DNA from: Arthrobacter silviterrae
Lineage (GTDB): Bacteria; Actinomycetota; Actinomycetes; Actinomycetales; Micrococcaceae
Direction: 5' to 3'
NCBI RefSeq assembly: GCF_011045165.1
Contig: NZ_JAAKZI010000017.1
Location: 1 to 64,000 of the forward strand
Length of the DNA stretch: 64,000 bases
In this document: positions 1 through 64,000 of the stretch, one piece after another
Numbering within the stretch: position 1 is the stretch's first letter
Layout of the letters: every line of letters begins with the position of its first letter
The notes under the pieces: generated by a model
What the model saw: the letters and a program-made list of their open reading frames with translations, nothing else
The model's database searches: none
What the model was told of the DNA's origin: nothing
Position numbers and translations under genes: made by a program

Positions 1-28
1 CCCCCCCCCCCCCCCCCCCCCCCCCCCC
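1..28. repeat. Poly-C homopolymer at window edge
   Basis: The window opens with 28 consecutive C residues, followed by a GC-only hairpin. This is most likely a contig end or a homopolymer sequencing artefact. No gene is visible in it. Confidence 0.85.
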
Positions 29-29
29 G

Positions 30-59
30 CCCGGGGTCTCGACGCGCTCGACCCCCGGG
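30..59 (-). terminator. GC-rich hairpin after the ABC ATPase gene
   Basis: CCCGGGGTC at 30-38 pairs with GACCCCCGGG at 50-59 (one bulged C) just past the stop of the leftward ATPase gene. On the minus strand a G run rather than a T run follows, so it is only terminator-like. Confidence 0.4.
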
Positions 60-1160
<1,101 letters not shown>

Positions 1161-1322
1161 AGTAATAATTCCCTTCATCGGCAGGTACGTGCCGAACGAT
1201 CCGTAGTGAATGGTTTGTTTTATTCAGTTATTCGTCCCGCCATTGGCCTGGGCAGTCCACCCGGGCGCGATGCGGGACGATGTACGAAGTATGACACATC
1301 GGGGCAGTGGTGTGCGTCACTG

Positions 1323-2109
1323 TTACGCAGGTGCAGGCTTCCAGCGGGCCCGGGCAGCTGCCAGGAGCTCCAAAACGGCCGGGAGCTGCCGCGGGGATTC
1401 CAGCCGGAACCGGGCTGAACTGTCCCCGGGGCCGACCTTGATGCCCACATCCCCGTGGTGCAGTGCGGAAAAGCCGTGCTCGTCGGTGACGTCATCCCCG
1501 GCGAAGATGACGGCGGTGGCGCGGGTGACCTCACGTAGCATGGCCAGGCTTTGGCCCTTGTCGGCCCGGACCACCGAAATTTCCAGCACCATTTTGCCCT
1601 CGGAGAGGAACAATCCCGGCTGGCCCTCCGCGGCCTGGCGGACTTCGGCGACGGCGGCTGCCGCGGCTTGCGCTGCTGCCTGCCGGTAGTGAAGCACGAC
1701 GCCGGCCGGCTTGCGTTCCAGGACCGTCCCGGGGTGGGCGTCCACCGCCTTTTGCACGCTGGCCACGGCCCGTTGCAGGGCCAGCTCCTGTTCGTTGTCC
1801 AGTTCCAATCCAGGGGAATCGGGCCCTAGCCACACCTCGGCGCCGTGGCTGCCCACCAGCAGCGCCTGTTCGGGGGGCGCCGCCACGGCGCGCAGGCTCG
1901 CGAGTGCGCGCCCCGAGACGAGTGCCGCCGTCGTTCCTTCCAGGCCGGCCAGGGCCGCAAAGGCTGCGGCAGCGGCAGGCAGCGGGCGGGCGTCCTGGGC
2001 GCGGGAGACCAGGGGGGACATGGTGCCGTCAAAGTCCATGGCCACCAGCAGGCGGTCGGTGCGGGCAATGCGGAGCACGGCATCCTCAAGCCGGGGATCG
2101 ATTGCTGCC

Positions 2110-2120
<11 letters not shown>
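1323..2120 (-). CDS. otsB: Trehalose-6-phosphate phosphatase
   Basis: Converts trehalose-6-phosphate to trehalose, the second step of the OtsAB pathway, in the cytoplasm. It is a HAD-superfamily phosphatase: DFDGTMSP (Asp29 nucleophile and Asp31) near the N-terminus, a GRAL segment after a Thr/Ser motif, a family-typical GSHGAE block, and a late FAGDDVTDE metal-binding motif. I prefer the ATG at 2120 (265 aa), which overlaps the last codons of otsA by 11 bases, indicating translational coupling; an upstream in-frame ATG at 2159 would add 13 residues inside otsA. The gene is cotranscribed with otsA. Confidence 0.92.
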
Positions 2121-3597
<1,477 letters not shown>

Positions 3598-3767
3598 TGC
3601 GTAGGCGGCTGGTAAAGGTCAGCTTGATTGTCAGCTTAGCGGGTGGGGCGGGGGCGCGGGTGGACTGTGTGGGGCGGGTGGCCAAGCAGGCTCCAAGGTT
3701 TGTCCCTTAGGATTATTGACTAGTTGCTATCGCGGCCATTCGGCCATGCCCACGGACCTGAGGAACT

Positions 3768-4664
3768 ATGAGCCCCCAAAACGAACCACGGTTGACTAAA
3801 GCCCAACGAACGGCCCAGGCCCGCGAAAAGGCCAGGATTATTCGCGAGGCCCAGCTGAAGAAGGAAAAGCGCAACAGCTGGCTGCTCCGTGGCGGTGTTC
3901 TGGCGGCGGCAGTGGCCATTGTGGTCATTATTGCCCTGGTGATCATTCAGAACAATGCCAACAATGAGCCGATTGCCGCGTCCGGTCCCGTGCCGGCAAA
4001 CACGAATGCCTATGGCGGCATCACGTTTGGAAAGAACGGGGCGCTGGTCAAGCCGGTCACCACCGAGGCCTCCGTGGACATTAAGAATGCGCCGGCCCCG
4101 CCCACTGCCCAGGCGACGGCGGCCACGGGCCTGGATGCCATTGGCGTCAAGGCGTCGGCCTCCGGCCAGCCCGTCCAGACGGTGATTTACCTTGATTTCC
4201 TGTGCCCGCATTGCAATGAATTTGAAAAGACGTACGGCGCGCAGCTGAAGACGTGGCAGGACGAGGGCAAGATTACGGTGGAATACCGCCCCCTGAACTT
4301 CCTGAACCGCTTCTCCTCCGGGACCAACTACTCGGCCCGTGCGGCGGCGGCGGCGGCCTGTGTGGCGAACACCTCGCCGGACAAGTACAAGGCATTCGTG
4401 GATGCGCTGTTTGCAGACCAGCCGGCTGAAAACAGCAAGGGGCTGGACAATGCCACGCTGAAGAAGATGGCGACGGATGCGGGGTCTGCCGACATTGGCA
4501 GCTGCGTTGATGCAAAGACGTACCGCCCGTACGTTGAGTACACCAGTGCGCTGGCCACCGGCCACGGCATCAACGGCACGCCCACCGTGTTCATGGATGG
4601 CAAGCAGTATTCCACCGGAACGTTCACGGACTTCGCGAACGCGATTTTGGCTGCGAAGAAGTAA
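3768..4664 (+). CDS. Membrane-anchored DsbA-like thioredoxin-fold protein
   Basis: 298 aa. A charged cytoplasmic N-terminus (about 1-38) is followed by one transmembrane helix (about 39-60), a linker, and an extracytoplasmic thioredoxin-fold domain. The redox motif CPHC is at 146-149 in YLDFLCPHCNEF and the cis-Pro loop is GTPTVF near the C-terminus; an inserted helical part contains two further Cys. This is the DsbA/BdbD-like architecture of actinobacterial extracytoplasmic disulfide enzymes (Pfam Thioredoxin_4). The likely role is oxidation or isomerisation of exported proteins. It stands alone, divergent from otsA, and ends in a strong terminator. Confidence 0.9.
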   Translation: MSPQNEPRLTKAQRTAQAREKARIIREAQLKKEKRNSWLLRGGVLAAAVAIVVIIALVIIQNNANNEPIAASGPVPANTNAYGGITFGKNGALVKPVTTEASVDIKNAPAPPTAQATAATGLDAIGVKASASGQPVQTVIYLDFLCPHCNEFEKTYGAQLKTWQDEGKITVEYRPLNFLNRFSSGTNYSARAAAAAACVANTSPDKYKAFVDALFADQPAENSKGLDNATLKKMATDAGSADIGSCVDAKTYRPYVEYTSALATGHGINGTPTVFMDGKQYSTGTFTDFANAILAAKK

Positions 4665-4724
4665 CAGTACGTTTCGGGGGCGGCGCCCTCTGGCTGGCCC
4701 TGCTGATCCAGCTGCCCGTGGCTT

Positions 4725-4765
4725 CCGGCCCCTGCGCATCCCGCGCAGGGGCCGGTTTTCATTTT
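4725..4765 (+). terminator. Rho-independent terminator of the DsbA-like gene
   Basis: A perfect 13-bp stem, 4725-4737 with 4743-4755, and a 5-base loop are followed by TTTTCATTTT. It lies 60 bases past the stop codon. Confidence 0.9.
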
Positions 4766-4809
4766 CCGGCGGCTCCTACGGTAACCTTGTCTAGCGCTTG
4801 ATTGCGTCT

Positions 4810-4883
4810 GCCTCCTTAGCTCAGCTGGCCAGAGCACCGCTCTTGTAAAGCGGGGGTCGTCGGTTCGAATCCGACAGGGGGCC
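4810..4883 (+). tRNA. tRNA-Thr (anticodon TGT)
   Basis: A cloverleaf can be folded by eye: acceptor GCCTCCT with AGGGGGC, anticodon loop CTTGTAA giving TGT, and T-loop GGTTCGAATCC. CCA is not fully encoded. The gene is followed at once by an integrase locus pointing back at it, so its 3' end is the likely attachment site of the element to the right. Confidence 0.93.
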
Positions 4884-4919
4884 CAGAAAGCCCGGAATCT
4901 AGCGGTTTTTGGAAGTGTG

Positions 4920-4942
4920 AATGGCCCCGAGTCGGGGCCATT
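4920..4942 (+). terminator. Hairpin after tRNA-Thr
   Basis: AATGGCCCCGA and TCGGGGCCATT pair as an 11-bp perfect stem around one base. The site is 37 bases after the tRNA. There is only a short T-run, so it is a probable terminator for the tRNA transcript. Confidence 0.6.
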
Positions 4943-4950
4943 TCAACTTA

Positions 4951-5000
4951 ACTCATTAAAAACTCATTAAATTGGGCCCTCTTTTGGCTGTTGAGGGCCC
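4951..5000. repeat. Direct repeats and hairpin in the attachment region
   Basis: ACTCATTAAA occurs twice with an 11-bp period (4951-4960, 4962-4971). It is followed by a GGGCCCTC/GAGGGCCC hairpin (4974-5000). The position between tRNA and integrase suggests integrase arm-type sites and an integrase-transcript terminator; both roles are inferred. Confidence 0.45.
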
Positions 5001-5062
5001 GTCAATTGTGGCTGATTTCCGTCTTTAGTCGAGGGTCTGGGTAGCGTTGCCGCCGCATGGAC

Positions 5063-6304
5063 TCATTCGTCTTCGTTGTCTCTGGAGCCCGCGGCCTTGG
5101 TCGGTGCCGGAGGCGTGTCGGCCGCCCCTTCAGGCAATGTGCCGAAGCCGTCGAGAACCGAGCGGGTATCCAGTGCTTCCTTGTACTCTTCGATGTAGTG
5201 CTCCTGCGTCATCGCAATTTTTGAGTGCCCGAGCTGATAGGCGGCTGCTTCGGCGCCCATGGCTCTCGCGATGGCGGTGGCGTTTGACTTCCTCAGGGTC
5301 CTGAATGTCACCCAGTCATAGCCTATGGAGTTTGCGGCCTTGCGCCAGACCTTGCCGACGTTGTTGGCATCGCAGATGGTTCCGGTGGATGACGGAAAAA
5401 TCAGATTCGTGAGATTTGGTGAGTTGGTGACTTGTTGGTGTGCGAGCCTGTTTCGAAGGGCGACAACGAGGAATGCCGGAAGCACTACTCGGCGGATGCC
5501 ATGTCTGGACTTGGGATGATTCTGGATCCGCACTCCGCCGCTCGTAGTCCGGATGACCGTGGCATGGATGAAGGCTGTGGGCGGATCGGATTCCAGATCG
5601 AGATCCCCCCAGTGGAGGGCCAGGAGTTCGCCGGGGCGCAGCCCTGTACCGACTAGGAAGTCTGCGATTTCATGGAGTTCCTGGGTACGTGGCCTGCCGA
5701 GGGCTGGTTCCTGCTCCCAAGCGATGAGCTTGTTGCGAAGGTCTTGATACTGCGCCATGTTCAGCGCCTGGGGCTTCGCCGTGGAGTTCTTGGGAATGGA
5801 AACGCCAACGACGGGATTGATCTTCACTGCGTCGTGTCGCAAGGCCACCTTGAACATCCAGGACAATACCGCGCCGCAGGACCTGGCGGTTGACGAGCCG
5901 ACATCCGCGACCAACGACCGGATGAAATGGTCAACCACTCCTGAAGTGACTTCGCTGATGCGAACCGAGCCGAGAGCGGGCTGGATGTATTTTTTCACGC
6001 AGTATGAGTATTTGTCCTTCGTTCGGTCTGCCTTGTCGGAGGCTTCCATCTCAACTAGGAACACATCGATGAGCTTGTTAATCCTGTCCATTGCCGAGAC
6101 GAGCCCATTGCGGGGTGTCTGGCGTTCCTTCAATTTCACTTGGATGTTGCGCTGGGCCTCAGCAGACGATGAACCACGCGCTTCTACCAGCCGCAGTACG
6201 CCATCCATGTCGCGGTAGTAGGCGCGGGCGCGCCAAGAACGGGGTGTCATCCGCTTGGTCCGGATAACACCCCAGTTTCCCAACGGGATGGGCAACCTGG
6301 CCAT
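5063..6304 (-). CDS. int: Tyrosine-type site-specific integrase
   Basis: 413 aa phage/ICE-type tyrosine recombinase that would integrate and excise the element at the tRNA-Thr gene. It has an N-terminal arm-binding/SAM-like core-binding region (about 1-170) and a catalytic domain with GLRPGELLALHWGDL (first Arg), a KSRHGIRRVV segment (Lys), box II LGHSKIAMTQEHY ending in the catalytic Tyr. Unusually, the HxxR box reads RTLRKS, so the usual His is Arg. The start at ATG 6304 is supported by AGGGGA 7 bases upstream and by its distance from the excisionase gene; the longer open frame to 6496 overlaps that gene. It points towards the tRNA, the normal ICE orientation. Confidence 0.92.
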   Translation of the reverse strand: MARLPIPLGNWGVIRTKRMTPRSWRARAYYRDMDGVLRLVEARGSSSAEAQRNIQVKLKERQTPRNGLVSAMDRINKLIDVFLVEMEASDKADRTKDKYSYCVKKYIQPALGSVRISEVTSGVVDHFIRSLVADVGSSTARSCGAVLSWMFKVALRHDAVKINPVVGVSIPKNSTAKPQALNMAQYQDLRNKLIAWEQEPALGRPRTQELHEIADFLVGTGLRPGELLALHWGDLDLESDPPTAFIHATVIRTTSGGVRIQNHPKSRHGIRRVVLPAFLVVALRNRLAHQQVTNSPNLTNLIFPSSTGTICDANNVGKVWRKAANSIGYDWVTFRTLRKSNATAIARAMGAEAAAYQLGHSKIAMTQEHYIEEYKEALDTRSVLDGFGTLPEGAADTPPAPTKAAGSRDNEDE

Positions 6305-6330
6305 GGTGGTTCCCCTGCTTGTCGGGGTTC

Positions 6331-6546
6331 TTACGGATCCGATCGGAGCGACAGCCAGTCTTCGAAGTCTGCGCGGCTGATGCGGAGGTGGCGGCCAATC
6401 CTGTAGGCGTGGGGCCCGATGCCTTTGGCGCGCCACTGGTAGAAAGTTTGCAGCGGGATGTCCAGTTCCTTGCAGATCTCGGTTGGCGACATCCATTCGG
6501 TGGTGGTGGCTTCGGACCGCAGCTGGTGGTCGGTGTGAAGGGTCAT
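6331..6546 (-). CDS. xis: Excisionase / MerR-like HTH DNA-binding protein
   Basis: 71 aa. The core WMSPTEICKELDIPLQTFYQWRAKGIGPHAYRIGRHLRISRADFEDWL pattern (helix-turn-helix then wing ending in R..D...WL) is that of the AlpA/excisionase HTH_17 family. It lies 26 bases upstream of the integrase on the same strand and has an AAAGG ribosome binding site, so the pair is probably one transcript. The likely role is directing excision and/or autoregulation; small DNA-binders of this class can also act as transcriptional regulators. Confidence 0.85.
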   Translation of the reverse strand: MTLHTDHQLRSEATTTEWMSPTEICKELDIPLQTFYQWRAKGIGPHAYRIGRHLRISRADFEDWLSLRSDP

Positions 6547-6637
6547 CGGAGTGCCTTTCCTATGGGTCAGCCGACTGATTGACGGTGGCCAATTGTGTTC
6601 GTAGCACTCTCATAGTCAGGGAAGCGAGGAACAATAT

Positions 6638-6652
6638 GACTGAAAATCAGTC
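6638..6652. promoter_or_regulatory. GACTGA-TCAGTC palindrome upstream of xis
   Basis: GACTGA and TCAGTC are separated by AAA. A further GACTGA half-site lies at about 6574-6579, between the palindrome and the xis start. The spacing fits an operator for the xis-int transcript. The binder is unknown; one of the neighbouring HTH proteins is a candidate. Confidence 0.45.
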
Positions 6653-6667
6653 GGGGTGGAAGGCTGC

Positions 6668-6937
6668 TCAAAGCTTGAGTCCAAGGAATTGGTGCGCCCG
6701 TGCCATTTCGTGGAAAATCTCGGGGACGCGCGCAGCAAAGTCCGGATCGATGCGTCCGTGGGTGGGCACAATACGGGTCACGATCCCACGGCTAACAAGG
6801 AACGTGATCTCGCGGTGAGTGACCCTCCTGGAAAGGCCAAGGGCGGAGGCGATGTGTGCCACCGAGCAGGGACCCTCGGTCACCAGCATGTGTAGGATTC
6901 GGCTCCGCGTGAGATGCATTAAGATTGAGGGTTCCAT
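6668..6937 (-). CDS. Small winged-helix (ArsR-like) regulator
   Basis: 89 aa. The sequence reads as a compact winged helix: LTRSRILHMLVTEGPCSVAHIASALGLSRRVTHREITFLVSRGIVTRI, i.e. recognition helix then wing, with a short C-terminal helix. No effector or metal-binding domain is present. The ATG at 6937 has AGGAG 8 bases upstream; the 40 extra N-terminal codons in the open frame are not likely translated. It sits between the xis-int pair and other HTH genes, so it probably controls element maintenance genes. Two ACCCGTCCAT repeats upstream may be its own operator. Confidence 0.75.
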   Translation of the reverse strand: MEPSILMHLTRSRILHMLVTEGPCSVAHIASALGLSRRVTHREITFLVSRGIVTRIVPTHGRIDPDFAARVPEIFHEMARAHQFLGLKL

Positions 6938-6975
6938 GGGTAACACTCCTGCGCCGCGTGGACAGGTAATATTGG

Positions 6976-7013
6976 ACCCGTCCATTCTGAACAATTTACT
7001 CTCACCCGTCCAT
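6976..7013. promoter_or_regulatory. Paired ACCCGTCCAT direct repeats
   Basis: ACCCGTCCAT occurs at 6976-6985 and again at 7004-7013, a 28-bp period, between the winged-helix gene and the divergent HTH gene. A regulatory role is inferred only from position. Confidence 0.4.
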
Positions 7014-7207
7014 GGTGTAAACGGCCCCGAACAACATGAGTAAATGCAAATTGGCATGACAAAGTGCCCTGCGGTTCGCGATCTTGCGGAAGCGGGCCAA
7101 CACGGAGCGAGTTCTTGCGGTGCTGAAAGCTGGCGACAATACTGGAGGGAACGCGACGGAGTCCGGGAATCTGGATCCGTCCAAGCTTGGATTGTGAGGA
7201 GCCGGGC

Positions 7208-7693
7208 ATGACCGCTGGACCTAGTGGGACGCCTGAGCCGCTGTCGCCCCAGGTGGCCCTGGCTAGGCGCCTGAACTTGCTGTTGGATGCAGCGGCTGAA
7301 AAGCGCGGCGAGGCGGTCACGTTCCGTGAGGTCAAGGAAAAGCTTGCCGAGCGCGGGGTTGGCATGTCCCGGGCCCGGTGGTTTTATTTGAAGGATGGCA
7401 CCGGGGCGCTGGTTCGGGACAAAAGGGTTCTGACCGCACTTTGCGAGATGTTCGACGTCGACCCGTCATTTCTGCTCGACATGGACTCAGACGAACTTCC
7501 GGAGAGCATCCAGGCCCGCCTCGATTTTGTGAAGGCATTGCGGGCCTCGCGGGTGCAGGCCTTTGCGGCACGCACGCTGGCGGATGTTTCCCCGGACACC
7601 CTGCATGCCATTACTGAGTTCTTGAACCGCGACATCGCCGCGCATGCTGATGTGTCTAACGCTCCGTCAAGTAGCGAAGATGGGCTTCCATAA
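7208..7693 (+). CDS. XRE/EspR-like helix-turn-helix regulator
   Basis: 161 aa. The N-terminal half (LARRLNLLLDAAAEKRGEAVTFREVKEKLAERGVGMSRARWFYLKDG) matches the HTH pattern of mycobacterial EspR-type regulators, with a WFYLKDG turn and then a FDVDPSFLL dimerisation segment; the C-terminal half is helical. A GAGGAG site 7 bases before the ATG at 7208 fixes the start. It is divergent from the integrase block and convergent with the next gene, which its 3' end overlaps by 38 bases. Likely role: transcriptional control within the element. Confidence 0.75.
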   Translation: MTAGPSGTPEPLSPQVALARRLNLLLDAAAEKRGEAVTFREVKEKLAERGVGMSRARWFYLKDGTGALVRDKRVLTALCEMFDVDPSFLLDMDSDELPESIQARLDFVKALRASRVQAFAARTLADVSPDTLHAITEFLNRDIAAHADVSNAPSSSEDGLP

Positions 7694-7979
7694 GGGCCTT
7701 GATCCCTTCGGGGTTCGCTGAATACCGCGGCGCCCGGCCGTGTCGGCGACCGGGTTCAACGTCGACCACCACGGCACCAGCGTCCTCCAGCAGTACAAGG
7801 TGCTTGGCTACGCTCGCCTCGCTGGCACCCACGTTGGCAACGATGTCGCCACGTGCGGAGGGTCCGTGTTCCAGCAGGTAGCGGATGATTTCAGTGCGCG
7901 CCAAGTTGCCGAAGGTGAACACGGCCACTTCGATTTCTTTGGGCCAATCCTTGGCTACTGGACGCGTTATTCGAGGCAT
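7656..7979 (-). CDS. Winged-helix regulator, ArsR/MarR-like
   Basis: 107 aa. FTFGNLARTEIIRYLLEHGPSARGDIVANVGASEASVAKHLVLLEDAGAVVVDVEPGRRHGRAPRYS shows the helix-turn-helix and the basic beta-wing of an ArsR-like fold, ending in a short helix. It lacks the metal-binding Cys of classical ArsR. ATG 7979 has GAGGG close upstream; ATG 7997 is an alternative. It is a third small DNA-binding protein beside the integration module, suggesting layered control of excision and transfer. Its 3' end overlaps the convergent HTH gene. Confidence 0.75.
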   Translation of the reverse strand: MPRITRPVAKDWPKEIEVAVFTFGNLARTEIIRYLLEHGPSARGDIVANVGASEASVAKHLVLLEDAGAVVVDVEPGRRHGRAPRYSANPEGIKALMEAHLRYLTER

Positions 7980-8222
7980 GCCCTCATTCTGCCTCATAGT
8001 TATCAACAAGGTAAGATTGATCCCTTGACAATATATCTTTGATGCTCGCAAACTAGTCTTACGACACTTAGAGCAGGGTTGCGAATAATCATTGATCGAG
8101 CCACGGCCTGCTAATTCCGGTTCCGGCCGGAACGATTCTGCCGCCATCCCGGTGGCTCCAGGATCTCCCGCACGACACCCGCAAACGATGCCGCGCATAC
8201 TATCCAATCAACGCGCGAAGCG

Positions 8223-9215
8223 GTGATCATGATGGGTCCACGGACCAGTGAAGAAGTTGAAGCATTTGCAAGGGGGACGCTTGACAGGTCCCTGACCCGG
8301 CCTCCTGTGCCGGACATCCCCGTTGACCAGCTGATGCGGGCCGTCGAGGGGGTTCGAGCCTATGTCGGCTCCCATTTGTCACGTTACGGGCTGTTCCAGG
8401 ACCTGGACGATGTCCTGCAGGACATCCGGGTCGCGGCGTGGGAAGGAACCGTGCGGGGGAGCTATCAGGCCATTCCCGACGTGAAATTTGATGCCTGGGT
8501 GCAGGGGATTGCCTGCAACCTGTGTGCCGACCACCTCCGGAGGAGCATTGCCAAGTCGACGGTTCCCTTCGTCGACTACCCCGAGCGCGGAGTCCACGAA
8601 GTGGCAGACCTGGGACTGACGCGTCGCTCGGATCCGGTATCAGAGGAGGCCACCGGCGGTGTATGGGCCGCCAACATTCTGCGCATCGTGAAGGAACACG
8701 TGTCCGACGGTATTTGGGACCTGGCCGTGGAAAACGTGTTGCGCCCGTCGCGGTATGGAGATCCGGACAACGCTGGTGTTGCTGACAGCAAGCACTGGCA
8801 TGCTCTGACCGTGGTTCGCCAGATGGCCGTGGCTGTGAAGAACGCCATGGACGTCGATCCCAGGACGGTGGAGGATCTGCCATCGCTCCGGGAAGCGTCC
8901 CTCGAGTCGCTGCCGACCCCGCTGCTCCGACTCATTGCCAAGCGGGTTGTCGTGCCGGGCTTCAAGGGCAAGGAGCGTGCGGCGGCAGCCGCCGGCGTAG
9001 CGCAGGAGTCGGGGGTAAGTGCGAGGTATGTCGAAGTCCAGATTGGCTTGGTCCGCGACATGATTCAAGCAGTGGAGGAAGTTCTGCGTTCGGGTACCGG
9101 CATCGAGGGCACTGTTACCCATAGCAGGGCCAAGCGCCCGCACGCCACCGTCGCGAAGGGCCTGGACCGCCCGGTGACGAGCCGCAGTCATGTACCAGAA
9201 ATCGCTGCATCATAG
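8223..9215 (+). CDS. Sigma-70 region 2-like protein heading the conjugation operon
   Basis: 330 aa. Residues about 40-110 contain LFQDLDDVLQDIRVAAWEG and FDAWVQGIACNLCADHLRR, a close parallel to ECF sigma region 2 (DD-x-Q-x2-F..AW, FRAWL..IARN...D.LRR). The C-terminal half does not show a clear region 4 HTH, although a KGKERAAAAAGVAQESGVSARYVEVQIGLVRD segment could be one. It precedes and overlaps (26 bases) the first membrane gene of the T4SS set, so it may activate the conjugation operon. This is an inference; it could instead be a DNA-binding protein derived from a sigma factor. Confidence 0.55.
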   Translation: MIMMGPRTSEEVEAFARGTLDRSLTRPPVPDIPVDQLMRAVEGVRAYVGSHLSRYGLFQDLDDVLQDIRVAAWEGTVRGSYQAIPDVKFDAWVQGIACNLCADHLRRSIAKSTVPFVDYPERGVHEVADLGLTRRSDPVSEEATGGVWAANILRIVKEHVSDGIWDLAVENVLRPSRYGDPDNAGVADSKHWHALTVVRQMAVAVKNAMDVDPRTVEDLPSLREASLESLPTPLLRLIAKRVVVPGFKGKERAAAAAGVAQESGVSARYVEVQIGLVRDMIQAVEEVLRSGTGIEGTVTHSRAKRPHATVAKGLDRPVTSRSHVPEIAAS

Positions 9216-9918
9216 AGGTTCGGCCGACCGGCTTCGGCGGTGGGCGCTGCTGTTCATCGCTGCCGCCGCCATCGCCGGAATCGCCGCTGTGCTGTCGATC
9301 AGGACACCCAACTCTGCAACGGGGACCACAGCCCCGGCGCCGCCGAGCTTGGCACGGGCGACGCCTCCGCCAACCTCTGCAGGTGCCACCCAACGTCCGA
9401 CGGCGGCCAGCCCGACTCTGGACGTGGCACCAGTTCCAGCTGGGGAACCATCCACCCTCGACTTCCGCCAGCTCGCCGCCGCGGCGGCCCGCGCTGTCTA
9501 CACCTGGGACACGCGCACCGCCACCTACTCCCAGACGTACGGAAGGCTGCGCAACTGGTGGCACGTGCTCCCGGACGGCTCGAACCCGTTGACAGTCTTC
9601 GCCACGCAGTTCGAGGCCACCGGGACCAACGCCGCGGCCTACGCATCCCTGACTGGTTCCCAGGGCTACCGCACCGCCCGCCTCCTGAACTCCTCATGTG
9701 ACAGCCAGCTGGCCCAATACGTCCAGCACCCGCCACCCTGGGCCGGGATGCACGTGTGCACCGAGACCCTGGCCGTGACCGAGTACGCCACCTCCGGCAC
9801 CAACAACTACACCGCACCCGTCAGCGTCGTTGTCAACTGCCCGCCGGCAGCGACCGCGCCTGCCAACCGTTGTGACGTGGTGGCTTTCTATGCCGCGGCC
9901 GACCGGATCGTGTACTGA
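9190..9918 (+). CDS. Membrane-anchored conjugation-associated protein
   Basis: 242 aa. A short cytoplasmic N-terminus is followed by one transmembrane helix (about 19-37), a Pro/Thr/Ala-rich spacer (about 45-80) and an extracytoplasmic domain containing several Cys. Position, topology and linker resemble the bitopic VirB8/TcpC-like scaffold proteins of Gram-positive T4SS loci, but no motif proves that family. It overlaps the sigma-like gene upstream and the NlpC/P60 gene downstream by one base (TGATG), so translation is coupled. Confidence 0.6.
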   Translation: MYQKSLHHRGSADRLRRWALLFIAAAAIAGIAAVLSIRTPNSATGTTAPAPPSLARATPPPTSAGATQRPTAASPTLDVAPVPAGEPSTLDFRQLAAAAARAVYTWDTRTATYSQTYGRLRNWWHVLPDGSNPLTVFATQFEATGTNAAAYASLTGSQGYRTARLLNSSCDSQLAQYVQHPPPWAGMHVCTETLAVTEYATSGTNNYTAPVSVVVNCPPAATAPANRCDVVAFYAAADRIVY

Positions 9919-11012
9919 TGCCCGCCCCGGCACTCCTCTTGGGCGCGGTCAAGAAGCGCGCAATACTTAAGCTCGCTGGAACGGCTCTGAGCGCCTTGCT
10001 GCTGTGCTGCGTCATGGCTTTTTGCGGGTCCATGGCCCTGATGGCCGTTGCAGCCCAAGGCTCGACGGCGGCGTGTTCTCTTGCTGCCGGCGGACCGGGG
10101 ACGGCGATGACCATTTCAGTGCCCGGTGGCAAATCTGTCGGACTGAACGCCACCCAGGTGGCAGTGGCCCGGACCTACATCGCCGTCGGCCAGGCCCGCT
10201 CAGTGCCCGACGGCGGCATCGTCATCGCCCTGATGATGGCACTGCAAGAATCCAACCTGCAAATGCTGGCCAACCCGTCCGTGCCTGAGTCCCTGAACTA
10301 TCCCCACGACGGCGTCGGCAGCGACCACGATTCCATGGGCAGCGCCCAGCAACGTCCCTCCGCAGGCTGGGGGACCGTCGCCCAGCTCATGCAGCCCGCC
10401 TACAACGCTGAGGCGTTCTACGGCGGACCCCAAGGACCCAATCACGGCTCCCCGCCAGGATTGTTGGACGTCCCGGGCTGGCAACAGATGGACAAGGGGG
10501 CAGCGGCCCAGGCCGTCCAGGGATCGGCATTCCCGGAACGGTACGCCCAGTGGCAACCGGCGGCCGACCAGATCCTCAAGGCCCTGGCCGCCTCCACAGT
10601 CCCGGCGGCGTGCAGCACCACCCAGCAAAGCCCTGGATTGCCAACGCTGCCCGCCAACCTGAGCCAGCTCCGGCGCAACATCCTCTCCTACGCCCAGCAA
10701 GGTGTCGGTGGTGCCTACGTCTGGGGAGGAACTGCCTTCAAGGCCTGGGACTGCTCCGGCTACGTGCAATGGGTTTTCGGCCAGGCCGGAATCACCCTGC
10801 CGCGGACGGAGCAGTGGACCGTCGGGACGCGGACAACCAACCCACAACCGGGCGACCTCGTCGTCCAGAACCCCGACGGACCAAACCACTGGGGCCACGT
10901 TGGCATCTACGCAGGCAACGGCATGATGTACAGCGCCCTCAACCCGGAAGTGGGTACGCTGTTCCACCCTGTCACGTGGAATAATTTAGCTGCCTATTTT
11001 GTAGCGGTGTGA
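9918..11012 (+). CDS. NlpC/P60 cell-wall hydrolase of the T4SS
   Basis: 364 aa. An N-terminal signal/anchor helix (about 18-48) is followed by a region with an ALQESNLQ Glu motif typical of lysozyme-like or transglycosylase-type segments of conjugation lysins, then a C-terminal NlpC/P60 domain. The catalytic Cys lies in AWDCSGYVQWVF (about 278), the His in HWGHVGIYAG (about 327). This two-domain arrangement is that of VirB1/CwlT-like hydrolases that open the peptidoglycan for the transfer channel. Start by TGATG overlap with the preceding gene. The operon appears to be interrupted directly after this gene by low-GC cargo. Confidence 0.88.
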   Translation: MPAPALLLGAVKKRAILKLAGTALSALLLCCVMAFCGSMALMAVAAQGSTAACSLAAGGPGTAMTISVPGGKSVGLNATQVAVARTYIAVGQARSVPDGGIVIALMMALQESNLQMLANPSVPESLNYPHDGVGSDHDSMGSAQQRPSAGWGTVAQLMQPAYNAEAFYGGPQGPNHGSPPGLLDVPGWQQMDKGAAAQAVQGSAFPERYAQWQPAADQILKALAASTVPAACSTTQQSPGLPTLPANLSQLRRNILSYAQQGVGGAYVWGGTAFKAWDCSGYVQWVFGQAGITLPRTEQWTVGTRTTNPQPGDLVVQNPDGPNHWGHVGIYAGNGMMYSALNPEVGTLFHPVTWNNLAAYFVAV

Positions 11013-11024
11013 CATCAGGGGATT

Positions 11025-11165
11025 TCATTTTATGGCGGTGCTCCACACCATGTCTTCGATATCCTCGACGGAGAGGCTTGAAAGATTTTGACGAAGCCTG
11101 ATTAGCATAGCTCGCCTCAGCACGAAACCCCTAAACAAGTGGCCGGCAAAATTGGCTATTTTCAT
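11025..11165 (-). CDS. Possible 46-aa ORF in the junction region
   Basis: A short minus-strand frame begins MKIANFAGHL and ends in a plausible amphipathic stretch (LSSLSVEDIEDMVWST). There is no convincing ribosome binding site and no recognised family. It may be the remnant of a longer gene cut by the insertion that split the conjugation operon. Weak support. Confidence 0.25.
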   Translation of the reverse strand: MKIANFAGHLFRGFVLRRAMLIRLRQNLSSLSVEDIEDMVWSTAIK

Positions 11166-11539
11166 TCGCTAGGAAACGCGAGTCGGGAATTTGTGCACCA
11201 AAAGTAGCGATAATCCGATCCTCATGATCACAATTGAATCCTAGTTGTCGCCTCGTCTACTGTCTGGCACGTTCCGACGGCTGCTACCTAAGCCACCAAT
11301 TGACATCTGATTGACTTAAAGTAATGCCTATGATCAGCCCGCCCGGTGCTAGGCGAGGGGACTCATGTGACCAGATCACTTAGGGACCTGCCGATCAACA
11401 GTGAAGAGCTTGTCAATGCCTTCGTGCTTGTGAACACAGTATGGTAAGGATATTCATGCGTCATGCCGGATTGATCAGGTCAGTTCATGTTCTTGTGCAG
11501 CTGGTTCCTAAGAATGCACTTATAGCATAGGGTAGACCC
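11166..11539. other. AT-rich intergenic stretch, nothing identified
   Basis: About 370 bases of visibly lower GC lie before the receiver gene. Many stop codons occur in all frames. A TTATAG element about 20 bases before the ATG at 11540 could be a -10 box, but no matching -35 is clear. Confidence 0.5.
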
Positions 11540-12184
11540 ATGTGGAACCATAGAACGCAGTCTCCGCCGCCAAGTATCGAACTGGTACGGAAAAATGCAA
11601 GAATCCTGGTTATCGACGATCAAGAATGGCCTGCCAAAGACATGTTTGAAAGGGATGGCTATCATATCGAGCGATGGCCGGAGATTAAGAATCTATCCCA
11701 ATTGACAGATAGTCACTACCATCTCATTCTACTTGATGTGCATGGCGTGGGTCTGAATGAAAGCCCCGACCTTCATGGACTTGGAATACTCAATCACATA
11801 AAATCCACAAATCCTGCTCAACCAGTGATCGTTTATTCGTCGCAAAAACAAAAGATTTCCGCAAATCAATTTTTGACTAAGGCGGATACTCTTCTTGATA
11901 AGAAAGACTCTTACGTAACCTTCAAAGAGGAGGTCGATAAACTGCTTCTCCGCAGGGCGACGCCGGGCTACTTCATTGCCGTAATGAATGATCAGCTAGG
12001 CGAGAATGCCGTACTGGTTCCTAAGGCCGTGGGAAAGGCGTTGGCCTCATTTAGGACTGGTAGTACGAATCGTCTTGATCAGTACCTCCAGTCTCACATT
12101 AATGATGTTGATCTCATTCAATTGATTATAGGCACAATTGGCATTGGAATTGAAACTATAAAACTATTCGGCGGTGTGTCATGA
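11540..12184 (+). CDS. Stand-alone response-regulator receiver protein
   Basis: 214 aa. Residues about 20-135 form a receiver domain: acidic pair Asp26-Asp27, phospho-acceptor Asp66 in LILLDVHG, Ser100 in VIVYSS, and a Lys at 121/122. The C-terminal about 75 residues (from GYFIAVMND to IGTIGIGIETIKLFGG) are not a DNA-binding domain; the end is hydrophobic. Phosphorylation probably comes from the kinase encoded next, whose start overlaps this gene by 4 bases (ATGA). Codon use is clearly AT-richer than the conjugation genes on either side, indicating separate acquisition. Output unknown. Confidence 0.75.
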   Translation: MWNHRTQSPPPSIELVRKNARILVIDDQEWPAKDMFERDGYHIERWPEIKNLSQLTDSHYHLILLDVHGVGLNESPDLHGLGILNHIKSTNPAQPVIVYSSQKQKISANQFLTKADTLLDKKDSYVTFKEEVDKLLLRRATPGYFIAVMNDQLGENAVLVPKAVGKALASFRTGSTNRLDQYLQSHINDVDLIQLIIGTIGIGIETIKLFGGVS

Positions 12185-13323
12185 ACGCATCTCCCTGGAG
12201 TCTTTTCCCCTATCCAACAATTGCTGATGGGCACTTTTCGGACGGTTCTATTCTGGCCGTTCATCCGGATTGTATTCAATGCCCACAACGGTATTGTTTG
12301 ACCGATAGGGATGCCCAAATAGGTGAATTGAAAATCTGCCGATATGGATTGTCGTATGCTCGTGTCGACGATGAGAGAATTGTTTTAGGCGTAGTATCCG
12401 CTGATACGGATAATATGTCACCCAGGGCGCGGAAAAGAAATAGAAAAGAACCCGCCCGCCGGGTGCGGCCTATGGAGGTGAAGGGTGCGATTGGGAGAGC
12501 TCGCGATCTCGGCCCCGGAGTAGTTGACGACTTTGTGACGATGAAAAGCATTCTGATTGATGAAGCGAAGAATGATCCCGAATTTCAAAAGTCGATCGCT
12601 GCTCAATTCCGAGGAGAGTATGAAGATAGTCTGAATCAGAGTCATGACTTTTTGCAATTGATGAATCTTGTACGAGGAAATGCTGAAAATCTCTTACATG
12701 AGAGATATCCGGGTTTGGTTGCGGAAGATGCGGCAGATCAATGGCGCGAAGTCGGGTCCATATATTTTGCGACCCTGCTTATGCGCATGAAGATGGATTC
12801 ACTTCTTTATTTACACGAAATTAATCGTGTTCATGGTGGGGAGCGTCGATTCGACGTCCATCCTTTTGTATTGAAGTACGTCAGAATATATGATTGGCAG
12901 GCTAAGCAGAAGAATTTGCGAATAGTTGTGGCCGGTAAGTGTCACGCTCGGATAAAATATAATAGTGATGCAGTTGGTTCCGTCGTTCAAGGCCTGTTGG
13001 ACAACATGGTTAAGTATGCACCACCTGGATCGACGGCAACTATTGTCTTTGACGAAGCTGTGGATGATGTCAGATTGACGTTTGAATCTCTTGGTCCGAG
13101 AATCGAAATAGATGAGAGAATTCAAATTTTTATGCCCAAATATCGCGCTCGGGCTGCGAGGCAGGCTGAGGCTGAAGGGCAAGGTATAGGTCTGGCGGCT
13201 GTTAAGCAGGTGTCCGACGCATTGTCGCTCGGAATTGAGGTGGAACAATCAGACCTTGAGGATGGCAATTATCCGGCACGGTACGTCACTAAGTTCACAA
13301 TTAATTTGCGTGTTGCAAATTGA
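12181..13323 (+). CDS. Soluble histidine kinase with N-terminal Cys cluster
   Basis: 380 aa, no transmembrane segment. The N-terminus has Cys31, Cys34, Cys39 and Cys53 (C-x2-C-x4-C-x13-C), which could bind zinc or an iron-sulfur cluster. A helical region contains SHDFLQLM with His155 followed by Asp-Phe, similar to the DcuS/CitA type phospho-acceptor helix. The C-terminal HATPase domain has an N-box LLDNMVKYAPP (about 270) and a G-box GQGIGLAAVKQVSD (about 333). The partner receiver gene overlaps it. Both genes lie inside the conjugation operon as AT-rich cargo. The signal sensed and the target are unknown. Confidence 0.72.
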   Translation: MNASPWSLFPYPTIADGHFSDGSILAVHPDCIQCPQRYCLTDRDAQIGELKICRYGLSYARVDDERIVLGVVSADTDNMSPRARKRNRKEPARRVRPMEVKGAIGRARDLGPGVVDDFVTMKSILIDEAKNDPEFQKSIAAQFRGEYEDSLNQSHDFLQLMNLVRGNAENLLHERYPGLVAEDAADQWREVGSIYFATLLMRMKMDSLLYLHEINRVHGGERRFDVHPFVLKYVRIYDWQAKQKNLRIVVAGKCHARIKYNSDAVGSVVQGLLDNMVKYAPPGSTATIVFDEAVDDVRLTFESLGPRIEIDERIQIFMPKYRARAARQAEAEGQGIGLAAVKQVSDALSLGIEVEQSDLEDGNYPARYVTKFTINLRVAN

Positions 13324-13418
13324 TTTAGGCAATTCCGGTTTGGCAAGGGTGGGATGGTTTCGTGCCTTCGAAGCAAAAAGTTGGTTGAATAAGGGCGGTT
13401 GCTGGTAGGTGTAGGCCG

Positions 13419-14433
13419 ATGTCGTTTTCGGATCGGGTCGCCATCGCTGTAGGAATCTCGTCTGGTATGAGAGTTTGTCAGATAGTGGGCGATCTTGGTC
13501 GGTGTCGTACCATTATTTGGCGGAGCGGCCGCGGAACTCGACGAGGACGTAGGGATACCGGCCGTTGAGTGCCGACTGTGTTGCCGAACGCCGACGGAGA
13601 TTGGCGCTGCCACGGACGATCAAGATGGATTCGGTCCTTTCAGCACGCCTGGAGACCGATCTGGCTGGGTCCGGGACGTGGCGGGAGATCGCCAGCTGTT
13701 TGCGTTTGGAGGCAACTGACAACAGTGTCGAGACCATGACGAAGACACCCGACGTCGAATGCCGCACCGTGCTCCTCGAAGCGATTAGCCGTTGGATCTA
13801 CGCCCGGCACAAAACGGAGCAGGCGAAGACGTGGACCTGCTCCAGTCCAGGCGCATCAAGCGCAAGGCTTGCACGCTGCTTTGTATAAGAACCGGGATGC
13901 CGGATCAATGAGATGGTCAGCATTGATGACCATCTTGAGACGACCTCGTATTGCCGTTTCCCGGTGCATGGGAAGGGGATGTGGTGGTCGGCAAGACGGC
14001 AAAGCCGTAATCTTGACCCTCGGCAAGTGGCACAGCAAGTTCCTGACGATGCTGGGCCCACGGGAAGGCAAGACGGCCGATGGGCTGGCAGCTGTCCTAA
14101 TCTACTGGGTCAACGACCTGCCAGCCCTGACGCGCGGCTCACTGACCTGGGACAAGGGCATCGAGATGGCCCGCCACGCCAAACTGACTCTGGCCACGAA
14201 CCTGCCCGTGTACTTCGTCCAGCCCCACTCGCCCAGAAAGCGACCATCCAACGAAAACACCAACGGGCTCATCCGGGAGCACATGACCAGCATATCGAGT
14301 TGACCCGACACCAACCCTGCATGTACTCCATCGCCGACGAACTTAACGACCGGCTCACGCAGTCTTAGGGTTCCTCACCTTACGGGAAGTATTCACCAAG
14401 CTACGCAACGACAGGGTTGCTGAGACGGCTTGA
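13419..14433 (+). pseudogene. Degenerate IS30-family transposase
   Basis: The N-terminus MSFSDRVAIAVGISSG is the IS30 HTH start. Later blocks in other frames read LTLGKWHSKFL, RGSLTWDKGIEMARHAK and NENTNGLIREH, which are DDE-region signatures of IS30 transposases (expected form LTWDQG.EMA.H and NENTNGL.R), and the C-terminus VFTKLRNDRVAETA. Reading requires several frame changes and passes stops, so the gene is dead. Terminal inverted repeats were not recognised. It adjoins the kinase/receiver pair and probably helped bring that cargo into the conjugation operon. Confidence 0.85.
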
Positions 14434-14558
14434 CGCCGCAGGGCCTTCAAGGGAGAACTCGGTTAGACAGATTGGTCATATAGTTTCGCCACCGACCAAC
14501 CATGAAGCAAGTGAACATACTGTCCACGCACGTGGACAGACACCGAATGGAGTTCACG

Positions 14559-14849
14559 ATGTTGTACATGGCAGCGGTGGATCCGGGCATTACACCGAAC
14601 ACCAACTTTCCGTTTCTCGAGTCGCTCAAGCAGATCGGCGGCGGCATCCTCGTCGGCGCATTCATTGTGATCGCCATCGTGGCGATCATCGGCGCCGCGA
14701 TGCTCCTGGCCGGCAAACTGAGCCAGTCCTCGCGGCTGGCTTCCGGCGGCGGCATGATCCTGCTCTGGACCGGGCCCGTGGCGGCGATCCTGGGCGGCAT
14801 CAACGGCTACATCCTGTGGTCGCAGAACGCGTTCAACCTCGGTTTCTAG
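14559..14849 (+). CDS. Small two-helix membrane protein of the T4SS (TrbC/VirB2-like position)
   Basis: 96 aa with two hydrophobic segments (about 30-52 and 62-86), preceded by a short FLESLKQIGGG helix. Size and topology fit the pilin/TrbC-like slot of actinobacterial conjugation loci, but sequence proof is lacking. I start it at ATG 14559, which has GGAG 7 bases upstream; earlier ATGs in frame have no such site. It resumes the conjugation operon after the interruption and is 9 bases from the VirB6-like gene. Confidence 0.65.
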   Translation: MLYMAAVDPGITPNTNFPFLESLKQIGGGILVGAFIVIAIVAIIGAAMLLAGKLSQSSRLASGGGMILLWTGPVAAILGGINGYILWSQNAFNLGF

Positions 14850-14858
14850 GTCGCGGCC

Positions 14859-16310
14859 ATGCTACCGATGGTCAAATGCGGTGCCGACGGCTGGTGGCCG
14901 CCCGGCTGCGGCATCGTGTCCCAAGCAAATGACGACTTCGCCTCGTCCGTCACGGCCTACATCGCAGGCATCCTGGAGAACATGGCCTCGTGGATGTGGT
15001 CATTTATCTCCGGCGCGTTCGGCGTCTCCAACATTGACACCTCCGAATGGGCTATTGTCAGCGGCCTGACGAACTGGTGGATTGTCGTCATGATGACACC
15101 CTTGGTCGTCGTCATGATCGTGCAGCTGATCGCAGGACTGGTCAGCCAGCAGCCGCGCCGCATTGGACGTGCGCTGCTCGGCGGTGCCCTGGCTGTTCCG
15201 CTGGTGTTCGTGGCCACGGGCCTCATGGGCAAGCTGTCCAGCTTCACCGACTCGGCATCGACGGCGCTGCTGCAGACCCTTGGTACGGATCCCTACGTCG
15301 TGTTCATGCGGCTCTTCGGCTTCCAACGTGCACCCCTCGGCTCCGGCCGGACCTGGGACGTGGTCTCGCTCAGCACCGGAACGGCAGCCGGCCCGGTCGG
15401 CGGCGTGGTCGTCACCGCCATCGCAGTCCTGGTCGTATGGATCCTGTCCTTCATCCTCATGTGCTCCATGATCTTCCGCTCCTTCGCCCTGATCGTCCTT
15501 GCCGCGGTGGCCCCTGTGGCACTCATGCTGCTGCCGTGGGAGCGCACCAAATCGTGGACCCGACTCTGGTGCGAAACGGTCGTCGCCCTCCTGATCGCCA
15601 AACCGCTGGCCGCCACCGTGCTGGCAGTGGCCGTGAAACTGTTCGCCAATTCGACGTCGTTCAGCGGGCTCGCCTCCGGCGCCGTCGGCATGGTCCTCGC
15701 CTGCGGCGCACCCCTGATGGCCCTGAAACTTGTCAGCTTCGCCGGAGGCGAGATCGCCGGAGCGGCACAGATGGCAGGCGGCGGCCACGTCGCCAGCCGA
15801 GCAGGTTCCTTCACCGGACGCCAACTTGGCCGCCAGTTCGGCGGAAAAGTGCACCTGCCTGGCACAGGGGACAAGGGCCCCAGTCCTGTCCCGTCCACTC
15901 CGCGCGTGGGGTCCTTGCATCAAAACTCCGTCCCACTAGGGACTCCCGCACCCTTTGGCGGTTCAGGGCCAAAAGGGAGCTCGTCTCGGCCCTCAGGCGG
16001 GGCTTGGCCCATGCCCGGTTCGGCGCCGAAGGGCAATGCGGAATCTGGGCACGGACACGACGGCCCCGAAAGGCCAGCTCACGGTCAGCGAAATGTATCA
16101 ACGCCACAGCCTGCGCAGGCAAAAAGTCCCACGACGTCACGCTATCCGGGCCGGCCAAGAACGACGGCGTCCAGCCCGCCACCGCCTTCACCGGCACCGA
16201 CGGTGAAACCGCCGGACGTACCAGGGCGGCACGCTACACCCCCGCCGAACCTTCCGCCGCGAACGAATCCGAAGACCGATCCAAGAATTGGAGATGGCAG
16301 CCATGACTGA
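14859..16310 (+). CDS. Polytopic VirB6/TrbL-like conjugation protein
   Basis: 483 aa. After an exported-looking N-terminus there are about six transmembrane segments between residues 40 and 300, including WWIVVMMTPLVVVMIVQLIAG and LVVWILSFILMCSMIF, followed by a long Pro/Ser/Gly/Arg-rich cytoplasmic or disordered tail (about 330-483). The organisation matches TrbL/VirB6-type inner-channel proteins of Gram-positive conjugation systems. Its 3' end overlaps the SCO6880 gene start. Confidence 0.78.
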   Translation: MLPMVKCGADGWWPPGCGIVSQANDDFASSVTAYIAGILENMASWMWSFISGAFGVSNIDTSEWAIVSGLTNWWIVVMMTPLVVVMIVQLIAGLVSQQPRRIGRALLGGALAVPLVFVATGLMGKLSSFTDSASTALLQTLGTDPYVVFMRLFGFQRAPLGSGRTWDVVSLSTGTAAGPVGGVVVTAIAVLVVWILSFILMCSMIFRSFALIVLAAVAPVALMLLPWERTKSWTRLWCETVVALLIAKPLAATVLAVAVKLFANSTSFSGLASGAVGMVLACGAPLMALKLVSFAGGEIAGAAQMAGGGHVASRAGSFTGRQLGRQFGGKVHLPGTGDKGPSPVPSTPRVGSLHQNSVPLGTPAPFGGSGPKGSSSRPSGGAWPMPGSAPKGNAESGHGHDGPERPAHGQRNVSTPQPAQAKSPTTSRYPGRPRTTASSPPPPSPAPTVKPPDVPGRHATPPPNLPPRTNPKTDPRIGDGSHD

Positions 16311-17763
16311 AGACACCCGCACCCTGCAACCGGTCCGCTTCCCGCGCTACGAGCGCCACGGCTTGTTCATGGGCCTGCAGTGGTACCAGCTCACGCTCAT
16401 CGCGGCCGGCACGCTGGTCGCCGTCGTCGCTTCAGCCACGGGCGGGCCGCCGGCGTTCTTCCTGACGGCGCCATTCTGGCTGGCCGTCATCTTGTTCGGA
16501 GTCCTCCACTATGCCCGCATTCCCTACCCCGTGTGGGCCTACACGGCTTCCTTGTTCTTCCTCCGCAGCGTCCTCAATGAAACCAGGTACCTGGCACGGC
16601 CGGAGCAGGCACGAAAAACAGGGACTATGGAACTTCCCGGTGGCCTAGGCAGCCTCGAACTCCGCCGCACAACAAAGGCTGAGGCCTTCATGGTTGACCA
16701 CACTGGCCACGAGGCCATCGTCGCCCTGCGGTGCACCACCAACTCGTTCGCCCTGATGGATGGTGATGACAAGGCGTATGCGGTTCAGGCGTGGTCGCGG
16801 GTGCAGGCGGCCATGGCGCGCCGCCCGGCCGTTGCCCGGACCGCCATCCAGGACTACACCGTGCCGTACCCGTCGAGCGCCCTGCGCGCGTACTACGAGC
16901 GGGCTGTCCCGCCGGAACGCATTGCGGACGCGCAGTGGGGAGACCAGTCCTACCTGGACCTGATTGAGGCCGCGGGCTCCTCGATGAGCCATGAGATCAT
17001 CATGGCGATCGTGCTGGACACCGCGAAGGGGCGCCGCCGGATCAAGGACGCCGGCGGAGGAATGGCGGGCCTGGAGTCAGTGCTCCGCTCGGAAGTGGAA
17101 TCCTTCACCACAGGGCTGAAGACGCACGGCGTCCTGGTGACGGAGTGGCTCTCAGACGCGGCCGTGACCGCCGTCGTGCGGGGTTCATTTGACCCGGAAG
17201 CCGTGGCCAAGTGGGCCTCGGCCACAGGCAAGGAACTGCCGAAAGTGTCCGCCGGCCCCATGGCCGCCGAAGAACACTGGACCTACCTGCGGACGGATTC
17301 CGGCTTCCACCAAACGTTTTGGGTGGCGGAGTGGCCGCGCCAGCAGGTCTTCCCCGGCTTCCTGCATCCGCTGATCTACGTGGGCGACTTCCGGCACACC
17401 GTCACCCAGGTCATCCGCGCCGTGCCCACGGACCAGGCCCTGCGGGACATCCGCTCCGCCCAGGAGGCCCACGACACCCGGCGCCGCATCAACGCCCGCC
17501 TGGACCGCCCCTTAACCCGCGAACAGCGCGCCGAGGAGGAGGAAGTCGCCCAGCGCGAGGAGGAAATTGTCGCCGGTCACGGGGATGTGCGCCCCGCAGC
17601 CTATGTAACCATCACCGCGGACACCCTGGACGGGCTGTCCCGGTGCCGGCAGGAACTCGAATCCGCGGCTGCCGGCGCGTTCGTCGAGCTGCGGCTGATG
17701 GCCGGACAGCAGTGGCCTGCCTTCATCGCCGGGGCGCTACCGCTGGGAAGGGGATTGAAATGA
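16303..17763 (+). CDS. SCO6880-family conjugation protein (PrgI-like/VirB4-partner)
   Basis: 486 aa. Two transmembrane helices at about 30-75 (GLQWYQLTLIAAGTLVAVVAS and AVILFGVLHYARIP) are followed by a large soluble region. This is the pattern of SCO6880-type proteins in actinobacterial ICEs, where the PrgI-like and VirB4 N-terminal parts form a gene separate from the ATPase. ATG 16303 is preferred (GGAG 9 bases upstream). The stop overlaps the next ATPase start by 4 bases (ATGA), consistent with a fixed stoichiometry with that ATPase. Confidence 0.82.
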   Translation: MTEDTRTLQPVRFPRYERHGLFMGLQWYQLTLIAAGTLVAVVASATGGPPAFFLTAPFWLAVILFGVLHYARIPYPVWAYTASLFFLRSVLNETRYLARPEQARKTGTMELPGGLGSLELRRTTKAEAFMVDHTGHEAIVALRCTTNSFALMDGDDKAYAVQAWSRVQAAMARRPAVARTAIQDYTVPYPSSALRAYYERAVPPERIADAQWGDQSYLDLIEAAGSSMSHEIIMAIVLDTAKGRRRIKDAGGGMAGLESVLRSEVESFTTGLKTHGVLVTEWLSDAAVTAVVRGSFDPEAVAKWASATGKELPKVSAGPMAAEEHWTYLRTDSGFHQTFWVAEWPRQQVFPGFLHPLIYVGDFRHTVTQVIRAVPTDQALRDIRSAQEAHDTRRRINARLDRPLTREQRAEEEEVAQREEEIVAGHGDVRPAAYVTITADTLDGLSRCRQELESAAAGAFVELRLMAGQQWPAFIAGALPLGRGLK

Positions 17764-19220
17764 GCAAGCACGTGGGAACCGTGGGCTTCGCACCCGCCGG
17801 GGAGACCCATGGCCAACGGCAGGCACGACGGCGGCGCGAACGTTCCCTGGCCACCTCACCCAAGCTGTCCTTGCAAGAGCTGAGGGCCCAGCGGGCAGCC
17901 GACAAAGGCGAGGCCGGTTCGACAGGGGACTGGGGCAACCGGGCCGGCGCCACCTTGTGGGGCCCGCACCGAGCCCAGCCGGCACCCCACCGGGCCTCGA
18001 CCCTGACCATGGCCGCAGCCTATCCGTTCCTCACAGAATCCGGCCTTGGCCCCGAGGGCACCTACATCGGCAAGGATCTGTTCGGCTCCGGCGCGTTCTG
18101 CTATGACCCCTGGGTCATGTATGACAAGGGCTTCATCAGCGGCCCCTCGATCGTCGTCATCGGCACCGTCGGCACCGGCAAGTCGATGTGCGGCAAGTCC
18201 CTCGTCACCCGGTCCATCACCCTGGGCCGCAAAGCTGCGGTGGCCTCCGACCCGAAGGGGGAGTGGGTTCCCGTAGCCAACGCCATCCCCGGCGGGAAAG
18301 TCATCTCCGTCGGTCCCGGCCGGGTGGCCAGGGTCAACCCGCTCGACGCAGGCCCGCGCTCCAGCGCCCTCACCGACGCCCAATGGCAGGCCGTCGTCCG
18401 CCAGCGCCGCCGCCACCTCCTCGTCGCGCTGGTCTCCCTGATGCGCCCCGGCGTCCCGCTGACCCCGGTGGAACACACCGCCCTGGACATGGCCCTCTCA
18501 GACGCCGTCGCCGCCAACACCACCCCCACCCTGCCCATGGTGCTCGAGTACTTGCTTAACCCAACCCCGGCGACAGCCGCGCTCGTCGGACCCAACGGGG
18601 GGACCGGCGTCGGCCATTCACTCCGGCGCACAGTCTCCGGCGACCTGGAGGGCATGTTTGACGCCCCGTCCACGGTCGCGTTTGACGCCGACGCCCCGAT
18701 CATGGTCCTGGACACCTCCGCTCTCATCGGCGCCTCGGAACAGGCGTTGTCCCTGGCCACGGTGTGCGGTGCCACGTGGCTGGAGGCGGCAGTGACCAAC
18801 CCCGGCGGCGCCAAGCGCCTCGTCGTCTATGACGAGGGCTGGCGCATGCTCGCGGACCCCTACATGCTGGCAAAAATGAGCGAGCAATGGCGGCTGGCGC
18901 GCAGCTACGGCATCGCGAACCTGCTCATCATGCACAAAATCGCCGACCTCAACGAAATTGGCGACAGCACCAGCGGCCTGCGGCAAAAAGCCCTCGGCCT
19001 GCTCACCGAGGCCGACACTCGGGTCATCTACCGGCAAAAACATGACGCCATGCGCCTGACCAAGGAAGCCCTCGGCCTCACCGAAGCCGAATGCGAACAC
19101 GTGGAAAACCTGCCCAAGGGCGTGGGCCTGTGGAAGGTCGGAAACCGCTCCTTCATCGTCGCCAACCAGGTCACCACCGACGAACTCGCCGTCTTTGGCA
19201 CCGATGAAAGGATGCTCTGA
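17760..19220 (+). CDS. VirB4/TraC-like conjugation ATPase
   Basis: 486 aa. Walker A GTVGTGKSM lies near residue 135 and Walker B RLVVYDEGW near 353, followed by a motif with QWRLARSYGIANLLIMHK and a C-terminal KGVGLWKVGNRSFIV segment typical of VirB4-type C-terminal ATPase domains. The N-terminal VirB4 part seems to be supplied by the preceding SCO6880 protein. The start is fixed by the ATGA overlap with that gene; an open frame extends 183 codons upstream but only antisense-quality sequence lies there. It would energise T4SS assembly and DNA export at the membrane. Confidence 0.88.
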   Translation: MSKHVGTVGFAPAGETHGQRQARRRRERSLATSPKLSLQELRAQRAADKGEAGSTGDWGNRAGATLWGPHRAQPAPHRASTLTMAAAYPFLTESGLGPEGTYIGKDLFGSGAFCYDPWVMYDKGFISGPSIVVIGTVGTGKSMCGKSLVTRSITLGRKAAVASDPKGEWVPVANAIPGGKVISVGPGRVARVNPLDAGPRSSALTDAQWQAVVRQRRRHLLVALVSLMRPGVPLTPVEHTALDMALSDAVAANTTPTLPMVLEYLLNPTPATAALVGPNGGTGVGHSLRRTVSGDLEGMFDAPSTVAFDADAPIMVLDTSALIGASEQALSLATVCGATWLEAAVTNPGGAKRLVVYDEGWRMLADPYMLAKMSEQWRLARSYGIANLLIMHKIADLNEIGDSTSGLRQKALGLLTEADTRVIYRQKHDAMRLTKEALGLTEAECEHVENLPKGVGLWKVGNRSFIVANQVTTDELAVFGTDERML

Positions 19221-21040
19221 TGCCACGCCGCCTCGACGACGGCAACCCGCTGGTCTCCATCGGGCTCGCCGCCACCGCCGGATACGTGGTCCTCGACCTC
19301 CTCGTGGAGGCCGCCGCCCACCTCGCCTACGCTTCCCACTGCGGCACCAACGCCCCCTGGGACTTCAACCCCACTGCGCCGCTACTACTCCTATCGGGGC
19401 GGATGCAGTGGGCCCAACCAGGCGGGGGAGCCTGCAGCATCGGGGCCGGGCAGGTGTGGCTCATCATCGCACCCGCCCTCGCATTCATGGCCCTCGCAGC
19501 GATCGCAGGCACCCTCGCCTGGCACTCCTGGCGACAGTCCGGCGCCTGGCTGCGGCAGGACATTCTCAAGCGAGACGGCGTGGCCCGGCGTGCGGAGATC
19601 GCCCGGGAGTTCGGTGCCCGGGCCGCCCTCAAACGCGGCCGCTACACCCGGCCCGGCGCGAAAGACCCCAAGGTGGAAGAGGTGTCCTGGACGATAGGGA
19701 AGTCCCGCGGCGTCACCGTCCACGTCTCCACGGAGGAATCCCTCGTCATCCAAGGTGCGCCCCGCTCCGGCAAGGGCCTCTACGTCATCATCAACGCCAT
19801 CCTTGACGCACCCGGCGCCGTCGTCACCACGTCCACCCGCGCCGACAACCTCGTCGTCACCATGAAGGCCCGCGCCACCAACGGCCGCCCCGTCACCGTC
19901 TTCGACCCCCAAGGCATGTCAGGCCTGCCCTCCACACTGCGCTGGTCACCCGTGCGCGGCTGCCAGGACCCCGACGTCGCCACCCGCCGGGCCCTGGTCA
20001 TCTCCGCCGATGCGGCCCTGAAAGGGGAGAACGCCGCCTGGCAGAAACGCTCCCAGATTGTCCTCCAGTGCCTGCTCCATGCGGCCGCATTGGACGGGGA
20101 GGGCGTGGCATCCTTCCGGCGCTGGGCCTCGAACCCGGTGCTGGCGCGGGAGGCCCTTGACATTCTGGGCCGGCCCGAGGCGGCCCTGGGCTGGCAGGCG
20201 GACCTGATGGGCATCCTCCACGACGATCCCCGCAACACCTCCAACTCCTGGATCGGCGTGACCGCCGCCGTGGCACCCCTGTCATCGCCCAAGGTCCTGG
20301 CCGCCCTGAACCCCCTGGGGGCTGGCGAGCAGTTCGACCCCAAGGCCTTCATCGAGCAACGCGGCACACTGTACTTGATCGGCACCAAGAGCGGCGCATC
20401 TGCCGCCGGGCCTTACCTGTCTGCGCTGATCGATGACATCGACAATGCCGCCCGCGAAATGGCCTTCGTGGCGCCCGGTGGCCGGCTGGATCCGCCCCTC
20501 TCGCTGATCCTCGATGAGATCGCGAACCTCTCACCGTGGCCGGGCCTGCCGGTGGTGCTCTCCGACGGCGGCGGCATTGGCATATCCACCATCGTGGTGT
20601 TGCAGTCCCTCTCCCAGGCCCGGTCCGGCTGGTCCATGGACGAGGCCGCGACCATCTGGGACTCCGCCATCATCAAGGTCATCTTCGGCGGCGGCTCCGA
20701 CGAACGGGACCTCCGCGCCCTGGCGGGCCTCATCGGGGAACGGACCCTGACCTTCAACACCAGGTCCTGGTCCGCCCAGGGCAGGCAGGACGGTGAACAG
20801 ATCCGAGAATCGCCCGTCATCCCGCTCCACGAAATCCGCCGGCTCCCCGCCGGGACGGCCATCATGCTCGGCCGCCGCAGCCGGCCCATCCTGCTGGACC
20901 TGCGCGAATGGCACAAGCGCAAGGACGCGGCACAACTCGGACGGTCCAAGGAACAAACCGAGCTCGAATTGCTCACCGGGCACCTCAAACGACAACACGA
21001 CCAACAAGCGGCCATCACCGCAGACAACCAGGAGGCATGA
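19220..21040 (+). CDS. VirD4/TraG-type coupling protein
   Basis: 606 aa. Two N-terminal membrane helices (about 12-36 and 78-100) are followed by the cytoplasmic ATPase: Walker A QGAPRSGKG near 180, Walker B LSLILDEIANL near 430, then the TraG/TraD motif region VVLQSLSQARSGWSMDEA and WDSAIIKVIFGGGSDERDL. This protein would bring the relaxase-DNA complex to the T4SS. It starts one base into the VirB4-like stop (TGATG) and belongs to the same operon. Confidence 0.92.
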   Translation: MPRRLDDGNPLVSIGLAATAGYVVLDLLVEAAAHLAYASHCGTNAPWDFNPTAPLLLLSGRMQWAQPGGGACSIGAGQVWLIIAPALAFMALAAIAGTLAWHSWRQSGAWLRQDILKRDGVARRAEIAREFGARAALKRGRYTRPGAKDPKVEEVSWTIGKSRGVTVHVSTEESLVIQGAPRSGKGLYVIINAILDAPGAVVTTSTRADNLVVTMKARATNGRPVTVFDPQGMSGLPSTLRWSPVRGCQDPDVATRRALVISADAALKGENAAWQKRSQIVLQCLLHAAALDGEGVASFRRWASNPVLAREALDILGRPEAALGWQADLMGILHDDPRNTSNSWIGVTAAVAPLSSPKVLAALNPLGAGEQFDPKAFIEQRGTLYLIGTKSGASAAGPYLSALIDDIDNAAREMAFVAPGGRLDPPLSLILDEIANLSPWPGLPVVLSDGGGIGISTIVVLQSLSQARSGWSMDEAATIWDSAIIKVIFGGGSDERDLRALAGLIGERTLTFNTRSWSAQGRQDGEQIRESPVIPLHEIRRLPAGTAIMLGRRSRPILLDLREWHKRKDAAQLGRSKEQTELELLTGHLKRQHDQQAAITADNQEA

Positions 21041-21042
21041 CC

Positions 21043-21597
21043 ATGGACGACGAAGACGAATCCTTTGAATACGACGTCGCAAACGGCGCTGAAGACAACT
21101 TCGCCGAGCTGCTCTTCGGCTCCACGAAGGGACTGCGCTCCGAACGGGTGCCCATGACGTACCGCTGGAGGGACATGGACCCCCGCACAGCCAGCCACGT
21201 CTGGGACCACCTGGGCAAGTGGGTCCAATGGCTGGTGGCAACCTACCACCTGACAAGTTCCGTGGTCCCGGACTGCTGGTGGCGGCACTCGGAGATCGTT
21301 GCCGAGCTCTACGCACTCCAGCGGGCCGAGCAGGCCTCCTACACCGAGGACGACGGCGGCTTTGGCCCGCTGGGTTTTCATGAACGGCTTGAGCACTGCA
21401 TCGCCCGGCTGCGGGAGGAAACCCGGACGGCCGGCTGCGTCACCCTGCAACACCACAGGGAACCGCCACAGCGCAGGCTGCCCAGCGACGGACCCGGAGG
21501 AACAATGTCGCTATTTGACGGGTCCGGAAATGGGCTGCCAACGCCGAACGAGCCCGGAAAGGAAGGTGGCCGGGATTCGGGCTGTTCCGATTCCTGA
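21043..21597 (+). CDS. DUF4913 domain protein
   Basis: 184 aa. The central DHLGKWVQWLVATYHL and PDCWWRHSEIVAELYALQRAE blocks are the hallmarks of DUF4913, a small family usually found behind traG in actinobacterial mobile elements. The C-terminus is low-complexity. The ATG at 21043 is 7 bases after AGGAGG; the ATG at 21037 is too close to it. Function unknown; the constant neighbourhood points to an accessory role in transfer. Confidence 0.82.
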   Translation: MDDEDESFEYDVANGAEDNFAELLFGSTKGLRSERVPMTYRWRDMDPRTASHVWDHLGKWVQWLVATYHLTSSVVPDCWWRHSEIVAELYALQRAEQASYTEDDGGFGPLGFHERLEHCIARLREETRTAGCVTLQHHREPPQRRLPSDGPGGTMSLFDGSGNGLPTPNEPGKEGGRDSGCSDS

Positions 21598-21618
21598 CCG
21601 CAGCGGAGGCACAAAGTC

Positions 21619-22794
21619 ATGGACTCCAACCCAGAATCGGTAAATCGCCGCCTCACTGCCGTTGACCCAAAAGGGGGTGCGCCACTTACGTCGCACCCAG
21701 GACCCGAGCAACGCGTTGTCGAGCTCACCGAGGGGCTCTACGCCCTGCTGGCAGATGCTGTCGACGATCCGCGGCAGTGGCACCGGCTCCTCGACGCTTC
21801 GGCAACTCTGTGGCGCTACTCCGGCGGCAACGTGGCACTGCTGATGATGCAAATGGCCCAGCGAGGCACAGTGCAGCCCACACTTGTTGCCGGCTACAAG
21901 GAATGGGAACGCCACGGCCGCTACGTCCTCAAGGGCGAACACGCCTTGTTTGTCATCGCGCCACGCACGGCCCGGATGGCCGAGGTGGACGCGACGCCGA
22001 CGAGCTCTGGCTTTGGGGACCAGCCGCTGGCCGAGCTAGGCGACGGGAAAAACAGGTCACGAATCGTAGGCTGGCGGGGACAAGCCGTCTTCGATGTCTC
22101 CCAAACCGAAGGGGAACCATTGCTCGTTCCCACATTTCGACCCGAGCTTCCTCCGGATCCCCAAGTTCGAGAACAGCTCTGGGAATCCCTGACGGCCGTG
22201 GTGAGACAGGCACGCTACAACCTCGTGGTATCCGACTCACAGGCCGGGCTCGCGGACGGGTTCACCGACCACGCGCGCCGGCTGATCAGCGTCGGTTCCT
22301 GGCTGGACCTGGACGACCGTGTCGCCACCCTGGCCCACGAGCTGGCCCACGCCTCACTGCATGTCCCCGGTGACGCCATCGGTGCACTATATGGCAACAG
22401 CGCCGAACACCGAGGCCTTGCCGAAATCGAAGCAGAATCCGTCGCCTACGTGGTCCTCCGGGCTCACGGCATCGACCGGGGACCACAATCGGCAGCCTAC
22501 CTCGCCAACTGGGCCGATGCCGTACTGGAAGCTGAGGCTGACTCGATTCTGCGCTGTTCCAAGGAACGCAAACCCATGTCCCGGGTCGACATCGCCAAAT
22601 CTACTTTGGGCCGGGTGACGTCCGTGGCCAAGGCCATCCTTGAAACGACGAATCCGCCGGGGTTCGGCGGGAGGTTGGGTTTGGCAGGACCTGTACCGAT
22701 TCGTTACCGGACAGCGAACGCGCCCACGGTTCACGTAGAGTGGAATCTTCATCGAACGGAATCTGATGCCCGGGGCCCGTCGGCTGTGGGGTGA
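21619..22794 (+). CDS. ArdC-type ssDNA-binding domain with ImmA/IrrE-like metalloprotease
   Basis: 391 aa. The N-terminal half (WRYSGGNVALLMMQM, VAGYKEWERHGRYVLKGEHAL) has the ArdC/TraC N-terminal ssDNA-binding pattern. The C-terminal half has a zinc protease motif LAHELAHASLH near 240 and a downstream Glu in EIEAESVAYVV, as in ImmA/IrrE-type domains. Proteins of this build counter host restriction or coat incoming single strands during conjugation. It closes the conjugation operon and is followed by a long hairpin. Confidence 0.85.
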   Translation: MDSNPESVNRRLTAVDPKGGAPLTSHPGPEQRVVELTEGLYALLADAVDDPRQWHRLLDASATLWRYSGGNVALLMMQMAQRGTVQPTLVAGYKEWERHGRYVLKGEHALFVIAPRTARMAEVDATPTSSGFGDQPLAELGDGKNRSRIVGWRGQAVFDVSQTEGEPLLVPTFRPELPPDPQVREQLWESLTAVVRQARYNLVVSDSQAGLADGFTDHARRLISVGSWLDLDDRVATLAHELAHASLHVPGDAIGALYGNSAEHRGLAEIEAESVAYVVLRAHGIDRGPQSAAYLANWADAVLEAEADSILRCSKERKPMSRVDIAKSTLGRVTSVAKAILETTNPPGFGGRLGLAGPVPIRYRTANAPTVHVEWNLHRTESDARGPSAVG

Positions 22795-22829
22795 CAGCAA
22801 AGCATTTGGTCCGAAAACCAGAATCGCCC

Positions 22830-22869
22830 AAGCGGGTGGCCATTGTCGATGCCGGTGGGCCACCCGCTT
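22830..22869 (+). terminator. Long hairpin at end of conjugation operon
   Basis: AAGCGGGTGGCC (22830-22841) pairs perfectly with GGCCACCCGCTT (22858-22869). There is no T-run, but the site directly follows the last conjugation gene and faces a minus-strand remnant, so it probably ends transcription from both sides. Confidence 0.6.
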
Positions 22870-22890
22870 CGGGAGAGGGCGAATTAAGAG

Positions 22891-23017
22891 CTAAACCGTG
22901 AAGTTTGCGTCGTCGTTGAGATCCACGTTCTTGGTTTCAGGCGCCATTGTGGCGCCGATCCAGACGAGAAGGCCGGCGAAGCAAATCATGGCTGCGACAG
23001 CCACCTGGTCGAGCATG
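22891..23017 (-). pseudogene. C-terminal remnant of an MFS/MHS transporter
   Basis: The frame ends with a hydrophobic helix and MAPETKNVDLND, the typical last helix and tail of metabolite:H+ symporters (compare the WGPETKNAEL tail of the intact MHS gene at 49.6 kb). Nothing upstream continues the protein. It is a gene fragment stranded in the element. Confidence 0.65.
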
Positions 23018-23102
23018 AAATTGCGGAGTCCTTGTCTGTACCACACACAGATGGCCGGCCGGACTACAGTGAGCACCTGGTGGGTGTCGCCACTGCTGAA
23101 GT

Positions 23103-23474
23103 TCAAGGCGCGCGGCCCGTCCGTCGATTGCACAGTTCATGATCGAAGGCGCGTATCTCGTGGGTGATTCGTCCGCGTGAATCATGGGCCATGACGACGC
23201 GGGTGCCGCGATCCACTAGGGTGTCTAAAATTCGATATGACTCGGCACGCGGAGTTCGAACAGTGAGTGCACGGAGATCCTGATCAGGGCCACAACGGTT
23301 GGCCCCGGCGGACAACAGGTGCGCCTCAAATGTAGTCCGTTGCCGATCAGCGTCGTGGTAGGCGTTCCGGTACGTCTCGTAAATAACGATGGATGCCGGC
23401 GTTCGACGAATACGTTTTGAGACACGGTCGTGAGACTTGCCGGTCAGGACGAAATCGCAACACGCCGCGATCAT
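23103..23474 (-). CDS. Unrecognised ORF, possible remnant
   Basis: About 123 aa. Part of the translation looks protein-like (LRALTVRTPRAESYRILDTL, RGTRVVMAHDSRGRITHEIR), but I recognise no family. No ribosome binding site is evident and the frame contains two GTCTC-type repeats. It may be a decayed gene. Weak support. Confidence 0.3.
   Translation of the reverse strand: MIAACCDFVLTGKSHDRVSKRIRRTPASIVIYETYRNAYHDADRQRTTFEAHLLSAGANRCGPDQDLRALTVRTPRAESYRILDTLVDRGTRVVMAHDSRGRITHEIRAFDHELCNRRTGRAP
23373..23440. repeat. GTCTC-type repeat cluster (copies left of ApeA gene)
   Basis: CGTCTCGTAAATAACG at 23373-23388 and an inverted copy CGTTTTGAGACAC at 23413-23425 with a neighbouring GTGAGAC. They share the core of the repeats at 24950, 24989 and 26480. 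A similar ACGTCTCATA lies at 23513. Confidence 0.4.
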
Positions 23475-23608
23475 CGGGACTTTGGCTCGGCCGCGGCTGC
23501 TTGGTCCATGGGACGTCTCATATCCCTGGGGATACAAGACATTTGCGGAAATGCCGAGCTTCGGCGTCGAATCCCGACTCGCGTTCACAGCGGTCTAAGC
23601 TCGCTGTC

Positions 23609-24913
23609 ATGGACAACGATCTTCTGAAGGGAACTCGACGCGTAGGGAACCTCGTCGATTTCAATGCGAATACCCCACCTGTTTCCGCCACGCTGGTGCG
23701 CGAAGATGAGGGTATCAGCCTAACCGTTCCGTGGAGCGGAAGCGACGATTACTACTCGTCGTGGTTCATGGGCGAGCACACACGGCGTCCGGAGTTGGCA
23801 GTCTGGCCGCCTATGCCCAAAAGGCTCTTGTTCCAGGACTCCCACGGGTCTGTGCTCTTGGTCGATTGTTGGGCGAGGGGATTTCACACCAATTTTTCGA
23901 CCGGTACCGGGCGAGTTTGGGCGCGGTATGCGGTCCTGGGCGTCGATGGCGACATCGACTACTCCGTTGTTAATGGCGTCCGATCTGAGGTTACTGGGCT
24001 ACGGGAATGGCTTGGCGTTGAATCTTTCAAGGAAGACTACGACTTTGAATCCCGTGTTCTTACGATCAAAGCAGTATCAAGCGAACCGATCGAAGTAAGT
24101 TCACTCCTGAAGTTCCGCCCGAGTTGGGACGTCACCCGCGACGGTCACGAATCAACGACGATCAAGAACCTCGTGTTCTGTGAGTCGAGAAGCAGTGATC
24201 CCTCTTCCTGGAAAGACCTCATGGGGGCACATTGGGGCATTAGGGATCTACTTGTTGTTTCGCGATGGGTGCAAGAGACGTGCACCATACTTCAAGCGCA
24301 ACACGCCGACGACCCACTTAAAACTATGGATGGCGCCGAACATGGCGAACAATGGCGAACGGTGATTGAGCCCCACTCCGATCCGTCGCCGTCGCCGCCG
24401 ACGGGACAGCGCCCTCATCTAGTGGAATATTCAGACCTCGGCCCGAACGGGATCGCTCTTTGGCTTTCGCTCCGCGAACGGTTCCAGAGAGCACTCGATC
24501 CGATCATTTCAGACCGTTTTATCAGCAAGGTGGGTGCCATAACCCATATGGCACAGGTCGGACCGGGTCTCGAGGCACTTGGATTTCTGATCATGCAGAC
24601 AAAGGATGGAATGAGCGCCTCAGAAGCCAATCGAAAGCCTCTTCGTGCACGGTTGGACCGGATCCTTCGCGAAATAGAGGACGTCGTGCCTTTTGATGGC
24701 AGTGACTGGGCTGCCGGAATGACAGAGGCCTACAACGGGATAAAGCACGCAAACCGCGACCTCCCCACCGAACTAGAATTGCTTAACCGGTGGCGAGAAT
24801 CGGTCCTCGCAGTGCGCATTTGGGTTGCTCGAGAGCTCAGGGTAAAGGCAGAAGATATCCGTAGTCGACTGGAGCGCGACCCGCAGACTACGCCATACGT
24901 CACTAGGACTTGA
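23609..24913 (+). CDS. ApeA-like HEPN-domain antiphage protein
   Basis: 434 aa. The N-terminal half is beta-rich and begins GTRRVGNLVDFNANTPPVSATL, the layout of the ApeA N-terminal domain. The C-terminal half is helical and contains a WAAGMTEAYNGIKHANRDLP motif (around 376-381), which fits the HEPN-type RNase motif of ApeA-like abortive-infection proteins, although the usual Arg before the Asn is Tyr. ApeA proteins act alone as phage defence. The ATG at 23609 begins the conserved part; the upstream open frame is not needed. It lies among GTCTC-type repeats, close to a restriction system. Family call is by pattern, not search. Confidence 0.6.
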   Translation: MDNDLLKGTRRVGNLVDFNANTPPVSATLVREDEGISLTVPWSGSDDYYSSWFMGEHTRRPELAVWPPMPKRLLFQDSHGSVLLVDCWARGFHTNFSTGTGRVWARYAVLGVDGDIDYSVVNGVRSEVTGLREWLGVESFKEDYDFESRVLTIKAVSSEPIEVSSLLKFRPSWDVTRDGHESTTIKNLVFCESRSSDPSSWKDLMGAHWGIRDLLVVSRWVQETCTILQAQHADDPLKTMDGAEHGEQWRTVIEPHSDPSPSPPTGQRPHLVEYSDLGPNGIALWLSLRERFQRALDPIISDRFISKVGAITHMAQVGPGLEALGFLIMQTKDGMSASEANRKPLRARLDRILREIEDVVPFDGSDWAAGMTEAYNGIKHANRDLPTELELLNRWRESVLAVRIWVARELRVKAEDIRSRLERDPQTTPYVTRT

Positions 24914-24949
24914 ACTCCCACGCCTTGCCATGCCGAGGCGGCCGAGCCC

Positions 24950-25011
24950 GTGTCTCGTAGCTGAAGTGCCTCATAACGGACGGGTTTAGAGACACTTCAG
25001 TTACGAGACGC
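24950..25011. repeat. 23-bp imperfect inverted repeat of the GTCTC family
   Basis: The arm at 24950-24972 (GTGTCTCGTAGCTGAAG...) is matched in reverse by 24989-25011 with four mismatches and a 16-base centre. Each arm holds two directly repeated GTGTCTC-like units 16 bp apart. A third copy in the same orientation as the left arm lies at 26480-26508. The arrangement resembles recombinase crossover sites; no recombinase gene is nearby. Confidence 0.6.
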
Positions 25012-25660
25012 TGAGCTGCCGTAATCATCGAATTCATGTGCTTGAAATAAGGCTAATCAAAGATGCAACTGAACCTTGGTGAACTCAAATGTGTAGCTGT
25101 TGCAGGCATGCAACTTCCCGGCCGAGTTCGATCATCCCTGCTCCGGCCCGCGATAGATCCAGCCACCGTCCGGAACGTATCCCGATCATCGGCCGCCACA
25201 AACTGTTTCACATACCCGACCTTCGGAGCATCAGCGGCCGGCTGCGACTCAAAAGCTTGGTTCTACATTTCCGCCTCCATTGCCAACTGCAAGATCTCCA
25301 TGCGGGAGTGTTCGGCAGGATCGGCGGTCAACTGCTGCGCCATCTGGAAGAAGTCCTTGACCATTGAGAGCTTGAACGTGTTCACCTGATCTGTGTTCCG
25401 CTGCTAAATCACCGACAATGACGCCTGCGGCTCGGTCAACATTGCGACACGGGGAGGATTTCGGGCGCTTGGGAGCCGTCGCCTTTCAAACACGACCTCC
25501 TTTCCAAACTTTTCAAGGTCGTCGTTGTTGATTAACAGCAGCGGCACGTTTTTGAGTTGGACGCCCGAGCATTCCGTGATGGTCAGTGCAGAGACGATCG
25601 GTGCGCCTTATGTGGCGCGTTCGATTGGTATAATTAGCTGTTCATTGTTTTCCTTTCAGG
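25012..25660. other. Decayed region without intact gene
   Basis: Minus-strand frames give protein-like pieces interrupted by stops, such as LLLINNDDLEKFGKEVV near 25.5 kb and MVKDFFQMAQQLTADP near 25.35 kb, followed by YVKQFVAADDRDTFR near 25.2 kb. They look like remains of one or two genes. I cannot name a family. Confidence 0.35.
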
Positions 25661-25667
25661 GAATAAG

Positions 25668-25695
25668 AAAGCCGCCCACGGTAGGTGGTGGCTTT
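25668..25695 (+). terminator. Imperfect hairpin with T-rich tail
   Basis: AAAGCC...GGCTTT with a partly paired GC centre, followed by ACTTTAATTT. It lies just before the unknown gene at 25721 and may end transcription from the decayed region. Confidence 0.5.
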
Positions 25696-25720
25696 ACTTT
25701 AATTTGGGTAGGGGTATCGG

Positions 25721-26422
25721 GTGGGGTTCAAGAACTGGTGGCTGAACACCACATCAAAAATTCCAGCTGTCCGAATTTACCGGACGGCTGTCAACAACGC
25801 TAGTCAGGGCCGCGTTACGAGAAGCCAGTCACTCTTTGAACATGGTGCTCAAGACGTCAAGATGCGAGTTAACTTCACCTGCATCATGCCTCAAGGGTGG
25901 CTCTTCCCAAACAGGGAATCATTTGAGCACTTCGTCAGAGAAGTCGAAAGTATCGCACCTACATTCCCCTTCAAGCTCAAGTTCCGCGATGAAGGTATTG
26001 GGTTTTCAGACCAGCTAGAGCGATATTTCGCTTCGACACTGAGCCAACGTCGGACTGTCCTCATAGAATCAACCTCGCTTGATCACCAGGATTCAGTCAT
26101 TTTCCATACAACGGGCGATTACTCAGTAGCTGCAATTACTAATGACAAGACACGAATCGAAGTTCGACTGGTTACCACGGATACAGCAATGGCAGACATT
26201 ATTGGCAATGGAATAGTAAACGCCCTGTTCCTATACGCCAATCCACGTCCCCTGCGTGGGAGAAAAGCAAAGTTGCCCGTCATTCAGCCCATCGACGTCT
26301 ACAACCAAGAATTTGAGGAGTTCAAGATCAAGCAGACGTGGCGCACAGTCTGGATCTCAGGGGGCATCTCGGTAGGCGTTGCAATCATCGCTGTCATCGG
26401 AAGGGTTTTCTTTGGTAGCTAA
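25721..26422 (+). CDS. Unknown protein with C-terminal membrane anchor
   Basis: 233 aa from a GTG; an internal ATG at 25862 would give 186 aa and drop a weak N-terminus. The soluble part has no motif I recognise. The last 25 residues form one helix (TVWISGGISVGVAIIAVIGR), so the protein is probably tail-anchored with its domain in the cytoplasm. It sits alone between two direct GTCTC-type repeats and upstream of a restriction enzyme, in moderately AT-rich DNA. A defence role is only suggested by neighbours. Confidence 0.6.
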   Translation: MGFKNWWLNTTSKIPAVRIYRTAVNNASQGRVTRSQSLFEHGAQDVKMRVNFTCIMPQGWLFPNRESFEHFVREVESIAPTFPFKLKFRDEGIGFSDQLERYFASTLSQRRTVLIESTSLDHQDSVIFHTTGDYSVAAITNDKTRIEVRLVTTDTAMADIIGNGIVNALFLYANPRPLRGRKAKLPVIQPIDVYNQEFEEFKIKQTWRTVWISGGISVGVAIIAVIGRVFFGS

Positions 26423-26479
26423 GGCGCGTTAAGCGGCTCATCATAGATGGCACATGAATCCAAGGACTGGGGCAGCGTG

Positions 26480-26508
26480 GTGTCTCATAACCCAAGTGTC
26501 TCGAAACG
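26480..26508 (+). repeat. GTCTC-type repeat, right copy
   Basis: GTGTCTCATAACCC then AGTGTCTCGAAACG: two GTGTCTC units 16 bp apart, in the same order and orientation as the left arm at 24950 (22 of 29 bases shared). A partial copy CTCTCGTAGCTGC follows at 26532-26544. Confidence 0.55.
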
Positions 26509-26700
26509 CATGGGATGCAAGATAGCCTGCGCTCTCGTAGCTGCGGTCTATCGAGACGTTCGGAATCTCGATTCCGAGCGACACTCGAATGCGCCATAGA
26601 GTGCCGAACGCCGCACCATCGCCTCCTCATTCAAGGACACAGGACTCCGAGGCGCGGCCACGGTCCAATGCAACCAGCCGGAATGCGGCAAGATGATTGC

Positions 26701-29700
26701 ATGGGATCTGCAACATTCGAGGACGTGCTTGACCGGCTGTACTTCACTGCCATTGACCAGAAGGACAAAGGCAGCAAGTTTGAGCGGTTGGTCAAGCGGT
26801 ATCTGCAGCTGGAGCCGAAGTATGCAGACCAGTTTTCAGATGTCTGGATGTGGCAGGATTACCCTGGCCGGGACGGCAAGGTGGACACCGGCATAGACCT
26901 GGTCGCCAAAGACCGGTACACGGGCGAGCTGACGGCTATCCAGTGCAAGTTCTATGACCCGATGTCCACGCTGCAGAAGGCGCAGATCGACTCGTTCTTC
27001 ACTGCTGCCGGCAAGACCGACTTTTCCTACGGCATGGTCGTCTCCACTACGGACCACTGGTCCAAGCACGCCGAGGATGCACTTGAGGGCCAGTCGAAGG
27101 GAATGACCCGGCTACGCTTGAAGGACTTGGCCGAGTCAACGATTGACTGGTCGCAGTTCGACGTCGATGTCCCCGAGCAGATGCGCAAGCTGGACCGCAA
27201 GGAACCCCGCATATACCAGCGTGACGCCATCAACGATGTCAAAGCTGGCTTCCAAACCGAAGATCGCGGCAAGCTGATCATGGCTTGCGGTACCGGCAAG
27301 ACATACACCTCCCTCAAGATCGTGGAGGAACAGGTTCCCATTGGCGGAACCGTGCTCTTCCTCGTCCCCTCAATCGCGTTGCTGCAGCAGACACTGAACG
27401 AATGGACCGCCCAGGCCACCGTTCCTCTCCGGGCGTTCGCTGTCTGCTCCGACACCAAGGTCGGCCGCAAGGAGAACGAAGATGTCAACGTCCATGACCT
27501 GGCATTTCCGGCCACCACGGACCCAGTGAAGTTGCTGAACCGTGCCCGCATCAGCACGGGGCGGGAGGCCGTGACCGTTGTCTTCTCCACATACCAGTCC
27601 ATCGATGTCATTGCCCAGGCCCAGCAGCAGGGCCTTGCCGATTTTGCCATGATCCTCTGCGACGAAGCCCACCGAACCACGGGCATTACTGAAGCAGACC
27701 ATGATGATTCATCCTTCGTCCGCGTCCACGATGAGACGTACGTGAAGGCGGCGAAGCGCCTGTACATGACAGCTACGCCCCGCATCTACGTCCAGGAGTC
27801 CAAGGCGAAGGCCGCCGAGGACAACGTGGCGGTCTACTCGATGGACGACGAGGCAGTGTTCGGGCCCGAGTTCCATCACCTCGGCTTCGGAAAAGCCGTC
27901 GAGATGGGCCATCTGGCCGACTACAAAGTCCTTGTCCTGGCAGTGGATGAAGAAGCGGTGTCGCGCTCTTTCCAAGGCATGTTTGAGGAGAACGGTGATC
28001 TCAAGCTCGACGACGTTGCCCGCATCGTGGGGTGTTGGAACGGCCTTTCCAAACGGGGGGTCAACGGCCAGCGCCTGGACATTGCCGACGCCAGCCCCAT
28101 GCGCCGGGCCGTGGCCTTCGCCCGCAACATCAAGGAATCGAAGAAGCTTGCAGAGGAATTCGAGCTCATCGGCAAGCAGCTCCTCGTCAATGCAGCCGAA
28201 GCGGAGGCAGAGGACGCGTTGAAGCTGGAGGCTGGCCACGTGGATGGGACCTTCAACGTTCTGGAACGTTCCGCGAAACTTGACTGGCTCAAGGAACCGG
28301 CAGACGGTAACGTCTGTCGCATTCTTTCCAACGTCAAATGCCTTTCCGAGGGCGTGGACGTGCCCTCCCTGGACGCAGTGCTGTTCCTAAACCCACGGAA
28401 CTCGCAGGTCGACGTCGTCCAGTCCGTGGGCCGTGTGATGCGCAAGGCTGAGGGCAAGGAATACGGGTACATCATCCTGCCCATCGCTGTGCCGGCGTCC
28501 CGGGACCCGGAGACTGCCCTGAACGACAACAAAAAGTACAAAGTTGTCTGGGACGTGCTGCAGGCCCTGCGCGCCCACGATGACCGCTTCGAGGCAATGA
28601 TCAACAAGCTTGACCTGAACCGCAATGCCAATGATGTCATTGACGTCATCGCGGTCACTGATCCGTTCAACGCGGACGACGGCGGCGCTCCTGCCCAGGA
28701 GAAAAGCGGCACTGACACTGGAATTCCCCAGGAGACGCTGTTCGCCCTGGCCAGGGCAGATGAATGGCGGAACGCGATCTTCGCCCGCATGGTTCGCAAG
28801 GTTGGCGATCGGCGGTACTGGGAATCCTGGGCCACGGACGTCAAGGACATCGCGGACCGGCACGTGATCCGCATCCGCACCATCCTGGACGGGCCGGATC
28901 CCCGGGCCCGCCAAGAGTTCTCCGTCTTCCTGGACGGCCTTCGGGGAAACCTGAACGACGGCATCAGCGAATCAGACGCAATTGACATGCTTTCCCAGCA
29001 TTTGATTACCAAGCCCGTTTTCGAGGCCTTGTTTGACGGTTACTCCTTTGCCGCCCACAATCCGGTGTCCCAGGTCATGGATTCCATGGTCGCCGTGCTC
29101 GAGCAGTACAACCTCGACTCCGAGGTTCAGAATTTGGAAGACTTCTATCGCTCGGTGCGGATCAGGGCCGAAGGCGTTACCAATGCTGAGGGCAAACAGA
29201 AGATCGTCACGGAACTGTACGAACGGTTCTTCAAACTGGCCTTCCCCCGCACCGCAGAATCCCTCGGCATCGTCTACACGCCGGTCGAGGTGGTGGACTT
29301 CATCATCCGCGCTGTGGACGACGTGCTGGTCAAGGACTTTAATTCGTCCCTCTCGGCGCCGGGTGTCCACGTTCTCGACCCGTTCGCAGGAACCGGCACA
29401 TTCACTGTGCGGCTCCTGCAATCGGGCCGGATTAAACCGGCGGATTTGCTGCGCAAGTACACCCAGGAACTCCATGCGAACGAAATCCTGCTCATGGCCT
29501 ATTACATTGCGGCCATCAACATCGAAGCCACACTGCATGGAATCCTGGAAGACCAGGCTGCAGCCGTAGGAGGGGATCCCGCCGAGGTGGAGTATGTGCC
29601 GTTCGACGGCATGGTGCTCACCGATACGTTCCAGATGTCCGAGGACGGCGATACCCTCGACGAGCACGTTTTTACGTCCAACAACGATCGCCTGGTTGCC

Positions 29701-31542
29701 CAAAACAAGCTCGATATCCGCGTCATAATTGGCAATCCGCCCTACTCGGTGGGCCAGTCCAGCGGCAACGACAACAACGCCAACCTGAAATACCCCACAC
29801 TGGACGAGTCAATCCGCTCGACCTACGCCGAGAGGTCGACGGCGACGAACAAGAACTCGCTCTACGACTCCTACATCCGGGCCATTCGATGGGCGTCCAA
29901 CCGGATCCTTGCCTCGCCCGACGGCGGCGTGGTCGCCTACGTCTCCAACGGTGGCTACATAGATGGCAACACGGCAGACGGCCTGCGCAAAACCCTCGTC
30001 GGAGAGTTCCACGATATATATGTCTACAACCTCCGCGGCAACCAGCGCACAGCGGGCGAGCAAAGCCGCAGGGAGGGCGGCAAAATTTTCGATTCAGGCA
30101 GTCGCAACACGGTGGCCATCTTGATCCTCGTGAAGAAGTCCGGGACGACGCCGGGCGCCGTGCTGCACTACGTGGACATTGGCGACTATCTCGATAGAAC
30201 GGAAAAACTCGCCCTTGTCGACAGGGCCGGCATTGGCACCCTCGACTGGGCCACCATAACGCCCAACGCCGAGGGTGACTGGATCAATCAGCGCAACGAT
30301 GTCTTCGAATCTTTCCAGCCTATAGGAGACAAGAAGTCAGGCAGGGGTATTTTTGCCACATATTCTAGGGGGCTGGCCTCAGCTCGCGATGCGTGGGTTT
30401 ACAACTCCTCTGCTGACAAACTTCGTCACAATGTAGATTCTCTGGTCTCGTTCTACAACAGCGAGGTGGACCGTTACACTTCAGACGGCAAGGGGGTTGG
30501 AGTTGCCGGCTTCATCAATACCGATGCAACGAAACTGAGTTGGAACCGGGCCGACAAGGCGCAGCTCAAGCGCGGTACGAAATACGCCGTCCATGATGCT
30601 GGCTACCGCACCGCTGCGTACCGTCCTTTCAACAAGCAGAACGTTCACTTCAGCCGCCAGCTCAATGACATGGTTTATCAACTGGAAACCATCTTCCCGA
30701 CACCTGATATCGAAAACTACGGGCTGATTATTACAGGAGTGGGGGCGGCAATGAATTTCTCTACTCTTGCTGTCGACCATGTGAGTGATTTGTCGCAGTT
30801 CGGTGGCCAGACCAATAGTCAGTTCTACCCTCGATACACCTACACAACCTCGGCACCTGGAGACGACTTGTTCTCTTCGGCGGGAGCGTCCTCGTCCCCG
30901 GAACGAGCGGACAATATTACGGATGCGACGCTGGCCGACTACCGCGCCGGTTATGGTGCAACGGTCAGCAAGGACGACATCTTTTTCTACGTCTACGGTC
31001 TGCTGCACTCGCCCGAGTACCGCGGTGAGTTCGCGGCAGACTTGAAGAAAATGCTTCCGCGCATTCCCAAGGTGCCCGGGGCGGAAAAGTTCATGGCGTT
31101 CTCGCAAGCGGGCCGGGAGCTGTCCGCTCTACACATAGGCTACGAACAGCAAAAGCCGTACCATCTGACGGAGGTGGAGACCGCCGTCGTGCCTGCGGAG
31201 GACGAGTATGCGAAGTACGCGGTGAAGAAGATGAAGTACGGCGGCAAGGCCGGCGCGTGGGATAAAACAAGGATCATCTACAACAGCCATGTCACCCTCG
31301 ACGGCGTGCCAGCGCAGGCGCAGAATTACATGCTCGGCGCCCGCTCGGCCATTGACTGGATTCTGGAGCGGTACCAGGTGAAGACGGACAAGGCCTCCGG
31401 GATTGTCAATGACCCCAATGACTGGTCACGCGAGCACGGCCAGCCGCGGTACATCATTGACCTGATCGGCCGGATCGTCACGGTGAGCCTGGAGACGAAC
31501 AGGATCGTGGACGGGCTGCCTTCGTTGGACTTGGCGGAGTGA
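26701..31542 (+). CDS. Type ISP restriction-modification enzyme (single polypeptide)
   Basis: 1613 aa. Domains in order: Mrr/PD-(D/E)XK-like nuclease (VDTGIDLVAK around 62-70, IQCKF around 80-84); SF2 helicase with Walker A ACGTGKT near 197, DEAH near 319, and motif VI QSVGRVMRKAEG; coupler; N6-adenine methyltransferase with motif I DPFAGTGTF near 893 and motif IV NPPYS near 1013; C-terminal target-recognition region. This is the LlaGI/LlaBIII architecture, which methylates one strand and cuts by translocation from unmodified sites. All catalytic motifs look intact. The ATG at 26701 is chosen because homology begins there; upstream frame is repeat DNA. It is a self-contained defence gene of the element. 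Confidence 0.93.
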   Translation: MGSATFEDVLDRLYFTAIDQKDKGSKFERLVKRYLQLEPKYADQFSDVWMWQDYPGRDGKVDTGIDLVAKDRYTGELTAIQCKFYDPMSTLQKAQIDSFFTAAGKTDFSYGMVVSTTDHWSKHAEDALEGQSKGMTRLRLKDLAESTIDWSQFDVDVPEQMRKLDRKEPRIYQRDAINDVKAGFQTEDRGKLIMACGTGKTYTSLKIVEEQVPIGGTVLFLVPSIALLQQTLNEWTAQATVPLRAFAVCSDTKVGRKENEDVNVHDLAFPATTDPVKLLNRARISTGREAVTVVFSTYQSIDVIAQAQQQGLADFAMILCDEAHRTTGITEADHDDSSFVRVHDETYVKAAKRLYMTATPRIYVQESKAKAAEDNVAVYSMDDEAVFGPEFHHLGFGKAVEMGHLADYKVLVLAVDEEAVSRSFQGMFEENGDLKLDDVARIVGCWNGLSKRGVNGQRLDIADASPMRRAVAFARNIKESKKLAEEFELIGKQLLVNAAEAEAEDALKLEAGHVDGTFNVLERSAKLDWLKEPADGNVCRILSNVKCLSEGVDVPSLDAVLFLNPRNSQVDVVQSVGRVMRKAEGKEYGYIILPIAVPASRDPETALNDNKKYKVVWDVLQALRAHDDRFEAMINKLDLNRNANDVIDVIAVTDPFNADDGGAPAQEKSGTDTGIPQETLFALARADEWRNAIFARMVRKVGDRRYWESWATDVKDIADRHVIRIRTILDGPDPRARQEFSVFLDGLRGNLNDGISESDAIDMLSQHLITKPVFEALFDGYSFAAHNPVSQVMDSMVAVLEQYNLDSEVQNLEDFYRSVRIRAEGVTNAEGKQKIVTELYERFFKLAFPRTAESLGIVYTPVEVVDFIIRAVDDVLVKDFNSSLSAPGVHVLDPFAGTGTFTVRLLQSGRIKPADLLRKYTQELHANEILLMAYYIAAINIEATLHGILEDQAAAVGGDPAEVEYVPFDGMVLTDTFQMSEDGDTLDEHVFTSNNDRLVAQNKLDIRVIIGNPPYSVGQSSGNDNNANLKYPTLDESIRSTYAERSTATNKNSLYDSYIRAIRWASNRILASPDGGVVAYVSNGGYIDGNTADGLRKTLVGEFHDIYVYNLRGNQRTAGEQSRREGGKIFDSGSRNTVAILILVKKSGTTPGAVLHYVDIGDYLDRTEKLALVDRAGIGTLDWATITPNAEGDWINQRNDVFESFQPIGDKKSGRGIFATYSRGLASARDAWVYNSSADKLRHNVDSLVSFYNSEVDRYTSDGKGVGVAGFINTDATKLSWNRADKAQLKRGTKYAVHDAGYRTAAYRPFNKQNVHFSRQLNDMVYQLETIFPTPDIENYGLIITGVGAAMNFSTLAVDHVSDLSQFGGQTNSQFYPRYTYTTSAPGDDLFSSAGASSSPERADNITDATLADYRAGYGATVSKDDIFFYVYGLLHSPEYRGEFAADLKKMLPRIPKVPGAEKFMAFSQAGRELSALHIGYEQQKPYHLTEVETAVVPAEDEYAKYAVKKMKYGGKAGAWDKTRIIYNSHVTLDGVPAQAQNYMLGARSAIDWILERYQVKTDKASGIVNDPNDWSREHGQPRYIIDLIGRIVTVSLETNRIVDGLPSLDLAE

Positions 31543-31788
31543 CATCGGTGGCACGTGAAAGTCTTCTCAGATTCATAATTGCGAATTTTCTGCGCGGCTT
31601 CGCTTCTGACTAATGCTGTTTCGGGCTGAACGCGAATTTCACGAGAGTCTGCATGAGACGCAAGGTAGCACCTCGATGGGAGAGTCCATTAAAATAGCCG
31701 AATTTTGGATAATGTTCGACGTACATGGGCTGAAGCCCTCTATGGTGGTCCGGCCTAGAGGGAGCATTCCGTTGTGTAGGCTTCCCGT
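31543..31788. other. Spacer between restriction enzyme and GTPase
   Basis: AT-richer spacer. A 65-codon frame at 31613-31810 runs into the GTPase start but has no recognisable content. No clear promoter seen. Confidence 0.4.
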
Positions 31789-32940
31789 ATGCAGGTTAAC
31801 AGGGCACTAGAGCAGCATATTGCAGTTTTTGGCGAGAGCGGAAGCGGCAAAACTGTCATGATCTCTTCGTTCTATGGGGCAACGCAGGAACCTCAGTATC
31901 TCCAGAAAAGTCTGTTCCATGTGGTGGCAGATGAGATTGGCCAAGGTAATAGGCTCCACCGAAACTATCTTGGAATGAGAGATTCAGCTCGGCTTCCTTC
32001 GCCCACCCGTTTTTCTGCGACTTCCTACTCTTTCTCCGTCAGGCTGAAGGATGGGGTAGAAGGGAAGGCGATGAAGGCTAGGCCCTTCGATGCCTTGCGC
32101 CTCGTTTGGCACGATTACCCGGGGGAGTGGTTCGAGGAGGACGTGAGTGGTCTAGACGAGGCATCACGAAAGATTGACACGTTTAAGTCATTGTTGGGTT
32201 CTGATGTCGCTCTTTTGCTCGTAGATGGTCAGCGGTTGCTGGACAACGCCGGCGAAGAGGAGCGGTATCTGAAGTCGTTGCTTGCCAATTTCCGCAATGG
32301 ATTCCTGTCACTAAAGGATGAACTTTTGGAGGACGGCAAGCCGCTTGTTGAGTTCCCACGGATATGGATCATGGCGCTGTCAAAGTCTGATCTCCTGTCC
32401 CACCTAGACGTGTTCAATTTCAGGGACCTCCTCATTGATAAGGCCGGCGAGGACATTACCGAATTGCGCGAAGTGCTCGCTGGGCTGGTAGAAGCGAACG
32501 ACGCCCTGTCAGTTGGCGAAGATTTCGTGCTGCTTTCGTCAGCGAAGTTCGGAGCGGACAAGATCGAGGTGGCCAAGCGGGTCGGTCTGGAATTGATTTT
32601 GCCTATCGCCGCCATGCTGCCATTCGAACGTCACGTACGGTGGGCGCAGGTGAAGCAACTTCCAGGGAAAGTCGTACAAAATCTGCTGGTCGGCGCTGTG
32701 GCTCTTGCACCAATACTTATTGGGCGTAAGGCCAAGCTGCCTGGCCCGCTAGCGGCCCTTCTGGCCGCTGTCGGTCCTAATCTCATGGACGAGGCACTCA
32801 AGATGGCCGCAGACAAGCTTCGGGAAGTAAACTCCTCGGCCCTGGCCAAAAACGACTATCTGACGGCCACGTTGACCCGGTTCCGGATGGACCTGGACAA
32901 GGGTGAAGAGGAGCACGTCCTCATCAGGAGCCGCAGATGA
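31789..32940 (+). CDS. TRAFAC-like P-loop GTPase, conflict-system type
   Basis: 383 aa. The P-loop GESGSGKT is at 15-22, almost at the N-terminus. WHDYPGEWF near 107-115 serves as the G3 (DxxG) motif and ALSKSDLL near 197-204 as G4 (SKSD in place of NKxD). The C-terminal region (about 290-345) has hydrophobic helices (VVQNLLVGAVALAPILIG, PLAALLAAVG) that could insert in or contact a membrane. The next gene overlaps its stop by 4 bases (ATGA). GTPases of this kind occur in bacterial conflict loci, but I know of no exact match. Function is inferred only from the position beside the restriction enzyme. Confidence 0.7.
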   Translation: MQVNRALEQHIAVFGESGSGKTVMISSFYGATQEPQYLQKSLFHVVADEIGQGNRLHRNYLGMRDSARLPSPTRFSATSYSFSVRLKDGVEGKAMKARPFDALRLVWHDYPGEWFEEDVSGLDEASRKIDTFKSLLGSDVALLLVDGQRLLDNAGEEERYLKSLLANFRNGFLSLKDELLEDGKPLVEFPRIWIMALSKSDLLSHLDVFNFRDLLIDKAGEDITELREVLAGLVEANDALSVGEDFVLLSSAKFGADKIEVAKRVGLELILPIAAMLPFERHVRWAQVKQLPGKVVQNLLVGAVALAPILIGRKAKLPGPLAALLAAVGPNLMDEALKMAADKLREVNSSALAKNDYLTATLTRFRMDLDKGEEEHVLIRSRR

Positions 32941-33281
32941 CTTTCATCTGGGCCACGCGTGGCCTGGCGTGGGGCTTCCGCTTTCTCCGTGATGGAGGAT
33001 TCGAGGAGCCCCTCCGGGTCTACGACGACGTCTTCACGGATGTGTGGGATGAATCCGAGGTTTGCCGCCGTGTAAGTGACAAGGTGGCCTTACGATTCCC
33101 AGACCCTTTAGGTCGGCGCGACAGGGCTGGAAGAACCATTCCCCACGATTTCGTTGTCGTTGGACCTTTGGCTCATGAAGTCGAGTCGGTGGAGGACGGG
33201 ATCCGGCTAGTCTGGCCCATTGTCGCCGACGAGTTCGCGCGTGTCTGGCAGTTGTCGAAGCCACCCTCACCCAGTGAATGA
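32937..33281 (+). CDS. Small partner of the GTPase, unknown
   Basis: 114 aa with no recognised domain. It is rich in Trp/Phe at the N-terminus (MTFIWATRGLAWGFRFL) and acidic in the middle. It overlaps the GTPase gene by ATGA, so the two proteins are co-translated and probably act together. No catalytic motif is visible; it may be a regulator or adaptor. Confidence 0.65.
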   Translation: MTFIWATRGLAWGFRFLRDGGFEEPLRVYDDVFTDVWDESEVCRRVSDKVALRFPDPLGRRDRAGRTIPHDFVVVGPLAHEVESVEDGIRLVWPIVADEFARVWQLSKPPSPSE

Positions 33282-33434
33282 CTCCGTAGACCACCAGTAC
33301 CAAATAGTGCTATCCGCAACTGAGTTCAACGAAGGCCAATACTCGGCTCAAGCATATTAAAAGTTCATATGGACGCTGGCTGGCCGATACCGAGCCATGA
33401 ATGCAACGCTGTACGCCAATCATGGGTGCCCTAT

Positions 33435-34424
33435 TTAGATTCTGTCCTTGTGAGCCATTCGGTTAAAAACGGCATCCGCCAAATGGTCGTTGTGGAAGCG
33501 GGTGTACATCGAGGGCCCTTTGCGCATGAGGTTCAGTGCGAGTGTCTTCGCCGGCTTGGCGATGGGACTACCTTCTGCGAAGAGCAGTGCAAGGGATGGC
33601 AGACCCGAAAAGTGGATTCGGGACACATTTCCGATAGTCCCATAACTTGCCGTTTCGACGACCGCGTCGATGCCATGGCGTTGCAGCCATCGGTCGATGC
33701 TCGTTGCGCCCTTGTCAATGTTGAGAAAGCCTGTGACTTCGCACCCGGAATTTGTGGTGGTTTCTCCGATGACCAGGACTTCTGCATTTTGGGCGCTGAT
33801 TGTGATGAGGCGCCGCCGGTCTGGCCTCCGCCCGGTCGTCGACATGGCCGTCGCTGTCCAGAATCTGCCCTCCGTCTGGCTCGGCCAGGGGATGGCTAAG
33901 CTGATGTACGTCGCGGCCGCAGATATCAGGCCTTCAGCGTCCGGCCGGGCCATCAGCTGATGGAACTTCTGGAGGCCCGCCATCCGTCGCGTCGCGGCAA
34001 GGTACCTTGGTGCGTCCGTGGGTTCTGGCGATACGGAATCCAGCCATTCGGCTTGGGCTTCCTCCTCCATGACAACGTCAAGCAGGCTGTCTCCGCCAGG
34101 ATGGCCGGCCAGGTCGAGATTGCGCACGTTGTGGCCTTGGCGTTCAATGGCGGCAAGTACCTCCCGCTCGCGGGCATTGAGCTCGTCCGGCATGAATGCG
34201 CGAAATGCTATGTGGGTAATGTCGTCCCATCGCCGGCGATGGGATGAAAATCGATTGACAACGTTCAGGCTTTGACCGACATAGCGGTACCCGTCGGAGA
34301 AGGTCAGCACATAGATGCCAGTGCGGCTTTCTTCTGGCTCGAATCGAAACGCAAGGGACTGCACGCCTGACGTTGGCCAGTTTCGGAAACCGAAAGCATG
34401 GATTGCCTCTCTTTGGTGTCCCAT
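33435..34424 (-). CDS. GIY-YIG nuclease-domain protein
   Basis: 329 aa. Residues about 36-75 contain GIYVLTFSDGYRYVGQS and NRFSSHRRRW, i.e. the GIY...YVG signature with the catalytic Arg, and a later ELNAREREVLAAIE may supply the metal-binding Glu. The C-terminal 200 residues are unassigned. A GGAGG site just before ATG 34424 supports the start. It faces the GTPase pair and is followed by the relaxase block. Such domains occur in homing and defence nucleases; which applies here is unclear. Confidence 0.75.
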   Translation of the reverse strand: MGHQREAIHAFGFRNWPTSGVQSLAFRFEPEESRTGIYVLTFSDGYRYVGQSLNVVNRFSSHRRRWDDITHIAFRAFMPDELNAREREVLAAIERQGHNVRNLDLAGHPGGDSLLDVVMEEEAQAEWLDSVSPEPTDAPRYLAATRRMAGLQKFHQLMARPDAEGLISAAATYISLAIPWPSQTEGRFWTATAMSTTGRRPDRRRLITISAQNAEVLVIGETTTNSGCEVTGFLNIDKGATSIDRWLQRHGIDAVVETASYGTIGNVSRIHFSGLPSLALLFAEGSPIAKPAKTLALNLMRKGPSMYTRFHNDHLADAVFNRMAHKDRI

Positions 34425-34540
34425 GATCCTCCGTCGGGCAGACTCGACTGTTCTGCTCAGGCTATGTCATTTGGGATACGAAGCCACCCGTCGCCAAAAG
34501 TCGGCGGGCAGTGTACAGAGCGGGTGAAGCTCAGCCATGG

Positions 34541-35068
34541 TTAAGTTGTGGAGAGCGCGGGGGCAATGGCCAGGCAGTTGTGCGACCGAAGGTAGTACGT
34601 TGGCGGCCACGGCGCGCCAACTTGTATCTGTGTGGGATCGGGGCGAATCAGAAGCGCCGTTTTAGGCCAGATGGCGAACGTGCACGGTTCAATCCAAGCG
34701 GGTTGGACGTACCCGAACTTTTCCCATCGGATGGTTGCCCAAACCCCGGTTGGCTGGACTTCTCGAAATTCAAGGACGGTGATGACCGCCGTTGTACTTT
34801 GTTCACTTTGCGTTCGGGTCAAGTACTCCCATTGCCTGTCGGAGAAGCGTTGCCATTCTGACTTCTTGCGGATGAGCGAGGCCCATCGCCAAGTAAGGAA
34901 TGCGGCGGCGACGACGACGATGGCCAGGGCAATCCAGGCCCCGATTTTTGGAGGCCACGCCAAAACAATGATGGCTGCAACACAAACGAGGATGACGGCA
35001 GCGATGGTGGTCATCACCACCATGGGGGTGGTGGCGATATGCGGTTTGACCATTGGGTTGGTGTCCAT
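34541..35068 (-). CDS. Two-helix membrane protein after the relaxase gene
   Basis: 175 aa. Two transmembrane helices occupy about 15-37 and 43-61, followed by a soluble domain of about 110 residues with several Trp. GGAGGG with 6-base spacing before ATG 35068 fixes the start, 23 bases after the relaxase stop, so it ends the relaxase operon. I recognise no family. A role in presenting the relaxosome at the membrane would fit, but is a guess. Confidence 0.65.
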   Translation of the reverse strand: MDTNPMVKPHIATTPMVVMTTIAAVILVCVAAIIVLAWPPKIGAWIALAIVVVAAAFLTWRWASLIRKKSEWQRFSDRQWEYLTRTQSEQSTTAVITVLEFREVQPTGVWATIRWEKFGYVQPAWIEPCTFAIWPKTALLIRPDPTQIQVGAPWPPTYYLRSHNCLAIAPALSTT

Positions 35069-35090
35069 GGGCTTTCCCTCCGCCTTCATT

Positions 35091-38000
35091 CTAAATTTCC
35101 CATCCGACATTGGTAAGCCCGGTTTCAATTGAAACTGTTGGGGTTGTCGGACTGTCCCCATCCCGGTTGCCGTTCTGGAGCAGAGCGAATTCGGCTTCGA
35201 GTTGCTGGCGGTCCAGGCCGCGGTCCCATTCGTAATCGGCCGGGGGAGGGCCCAACGGGTCCTCGGCATCGCGCATCAGCCAGCGGTCTCGGTAGACGGC
35301 GATGCCCTCCACCAAACGGTTGCGATCCGGAGTGGAAGTGGATTCCGGCAGTGCATCCATGACTTGCTGGACCCAAGGTTCTGTGCCAGTGAGTGCCGTC
35401 AACCTCAGCTGTTGGATCCTGGCGTTTGCAAGCTCACGTACTTGGTCGATCATGGCCACCAGGTCGGCGCGCTCGCCGGGGACAGTTTCACAAAGCCATC
35501 CGTCAATGCCGGGGGAGTTGTTCCGACCGGTTGGTCGGAGGCGGGCGTGGATGACGGCCATCAGGTCCTTCGCGTCGCCAGGGCGCCGGATGGCTCGTTC
35601 CAGCGTGGTGGTTGCGGCTCGGGGCTCGGCTGCCGTGGCGCGTCGCCAGGCGGCGACACCTGCACCCCACGACGGCGAGCCCTCGAGTTCTGCCGCCAAG
35701 CCTGGCTGGATGCGTTCGACGGCGGCACGCAGGTTCTCGGCTGCGGCGATTTGGGCGAGGTAGTCGTACTCGGCGGCAAGTTGGTGAAGGGAGTTGGCGC
35801 TCTCCGTTTCCTCATCGCCTACTTCGTGTGCTGTCCGCTCGGCGCCTTGGGCGGCGAGGACTTCGCCGATGATTTCCAGCCACGTGGTTGTGTCGATCTC
35901 GTGCAGTTCCTCGTCGGGGGCGGGATCGGTTTCGCAGATGTACGCGGTGTTGTTTTCCCTGCCACGGGTCATGCCGACATAGAAGAGCTCCCTGGTGAGG
36001 CAGCCTTGCGTGAGGAGGGTGTGGCTGGTGTCGACGGTGATCCCTTGGGAGCGGTGCGCCGTCGTCGCATATCCCAGTTCCACCGACTCGGCCAGGTACT
36101 GGCCGGTCAGCTTGATGCCCACCCCGGTGTCCAAGCGCGTGCCGATGACCGACCCGTCGTGGCCCGGCTTGGCGGTCAGCTTGATGAGGGTGCCGTTTCT
36201 GATGAAGTCCCCGGAACTGTCGGTGAGCCGCCGGTCGTTCTTGCGGGCGATCACCGTGTCCCCGCAGCCGGCGCTGAGCCCGTCGCTCAGGCGCACCGCC
36301 CGACGGCCGTCGACCAGGCCCTGGTCCACCAGCTCCGCATGGGCTCGCTCGTTGAGGACTGTGACGGTGTCGTTGTCCGGTGCAATCAGAATGGACGCCC
36401 GGCCGGCATGAACGTCGTCGATCCACCGCCCGTACGCTTGGTCAATCATCTCCATATACTCGCCGTGGCGAAGGCGGCCATGCGCCTCGTACTGCTGCAC
36501 CGCCGTGAAGTCGCCCGCCCGCAACAGCAGCGACGCCGGCCCCTCCCACTCGTGGCGGAACCGCCGCACACTGGTCAGCTGGATCGCCTTGCCCTGCCGG
36601 TCCAACCAGCCCAGGATCCCGCCGGCGTCGATCGCGTCCAACTGGGCAGGATCACCAACCATCACAATCTTCGCCCCGGCATCCCGCGCCTGGTGCACCA
36701 GGGCCGCCAGCTGCGCAGTGGAAACCATCGACGCCTCATCCACGATCACCAGCTGGTTCCGCCGAAAACTCCACTGCCCCTGCCGCATCGCCAAATCGGC
36801 CATCCGTTGCGACCGTCGCAGCCGCTGCCAGAATGTACCGGAACGGGAAGCTTCAAGGTCGCGGAACCGCTCCGCCCGCCCCGCAGCGCCCTGCCCGACA
36901 GACTCATACAGCCACTTGGACACATTCTCCGCCGCCAGTCCCAGCTTCCGGCCCAGCACGTCAGCGCTTGCTGCTGCCGGGGCAAGTCCGATGACGCTTC
37001 TCGCACCATAGGCCTGTTCCCAACTGTCACGGATGGCAGCCATGGTGGTCGTCTTGCCTGACCCCGCGGGACCGAGGACGGCGTCGAGGTACCTGCCGCT
37101 GGACAGCACCTCGTGCACGGCGGCGAGTTGGTCCGGCGCCAGCTCCGTCCGGTCCGGGGCCTTCCCCGCATGGGCGGGGAACGTGTCGGCGAGGTGGGGC
37201 GCGATGGCGGGGCCGCCGTCGTCGTTCCTGGTGTTCATGACCAGCTGCTCGTTGGCGAGGATGCCGGCGTCGGTGTAGAGGCGGGCGCCGGGGAATTCGA
37301 AGACGGCGTGGCCGGCGAAGGCGACGTCGCTGCCTGCGTCGACGGGGACCGTGTAGCGGTAGGGGTTGAGCGCGACGCATTGGGACTCGGCCGCGGTGGC
37401 GACCGAATCGATCAGGGAGCGGCGGTCGGCGGCGGTGGCACAGCGGATGTCGGCGCAGACCCGCTCCGCCTCGGCCAGAAGGTTCCATCGGTTCCAGGTG
37501 GCGCGGCGCCCGGCCACTTCCTCGCGGGCGGCTGCAGCTGCGGCGGCGACCCATGGCTCGGTGAGGTCGGCGGCGGTGACGGGGCGTTCGTGGGAGCGGT
37601 TGATGGTCTGGCGAATCACGGTGGCCGCTTCGAAGCCTATCTTTTGGGCGCGGACCCGCCACCCTGCGGCAAGGTCGCTGAGGGGAGTGGGGTCCTTGTC
37701 CTTGGCCTGGCGGGTGGACAGTGTGGCCTGCTGGCGGAACTTGGTCACGGTGGTCCTGGACGGTGTACTGCCGTGGGTTTTCTCCCAGGCCTGGATGAGC
37801 CGGTCGGTTTCCGCGTTGATGAGGTGGGAGCGGCTGGAGAATTCGTGGATCAGCTTGTCGTCTACGCCGACCAGCTCGTGGCGCGGGTTGCGTTCGCGGA
37901 TGGCGGGCGGGCGGAAGCCGGGGACTGCGCCGAGGCGTTCCTGGAGGCGGTCGAAGAGGAGCCCGTTGTAGTGTTCGCTGGCGGAGATGGTGGCCTTGTA

Positions 38001-38642
38001 GAGGGTGCGTGAATCCAGGCTGGACCAGGCGCCGTCCGTGGCCCGCTGGACCCGGTTGGCGATGACCATGTGTGTGTGGAGTTGGGGGTCGCGGGCGCGG
38101 GATTCCCAATGGTCGAAGGCTGCGGCGACGGCGCCCTTGGCCCCGACGTGGGCGACGCCGCCGCGGCCGGTCCTGGTGTGGATTGCTTGGGTTTCGAGCC
38201 AGGAGAGGACTTCGTTGACGGCTTCGTGGTGGGCTTCGAGGATGATCTTTTGGATGTCCTTGGGGGCGAGCGCCCAGATGACGGACACGGATTTGGGGAC
38301 GCTGAAGGTCAGGTCGAAGCCGGCGACGGCGGCGCGCTTGGTTTCCTCGCCGTTGCGGTGGGCGACGGTGGTTTGGCCGTGGGGGCGGCCGAGTGGCTGG
38401 TGGGTGTCCGGGTGTTCGGCGTTGCTGAAGATGGAGGTGGCGTCGGCGTTGGTCACCTGGTCCAGGGGGTGGCGGTTGATGCCGTCGAGTCCCTGGCCGA
38501 GCCAGCGGCCCGGGGGAGTGCCGGCCTTTAGGTAGTAGCCGGTGGCGTCGCCCGGGGTGAGGGGGACGTCGTCGCGCATGGTGGTTTTCAGCAGGTACTT
38601 CACGCCTGCGTGGGCGGTGAGGCGGGCGATGGAGACGGTCAT
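35091..38642 (-). CDS. traA: MobF-family relaxase/helicase (TraA/TrwC-like)
   Basis: 1183 aa. The N-terminal TrwC-type relaxase domain has GYYLKAG early, FDLTFSVPKSVS, and the metal-binding histidines in HWESRARDPQLHTHMVIANR near 184. The C-terminal SF1 helicase domain has Walker A LGPAGSGKTTTMAAI near 521, Walker B LVIVDEASM near 631 and a late TTAHRSQGITVD motif. It would nick oriT, stay bound to the strand, and unwind it for export. The start at ATG 38642 follows the ATGA overlap with the upstream zinc-ribbon gene; the longer open frame to 39428 is antisense-like. The gene is far from the T4SS operon and in the opposite direction. Confidence 0.93.
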   Translation of the reverse strand: MTVSIARLTAHAGVKYLLKTTMRDDVPLTPGDATGYYLKAGTPPGRWLGQGLDGINRHPLDQVTNADATSIFSNAEHPDTHQPLGRPHGQTTVAHRNGEETKRAAVAGFDLTFSVPKSVSVIWALAPKDIQKIILEAHHEAVNEVLSWLETQAIHTRTGRGGVAHVGAKGAVAAAFDHWESRARDPQLHTHMVIANRVQRATDGAWSSLDSRTLYKATISASEHYNGLLFDRLQERLGAVPGFRPPAIRERNPRHELVGVDDKLIHEFSSRSHLINAETDRLIQAWEKTHGSTPSRTTVTKFRQQATLSTRQAKDKDPTPLSDLAAGWRVRAQKIGFEAATVIRQTINRSHERPVTAADLTEPWVAAAAAAAREEVAGRRATWNRWNLLAEAERVCADIRCATAADRRSLIDSVATAAESQCVALNPYRYTVPVDAGSDVAFAGHAVFEFPGARLYTDAGILANEQLVMNTRNDDGGPAIAPHLADTFPAHAGKAPDRTELAPDQLAAVHEVLSSGRYLDAVLGPAGSGKTTTMAAIRDSWEQAYGARSVIGLAPAAASADVLGRKLGLAAENVSKWLYESVGQGAAGRAERFRDLEASRSGTFWQRLRRSQRMADLAMRQGQWSFRRNQLVIVDEASMVSTAQLAALVHQARDAGAKIVMVGDPAQLDAIDAGGILGWLDRQGKAIQLTSVRRFRHEWEGPASLLLRAGDFTAVQQYEAHGRLRHGEYMEMIDQAYGRWIDDVHAGRASILIAPDNDTVTVLNERAHAELVDQGLVDGRRAVRLSDGLSAGCGDTVIARKNDRRLTDSSGDFIRNGTLIKLTAKPGHDGSVIGTRLDTGVGIKLTGQYLAESVELGYATTAHRSQGITVDTSHTLLTQGCLTRELFYVGMTRGRENNTAYICETDPAPDEELHEIDTTTWLEIIGEVLAAQGAERTAHEVGDEETESANSLHQLAAEYDYLAQIAAAENLRAAVERIQPGLAAELEGSPSWGAGVAAWRRATAAEPRAATTTLERAIRRPGDAKDLMAVIHARLRPTGRNNSPGIDGWLCETVPGERADLVAMIDQVRELANARIQQLRLTALTGTEPWVQQVMDALPESTSTPDRNRLVEGIAVYRDRWLMRDAEDPLGPPPADYEWDRGLDRQQLEAEFALLQNGNRDGDSPTTPTVSIETGLTNVGWEI

Positions 38643-39196
38643 CGCGTACGGGCAGGCATGGTGGTGGGCCAGCCGCGGCGGCGGTAGATCTCCGCGGTAG
38701 GCCGGTCGAGGGGGATGCCGAGGTGGTCCGTGAGCTGCAGCAGGCGTGCGGCCAGCCGCATGAGGTCCTGCGCGTCGCCCCGTTGGCTGTGGAGGATCCG
38801 GGCAGTTTCCAGGCGCAGCTCGGTGGTTTGTGCCTTCGCCTCGGCCAGTTCCCCGCAGAGATCCAGGTTGACGGCGGCAAGGTGCCGCAGCTGGGTGAGC
38901 TGCTGGTCGATGGTCCTGTCGCGTTCCAGGACGGCGTGGTGGAACTTGTCCTCCGCCAAGGCGCTCTCCCGCCGGAGCTGGCGCTGGTAGTTGGATTCTG
39001 CTTGCAGGAGCTTTTCCTGGGCATTGGCGCGTTCGACGGCGACCAAGGTTTGCCGTGTTGCCCGGCCCGTGGCGCGGCGCTTCTCGGCCCGCCGCCGGTC
39101 GCGGCTGACCCTGGAGCACGACGGTGAACAGTACAACTGGGTGGGTCGGCCCGGTTCGAAGGGGGCCAGGCATTCCTGACACTTCTGAGTAGACAT
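38639..39196 (-). CDS. Zinc-ribbon coiled-coil relaxase accessory protein
   Basis: 185 aa. The N-terminus has CQEC (6-9) and CSPSC (23-27), a four-Cys zinc ribbon, followed by a basic helix (RDRRRAEKRRATGRATRQ) and a long coiled coil (about 50-150). The stop overlaps the relaxase start by 4 bases. Size, DNA-binding-like basic patch and position suggest a relaxosome accessory factor that helps the relaxase at oriT. No ribosome binding site is clear before ATG 39196. Confidence 0.65.
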   Translation of the reverse strand: MSTQKCQECLAPFEPGRPTQLYCSPSCSRVSRDRRRAEKRRATGRATRQTLVAVERANAQEKLLQAESNYQRQLRRESALAEDKFHHAVLERDRTIDQQLTQLRHLAAVNLDLCGELAEAKAQTTELRLETARILHSQRGDAQDLMRLAARLLQLTDHLGIPLDRPTAEIYRRRGWPTTMPARTR

Positions 39197-39480
39197 GCAT
39201 ACTCATGGGAATCCCGGCCCGAAACTCCATGACTGCCCGCGACAGCTCCCGCCGCGGGCAGGGCCTTGGATGCCAGAGGTGTGAGGATTCTTTCTGGTGG
39301 CGGCAGGGGCATGGCTGATGGTGGTGGAACTGTTGTGGTGGGTGGGGTCGGCATGGCGTGGGGAGGTTGGCATTGGTGATCATGGACGATTGCTGCGGAA
39401 ATGCTGGCGTGGGCAGAAAGTGTCGCATGGGGATTTCATGAGGCGCCGGAAATCCTATTGGGATGATTTGTGCATTGCGA
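39197..39480. promoter_or_regulatory. Candidate oriT/promoter region of the relaxase operon
   Basis: About 280 bases upstream of the relaxase operon. It holds a perfect TGCCCGCG/CGCGGGCA hairpin (39234-39260, 11-base loop) and a GT-rich stretch (39290-39380). The position immediately before a relaxase operon is where oriT usually lies. No nick-site consensus was recognised. Confidence 0.4.
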
Positions 39481-39639
39481 ACCGGAGCCTTTCGCTCGCG
39501 CCGTAGGTGCCCTTCTAGTCCGTCATGGATTCAAGCATCGCGACCCCGTGAAACTTCTGCTTGGCGGAAATTGGTGTTGTCGCAAGCACCGGCTATCTAC
39601 GCGGCATCCAGATACTACGCCGCTTCGTGGTAGTCCGGT

Positions 39640-39836
39640 TACAGGACATATATAGCGTCCGAGAGCCACCGCTCTCATGGTCGACGGATGTCAGCGGGTC
39701 GAGGCGCACTCTGATGTCACTAGAATTCCAGGACTCGGCAGCTGCAAACGATTGGCTGACATTCACGGGAATGCTGAGCATGCTGTCCCAGCCGATGAAG
39801 TCGCTTGCGGGGATCGACTTTGTGCAGTTCCAGTGA
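39640..39836 (+). pseudogene. 3' remnant of an unknown gene beyond the relaxase operon
   Basis: The last about 60 codons read as a credible protein end (STDVSGSRRTLMSLEFQD, LTFTGMLSMLSQPMKSLAG) but no start or upstream domain precedes them. The piece is convergent with uxuB. It may be the stump of a host gene cut near the element's right border. Confidence 0.45.
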
Positions 39837-39889
39837 GATTCCGCCGACGGACTTTGACGGGCGGGGGTGGATGCGGGGGCGGGAATGGG

Positions 39890-41422
39890 TCAGTTCCTTG
39901 TTAGTGTCCGAGTGTTGAGTTGTGGATCGGCAGCGGACAAAGCGTCGCGGGCCGCGGATCCTGGTCCGTGTCTGTGAATGATGTCAATGAGGTCGCCGGT
40001 GCGATTGATAAAGTCGTCGTGGCCACTTAACTCTTCACCGAGTAGGTGGTGTGTACCCAGGACCTTGCGAGCAAGGTCCCTGCCGGAGCCCGATTCAGCC
40101 GCCAGGCCCATCAGCAGCGGCCGTGCAGGGTCTTCCATCGCGGAGGCTTCGGCACCCGGATTGAATCCAGCGAGGGGGGCGATGCAGGAAATGTAGGCTG
40201 CAACGGTCAGGGCTAGGTGCTGCGGCATAGTGCCGCCAGCCAGAAGTTCCAACGCCGGAAGGGGGATTCGCTGCCCCAGCTTCACGGACCCGTCCGAGCC
40301 GACCTGGCTCGTCTTGTGGCCCAGCGCCGTGTTGCGCCAGCGCGAGAAGAGCTGCGTCTCGTAGTCGGTCACGTTGACGCCGCTGGGTATAGACACACTT
40401 GGCAGGTATTCGTTTTGAAGGACTGACCTGGCTGCCGATTCTATGTACCCGACCGCCACGGCGTCGGGAATCGTGGCGGCGCCGGAGAGGGCTCCAAGAT
40501 AGGCAATGAGCGAGTGCGTTCCGTTCAAGAGTCGGACTTTGAGTTGTTCGTACTTGTCCACCTCCGTGGAGAAAATGGCGCCGCCGGCTTCCCATGAGGG
40601 GCGGCCCGCAGCGAAGTTGTCTTCGAGCACCCACATGGTGAAGGGCTCCGCGGGAACCGGGATGGCGTCAATGTAGCCGAGGGAGGCGGCAACGGCTTCT
40701 CGGTAGTTGTCTGTGGTGGCTGGGACGATCCGATCCACCATGGATGAGGGAAATGTCGTGTTGGTCTTGATCCATTGCGCCAAGTCCGATGACTCGGCAG
40801 TGGGCAGATGGGACACGAATTCATTGACCAGGAGCTGGGTGTGGTGGCCGTTGTTGGCTAGATTGTCGCAGCTGAGCACTGTTATCGGCGATCCGTGAGT
40901 GTGCATGCGTCGTTGCAGGCCGCGTACAATTTGGCCCACTGTCGTGCTTGGGATATTGCCGGTGATTAGGTCTCGTTGCACGGCGGTGGCTGCCAGGTTT
41001 AGTCCGCCGGTTGTCGGGCTGTACGTGTAGCCGTTTTCTGTCACTGTCAGCGACACGATTTTTGTGGACTCAGCGGCAATAGTTTGTGGGACCCGGGCCA
41101 GGTCGTGGGCGGCAACAAATGCGTCAACATGAACCCGGGGAACGGAGAACCGTCGCGTCTCAGGGGAAATCTCCACGACTGTGTAGAGCATGTCCTGGGC
41201 CTTCAGCGCATCAACGACGGTACTTGAGCGGTTGGAGACGCCGGTAATGCCCCAGTCGCCACCTCCGCTTTTGATTGCGGCATCGGTGTAGACAGCCTGG
41301 TGGGCGCGGTGAAAGTTGCCCAGGCCCAGATGGACGATGCCCGGTGCTGGGGCCGTCCGCGCCGTGGTCTGGCCAGCCGTGGACAGGGACAGGCGGGGCA
41401 GTGAAGTGTGCGTCACGGTCAC
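39890..41422 (-). CDS. uxuB: Fructuronate reductase / mannitol dehydrogenase family
   Basis: 510 aa polyol-specific long-chain dehydrogenase. The NAD-binding start GIVHLGLGNFHRAHQAVYTD and the catalytic KVRLLNGTHS (Lys, Asn, His) are present. Given the coupled manD gene (GTGA overlap of 4 bases) it most likely reduces D-fructuronate to D-mannonate, or works in reverse. Start codon is GTG. Mannitol 2-dehydrogenase activity is the alternative, but context favours hexuronate metabolism. It is last in a leftward operon. Confidence 0.85.
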   Translation of the reverse strand: MTVTHTSLPRLSLSTAGQTTARTAPAPGIVHLGLGNFHRAHQAVYTDAAIKSGGGDWGITGVSNRSSTVVDALKAQDMLYTVVEISPETRRFSVPRVHVDAFVAAHDLARVPQTIAAESTKIVSLTVTENGYTYSPTTGGLNLAATAVQRDLITGNIPSTTVGQIVRGLQRRMHTHGSPITVLSCDNLANNGHHTQLLVNEFVSHLPTAESSDLAQWIKTNTTFPSSMVDRIVPATTDNYREAVAASLGYIDAIPVPAEPFTMWVLEDNFAAGRPSWEAGGAIFSTEVDKYEQLKVRLLNGTHSLIAYLGALSGAATIPDAVAVGYIESAARSVLQNEYLPSVSIPSGVNVTDYETQLFSRWRNTALGHKTSQVGSDGSVKLGQRIPLPALELLAGGTMPQHLALTVAAYISCIAPLAGFNPGAEASAMEDPARPLLMGLAAESGSGRDLARKVLGTHHLLGEELSGHDDFINRTGDLIDIIHRHGPGSAARDALSAADPQLNTRTLTRN

Positions 41423-42636
41423 CAGTCCCTCATAGTGCCGTCGAGGTCCCGGGCGATGGGGAGGTACGCCTGTTTGTACGGGAATCGGGAGGCGGCTTTC
41501 TCATCGAACATCACGCCCAGGCCAGGTTCATCGCCGGGGTGGAGGTAGCCGTCGTCGTAGGTATAGCTGGAATGGAATACTTCGGCAACGAGGGGGTCAT
41601 AGCCCATGAATTCCTGGATCGCGAAGTTCGTGGTGGCCAGGCCCAGGTGCAGGGAGGCTGACATGTTCAGCGGGGAGACATCGGAGGGACCGTGCGGGGC
41701 GCCCTTGACCTGGTAGACCTCGGCGAGTGCCAGAATTTTCCGGACGTGGGAGATGCCGCCGGCATGCACAATTGCAGTGCGAATGAAGTCTAGGGACCGT
41801 TCGGTGATGAGCTGCTGGCAGTCCCAGATAGTGTTGAACACCTCACCGATGGCGAGGGGGATGCTGGTCTGGCGCCGGACTTCTTGCAGGAGGTGTTGGT
41901 TTTCGGCGGGAATGACGTCCTCGAGCCAGAAGAGATCCACCGGTTCCAGGGCCTTGCCCAGGCGGATCGCTTCCGTCGGGTTGAGCCGGTGATGGGCGTC
42001 GTGCAACAGCTCTGGCTCGGGACCCACATGGTCGCGGACGCCTGCGAGGATGTCAGGTATGTGGCGGAGGTAGGAGGCGGTGTCCCATCCCTCTTCAACG
42101 GGTCCCGTGCCGCGTCCGGCGGGTTCATAGCTGGCGGCGCCGTTGGTGACCCCGTAGACCTTCTCCAGACCAGGCACGCCGGCCTGAGCCCGCACGGCCC
42201 GGAACCCCTGCTCGCGCCGCTTGTCCACAGAGTCCAGCAATTCAGGAAGGTCCCAGCCGGTGGCATGGGTGTAGGTGAGGATCTTCTCGCGAACGGCGCC
42301 CCCCAGCAGTTGGTAGACGGGTACACCCAATGCCTTGCCCTTGATATCCCAAAGTGCCATGTCGATGGCGCCGATGGCGGCCATGGTGATGGGGCCGCGG
42401 CGCCAATAGGCCCCCTTGTAGAAGTAGTTCCAGGTGTCTTCTATCCGGTCCGCATCTCGGCCGAGCAAGGCCGGGGCCAAGTGGTCCCTGAGGTAGCTTG
42501 CCACCGATAATTCCCTGCCGTTGACGGTGGCGTCGCCCCAGCCAACGACGCCGTCAGAGGTGGTGATCTTCAGGGTGACATAGTTTCGGCTCGGGCTGGT
42601 GACAATGACATCGGCGGCGACAATGGTGTGGGGCAT
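41419..42636 (-). CDS. manD: D-mannonate dehydratase, enolase superfamily
   Basis: 405 aa. The metal ligands and catalytic residues of the ManD group are visible: RAVRAQAGVPGLEKVYG (Arg and Tyr pair), LHDAHHRLNP, LFWLEDVIP, LAIGEVFNT and APHGPSDVSPLN. It would convert D-mannonate to 2-keto-3-deoxygluconate. Some ManD-fold proteins (RspA type) have low activity, so the exact substrate needs caution. It is 105 bases downstream of the transporter ATPase gene and translationally coupled to uxuB. Confidence 0.87.
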   Translation of the reverse strand: MPHTIVAADVIVTSPSRNYVTLKITTSDGVVGWGDATVNGRELSVASYLRDHLAPALLGRDADRIEDTWNYFYKGAYWRRGPITMAAIGAIDMALWDIKGKALGVPVYQLLGGAVREKILTYTHATGWDLPELLDSVDKRREQGFRAVRAQAGVPGLEKVYGVTNGAASYEPAGRGTGPVEEGWDTASYLRHIPDILAGVRDHVGPEPELLHDAHHRLNPTEAIRLGKALEPVDLFWLEDVIPAENQHLLQEVRRQTSIPLAIGEVFNTIWDCQQLITERSLDFIRTAIVHAGGISHVRKILALAEVYQVKGAPHGPSDVSPLNMSASLHLGLATTNFAIQEFMGYDPLVAEVFHSSYTYDDGYLHPGDEPGLGVMFDEKAASRFPYKQAYLPIARDLDGTMRDW

Positions 42637-42741
42637 GGGAGGGGTCTCAACAATCTAGGTGGCGGATGGCATGGCGGTGCCGTATGGGTGTGATGGATGG
42701 CGCTTGCCGGTAGGCGGCAGCCGCGCGGCGCGGGTGGGGGT

Positions 42742-43482
42742 TTAGAGGACCTTGCTGAGGAATTCCCTGGCCCGCTCGGTTTTGCAGTCGCTGAAGAATT
42801 CCTGCGGAGTGCTTTCCTCGACGATTTCCCCGGCGGCCATGAAGATGATGCGGTCAGCCGCCGTCTGGGCGAAGCCCATCTCGTGGGTGACAACGACCAT
42901 GGTCATACCCGCCTTGGTCAGCTCCACGATCACATCAAGGACTTCCTTGATCATTTCGGGGTCCAGCGAGGATGTAGGCTCGTCAAACAGCATGACCTTG
43001 GGATCCATGGCTAAGGCGCGGGCGATGGCAACCCGTTGTTGCTGGCCGCCGGAGAGCTGGGCGGGTCGCTTGTCCTTCTGGGCTCCAACACCGACCCTTT
43101 CCAGGAGCTCCAGGGCTCGGGCTCGGGCAAGTTCTCGCTTCTGCCGGCGAACCTGCACCGGGGCAAACATGACGTTTTCCAGCACTGTCATGTGGGCAAA
43201 GAGATTGAACTGTTGGAAGACCATCCCCACTTCGCTGCGCAGTTCGGAGAGCGGGCCGCTCTCTTCAGGCAGTACCTGCCCCTCAATGGAAATTGTTCCA
43301 GAGTTGATGGGTTCGAGCCTGTTGATGGTTCGGCACAAAGTAGACTTTCCCGACCCGGACGGCCCGAGAACGACGACCACTTCGCCGCGCTTCACATCCA
43401 GGTCGATGTCTTTCAGGACATGGAAGGCGCCATAGTATTTGTTGACGTCCCGGATGGAGATCATTGCTTCGTTCAACTGCAT
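42742..43482 (-). CDS. ABC transporter ATPase, polar amino acid (PAAT) type
   Basis: 246 aa, the usual GlnQ size. Walker [11 protein letters not shown] near 40, Q-loop [16 protein letters not shown], signature LSGGQQQR, Walker [13 protein letters not shown] and the switch THEMGFA are intact. It serves the two permeases and the lipoprotein encoded upstream. Sequence type is that of glutamine/glutamate importers, but the operon encodes sugar-acid enzymes, so the imported compound may be an amino-linked sugar acid or opine-like molecule. Confidence 0.9.
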
Positions 43483-43588
43483 TTCTTGTACCTCGTTTGG
43501 GCTTTTGCGGTAGAGGACTTGGGGAAGTGGGAATTCTCAACCCGGATGGATGAGTGCCGGTATAGGTTCAGCCAGCCGGGGAGCGTGC

Positions 43589-44389
43589 CTAGGCCAGGCG
43601 TTTGCTGAGGATGGTGGACACGCGCGAAAGGATGAGGCAAATGACGACGTACAGGACAGCGACCCCAGCAAAGATTGGAACCGCGTACTGGCCTCCCAAA
43701 TACTCGATTGCCTGTTCGCCGGTGAGAAGCAGCTCTACGTAGCCAATGACGAATCCCAAGGATGAAGCCTTGGTCACGCGAACCATTTCACTGACAAGGT
43801 TGGGAAGGATCTGCCGGATGACCTGCGGGAGGAGGATGTAACGGAGGGTTTTGATGTAGCGGACACCAAGCGCGGTCGCGGCCTCGGACTGGCCCTTGGG
43901 CAGAGCCAGAAAGCCCGCCCGAAAGGCCTCTGCCATGGAAGCGCTCTCGTATAACACCAAGCCGGCGACCAGGGCCCAGAAAGTGCTGATGCTCGCTCCG
44001 GTCACCGCCGGGAATCCGAGATAGATGAAGAAGATCAGGAGCAATTCCGGCAGTCCGCGAAGTGCTTCGATCCAGATTCGGGACGTGACATTGAGCCACC
44101 GCCGTTTGGACATACGCCCGAGAGCAATGAAGAGCCCGAGCACAAGTGAGAGCACAACCGAAACTCCTGCCACCTTCAAGGTGGCCAGCAACCCCGTCAG
44201 CAATGCCGAAAGGACATCCGGGTGGGTGAGGACAATCCAGTTGTTCCCATCAAGGACGTGCTGGCTTGCAAGCTTGGCGACCGCCCAGATGGCAATGGCT
44301 AATGCAGCGACGGCGACAGCCGCGGTCCACAGCCGGGCACGACGTCGTGCAATGGGGCCGGGGCGGTCGAACAGTTCGGTAGACATCAT
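43589..44389 (-). CDS. PAAT-type ABC permease, second subunit
   Basis: 266 aa with about five to six transmembrane helices and the HisM-type EAA loop EAFRAGFLALPKGQSEAATALG. The N-terminus is extended by a short cytoplasmic leader. Its ATG overlaps the stop of the other permease gene by 4 bases. The two permeases probably form a heterodimer in the membrane. Confidence 0.88.
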   Translation of the reverse strand: MMSTELFDRPGPIARRRARLWTAAVAVAALAIAIWAVAKLASQHVLDGNNWIVLTHPDVLSALLTGLLATLKVAGVSVVLSLVLGLFIALGRMSKRRWLNVTSRIWIEALRGLPELLLIFFIYLGFPAVTGASISTFWALVAGLVLYESASMAEAFRAGFLALPKGQSEAATALGVRYIKTLRYILLPQVIRQILPNLVSEMVRVTKASSLGFVIGYVELLLTGEQAIEYLGGQYAVPIFAGVAVLYVVICLILSRVSTILSKRLA

Positions 44390-45033
44390 GATGAAAACGT
44401 CACCTTTCGTTCGATTGCGGCGGCCGCCAGGGCTGCCGGAATGGTGATCACCGAGTACATGATGGCGGTCATGACCATTAAGGCGATGACGGCGGAGTCG
44501 TTGACATTGATGAGCTGAAGCATTGTTCCAAAGAGTTCGGTCACCCCGAATACGCCAGCAATGGCCGTCACCTTGACCAGCGCAATCGTGGTGTTGATCA
44601 GCGGTGGCACGGAATTGCTGAGGCCTTGTGGCAGGACTATCAGGAGCAGAGTTTGGCGGTTCTTCAGGCCCAGGGCCCGGGAAGCTTCAAGCTGGCCTTT
44701 ACCGATAGCGTTTATCCCCGAGCGGATGGCCTCGCAATAATAGGCCGAAAAGTAGACAGTGATTCCTGCGATCGCCAGTGCAAAGAAGGAAGCCTTCACT
44801 CCCAAGAGGGGGAGTATGAAGATCATGAAAAACAGGTGGGCTGCGGCGGGGATGTTGCGCATGAGCCCGATGTAAGCCATGCTGATGCGTCGCAGCAGTG
44901 GGTTGGTTGAAATGGCGAATGAGGCCAAGACCAGACCTCCCAGAAATGAGAAGACTCCGGACAGGGCAACCAGCCCAAGTGTTGTGACGAACCCGGACCA
45001 GAAGGTTCCGAGATTCTCAATGGCGGCATTCAT
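44386..45033 (-). CDS. PAAT-type ABC permease, first subunit
   Basis: 215 aa, five predicted helices. The EAA loop is CEAIRSGINAIGKGQLEASRAL, typical of HisMQ-type permeases. It follows the binding-protein gene after 91 bases and has GGAGG-type sequence before ATG 45033. Together with the second permease and the ATPase it makes a complete importer. Confidence 0.88.
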   Translation of the reverse strand: MNAAIENLGTFWSGFVTTLGLVALSGVFSFLGGLVLASFAISTNPLLRRISMAYIGLMRNIPAAAHLFFMIFILPLLGVKASFFALAIAGITVYFSAYYCEAIRSGINAIGKGQLEASRALGLKNRQTLLLIVLPQGLSNSVPPLINTTIALVKVTAIAGVFGVTELFGTMLQLINVNDSAVIALMVMTAIMYSVITIPAALAAAAIERKVTFSS

Positions 45034-45124
45034 TTCAACGTTCCTCCTTTCAATTGTTGGACGACGGTTTTGACCAGTTGGCGGATACCGCGGCCGGTAC
45101 GGCCGGCAGTGTCGTGGTTGTCAG

Positions 45125-46003
45125 TTACTTGCAATTGCCCATCAGTTTTGGCTCTGTTGGCGCGGCCAGGCCGGATTTGCCCATGTGTGCGTTCCAGAGT
45201 TTGGTGATGGTGCCGTCCTTGAAGGCGCTTTCGAGGCGGGTGTTGAAGAACTCGCACAGGTCTTGGCGGTTCTTGGACATCCCGATGCCCCACTGCTCAC
45301 CGTCGCCGTAAGTCATGGGTGCAAATTCAAAAACATTGGGCTTCTCGGACACGAATCCGGCCAAAAGGGGGGCGGTGGAATCCACGGCGTCAACGGTTCC
45401 CTGCTCCAGGGCCCGGACGCAGTTGGTCAGGACGTTGAATTCGACAATGGAAGCCTGCGGAATCTCCTTGGCAACCCGTGGCTGCCCCTGGCTGCCCTGA
45501 AGTACGCAGACCTTGGTGCCCTTGGGAATCTGGGCCAGGGTTTGCATTTTTGCTGCGTCACCTTTGCGGACAATTAGCTGGGGCTTGGTCTGCAGGTAGG
45601 GGCCGGAGATCGCGATGGTCTTCACTCGCTCTGGAGTGATGGCCAGCGCGGTGGCGAAGATGTCGATCTTGCCCTGCTGGATAAAAGGAATGCGATTTGC
45701 TGCCGTGGTGTTGACCCAGTCGATGCTGTCCTTGCTGATTCCCATGGGTGCAACAAGGTACTCGGCCAAGTCGATGTTGAATCCAGTCCACTTTCCTTGC
45801 AAGTTCAACTCGGCCAGGCCCGGCTGATTGGGCGAGGCTCCAATTTTGATCTTTCCTGCCGAGGCAATCGACGCCATAGTCGATCCTGCCGGAAACTTTG
45901 CAGCGGTGGGCTTGTCGGCGCCGGCGGTTCCGCCACAGGCGGTGGTGACCAATGCAAGGGCGAGTGCGCCTACAAGGAGTGCTGGTCGAATTGCTTTGAA
46001 CAT
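45125..46003 (-). CDS. Lipoprotein solute-binding protein of PAAT-type importer
   Basis: 292 aa. A signal peptide ends in the lipobox VTTAC; the mature part is a type II periplasmic-binding fold with GKWTGFNIDLAEYLV and GTKVCVLQGSQGQ segments of SBP_bac_3. The ATG at 46003 is preferred; a TTG five codons upstream is possible. It captures the substrate outside the cell for the permeases encoded downstream. First structural gene of the operon; a LacI-type regulator gene lies 156 bases upstream in the same direction. Confidence 0.88.
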   Translation of the reverse strand: MFKAIRPALLVGALALALVTTACGGTAGADKPTAAKFPAGSTMASIASAGKIKIGASPNQPGLAELNLQGKWTGFNIDLAEYLVAPMGISKDSIDWVNTTAANRIPFIQQGKIDIFATALAITPERVKTIAISGPYLQTKPQLIVRKGDAAKMQTLAQIPKGTKVCVLQGSQGQPRVAKEIPQASIVEFNVLTNCVRALEQGTVDAVDSTAPLLAGFVSEKPNVFEFAPMTYGDGEQWGIGMSKNRQDLCEFFNTRLESAFKDGTITKLWNAHMGKSGLAAPTEPKLMGNCK

Positions 46004-46159
46004 CGGAACTACTCTCAATCTAATGGGTGAACGACACTGAAATTGGGTGCGAGACAGGAACCCACCGAGTGGGGCTGTTGTTTGGAAGACGAAGGTCGTC
46101 AGGGCTGAAGAGGCCGTTCGCCGTTTCCAGGACGCAAGGTGCGAAATCGGCGAGAAGCT

Positions 46160-47170
46160 TTAAGGTGCGCCAGCGGCGATGGGCGGGGGACTCACGTCGT
46201 CTGAGTCGGGGGCGACGGCACTGGTTGACCGTCGGACAATCAGTTGCGATTCCAGAAGGAATTGTGGTTGGGATTGAGGCTTTCGGTCGATGAGGTCCAG
46301 AATAAGTTCCAAGCCCAGCGCCCCGCTTTGAGGGATGGCCATGCGGACGGAAGTAAGTCCGGGGTCGGACACTGCGGCAATGTCCAAGTCATCGATGCCC
46401 AGGATGCTGAAATCGCCAGGGCAGCTGTACCCCATTGACCTGATCCCTGACTCGACTCCCAAGGCAACAAGGTCGTTGTATGCCACAACGGCGGTTGCGC
46501 CGCTGGCCGTGACCGCAGCTGCCGCAGCCAATCCACCCTGGATGCTGGCCGCATGGTTGCCCACCGTGGAAAGGGACATATTCCATTCCTCGGCCAGTTC
46601 AGAGAGTGCCTTGAGGCGGGTGCGATTGGCCCAAGCCGCGGCGGGTCCCGGCACGTAGACGAAGCGCCGGTGCCCCAACGCGTGGAGGTGTTCGACGGCC
46701 TGGCGCAAGCCCTGCCTGACGTCCATAAGTATTGAAACGGCTCCCGGCACCTGACCGTTGATTACAACAGCCGGACTTTGTCCCACTGCTTGCTTGATTG
46801 CGATACCCTCAGACCGAGGCGAACAGATAATCAAGCCGTCAACCGTGCGGCCAACGGTCTCGATCAATTCAACCTCGCGAGCAGGATCTTCATTTGTATC
46901 GGCAAGCAGCATCCGATGTCTGCCCGGCCAAGCGTTGTGTTGAATGGACTTGATCAGCGCTGCGTAGACAGAGTTGGCAATGTCGGGAACAATCACGCCG
47001 ATCGTCTTGGATCGCGACGATAGGGGTGCATCGTAGCCAACCATGACTGCAGCATCAAGCACCCGTTGGCGAGTCTTGGGTGCGAGAAGGTCTGCATCTT
47101 TGAACGCCCGGGATGCGGTGGCCAAGGACACGCCCGCGGCAGCCGCGACCTCTTTCAATGTTGTTGCCAT
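46160..47170 (-). CDS. LacI-family transcriptional regulator
   Basis: 336 aa. The N-terminal HTH (TLKEVAAAAGVSLATASRAF) with hinge helix and the periplasmic-binding-like core (IGVIVPDIANSVYAALI, ILGIDDLDIAAVSDPGLTSVR) are standard. It probably represses the transporter-manD-uxuB operon downstream and responds to a hexuronate-derived ligand. A tandem 10-bp repeat (GTTTTCAGTG/GTTTTCATTG at 47241-47260) upstream is a possible operator, although no typical CG-centred palindrome was found. Confidence 0.9.
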   Translation of the reverse strand: MATTLKEVAAAAGVSLATASRAFKDADLLAPKTRQRVLDAAVMVGYDAPLSSRSKTIGVIVPDIANSVYAALIKSIQHNAWPGRHRMLLADTNEDPAREVELIETVGRTVDGLIICSPRSEGIAIKQAVGQSPAVVINGQVPGAVSILMDVRQGLRQAVEHLHALGHRRFVYVPGPAAAWANRTRLKALSELAEEWNMSLSTVGNHAASIQGGLAAAAAVTASGATAVVAYNDLVALGVESGIRSMGYSCPGDFSILGIDDLDIAAVSDPGLTSVRMAIPQSGALGLELILDLIDRKPQSQPQFLLESQLIVRRSTSAVAPDSDDVSPPPIAAGAP

Positions 47171-47879
47171 GACCGCCTCCGTCCCGTGAGTTGAATTGCC
47201 GATATGACGATTCTCACAGGCCTTTCATCGGCTTGCAATAGTTTTCAGTGGTTTTCATTGGCCGATCGAGCACGCCGGAAACTTGCGACCGCGTCCGTTG
47301 GTTGTACACGACACCAAAGTCAGACTTCTCGATAGGCCCGTCTCGGCAGAACGACCAAATTCGGCGACGAGTGTTCGGCATTTACCGCTTGATTTTGGTA
47401 CTGGATACTCGTTTGCGTTGTGTACGTTATGGCAGTTTCGATCGCTTTTGATGTCGTCTCGGTGTGGGGCATGGAGTGATGTTTGGTCTAGGGGGGATGG
47501 AGCGGGGAATGCGGAGGGACGTGCGGTGGTGGTGAAAATTGTGTGTTGCATGTCTAGTTGTTCAGATATTCCAGTCAACGTGTACAGGCTTGCCCGATCG
47601 GTTCGGGTCGAGTTGGCTGAAAAGCCGATTCTAAACGGTGATCGGACGTGCGTTTCGGAGCATGATCGTCGATCCATCCACTTTGGGTTCCTTATCAGCT
47701 CGGTCATTGGGCTAGACCGAAACTCGATGTTGGAGGACTTGCCGTCATACTGAAATGTGCCTCGCTCGGCGACTTCATTCAAGTAGACGCATACGTCCAT
47801 CGGAGGTCATATTTGGTACCTCGAGCCGGAGCCGAATCGGCGTCCGAGAGTATCTCGAGCTTGTCCTGTGCGGACGACT
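47171..47879. other. Gene-poor stretch upstream of the lacI gene
   Basis: About 700 bases. The longest frame (minus, 47255-47800) is not convincing, although its first 40 codons (VYLNEVAERGTFQYDGKSSN) look partly protein-like. It probably holds promoter sequence for the regulator and decayed DNA next to the DUF4192 fragment. Confidence 0.5.
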
Positions 47880-48340
47880 ATGGCATGCCCATCCCGCCGA
47901 TTTCTGGTCTGCGGGTGTGGGGTGGTTGGTAGGCGTTGTGGCGGCTGGTGGCCCAGTCGGCGAGGATGCCGTCGCGGACGAGGTGGTTGGCGAGTTGGGC
48001 CAGGCAGTAGTCGGGGTCGGCGTCGAGGGCTTTTTGGAAGCATTGGTGGGCTTTGCTGCCGTGGCCTTGCCACCATTTAATGACGCCGAGGCTGGTGAGC
48101 ACGGGGGGTGTCGGGGCCGTCGGCGCGCATGTAGAGGTGGAAGAGGACCTCGGTGGCGCGGTCCACGCGCTGCCAGTGCGGGCTTTGCCTGGTTTGGCCC
48201 AGGAGGAGGTCGCGCATGCTGTCCTCGATGCCGGGGACGTCGGCGATGAGCCGGTCGCGGACGGTGATGAATTTGAGGTAGGCGATCAGCTCTGGGGCCT
48301 CTTCGTCGCTGACGGATTCCGCGCCGCAGTCGAGCAGCTT
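47880..48340 (-). pseudogene. Frameshifted 3' fragment of a DUF4192 gene
   Basis: Nearly the same as the last about 150 codons of the intact DUF4192 gene at 56949-58007, e.g. LTSLGVIKWWQGHGSKAHQC against LTSLGVIQWWEGHGSKAHQC, and ending MGMP instead of LGMA. A 2-base deletion near 48105 breaks the frame. Similarity stops near 48340, where unrelated sequence begins. It is in direct orientation with the intact copy and 9 kb away. Confidence 0.88.
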
Positions 48341-48715
48341 GTTCCAAGGGGATTTCCAGGGAGAAAGTCCTTGGCTTGGACTAGCCGAGGAACGTGGCCA
48401 AACCTGTCACGAGGGAACGGTTTCTTGCGAAGCCTTGGGGCGCTCGGAGGCCCGCGATCTACTTCACCGCGATCTACTTCACCGCGATCCTGAGCCGAGC
48501 CGGCCGCATGCCACCCATTCGAAGTCCTTTGATGTTGAGTGGTGCGTGTGAAGTAGGGCGCCTGTGGCCCATCGGCGAGGATGCCTTTTACTAATGATGT
48601 GATCGGCGGGATCGAAACTGCTGGGAACTTTGCCGCCTTGCAGAGACTGCCGGTGGTGGACGTTGAAGCTGGTGGGTAGAGAGGCACCGTAGTCATGTTC
48701 GGTGCAAATATCCAT
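48341..48715. other. Non-coding junction with 15-bp tandem repeat
   Basis: No gene seen. CGCGATCTACTTCAC is repeated about 2.5 times at 48452-48489. A short stretch near 48568-48592 (GCCCATCGGCGAGGATGCC) resembles the 3' part of DUF4192 again, perhaps a third decayed copy. Confidence 0.5.
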
Positions 48716-48756
48716 AAAAGCGGCCTGCCAGGTAACACGCATGGCAGGCCGCTTTT
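48716..48756. terminator. Bidirectional rho-independent terminator
   Basis: A perfect 15-bp stem: AAAAGCGGCCTGCCA (48716-48730) with TGGCAGGCCGCTTTT (48742-48756), 11-base loop. The A and T ends serve both strands. It lies 27 bases past the stop of the leftward IclR gene. Confidence 0.9.
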
Positions 48757-48782
48757 GTGGATGTTTGGGGTATTGGCCTCAT

Positions 48783-49544
48783 TTAGGAGGCTTTCGTGGA
48801 TCCCAGAGCTGTCGAGAGGTTGGCGGCTGTGGCGAGCAGTTCCTTGATGTGTGGGCTGCCGGGTGTGGAGTCAAGGACGCCGGTCGGTGCGACCAAGGCG
48901 AGGGTGCCGGCCATCTGTTCGGAGCTGTCGAAGATCGGGGCGGCCAGGGCTTCGACGCCATCGATGACGGCTGTACTTGCCGTGTAGCCGTTGGCCAGGG
49001 CGGAATTGAGCTGCGCCTGGATTGTGTCCCGGTCAACGTTGAGCCGGGAGAGGGACTTTTCTCGTGCTGCTGGTTTTCCCCAGGCGAGGAATGCCATTCC
49101 CTGGGCCGATGTGGGGCCCAGGGGCGCCCCGATCCGGACTGTCATGTTGACGGACTTTCCAGGCGGTTCCTTGCAGGCCACCGCGACGGCGCTGGAACCG
49201 GACCAGATGCCAAGGACAGCGGTTTGGCCAAGTGCGGCTGCAAGCCGTTCAAGTTCGGGGCTGGCGATGTCCAGCAGCGCGGGTCCGCCCACCATCGAGG
49301 CGGCAAGTCCGACAATGAGCGGACCCAGCTGGTAGTCGCTGTCGTTGATCCGCTGGAGAAAACCCTCGGATGCGAGTGACTGCAGGTAGCGGTGGGCGGA
49401 CGTTCGCCCGATGGCGAGTTCTTCGGCAACATCATTGATGCGGACCTCGGTGCGTTCGGAGTCAAACATGCGCAGGATCTGGGCGCTGCGGGCGACGACT
49501 TGGAGGCCGCCGGATACGGGCGGGTCCTGATGCGCTGTTGACAT
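48783..49544 (-). CDS. IclR-family regulator of the MHS/amidohydrolase cluster
   Basis: 253 aa. HTH VNDVAEELAIGRTSAHRYLQSLASEGFLQR-like region (actual start RINDVAEELAIGRTSAH) followed by the GAF-like IclR effector domain. It follows the MHS gene on the same strand after 32 bases, so it is transcribed with cupin and transporter. It probably binds the TGGAAC-type sites at 51359-51396 in the divergent promoter region. ATG 49544 opens the conserved protein. Confidence 0.88.
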   Translation of the reverse strand: MSTAHQDPPVSGGLQVVARSAQILRMFDSERTEVRINDVAEELAIGRTSAHRYLQSLASEGFLQRINDSDYQLGPLIVGLAASMVGGPALLDIASPELERLAAALGQTAVLGIWSGSSAVAVACKEPPGKSVNMTVRIGAPLGPTSAQGMAFLAWGKPAAREKSLSRLNVDRDTIQAQLNSALANGYTASTAVIDGVEALAAPIFDSSEQMAGTLALVAPTGVLDSTPGSPHIKELLATAANLSTALGSTKAS

Positions 49545-49576
49545 GGGTCTCACTCTATCGCTTCGAGATAGGGACA

Positions 49577-50929
49577 TTAGTGTGCGTTTGCTGCCTCGGT
49601 GGGATTGGCGCCCAGCTCGGCGTTCTTGGTTTCCGGTCCCCAGAGTGCGCCGAGGATCATGCAGGCCCCGCCGATGGCGAGCAGCACCGTTGGGGTCAGG
49701 TGGATGGGCATGAAGTCGCTGAGGCCGGCCATGTAGAAGGCGTAGAAGGACGGGATGATGAGGGCGAGCGAGTATCCTACGCCGTATCCGGTGGCTCGGA
49801 TGGAGACGGGGAATCGTTCCGACATGTAGGCGCCAATGGCGCCAAAGGCCGGGACGCCCAGCAGGGCAACCGAGGCCACGACCGCCGTCGTTCCCCAGAA
49901 CGAACGGACGCTGCCGGAGGCAAAGAGCACGAACAAGGGGATGGCGAAGAAGGACGAGATGCCGCACAGGACGAAGAACGCGCGGCGGCCGATTCTTTGC
50001 GACAGTATGCCGAACAGCGGGTAGGCGATGGCGACCGCGGCAAAAGCGATGATGAGCAGCGCGGAGGTTTGGACGGGGCTAAGTCCGGTGGTCTTGGCAA
50101 TGGTCGGAGGCAGGACGACGATGGAGGCGTTCGATGAGAACCAGACGCCGGTCATGAGGAGGAAGGCCTGGGCCAGGGGCCGGCGGTTGGGGCCTGAAAG
50201 GAGTTCCTTGAACGGATTTGCGCGCTTTGTCTTGGCGTCCTTCCAGGCGGCGCTTTCTTCGATGCCGCGTGAGTAGGCGATTGCGAAGGCGATGGAAATG
50301 ATGGCTCCGACGGCGAAGGCGATCCGCCATCCCCATTGGACGTAGGCGGAGTTCGGGCTGCCGGCGGGGGCGAACGAGAGAACCAGCAGGGTCAGGACGG
50401 AGATGGCGACGTAGGAGGCGGGGAATCCCAGCGCGATCAGCCCGGCGTTTCGGCCGCGGTTGGGCCGGGCCGAATGCTCCATGGCCAGCGGCACGGCGCC
50501 CGTGTATTCGCCGCCCAGGAAGATCCCGCCAATAAAGCGCAGGATGATCAGAAGAATGACTGCGGCTATGCCCATGGTTTGGTAGCCGGGCAGCAGCGCC
50601 ATCAGCCCGGTCATCACGCCCGCGCCGGCGACGGCGGTGACGGTCGCCTTCTTGCGCCCGATGCGGTCTCCGAGCCAGCCGAAGATGATGGATCCGATGG
50701 GTCGGGCGATCAGTGTCGAGGCGAAGATGAGGCCGGCAAGGATGGCCTTGGTCGCGTCGCCCAGGGAGGCGGGGGTGAAGTAGGCCATGGCGGGTGCCAG
50801 TGCGATGACGGGCAGGTAGATGTCGAACATGTCGATGAAGAATCCGGCACTGGCGCCGGTGACTGCGCGGCGTTCGTGGTGGCTGGCTTTCATGGTGCCG
50901 GTCCTTTTCTGTACGACGGCGGCGCTCAT
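49577..50929 (-). CDS. MHS-family MFS transporter
   Basis: 450 aa with 12 predicted helices. MHS signatures are GWLGDRIGRKKAT after helix 2 and RFIGGIFLGGEYTGAVPLAMEH, and a tail WGPETKNAEL. Such carriers take up organic or aromatic acids with protons. It overlaps the cupin gene by 4 bases (ATGA) and is followed by the IclR gene. The substrate is probably the compound broken down by the divergent amidohydrolase and aldolase. Confidence 0.9.
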   Translation of the reverse strand: MSAAVVQKRTGTMKASHHERRAVTGASAGFFIDMFDIYLPVIALAPAMAYFTPASLGDATKAILAGLIFASTLIARPIGSIIFGWLGDRIGRKKATVTAVAGAGVMTGLMALLPGYQTMGIAAVILLIILRFIGGIFLGGEYTGAVPLAMEHSARPNRGRNAGLIALGFPASYVAISVLTLLVLSFAPAGSPNSAYVQWGWRIAFAVGAIISIAFAIAYSRGIEESAAWKDAKTKRANPFKELLSGPNRRPLAQAFLLMTGVWFSSNASIVVLPPTIAKTTGLSPVQTSALLIIAFAAVAIAYPLFGILSQRIGRRAFFVLCGISSFFAIPLFVLFASGSVRSFWGTTAVVASVALLGVPAFGAIGAYMSERFPVSIRATGYGVGYSLALIIPSFYAFYMAGLSDFMPIHLTPTVLLAIGGACMILGALWGPETKNAELGANPTEAANAH

Positions 50930-51339
50930 GCCGGGCTCCCGATGGTCAGGGGCGTCTTGGCGCCGAGCTGGGCGACCCAGTTGGTCAGGTGGGCGTAGTC
51001 GGCCCGCGGGGGCACGAAAATGTCGATGTTGACGCAGGGGCCGGAAACCACGTCAATGTAGTGCTCCTTGGTGCGTTCAACGAGAAGCAGGTCCCGCGGC
51101 CGCACGCGGTGCGCGACACCGTCAACATAGTAGTCCGCCTCACCTTCCAGGATGAAGACCAGCTGGTCGAAGGTCTCGTGGGAGTGCGGGCGCAACTCCA
51201 GGCCCTTCTCGACCACATTCCAGACGATCATGACTTCATCCGTGGCGTATGCCTTGCGGGTGATGCCGGGGCGGGCGACTTCCATGGGGAGGTCGTCAAA
51301 ATTGACGACCTGTGAGTACAGGGATTCATTGTGGGACAT
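50926..51339 (-). CDS. Cupin-domain protein
   Basis: 137 aa single cupin. Motif 1 is RPHSHETFDQLVFILEGEADYYVDG (His, His, Glu-like set) and motif 2 is near KEHYIDVVSGPCVNIDIF. It is the first gene of the leftward transcript with the MHS transporter. It could be a small isomerase, dioxygenase or ligand-binding protein of the pathway; motif content alone does not decide. Confidence 0.82.
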   Translation of the reverse strand: MSHNESLYSQVVNFDDLPMEVARPGITRKAYATDEVMIVWNVVEKGLELRPHSHETFDQLVFILEGEADYYVDGVAHRVRPRDLLLVERTKEHYIDVVSGPCVNIDIFVPPRADYAHLTNWVAQLGAKTPLTIGSPA

Positions 51340-51358
51340 TGGGGTTCCCTTTCTAAGT

Positions 51359-51396
51359 GTTCCTAATAATGGAACGTTTTGTGTGTATAGTGGAAC
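51359..51396. promoter_or_regulatory. Divergent promoter region with IclR-type operator
   Basis: GTTCC (51359-51363) and GGAAC (51371-51375) form an inverted repeat with a 7-base centre; a third TGGAAC half-site lies at 51391-51396, overlapping a TATAGT box (51386-51391) that could be the -10 of the rightward operon. The spacing and half-sites are those of IclR-type operators. It lies in the 143 bases between cupin and amidohydrolase genes. Confidence 0.7.
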
Positions 51397-51482
51397 AAGA
51401 GTAGCATCGTGACCACGGTCACTGTCAATGCCCCGTCCGGCATTCGCTAAACATCACTGAAGTATCGAAAGGATTCCCCACC

Positions 51483-52412
51483 ATGCTGCAACCTGAAGGC
51501 CATGAAGCCCTCGAGATCAACGACCCGGAGATCGCCGAAATCCTCCAAGGAGGCGTGGATCTCCACGTTCACCCGAGCCCGTCGCCGTTTCCGCGGCGGC
51601 TATCCATCGCGGAAGCAGCCTGGCAGGCCCATGAGGCGGGGTTCCGCGCGATTCTGGTCAAAAGCCACCACCACTCGATGGTCACGGACATTGCCGCAGC
51701 ATCCCAGGGACTGGGCGGTCTCCCCATTCCGGTGGTGTCCGGCGTCGCCCTTAACAACTACGTTGGCGGCCTGAACCCCTACGCGGCCGAGCTGGCGCTG
51801 TCCAGCGGCGGGCGGATGGTCTGGTTCCCCACCATTTCCTCCCACGCCCACATCTGCGTGCATGAGGCAGAGGGGCAGGACATGCGCTTCCCCACCAACA
51901 ACCTGGGGCTGCGCCACACCACCGAGATCGGCATCCTCGACGGCGAGGGCGCCATCCAGCCCGAGGTGCTGGACATCCTGGAGGTCATCAAGTCCCATGA
52001 CGCCATCATGTCCTGCGGCCACCTCGACGCCGACCAGACTGAACGGCTCATCAAGCAGGCCGCATCAATGGGGATTGGCAGGATCCTGGTGAACCATCCC
52101 AACTTTGTGATCGGCGCCGAGCCGGAACGAGTCCGCGAGTGGGTCGCCCTGGGCGCGCGCATCGAGCACTCGATCTGCCAGTACGACGACCGCACCATTT
52201 TCTACCAGTGGGGGCTCGACGTCCTATTGGGCTTCATAAAGGCAGCCGGAATCGAGAACACCCTGCTCGGATCCGACCTTGGGCAGGCGAACAACCCATT
52301 GCCGATGGACGCGTACCAGAAGATAGCCCGAGGACTTTTGGACGCCGGCATGTCCAAGGCGGACGTGCGCAAGCTCGTCGTCGACAACCCCGCAACCCTC
52401 TTGGGCATCTGA
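51483..52412 (+). CDS. DUF6282-family amidohydrolase
   Basis: 309 aa TIM-barrel metal hydrolase. The metal motif HVH is in GVDLHVHPSP near 28, further ligands are likely in ILVKSHHHS (about 59) and the late LLGSDLGQANNP (Asp). It belongs to an amidohydrolase-like family with few characterised members. It overlaps the aldolase gene by one base (TGATG) and is controlled from the IclR-type site. Likely hydrolyses a ring or amide in the pathway; the reaction is not known. Confidence 0.8.
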   Translation: MLQPEGHEALEINDPEIAEILQGGVDLHVHPSPSPFPRRLSIAEAAWQAHEAGFRAILVKSHHHSMVTDIAAASQGLGGLPIPVVSGVALNNYVGGLNPYAAELALSSGGRMVWFPTISSHAHICVHEAEGQDMRFPTNNLGLRHTTEIGILDGEGAIQPEVLDILEVIKSHDAIMSCGHLDADQTERLIKQAASMGIGRILVNHPNFVIGAEPERVREWVALGARIEHSICQYDDRTIFYQWGLDVLLGFIKAAGIENTLLGSDLGQANNPLPMDAYQKIARGLLDAGMSKADVRKLVVDNPATLLGI

Positions 52413-53164
52413 TGGACAGCCTGCGCGCGATGCTCGCCGACCGCCCCATTATTGGGACATTCCTGAAGATTCCCCGGTTTGAAATCGTGGACCTGCTCGC
52501 CCTCTCCGGTTTCGACTTCATCGTCTGCGACTACGAGCACGCACAAATGTCCGTCAATGACGCGTGCGACATTGTCAGGGCGGGCCTTGCCCGCTCGCTG
52601 CCCGTGGTGGTGCGGGTTCCGGCCCTGGACCGCGGCGACATCAACCGCCTCCTCGAGGCCGGTGCCGCAGGCATCCAGCTGGCGCGCGGTTCCGGCCCCG
52701 CCGGGCAGGAGCTCAAGCGGCTCGTCTCCTACCCGCCGCGCGGCACCCGCTCCGTCTCGTTGTCGCAACCCGCCGCGGATTACGGCCTCCGCGCCTCGCT
52801 GACCGAACACTTCCAACAGTCAAACGATTCCGTCATGGCCGTGGGGCAGTTCGAAACTGCGGACTACGCGGATGTAATTGACGCGGCCATGGCGGACCTG
52901 GACGTCGCGTTCATCGGCCCGGTGGACCTGTCCGTGGACCTGGGGACCCCCGGGCAGCTTGATTCCGCTCCCATGCGCCAGGCGCAAAAAGACATCGAGG
53001 TGGCAGCCGCCCGCCACGGCGTGCCAATGGGCATCTTCGCCGGCTCACCCCAGGCTACGGCGGCCGCCGTGCAGAAGGGCTACCGGTACATTGTCGCCGG
53101 CTCCGACCTGACGATGCTCGCCGGCGGGGCCAAGGAATTCGGGGCGGTGCTGCGCGGGGCATAA
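52412..53164 (+). CDS. HpcH/HpaI-family class II aldolase
   Basis: 250 aa. Typical segments are LLALSGFDFIVCDYEHAQMS with the metal-ligand pattern, RVPALDRGDINRLLEAGAAGIQLAR, and AFIGPVDLSVDLG. Enzymes of the family cleave 4-hydroxy-2-oxo-acids to pyruvate plus an aldehyde or act on related acids. The gene starts within the stop of the amidohydrolase (TGATG), so it likely takes that enzyme's product. Confidence 0.88.
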   Translation: MDSLRAMLADRPIIGTFLKIPRFEIVDLLALSGFDFIVCDYEHAQMSVNDACDIVRAGLARSLPVVVRVPALDRGDINRLLEAGAAGIQLARGSGPAGQELKRLVSYPPRGTRSVSLSQPAADYGLRASLTEHFQQSNDSVMAVGQFETADYADVIDAAMADLDVAFIGPVDLSVDLGTPGQLDSAPMRQAQKDIEVAAARHGVPMGIFAGSPQATAAAVQKGYRYIVAGSDLTMLAGGAKEFGAVLRGA

Positions 53165-53194
53165 TCCCCGCGCCCCACGGATACTGGGTGCACA

Positions 53195-53237
53195 TGTGGG
53201 AAGGGCCGACAGGAATGTCGGCCCCTCCCACATTTTT
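53195..53237. terminator. Terminator between convergent aldolase and thiolase genes
   Basis: TGTGGGA-A-GGGCCGAC pairs with GTCGGCCC-C-TCCCACA (one A/C mismatch), 6-base loop, then TTTTT at 53233-53237. Strong on the plus strand. Confidence 0.9.
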
Positions 53238-53252
53238 GTGCCCGCGCCTGCG

Positions 53253-54449
53253 CTAGACGGATTCGAGGATGCTGACGTAGTTGGCGATGCCGACTCCGCC
53301 CATGTTTTGCACGGCGGCCCGGCGCGGGTTGGCCAGTTGCATGGCGCCTGCGGTGCCGGTGAGTTGCATGGCTGCGATGACGTGTTGGGAGACGCCGGTG
53401 GCGCCGACGGGGTGGCCCTTGGCCTTGAGTCCGCCGGAGATGTTGATGGGGAGCTTGCCTTCCTTGTGGACCCAGCCCTCCTCGATGGCGCGGGCGCCGT
53501 GGCCGGGCTCGGTGAGTCCCATGGCTTCGTACATGAGCAGTTCGGCGATGGTGAAGCAGTCGTGGACCTCGGCGAAGTCCAGCTCTGCGAGCCCGACGCC
53601 GGCCATGCCCAGGGCGCGTTGCCAGGAGACTCGGGTGGCCGCGAAGGCGGTCGGGTCTCGGCGTGCGGCGGGGAGGAAGTCGTTGGCCTGGCCAAAGCCC
53701 GCCAAGCGGACAGGCTGGGTGGCCCCGCCGGTGGGGTGGGTGGAAAGAATGACGGCGGCGGCGCCGTCGGAGACGGGGGAGCAGTCGGTGCGTCGCAGCG
53801 GGTCTGCGACCATGGGGTTCTTTTCCGAGACGGTGCGGCAGAATTCCTCGCCGAGGTCGCGGCGGAGTTGGGCGTAGGGGTTGTCGACGCCGTTGCGGTG
53901 GTTCTTCGCGGCGATGGACCCCAGCACGTCGCCCAGGTTTCCAGTGGCCGTCCCGTAGCGTTTTTCGTAGTGTTTGGCGACGTCGGCGAAGAGCCCGGTG
54001 AAGCCTGTGGTGGAGGGTTGGCCGGCCATGTCGTAGTCGGCGCCGAGCAGGGCGGCGCCGACGGTGTCCGCCCCGGCGTGGGTCATTTTCTCGGCGCCGA
54101 TGACGAGCACGGTCTTGGCGGTGCCGGCGAGCAGTGCCTTCGCGCCTTGCTGGACGGCGGCGGAGCCGGACGCGCAGGCGTTCTCCACCCGGGTCGCAGG
54201 GACGTTTGCGAGGTCCTCGGAGACTTGCAGTGCCAAGGACGACGGGAAGGCCAGGGGCATCATGCCGGCGTTGAACTGGCCCAGGTAGATTTCATCGACC
54301 TGTCCGGGTTCGATGCCGGCGCTGGTGATGGCGTCGGTGGCGACCTGGACGATCAGGGATTCCAGGGTTTCCCCGGTGAGCTTGCCAAACTTGCTGTGGC
54401 CCCAACCGGTGAGCAGGATGTCTTTTCCGAATTGCTCTTGCAGGCTCAT
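53253..54449 (-). CDS. Thiolase-superfamily acyltransferase, SCP-x type
   Basis: 398 aa. The nucleophile Cys is in [12 protein letters not shown], His in [12 protein letters not shown] and in [14 protein letters not shown]. The second Cys of classical degradative thiolases is absent: the end reads [13 protein letters not shown], as in the SCP-x/acetyl-CoA C-acyltransferase-like group. Paired with the CoA-transferase subunits (ATGA overlap with scoB) it would cleave or form a 3-oxoacyl-CoA. Whether this is beta-ketoadipyl-CoA or acetoacetyl-CoA metabolism is not decided by sequence. Confidence 0.85.
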
Positions 54450-55147
54450 ATGGCGGCTCCTTCAAGAGCGGTTTCAGGGTCGTTGGCGGTGGCGGTGTCG
54501 AGGCGGACGGTGAACGCGGGTCCGGTGCTGGCCACGATGTCCTCAACCGTGGTCCCGGGGGCGAGGCGGGTCAGGACCAGGGCGGGGGTGCCGCCGTCGT
54601 GCTTTTCGATGTCGAAGACGGCGAGGTTGGTGATGATGCGGTCCACCACACGGCGCCCGGTCAGCGGCAGGGAGCATTCGGTGACGATTTTCGGGGTGCC
54701 GTCCTTGGCGGTGTGGTCGGTGAGGACGATGACGCGCGGGGTGCCGGCGACCAGGTCCATGGCCCCTCCCATGCCCTTGACCATTTTGCCCGGAATGGTC
54801 CAGTTGGCCAGGTCCCCGGTGCCGGAGACTTCCATGGCGCCCAGGATCGCGACCTTGACGTGGCCGCCGCGGATCATCCCGAAGGAGGTCGTGGAGTCGA
54901 AGATGCTGGCGCCGGGGAGCAGGGTGACTGTCTGCTTGCCGGCGTTGATCAAGTCAGCGTCTTCCTCCCCTTCGAAGGGGAAGGGGCCCATGCCCAGGAT
55001 CCCGTTCTCAGACTGCAGGGTCACGTGGACGCCGTCGGGCAGGTTGTTCGCGACAATCGTCGGGATGCCGATGCCCAGGTTGACGTACTCGCCGTCGTTG
55101 AGTTCGGCGGCCGCGATGGCGGCCATGTCGTTGCGGGTCCAAGCCAT
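54446..55147 (-). CDS. scoB: 3-oxoacid CoA-transferase, subunit B
   Basis: 233 aa. The catalytic Glu is in [12 protein letters not shown], and NLGIGIPT near the N-terminus is characteristic of the beta subunit. ATG 55147 has AAGGAG 8 bases upstream; the frame beyond it is antisense-like. It forms the enzyme with the alpha subunit encoded 25 bases upstream and transfers CoA from succinyl-CoA to a 3-oxoacid (acetoacetate or 3-oxoadipate). Confidence 0.92.
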
Positions 55148-55172
55148 GATGCGCTCCTTGAATAGGTGTGGT

Positions 55173-55895
55173 TTAGGCCGGGACGGTGGCGGGTTCGGTG
55201 CGGGTCCGGATGGTGCGTTGTTCGATGTCCTTGATGCGTGCCGCGGCCTGGATGAGGCGCTGCACGTACACGCCCGGGGTGACAATGTGGTTCGGGTCCA
55301 GCACGCCGGGTTCCACAATGTTCTCTGCCTCGGCAATGGTGACCTTGCCGGCGGTGGCGACGACGGGGTTGAAGTTCCGTGCCGTGTACCGGTAGATCAG
55401 GTTCCCGTCGGTGTCCGCTGTGTGTGCGTGGACCAGGGCGACGTCGGCGGTGATGGCGCGCTCCAAAACGAACGTTTCGCCGTCGAACACCTCATGCGGC
55501 TTGCCCTCGGCGACCAGGGTGCCGACCCCGGTCTTCGTGTAGAACGCCGGGATGCCCGAGCCCCCGGCACGGAGCCGCTCGGCCAGGGTGCCCTGCGGGG
55601 TGAACTCAACCTCGAGTTTCCCTGCCAGGTACTGCTCGGCGAAGAGCTTGTTCTCTCCCACGTAGGAGGCAATGACCTTGGCAACCTGGCCGGCCTCGAT
55701 CAGCACGCCCAGGCCCTTGCCGTCGACGCCCATGTTGTTCGAGACCACCGTCAGGCCCTTCACTCCGGAATCACGCACGGCCTCGATCAGCTCCGCCGGA
55801 ATGCCGCTGAGTCCGAAACCGCCCACGGCCAGCGTCATCCCGTCCCGGACCACGCCGGCCAGTGCCTGCGCGGCACTGCTGTGCACCTTGGACAT
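55173..55895 (-). CDS. scoA: 3-oxoacid CoA-transferase, subunit A
   Basis: 240 aa. [29 protein letters not shown] and [23 protein letters not shown] are signature alpha-subunit stretches. ATG 55895 has GAGGAG upstream. It is first in the leftward operon scoA-scoB-thiolase, divergent from an IclR gene, and carries an operator-like GTCCAC palindrome about 33 bases before the start. Confidence 0.92.
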
Positions 55896-55927
55896 TTTGA
55901 TCTCCTCATTGAGCCAATTCACGATCT

Positions 55928-55942
55928 GTCCACTTTGTGGAC
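55928..55942. promoter_or_regulatory. GTCCAC-TTT-GTGGAC operator before scoA
   Basis: A perfect 6-bp inverted repeat with a 3-base centre. Its half-site recurs in front of the IclR gene at 56022-56061, so the same regulator probably binds both. Confidence 0.7.
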
Positions 55943-56021
55943 TTGTTCCTTTGGTTTTGAGCATAGGGTGACGTGAATTGGGCTGTCAAGACGCCAAAGT
56001 TTTCAATATTCGCCCATTTAT

Positions 56022-56061
56022 ACAGTGTGGACTGTATGCTGATTTGTATCCACAATATGGA
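56022..56061. promoter_or_regulatory. Operator sites before the IclR gene
   Basis: ACAGT-GTGG-ACTGT (56022-56035) overlaps GTGGAC, and TCCA-CAATA-TGGA lies at 56049-56061. Both hold TCCAC/GTGGA half-sites like the scoA operator, which suggests autoregulation. Confidence 0.6.
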
Positions 56062-56079
56062 CTAAAAAGGGTGTTTTGT

Positions 56080-56859
56080 ATGAAACAAGTCGCGGTGCAA
56101 GGCGCGCAGGTCGTCGGACGGATCGCGGCCCTGCTGCGGATTATCAGCAGGAAGCCCGAGGGTGCCGCCCTCGTGGAGGTGGTGCGTGAATCCGGGCTGA
56201 CCCGCCCCACCGTCCACCGCCTGCTGACCTCACTCGCGGCCGAGGGGCTGCTGGACCACGACGGCGGCACCGGGAACTGGGTGCTCGGACCGGAGGCCCT
56301 GCTGATGGGATCCGTCGCCGCAGCACGGTTTCCCGTGGAGGACATCGCCCGACCCAGCCTGCGTCGACTGGCGGAAGAAACGGGGGAAAGTGCCTTCTTC
56401 TCCGTGCGCCGGGGAGGAGAGACCGTGTGCCTGCTGCGGGAGGAAGGGCCGTTCCCGATCCGCTCCTTCGTCCTCCACGAAGGAGTACGCTTCCCCCTCG
56501 GCGTCGCCTCGGCCGGGAACGCCATCATGGCCTTCCTGCCGAAGACAGAACAGGAAGAAATCCTGGCCCGCTGGGACGAGCACGCCGGAACCTTCGCCCC
56601 CGCACACCCCGTGTCCCTGGTCAGGGACAACCTCGCGCTGACCAACCACAACGGGTACTCGGTCAATCCCGGCCTCGTGTTGGAAGGCAGCTGGGGGATG
56701 GGCGCCGCCGTCTTCGACACGCAGGGCCGGCCCGCCTGGGCCCTCTCACTGACCGGCATCGAACCCCGCTTCCGGAAGGAACGCCAGGAATTCCTTGGCA
56801 GGCTCCTGCTCGAAGAAGCACACCAGATCACCGGAAAGCTGCAAAACACCCGGAAGTAG
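56080..56859 (+). CDS. IclR-family regulator of the CoA-transferase operon
   Basis: 259 aa. HTH LVEVVRESGLTRPTVHRLLTSLAAEGLLDHD, then the effector domain with the conserved HEGVRFPLGVASAGNAIMAFL stretch. ATG 56080 has AAGGGTG upstream; the extra frame from 55978 covers the operator region. Divergent from scoA; the shared half-sites indicate that it regulates that operon and itself, probably in response to an aromatic or keto-acid pathway intermediate. Confidence 0.9.
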   Translation: MKQVAVQGAQVVGRIAALLRIISRKPEGAALVEVVRESGLTRPTVHRLLTSLAAEGLLDHDGGTGNWVLGPEALLMGSVAAARFPVEDIARPSLRRLAEETGESAFFSVRRGGETVCLLREEGPFPIRSFVLHEGVRFPLGVASAGNAIMAFLPKTEQEEILARWDEHAGTFAPAHPVSLVRDNLALTNHNGYSVNPGLVLEGSWGMGAAVFDTQGRPAWALSLTGIEPRFRKERQEFLGRLLLEEAHQITGKLQNTRK

Positions 56860-56948
56860 TTTGCGAGAAGCGGATGCCAACAGACTCCCGCTGCTGCGGC
56901 GAAAGGGATTCCAAGCATTCAGTCGAGTGCAAAGCTGCTTGTCGCAGG

Positions 56949-58007
56949 CTATGCCATTCCGAGGCCACCTATTTCTGGTCCCCTGGTGTGGGGTGGTTGG
57001 TAGGCGTTGTTTCGGCTGGTGGCCCAGTCGGCGAGGATGCCGTCGCGGACGAGGTGGTCGGTGAGTTGGGCTAGGCGGTAGTCGGGGTCGGCTTCGAGGG
57101 CTTTTTGGAAGCATTGGTGGGCTTTGCTGCCGTGGCCTTCCCACCATTGGATGACGCCGAGGCTGGTGAGGACGGGGGCGGTGTCGGGGCCGTCGGCGCG
57201 CATGTAGAGGTGGAAGAGGACGTCGGTGGCGCGGTCCACGCGCTGCCAGTGGGGGCTTTGGGTGGTTTGGCCCAGGAGGAGGTCGCGCATGCTGTCTTCG
57301 ATGCCGGGGATGTCGGCGATGAGCCGGTCGCGGACGGTGATGAATTTGAGGTAGGCGATGAGCTCTGCGGCTTCGTCGTCGGTGGGGTCGGCGCCGCCGT
57401 CGAGCATCCGTGCCCAGAGGGTCCGGGCTTGTTCGGTGGCGTCGTGGGGGTTCATGGCCTCGATGCGGTAGCAGTTGCGCAGGACCTTCTGGCTGAGGTC
57501 GGCGGTGGCGGTGACAGGGATCCGGAAGCCGGGGGAGGGTTCGATGCTGGAGCCGCGGAAGACGAGTTCGGCGTTGAGTTGGCTGGCGGTGATCCCGTCC
57601 AGGGGGTGCTGGACGGGGTGGCGGGTGTTCATGTGGAGGTAGTTGGTGAAGGTGGTTTCGCCGACGAGCCAGCCGTCGCGGACGGTGATGCCCTCCGCGC
57701 CCAGCCGGCCGGCGAACTCGTCCAGCATGTCCTGGTGGGGGCGGGGGTCCCCGGGGGCCCAGGGGGTGTGGGTGAAGATGCCGAAGACGACGCCGGTGGC
57801 CTGGTGGTCGGTGGTGATGTAGTGCATGAGCTGCTCGGTGTACCGGGTGGTGTCGGTGGCCGGGGTGGGGAGGTTGACGCGGAGGCTGGCGCCTATGCGG
57901 CGTCCGTCCAGGAGGATGCAGACCAGGGATTCGTGGGGCCAGAAGCCCAGGCTGTGCCCCATGAGGGCGATGAAGTCGTCAGGGGTTTTGATGCTGAGCT
58001 TTTCCAT
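56949..58007 (-). CDS. DUF4192 family protein
   Basis: 352 aa. ALMGHSLGFWPHESLVCILLDGRRIGASLRVNLP is the family start; the C-terminal third (GHGSKAHQCFQKALEADPDYRLAQL) looks TPR-like. DUF4192 proteins are common single-copy genes of actinobacteria of unknown function. This copy is intact. Its last 150 codons recur as a broken copy at 47880-48340. Confidence 0.9.
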   Translation of the reverse strand: MEKLSIKTPDDFIALMGHSLGFWPHESLVCILLDGRRIGASLRVNLPTPATDTTRYTEQLMHYITTDHQATGVVFGIFTHTPWAPGDPRPHQDMLDEFAGRLGAEGITVRDGWLVGETTFTNYLHMNTRHPVQHPLDGITASQLNAELVFRGSSIEPSPGFRIPVTATADLSQKVLRNCYRIEAMNPHDATEQARTLWARMLDGGADPTDDEAAELIAYLKFITVRDRLIADIPGIEDSMRDLLLGQTTQSPHWQRVDRATDVLFHLYMRADGPDTAPVLTSLGVIQWWEGHGSKAHQCFQKALEADPDYRLAQLTDHLVRDGILADWATSRNNAYQPPHTRGPEIGGLGMA

Positions 58008-58099
58008 GATGCCTCCGGTGTTGGGCCGGCTGGTGCCGGTGTCACCTGTTCATGGACGACGGCGGCGAAAACTACGTGACCAACCGCGGGCCGGGTGCC

Positions 58100-59068
58100 C
58101 TAGTGGCCTTGGAGGAGTTGTTCTGCCTGGTTGACGAGGGCCCGTTCGCGGGGGAGCAGGGCCATGCCGCGCAGCTGGGAGTCGCGGATCTCGATCACGC
58201 GGCGGTGCAGGTGCGCCGTGGCCTTGCCGGTGACGGGGTCCAGGATGGGGGTCCACCGGTTGCGGAGCAGGTATTTGCGGTCGGTGCTGCTGCGCCGCCA
58301 CACCGGGGTCAGCAGGGCCATGAGCCAGCGGGAGCGGATGTTCCGGCGCACGAGTCCTGGCGATTCGCGGAAGCGCGGCAGCATCAGGCCGATGCTGACC
58401 AGGAGCACGGCCAGGGTCTCCAGGAGGGTGAAGGACCAGTTCAGCCCGCCCAGGATTGGTGCGCTGGGTGCGGGGGATTCCTCGAGGAGCCCCAGGGCGA
58501 GCCGGTTGCCCAGGGCCAGGGCCATGAGGATGCAGCCGGCGGCGAACGCGCCGACGCCGGACTTGAAGGACCTGCTGCGCATCCTGGGCAGGAATTTCAG
58601 GCAGGTCAGGGCGACGTCGGCGCACGCCCAGATGATGAACGCGGAGCCGGCCCACAGGAAGAGCTGCATGCCGGGCTGGCTGCCGTAGGCCAGGGGGAGG
58701 TTCTGGTTCGTGGCATCGACCCGGCTGGTGGCGAAGCCGGCAACCACACAGGCCCCGGCCACGGCGGCGGCGCGCCGTCCGCGCCGCAGGTGGCGCCGCC
58801 GTCGTGCCTGGTCGGGGAGGGCGGCCAGGACGGTGGCGGTGTGGAATTGCCAGAAGCCGGCCATGATCGCGGCAATCAGGAGCAGGCCGACATGGTTGTG
58901 GCCGCCCAGGAAAGGGTCGGCGGCGTTGTAGACGGCGGGGATGAAGAGGGTGCAGGCGAGGGCGGCGAAGAACGTGGCCCGCAGCACGGACGCGCGATCC
59001 CTGTCCCGGGCCGTGGGGATCCGGATCAGGGTGAGCAGCCACAGCATTCCGGCCGGCACGTAGTCCAT
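58100..59068 (-). CDS. MAB_1171c-like integral membrane protein
   Basis: 322 aa. Seven or so hydrophobic helices between residues 5 and 220 are followed by a cytoplasmic C-terminal region (RRNIRSRWLMALLTPVW, RVIEIRDSQLRGMALL) typical of the MAB_1171c/DUF6545 group. ATG 59068 overlaps the stop of the ImmA-like protease gene (TAATG). The pair is a recurrent actinobacterial arrangement of a membrane protein and a soluble zinc protease; the function has not been established. Confidence 0.8.
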   Translation of the reverse strand: MDYVPAGMLWLLTLIRIPTARDRDRASVLRATFFAALACTLFIPAVYNAADPFLGGHNHVGLLLIAAIMAGFWQFHTATVLAALPDQARRRRHLRRGRRAAAVAGACVVAGFATSRVDATNQNLPLAYGSQPGMQLFLWAGSAFIIWACADVALTCLKFLPRMRSRSFKSGVGAFAAGCILMALALGNRLALGLLEESPAPSAPILGGLNWSFTLLETLAVLLVSIGLMLPRFRESPGLVRRNIRSRWLMALLTPVWRRSSTDRKYLLRNRWTPILDPVTGKATAHLHRRVIEIRDSQLRGMALLPRERALVNQAEQLLQGH

Positions 59069-59544
59069 TAGCCGAAGACCTTGTCGAAGCCGGCCGGGTC
59101 GTTGCCGGCGCCGGGGGCGTGGCGGTTGATGCGGGCGGTGAGGAGGTCGGCGAGCATTTCCGCCGCGGCTTCGGCGCTGTCCTCGTAGCTGGTGCGGCCG
59201 AAGACCTGCAGCGGGGTGTCGGGGAATCCGGGCAGTTCTGTGAGGGCGAGGGACGTGGCGGTGAGGTAGTGGCCCAGGATCAGGTGGGCGAATTCGTGCA
59301 GGATGATTTGCTGCAGGTGCCAGGAAGACTTCGGCGGGGCGTGGACGACGAGGATGTGGTCCTGGTAGCTGGCGCACATCCCGCAGAGGTCGTCCCCGCG
59401 GATCGTGTCCAGCTGCGTGATGGTGAGGGGGCGGCCGTGTGTGGCCTCGATCCATTGTTGGATGGTGGTGAGGTCGGGGTTCGGGCCAAGGTCCAGCCGG
59501 CGGTTGGCGTTCCGGACCAGGCGGCGGATCTTTTGCTTGTTCAC
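59068..59544 (-). CDS. ImmA/IrrE-family metallo-endopeptidase
   Basis: 158 aa from a GTG at 59544 (KQKIRRLVRNANRRLDL start); an ATG at 59658 in the same frame is the alternative. The zinc motif is ILHEFAHLILGH and the third ligand Glu is in AAAEMLADLL. ImmA-type proteases often cleave regulator or repressor proteins. The gene overlaps the downstream membrane protein gene by TAATG. No HTH repressor gene is adjacent, so its target is unclear. Confidence 0.85.
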   Translation of the reverse strand: MNKQKIRRLVRNANRRLDLGPNPDLTTIQQWIEATHGRPLTITQLDTIRGDDLCGMCASYQDHILVVHAPPKSSWHLQQIILHEFAHLILGHYLTATSLALTELPGFPDTPLQVFGRTSYEDSAEAAAEMLADLLTARINRHAPGAGNDPAGFDKVFG

Positions 59545-59760
59545 TGCAGGGCATCCGGTGCGGTGGATCGGGACCGCGTGCCACGGGTGGACGGCGCCGA
59601 GGGGGCCGCCCCGGTGTCCGTGCAGTGTATGGAGTTCCCCCGAAGAATCATCCGCCAACCCGTCACGCCGTGTTCAGCGGCAGTCCCGGACCGCTGTTTA
59701 ATTCGTGTTTAATTCATGGTAAATCCGTCCCGTGCGGGCTGGCCAGTGCGGGGCGGAAAT

Positions 59761-60270
59761 TCAGCCGCGGTTGTTCGTGTAGTTCCAGGCCAAAAAGTTC
59801 CTGAGCCCGGTTTCGCCCTTTCGCATGAGAGCTGCGTGGGCGTAGGTGAAGGCGGGCGCGGCGACGGGGCTGAGGAATGCCATCCAGCGGCTGGTGGGCC
59901 ACACCCGCCATTCGATGTCCATGCGGGTGTGGCCGTTGTCCGTCCTGGACAGGACCACGCGGCCTTCGCCTTCCAGGTCGCCGGCCGCGTCGAAGGCGAC
60001 CTCGCGCGGACTCTCGACAAGGGTCGGATGGTAGGTGACCGTCAGCGTGTAGCCAAGGGAGGCCTTGAATTTCAGGCTTGCCGTCGTTGCCAGGAGGAGC
60101 TCCTCCTTGGAGGCGCCTTCATGCGGTGCCCGCTCCAGCGGCCCGGCGTAGCTGCAGCCGGGCCACCACTGGGGCCACGACATGTCCGGATCGGCAATGA
60201 CGTCCCAGACTTCCTGCTGGGAGTTCGGGAAGGTCCAGGACGATGAGAGGTCATAGAGTCGGGCTGCCAT
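59761..60270 (-). CDS. SRPBCC/START-like polyketide-cyclase-fold protein
   Basis: 169 aa. The pattern SSSWTFPNSQQEVWDVIADPDMSWPQWWPG and WRVWPTSRWMAFLSPVAAPAF fits the SRPBCC ligand-binding fold (helix-grip). It has no catalytic motif. ATG 60270 is chosen, giving a normal-length domain. It stands alone; the function is probably binding of a hydrophobic ligand or lipid. Confidence 0.8.
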   Translation of the reverse strand: MAARLYDLSSSWTFPNSQQEVWDVIADPDMSWPQWWPGCSYAGPLERAPHEGASKEELLLATTASLKFKASLGYTLTVTYHPTLVESPREVAFDAAGDLEGEGRVVLSRTDNGHTRMDIEWRVWPTSRWMAFLSPVAAPAFTYAHAALMRKGETGLRNFLAWNYTNNRG

Positions 60271-60409
60271 GGGGAAATTCTTGCACGCCGTTGCGGGTCG
60301 GTGCCATGCGTTGCCAACCACGGCGCGACTTCGTTTCCAAGGTCCGGTGGATTGGTGTTGCAAGGTGCCCCGGTGCCAATGTCGGTGCGTGCGCCTACAC
60401 TGGAATCAT

Positions 60410-60423
60410 CGAACTCAATTTCT
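60410..60423 (+). promoter_or_regulatory. Possible degenerate SOS box before umuD
   Basis: CGAAC-TCAA-TTTCT resembles the actinobacterial LexA site CGAAC-N4-GTTCG with a weakened right half. It lies 16 bases before the start codon. TACACT at 60396-60401 may be the -10 box. Confidence 0.5.
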
Positions 60424-60438
60424 AGTAAGTGGTGTGTT

Positions 60439-60870
60439 ATGACTCATGTATCGAATGTTTCGCTGGTAGACTCCGCCGGATCCGCGCTGGGCCTGCTGAT
60501 GGCCCCGAGCGCGGTGGCTGCCGGCTACCCCTCGCCGGCACAGGACTATTTTGACGGCAGGATCAACCTCAATGAGCACTTGATCAAGGATGTGACGAGC
60601 ACGTACCTGGTGCGGGTGTCGGGGCATTCCATGGACGGTGCGGGCATCAGCGACGGGGATGAGCTGATCGTGAACCGGGCGCTGGAACCCAAGGACGGAT
60701 CCGTCGTCGTTGCCGTCCTGGACGGGGAGCTGACCGTGAAGCGGCTGCGGATCACCAAGGGCGGGGTGGTGTTGCAGGCGGAGAATCCGGAGTACCCGGA
60801 CATCAAGGTTCCGGAGCTGGCGTCCCTGCAGATCTGGGGCACGGCCACCCTGGCCCTGCACCACCTCTAA
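60439..60870 (+). CDS. umuD: UmuD-like SOS mutagenesis protein (S24 peptidase)
   Basis: 143 aa. The self-cleavage site is near AAGYPSP, the Ser in VRVSGHSMDGAGI, and the Lys in VAVLDGELTVKRL, all in the positions expected for LexA/UmuD proteases. It would, once cleaved, assist UmuC (Pol V-like) in lesion bypass. It is followed by the umuC start after 72 bases, but umuC is cut, so UmuD here has no local partner. Confidence 0.9.
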   Translation: MTHVSNVSLVDSAGSALGLLMAPSAVAAGYPSPAQDYFDGRINLNEHLIKDVTSTYLVRVSGHSMDGAGISDGDELIVNRALEPKDGSVVVAVLDGELTVKRLRITKGGVVLQAENPEYPDIKVPELASLQIWGTATLALHHL

Positions 60871-60942
60871 GCCGCTGCTCTTCGGGCCAGGGTGGTGGGT
60901 GCGGTGCGTATCCGGACGGCCGAGCCCCACAGGCCGGCGTTG

Positions 60943-61086
60943 ATGCCCTCGAGTGACTACATCGCGCATGTGGACGTGAACAGTTTCTATGCCAGTGCCG
61001 AGCGGGCCTTTGACCCGTCGCTGGAGGGGAAACCGGTGATCGTGCTTTGTGTACGACTGGACAGTGTCTGGTGTAGAGGCTGCTGA
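60943..61086 (+). pseudogene. umuC: umuC truncated after about 35 codons
   Basis: MPSSDYIAHVDVNSFYASAERAF and then LEGKPVIVL is the start of Y-family polymerases, with the catalytic Asp in HVDVNSFYAS. After L (about 61046) the expected SNNDGC motif is missing; unrelated sequence follows and a stop comes 12 codons later. The remainder of umuC is absent from the window, so an insertion or deletion removed it. Confidence 0.88.
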
Positions 61087-61408
61087 GAACCTCGCTCATG
61101 GCCATCAGAATAAGCAGTATTGAAATAGCTGCTGGGAGCCGGCTAAATGGCCGGCTGAGTAATGGGCGGAAGTTCATGAACTCGTGCTTGGTTTCAGGAG
61201 TGTTGAGCTGACTGGATATCAGGGCCCGCTGGTATTCAGTGGTGCGTTCCCGTCCGGATGCACCTCGTTCAACCCACGCCGCAGCTACGTGGGCCGTGGC
61301 GCTCTGGGGTCCGGATATCGAGTCAATCCGCGTGGCGGAGGCCTGCGGGGCGGGAGGGTCCGCCGAAGCAGACCGGGCCTTTTTCAGCTGCTGATCTGCC
61401 CAGCTGGC
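61047..61408 (-). pseudogene. Unknown gene fragment abutting umuC break
   Basis: An uninterrupted minus-strand frame reads protein-like (VAAAWVERGASGRERTTEYQ, PFSRLPAAISILLILMAMSE) until the umuC junction and shows one hydrophobic stretch. There is no start codon context and no recognised family. It is probably part of a gene joined to umuC by the rearrangement. Confidence 0.4.
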
Positions 61409-61471
61409 TCACGGGATATTGGGATGTGTGCCGGATGATTGGTTGCCGAGTGCCTTGGTCCCAGGGTTCGT

Positions 61472-62758
61472 TTACTGGGCCTTCCCACCGATCGGCTCGA
61501 CGGCGTATTTGTTCGGATCGGCCACGAAGCGGTCATGGCATCGATCTGAGCAGAAATAATACCTGGTGCCATCATGGATGTGCGAGGCCGGGGCGTGGGC
61601 CCGTTCGACCTGCATCGCGCACACGGGGTCCTTGGCATAGTGGTTGCTGGGACCTTGTCGTTTTCCGCTGCGGTAGGTCCGCCACACGATCGCGCCGATG
61701 ATGATGAAGGCAATGTTGAGGTAGGTGGTGTAGTTCCATTCGAAATGGGTCGGGCTGATTTGTGTGGGGATGGCAGGTGGGGGTATGTGCACCGCGCGGA
61801 AGAGGAGGTCGACGGCCAGGCCGGTGGTGCTCATTATGGCCCAGAAGGCAAAGAACAGGCGCAGTGCCAGACGCCAGCCATAGAACTTGCTGTAAATCAG
61901 CACCAGCGGGAGGGTGATCAGGTCGGCGAAGATGAAAGCGATCGTTCCGCCGAAGCTCAGTCCGCCCTTGAAGAGGGCGGCAGCCAACGGAACGTTTCCG
62001 ATGGAGCATACGAAGCTGATGAAGGCGATGAACGGTCCGACGATGACGTTGACCAGGTCGGTCCACAGCCCGTGCCCGGAGAAGAAGATGACTTGATACA
62101 CCGAGGGTGGAACGGCGACGGCGAGTACTCCGGCGACCAGGTATCCGATGATCAGTTCCCGTCGGAGCATGCTCAGATCCGATACCGCGTAACCTGCAGC
62201 GTCGGTCCAGCCTGTCCGCGAGCGAAGCCTTTTCCGCAGCGGTTCCGACTCGGCCATGTCCTCATCCATTTGCTGCTGTGCACCGGTGGCGGCCGCCCGG
62301 GCGTTCAACCGTTCGCGGGCCGCGGCGAGCTGGCGGGCCGGGAAGATCCGGGGTGCCAGTGCGAGGAAAAGGATGATCATGATCGTCCCGCCGACAAACT
62401 CAGCGAGGGCGAATTGCCAGCCAATCAGCAACCACAGCACGATCCCGAGCTCGACCACGAGGTTTGTTGCAGCGATCATGAAGACCATGGCGGTGAAGAA
62501 ATCGGCTCCCCGCTGGAATAACGACTTCGCCAATGCCGTTGCGGCGTAGGAGCAGCTGGAGCTGGCGATTCCCAGCAATCCGGTGCGCACAATGGTGCGC
62601 GGCCGGTGATCGCCCATGACCTTTTGCATCTCGCGTTTGGAGACGAACGCCTGGACAGCGCCGGAGAGCGTGAACCCCAACACCAGCGCCCACAGCGTTC
62701 CCCAGAACATGAAGAATCCTTCGAGCAGGCTTTGCCCTGCAATCGAAAACACTGTCAC
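61472..62758 (-). CDS. Heavy-metal-type permease with C-terminal YHS domain
   Basis: 428 aa. Eight or more hydrophobic helices belong to the permease family (ArsP/YraQ, DUF318), with a long charged loop around 160-200. The C-terminal domain DPVCAMQVERAHAPASHIHDGTRYYFCSDRCHDRFVADP-type sequence (two pairs of Cys) is a YHS metal-binding domain. Likely exports a metal or metalloid. Starts with GTG at 62758 overlapping the stop of a 49-aa ORF (GTGA). Transcription is from a MerR-type promoter at 62956-62987. The metal cannot be told from the sequence. Confidence 0.85.
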   Translation of the reverse strand: MTVFSIAGQSLLEGFFMFWGTLWALVLGFTLSGAVQAFVSKREMQKVMGDHRPRTIVRTGLLGIASSSCSYAATALAKSLFQRGADFFTAMVFMIAATNLVVELGIVLWLLIGWQFALAEFVGGTIMIILFLALAPRIFPARQLAAARERLNARAAATGAQQQMDEDMAESEPLRKRLRSRTGWTDAAGYAVSDLSMLRRELIIGYLVAGVLAVAVPPSVYQVIFFSGHGLWTDLVNVIVGPFIAFISFVCSIGNVPLAAALFKGGLSFGGTIAFIFADLITLPLVLIYSKFYGWRLALRLFFAFWAIMSTTGLAVDLLFRAVHIPPPAIPTQISPTHFEWNYTTYLNIAFIIIGAIVWRTYRSGKRQGPSNHYAKDPVCAMQVERAHAPASHIHDGTRYYFCSDRCHDRFVADPNKYAVEPIGGKAQ

Positions 62759-62904
62759 GACCGCTTCCGTTCCTTTCTGCGCGCCCGCTGAGAGCGTATG
62801 GCTTGGGTAACTTCACGGATCACAAACACGAGTCGGCCTCCCGGCCCTGTCGAGCATGTTGGGATCCCCTCTTCGACAGGGCACTTTTCTCTCTTTGGGT
62901 CCAT
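62755..62904 (-). CDS. 49-aa leader protein of the permease
   Basis: A short frame starts at ATG 62904 with AGGAGG 7 bases upstream, begins MDPKREKCPVEEGIPTC and ends in a basic tail (QRARRKERKRS). Its stop overlaps the permease GTG start by 4 bases, so the permease is translated by coupling. The two Cys (C-x8-C) and the Glu pair could bind metal. Not a known family; the strong ribosome binding site makes real translation likely. Confidence 0.7.
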   Translation of the reverse strand: MDPKREKCPVEEGIPTCSTGPGGRLVFVIREVTQAIRSQRARRKERKRS

Positions 62905-62955
62905 TAAGGTTCCTCCTCGGGAGTAGGCATCCAGCGGGACAATGCCGGTGCGGCA

Positions 62956-62987
62956 AGGTTACAACCTTGCCGCGGGGGCAAGGTCAA
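62956..62987 (-). promoter_or_regulatory. MerR-type promoter of the permease operon
   Basis: On the minus strand -35 TTGACC (62982-62987) and -10 TAACCT (62956-62961) are 20 bases apart, as in MerR-activated promoters. Between them lies ACCTTGCC-N5-GGCAAGGT (62964-62984), a perfect inverted repeat like CueR-type operators. A second palindrome, GCGGCAAGGTT/AACCTTGCCGC (62950-62973), overlaps the -10. No merR gene is in the window. Confidence 0.75.
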
Positions 62988-63733
62988 GTCGGACGGACTT
63001 CTCCATGTAGTTTGCGCCTGGTGTCGCTGATCTGTCTGAGCACGATCCTCACGCCGATGATGACTTGAACCGTCGCGGCAGGACGAATCCAGCGGGACCG
63101 TGGCAAGTCCTTCATCGCTCCACCGGCAAAACTTGCCGCGGTGACGGCGGCAACGCTTGCCCCCCATGCTGCGAACGTCGCTGTGCGCAGCCACCCGTTG
63201 GGCTCATGCCGGAGGGTGAACCAGGTCCACACTGCGGTGTCGGCCAGGAAGTCTGCCTGCCGCCCGAACCGGGTCTCAGTGCCGGTCGCTCGGGATATAC
63301 GTCCATCGAGCCAGTCAGTGGCCAGGGCCAGGAGCGGCACTGCTTTTCCCAGGCGGTGCTCCAGCGCCGGCAGGTTTGCCCGAATCAGTGTGAGGGTGTT
63401 GGCAGCCCCAAGTGTGCCCCGGTCCTCCAACATTCCCAGGTGGCTGATGGTCAGAAGCCAGCTCCCTGCCACCCAGGGGCGGTGACGCGGATCCGCCAGC
63501 GCGGCCAGTCCGGCATGCAGCATGGTCGCTTCAAGCAGGGCCCACCGATGGTGGAGGGCCTGCCGAACGGAGCGCATGGTTGCCCGGGCAAGAAATCGCG
63601 ACCACGCCGACGGGGTGTAGCGGCCGGCGCGAAGCGTGGACAGGAGCTCATTGGTTGCGGCCCGGCTATCTGGTCCATTGAGGACGCCATCGTGGTCAGT
63701 TCCTGTTGTGGCATCTGCCGGGATCGCGTTCAT
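62984..63733 (-). CDS. CDP-alcohol phosphatidyltransferase family protein
   Basis: 249 aa. The DG-x2-SR...G-x3-D-x3-D motif is seen in DGRISRATGTETRFGRQADFLAD, the catalytic CDP-binding signature, and hydrophobic helices lie around it (PLLALATDWL, TATFAAWGASVAAV). ATG 63733 has AGGGG upstream. It makes a phospholipid or lipid-linked product in the membrane; the acceptor alcohol is not known. Its 3' end runs up to the permease promoter region. Confidence 0.82.
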   Translation of the reverse strand: MNAIPADATTGTDHDGVLNGPDSRAATNELLSTLRAGRYTPSAWSRFLARATMRSVRQALHHRWALLEATMLHAGLAALADPRHRPWVAGSWLLTISHLGMLEDRGTLGAANTLTLIRANLPALEHRLGKAVPLLALATDWLDGRISRATGTETRFGRQADFLADTAVWTWFTLRHEPNGWLRTATFAAWGASVAAVTAASFAGGAMKDLPRSRWIRPAATVQVIIGVRIVLRQISDTRRKLHGEVRPT

Positions 63734-63776
63734 TCTGTCCCCTTCCGACACGGTCATGGTCCTCGTGGCTTGGCGT

Positions 63777-64000
63777 TTAGTGCGCACTGCGGGCCTGACG
63801 GATGAGGGTGGACACCACGACGACGGCGATGCCCAGCACGATGGCGATCAAGGCCTCTGCCAAGGATCCGATGGACCCGAGCAGGGCAGGGCCCCGCAGT
63901 GCGCCGGCACTGTTCAGCAGCAGGGTTACGGCCAAGGCCAAAGCTGCACCGATACCGCTGCCGGCCAGCACCAGCCGCCATGGGGATGCCCCGCGTCGGG
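63777..64000 (-). CDS. C-terminal part of a membrane protein, cut by window end
   Basis: The frame is open to the window edge and ends with two hydrophobic helices (LVLAGSGIGAALALAVTLLLN, EALIAIVLGIAVVVVSTLI). The start is outside the window. It precedes the CDP-alcohol transferase gene by 43 bases on the same strand, so they may be cotranscribed. Confidence 0.55.
   Translation of the reverse strand, partial: RRGASPWRLVLAGSGIGAALALAVTLLLNSAGALRGPALLGSIGSLAEALIAIVLGIAVVVVSTLIRQARSAH

Follow-up and report, generated by a model that had tools for sequence, protein, structure and literature searches.

A receiver and soluble histidine kinase gene pair in a variable slot of an Arthrobacter conjugative element: a candidate anti-phage module related to PDC-M43

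What does a receiver and histidine kinase gene pair do inside a cluster of conjugation genes? The 64,000-nucleotide stretch of Arthrobacter silviterrae DNA analyzed here (referred to below as the window) carries such a pair within its T4SS gene cluster, on the same strand as the T4SS genes, and a sequence-only reading had suggested that it might time transfer of the element or act in host conflict. The observation itself proved largely right, including the placement in a conjugation gene cluster; our analysis makes transfer timing unlikely and supports host conflict, both through the family to which the pair is related (PDC-M43) and through its genomic location. To our knowledge, two-component signaling has rarely been linked to phage defense. 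Our main reading, to which we assign a probability of about 0.6, is that the pair was acquired horizontally and is a divergent relative of PDC-M43, forming a two-gene, nontranscriptional candidate anti-phage module.

The gene pair and its family

The first gene (11540..12184, + strand) encodes a 214-aa, PDC-M43A-like receiver protein, with a CheY-like receiver domain followed by C-terminal helices (Pfam, PADLOC, and an AlphaFold model), and the second (12181..13323, + strand) encodes a 380-aa, PDC-M43B-like soluble histidine kinase (Pfam, PADLOC, and PDB folds). The kinase ATG overlaps the receiver stop codon in an ATGA, both frames are intact, and scans for promoters and terminators gave counts near chance (6 against 3.7 ± 2.0 in shuffles and 3 against 3.0 ± 1.6, respectively). 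The Response_reg match of the receiver (25.7 bits) lies under the Pfam cut-off of 30.2 and is its sole Pfam match at E ≤ 1, no DNA-binding domain being found at that threshold; the 50 PDB matches listed are response regulators, with PorX first and one Spc42 fusion among them. As had been claimed, the phosphorylation residues are all present (D26, D27, D66, S100, and K121). The kinase has a HATPase_c domain (44.8 bits; Pfam cut-off, 26.4), no other Pfam match at E ≤ 1, and no membrane-like segment (best 19-residue Kyte-Doolittle mean, 1.14), in agreement with its description as soluble. Cys31, Cys34, Cys39, Cys53, and His155 are where they had been reported, and the protein also carries Cys254. 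His155 (12643..12645, + strand), the predicted phosphorylation site, sits on a DHp-like helix in the AlphaFold model (residues 133 to 173); no Pfam DHp family was matched at E ≤ 1. The DcuS relation proposed for this helix was dropped: no DcuS/CitA-type family appears in Pfam at E ≤ 1 or among 25 of the 43 NCBIfam matches, the protein lacks the membrane helices expected around a periplasmic sensor of that type, and the 50 PDB matches listed are histidine-kinase-type cores, topped by HK853 and then BceS and CpxA.

Both proteins match models of PDC-M43 in PADLOC, the receiver as PDC-M43A (E = 2.5e-16) and the adjacent kinase as PDC-M43B (E = 1.5e-13), PDC-M43 being a PADLOC-DB candidate defense system, itself a prediction, and the match being assessed by E-value rather than by PADLOC system rules. 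Like the window pair, PDC-M43 consists of a receiver gene followed by a gene for a cytoplasmic HATPase kinase. The window kinase differs in matching M43B in its HATPase part alone (kinase residues 221 to 357, positions 185 to 320 of the 347 in the model) and in adding a three-Cys N-terminal motif. As the kinase matches M43B only in part, we class the pair as a PDC-M43-related variant and not as a tested member. The receiver also shows a weak match to SduA in PADLOC (E = 0.0033). We found no paper naming PDC-M43, and in the accessible portions of the literature we recognized no report testing a receiver and kinase pair of this sort.

Relatives were reached through conjugative plasmids. Used as queries in plasmid protein searches, the window proteins gave no match at E ≤ 1e-8 or E ≤ 1e-5, nor did scans of viral contigs with either protein singly recover a relative; a loose tblastn search of plasmids with the receiver gave 52 records at E ≤ 10, three of which were taken as relatives and opened up the family. 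These three conjugative plasmids, from Escherichia coli, Phaeobacter, and Shewanella, carry an annotated receiver of 201 to 214 aa followed by a kinase of 327 to 354 aa (for Phaeobacter, a longer 373-aa reading of the kinase was used in alignments). In the PADLOC scan of pair proteins, which covered the window and the three plasmid loci (L016 to L018), all six plasmid proteins matched PDC-M43, those of L016 and L018 strongly and those of L017 more weakly. IMG/VR scans with profiles of the plasmid relatives then gave 13 loci, 11 of them with the pair in the same order; the other two, L044 and L045, were dropped (ordinary kinase; cut kinase; no partner found). A loose search with the kinase yielded 143 plasmid records, the best 40 of which are mostly heavy-metal kinases; L019, from this search, proved to be an ordinary pair whose partner is a transcription factor, and L007, from Photorhabdus, which was likewise set aside, reads as an ordinary kinase next to a regulator of the DNA-binding type. 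Neither phages searched with the E. coli receiver nor E. coli genomes searched with the DNA of the E. coli pair gave a match.

The resulting sample comprises 15 pairs: the window, the three plasmid loci, and the 11 viral-contig loci (L020 to L029 and L043). The recurrence of the pair in identical order at 14 other loci shows that the pairing is more than chance. Distances among the 15 receivers and among the 15 kinases are correlated (r = 0.886, a value inflated by near-copies such as L026 and L027; none of 2,000 permutations was as high). The window proteins are only distantly related to the others, with 15 to 26% identity to aligned relatives and long tree branches; no starred set in the trees contains the window, and its placement is unreliable. 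The sequence-only reading had called such a pair unusual in an ICE, which stands as a relative statement, given that three conjugative plasmids carry relatives.

Near its host the pair is rare. At E ≤ 1e-15 a kinase match was present in one of 98 genomes, the host's own, and in none of the other 22 genomes of the genus. A profile of ten receivers at E ≤ 1e-10 recovered the host genome as the single match among 394 genomes of the class, and PDC-M43A at the same threshold matched one of 396 genomes of the phylum and none of 14 controls. With a four-row receiver profile at E ≤ 1e-5, 13 of 396 genomes had a match; the best besides the window (4.4e-10) lies in a 503-aa open frame, and all twelve nonwindow matches are taken as other receivers. 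At the order level, eight of 396 genomes, the host included, had a kinase match at E ≤ 1e-10 in a search that scored at most four candidates per genome among the matches listed and could miss a relative; the matches in the other seven fall within query residues 216 to 371, in the C-terminal half, at 27 to 41% identity.

Genomic locations and the variable slot

Several of the viral-contig relatives lie in places that are informative in themselves. The L028 pair lies between an upstream Psu gene and a downstream tyrosine integrase gene, as in a P4-like satellite. In L020 and L021, as in P2-type phages, Phage_GPA precedes the pair and a portal gene lies beyond it, separated from the pair by further ORFs. 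According to the accessible text of Rousset et al. 2022 (PMC9122126), the P4-like psu-int and P2-like gpA-gpQ intervals are anti-phage hotspots. Thus, three of the 11 viral-contig relatives sit in hotspots described in the literature, and the other eight sit in none nameable from print, among them L043, which adjoins terminase and portal genes, L026, which adjoins a lambda-type integrase, and L024, which adjoins serine recombinases. The window slot differs from the P2 and P4 hotspots in lying within an actinobacterial conjugative element. Around the 11 viral pairs there are 102 neighboring ORFs, 10 of which were scanned with Pfam and 66 with PADLOC. The 66 matched 64 PADLOC families; among the 25 families listed, methyltransferases predominate, and ShosA, RmrA, and a restriction enzyme are represented by one neighboring ORF each. 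Since some members of this little-studied family occur in known phage-defense spots, the mobile pair is probably a defense module rather than a gene-transfer switch.

In the window, the pair occupies a variable, low-GC cargo slot (11013..14473; GC and flank comparison, right edge approximate). The slot is bounded on the left by an NlpC/P60 peptidase gene (9918..11012, + strand; Pfam and flank comparison) and on the right by a small conserved gene and a gene for a TrbL/VirB6-like protein (together 14502..16310, + strand; TrbL, 25.1 bits against a cut-off of 25.9). About 25 to 30 bp ahead of the small gene are alike in the window and its closer relatives and mark the right edge. GC content is 44 to 49% around the pair (500-base windows starting at 11000 to 13000) against mostly 62 to 71% in the surroundings, and it is 55 to 61% in the right part of the slot. 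That part holds an IS30-type transposase remnant (13869..14303, + strand) about 39% identical to an annotated IS30 family transposase; the remnant matches nothing else in the genome at E ≤ 1e-5 and no Pfam family at E ≤ 0.001. The remnant raises the possibility that the pair is itself decaying past cargo whose function has been lost, which would also suit its isolation in the class and its long branches. Against this, both frames are intact and overlapping, and the receiver residues and the kinase His are conserved, and we regard decay as improbable.

The window also encodes a tyrosine integrase, a TraG-like coupling protein, and an ArdC-like protein, and from the integrase and T4SS genes the element appears to be an ICE. 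At E ≤ 1e-20, the TrbL protein (14859-16310) has a sole plasmid match. It lies on an Arthrobacter plasmid of 754 kb, with 69.7% identity over 72%, and gives a hint as to the group of hosts in which the element circulates. Elsewhere in the window lie genes for a 1,675-aa single-chain Type ISP restriction-modification enzyme (26515-31542; Mrr_cat_2, ResIII, methylase, and specificity domain), an adjoining Double-GTPase 2 domain protein (31789-32940), and an ApeA_NTD1 protein with no PADLOC match at E ≤ 1e-5 (23393-24913).

Of the 23 genomes of the genus, 19 have a TrbL homologue of this element family; with the host left aside, the count is 18 of 22. We fetched 20 homologous slot regions, 18 of which have both flanks (L060 and L069 were dropped, with a contig end and a left flank that was not found). 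Five of the 18 slots are almost empty, with 116 to 128 bp between the flanks, and 13 are filled with 1.45 to 8.9 kb; no match to the window receiver or kinase was found in any of the 20 regions. The empty slots belong to more distant copies of the element (NlpC/P60 identity, 55 to 65%), and the six closest copies (73 to 91%) are all filled. A scan of 10 of the 52 slot ORFs of at least 90 aa, picked by eye from six loci as defense-like or unclear, identified GmrSD_N and HEPN (L059), NACHT (L062), DUF4365 (L064), a PD-T4-6-like kinase (L065), an nSTAND-like protein under the Pfam cut-off (L068), and IS21-type genes (L063). Several slots hold genes that, as judged by reading, appear to serve sugar transport or other metabolic functions, so that the cargo is not always defense and this counts against the defense reading. 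The NACHT-domain protein is 1,846 aa long (L062:1281-6821). The slots of L072 and L073, at 1,452 bp and 51% GC, have no ORF of at least 90 aa and possibly contain decayed cargo.

These comparisons bear on the suggestion that the pair regulates the conjugative element by sensing a cue and controlling the timing of transfer via contacts with T4SS proteins. The pair does share strand and cluster with the T4SS genes, and the Phaeobacter plasmid pair likewise lies a few kilobases from VirB genes. On the other side, all 18 related copies with both flanks have either no cargo or different cargo in the slot, none of the other 97 genomes searched has a matching kinase at E ≤ 1e-15, several family pairs adjoin phage genes (psu, gpA, portal, and integrases), and the GC content of the pair is below that of most surrounding windows. 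Because the slot is variable, we reject a conjugation regulator as the main reading and consider it, like decay, improbable.

Sensor region, ATP pocket, and receiver tail

The four cysteines noted previously were found to be conserved in part. The N-terminal Cys motif (C-x2-8-C-...-C-x-x-G, residues 31 to 56; 12271..12348, + strand), searched for as C-x2-8-C-x10-22-C-x-x-G within the first 110 residues, is present in five of the 15 kinases in the alignment (the window, L022, L023, L024, and L028), where Cys31, Cys34, and Cys53 are common to all five and Cys39 is absent from the other four. The motif was matched by 12 of the 499 ORFs of 110 aa or more in the family loci; seven of the 12 are these kinases, three of them copies of the window. 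The recurrence of three cysteines in five kinases therefore marks the motif as a real but optional feature. The N terminus is much shorter in the kinases of L026, L027, L029, and L043, and because of this the sensory domain is optional or replaced within the family; the other domain-bearing kinases of the ten lack the motif. The three conserved cysteines would fit a metal site, structural or sensing. AlphaFold confidence for kinase residues 1 to 110 (pLDDT block means of 30 to 52) is too low to name a fold for the Cys domain. Pfam gave only three one-member matches for the five N-terminal regions (E = 0.1 to 0.2), and a profile search of solved structures with the Cys region returned Mucin-2 alone (E = 0.25). 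A PocR domain (PF10114), which the motif had suggested for this region, is not supported: at a maximum E of 10, a setting at which the HMMER filters already remove most matches weaker than about 0.1, none of the five N-terminal regions matched it, and PF10114 has no match in the genome of the window at E ≤ 0.01.

The cysteines are the natural starting point for a view of the pair as an ordinary cytoplasmic two-component system that senses redox state or metal in a stress response of the host or the element. Three cysteines common to five kinases, together with the lack of a transmembrane sensor, would agree with this view. The sequence-only reading had itself taken homologs without the cysteines to weigh against such a sensor, and ten of the 15 kinases lack the motif, four of them with much of the N terminus; moreover, no transcription output domain was found, and some relatives sit in phage and satellite hotspots. 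An ordinary sensor pair is on balance a poor prospect, only marginally better placed than transfer control or decay.

The description of the HATPase domain as intact needs qualification: the domain is clearly recognized by Pfam, and its G1 box is degenerate (S303-L-G305; 13087..13095, + strand), with Ser303 in place of the usual Asp. In the 15-kinase alignment this Asp is replaced throughout (Ser in ten, Met in four, and Asn in one), whereas 12 of 14 ordinary kinases aligned alongside have Asp at the same position and two have Asn. Elsewhere in the domain, N275, K278, G333, G335, and G337 (the Asn and the G2-box glycines among them) are invariant in all 15. With the Asp lost in every kinase sampled, kinase activity may be weak or absent. 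The pair could accordingly be a noncatalytic variant of the defense module, one that does not exclude the main reading, in which a kinase that forms no phospho-His serves as an ATP-independent or ligand-gated partner of the receiver. In addition to the retained Asn and glycines, conservation speaks against this: His155 is present in 14 of the 15 kinases (the exception, L043, is possibly misaligned), and D66 of the receiver (11735..11737, + strand), the predicted phosphoacceptor, is Asp in all 15. Since two of the 14 control kinases also lack the G1 Asp, its loss alone is no proof of inactivity, and we hold a noncatalytic pair to be unlikely, if distinctly less so than the ordinary sensor. The other receiver residues are similarly preserved, with D26 and D27 invariant, Ser or Thr at position 100 in all 15, and Lys at position 121 in 14.

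The receiver had been described as lacking any output, and it proved not to be a bare domain. In the AlphaFold model the CheY-like domain is followed by helices at residues 142 to 172, 177 to 186, and 190 to 211, which lie in lower-confidence blocks (mean pLDDT, about 56 to 70), and residues 192 to 210 (12113..12169, + strand) form a hydrophobic C-terminal helix (Kyte-Doolittle mean, 1.69) that is a candidate for membrane or protein contact. Such an extension is found in 11 of the 15 receivers, with best 19-residue hydrophobicity ranging from 0.77 to 1.69, values borderline for membrane insertion, the window having the highest. The remaining four receivers (L016, L018, L020, and L021) have no C-terminal extension and carry an N-terminal hydrophobic segment (1.36 to 2.08) instead, so that the window receiver differs in this respect from L016 and L018, which match M43. 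Either end of the receiver may attach the protein to the membrane.

A candidate defense module

Taken together, these observations are consistent with a scheme in which the small N-terminal domain of the kinase, here bearing the three-Cys motif, would read an infection cue, the motif probably being a structural or sensing metal site. The kinase would then signal through His155 to Asp66 of the cotranslated receiver, and the helical, hydrophobic C-terminal tail of the receiver would act on the membrane or on a partner protein, stopping the phage or the cell. The strongest support for an anti-phage role is location: three relatives are in hotspots, three are on conjugative plasmids, and the slot that holds the window pair contains defense-type genes, along with other kinds, in other copies of the element. 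The Type ISP restriction enzyme and the ApeA_NTD1 protein beside the T4SS genes in the window also favor defense. The case is weakest in three respects: the window is far removed from the core family, no experimental report was found, and the ATP pocket is altered.

Detocs also uses two-component proteins in phage defense, and it has a third, effector gene, which encodes a purine nucleoside phosphorylase. Neither window protein had a PADLOC match named Detocs at E ≤ 1, in a library that may not contain Detocs models; among the ORFs between the pair and TrbL, the one at 13869-14303 was scanned with Pfam. The word "histidine" has no occurrence in the accessible main text of Rousset et al. 2022 (PMC9122126). 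In the accessible part of DefensePredictor (PMC13092281), a figure legend on predicted, unvalidated defense systems names HATPase and REC domains, a likeness of domain names in a legend that may mean neither one system nor this family.

A fuller version of the defense reading, which we put forward tentatively, as less likely than not but somewhat likelier than the noncatalytic pair, would have two parts. The first is an immune module that is, or derives from, a phosphorelay, with a cytoplasmic Cys-motif sensor, an altered ATP pocket, and the hydrophobic tail of the receiver itself as the effector, such that two-component signaling would end in membrane action or abortive infection without transcription. 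The second is a family of actinobacterial conjugative elements that would keep a defense cargo slot inside the T4SS cluster.

What the family offers is a kinase and receiver pair, without a recognizable transcription factor, in locations that phages, satellites, and conjugative elements use for anti-phage genes. The receiver tail is a possible direct output, and with none of the 15 kinases keeping the G1 Asp, the kinase chemistry itself becomes a question. For this family of elements, the slot between NlpC/P60 and TrbL is a place in which to seek further defense genes.
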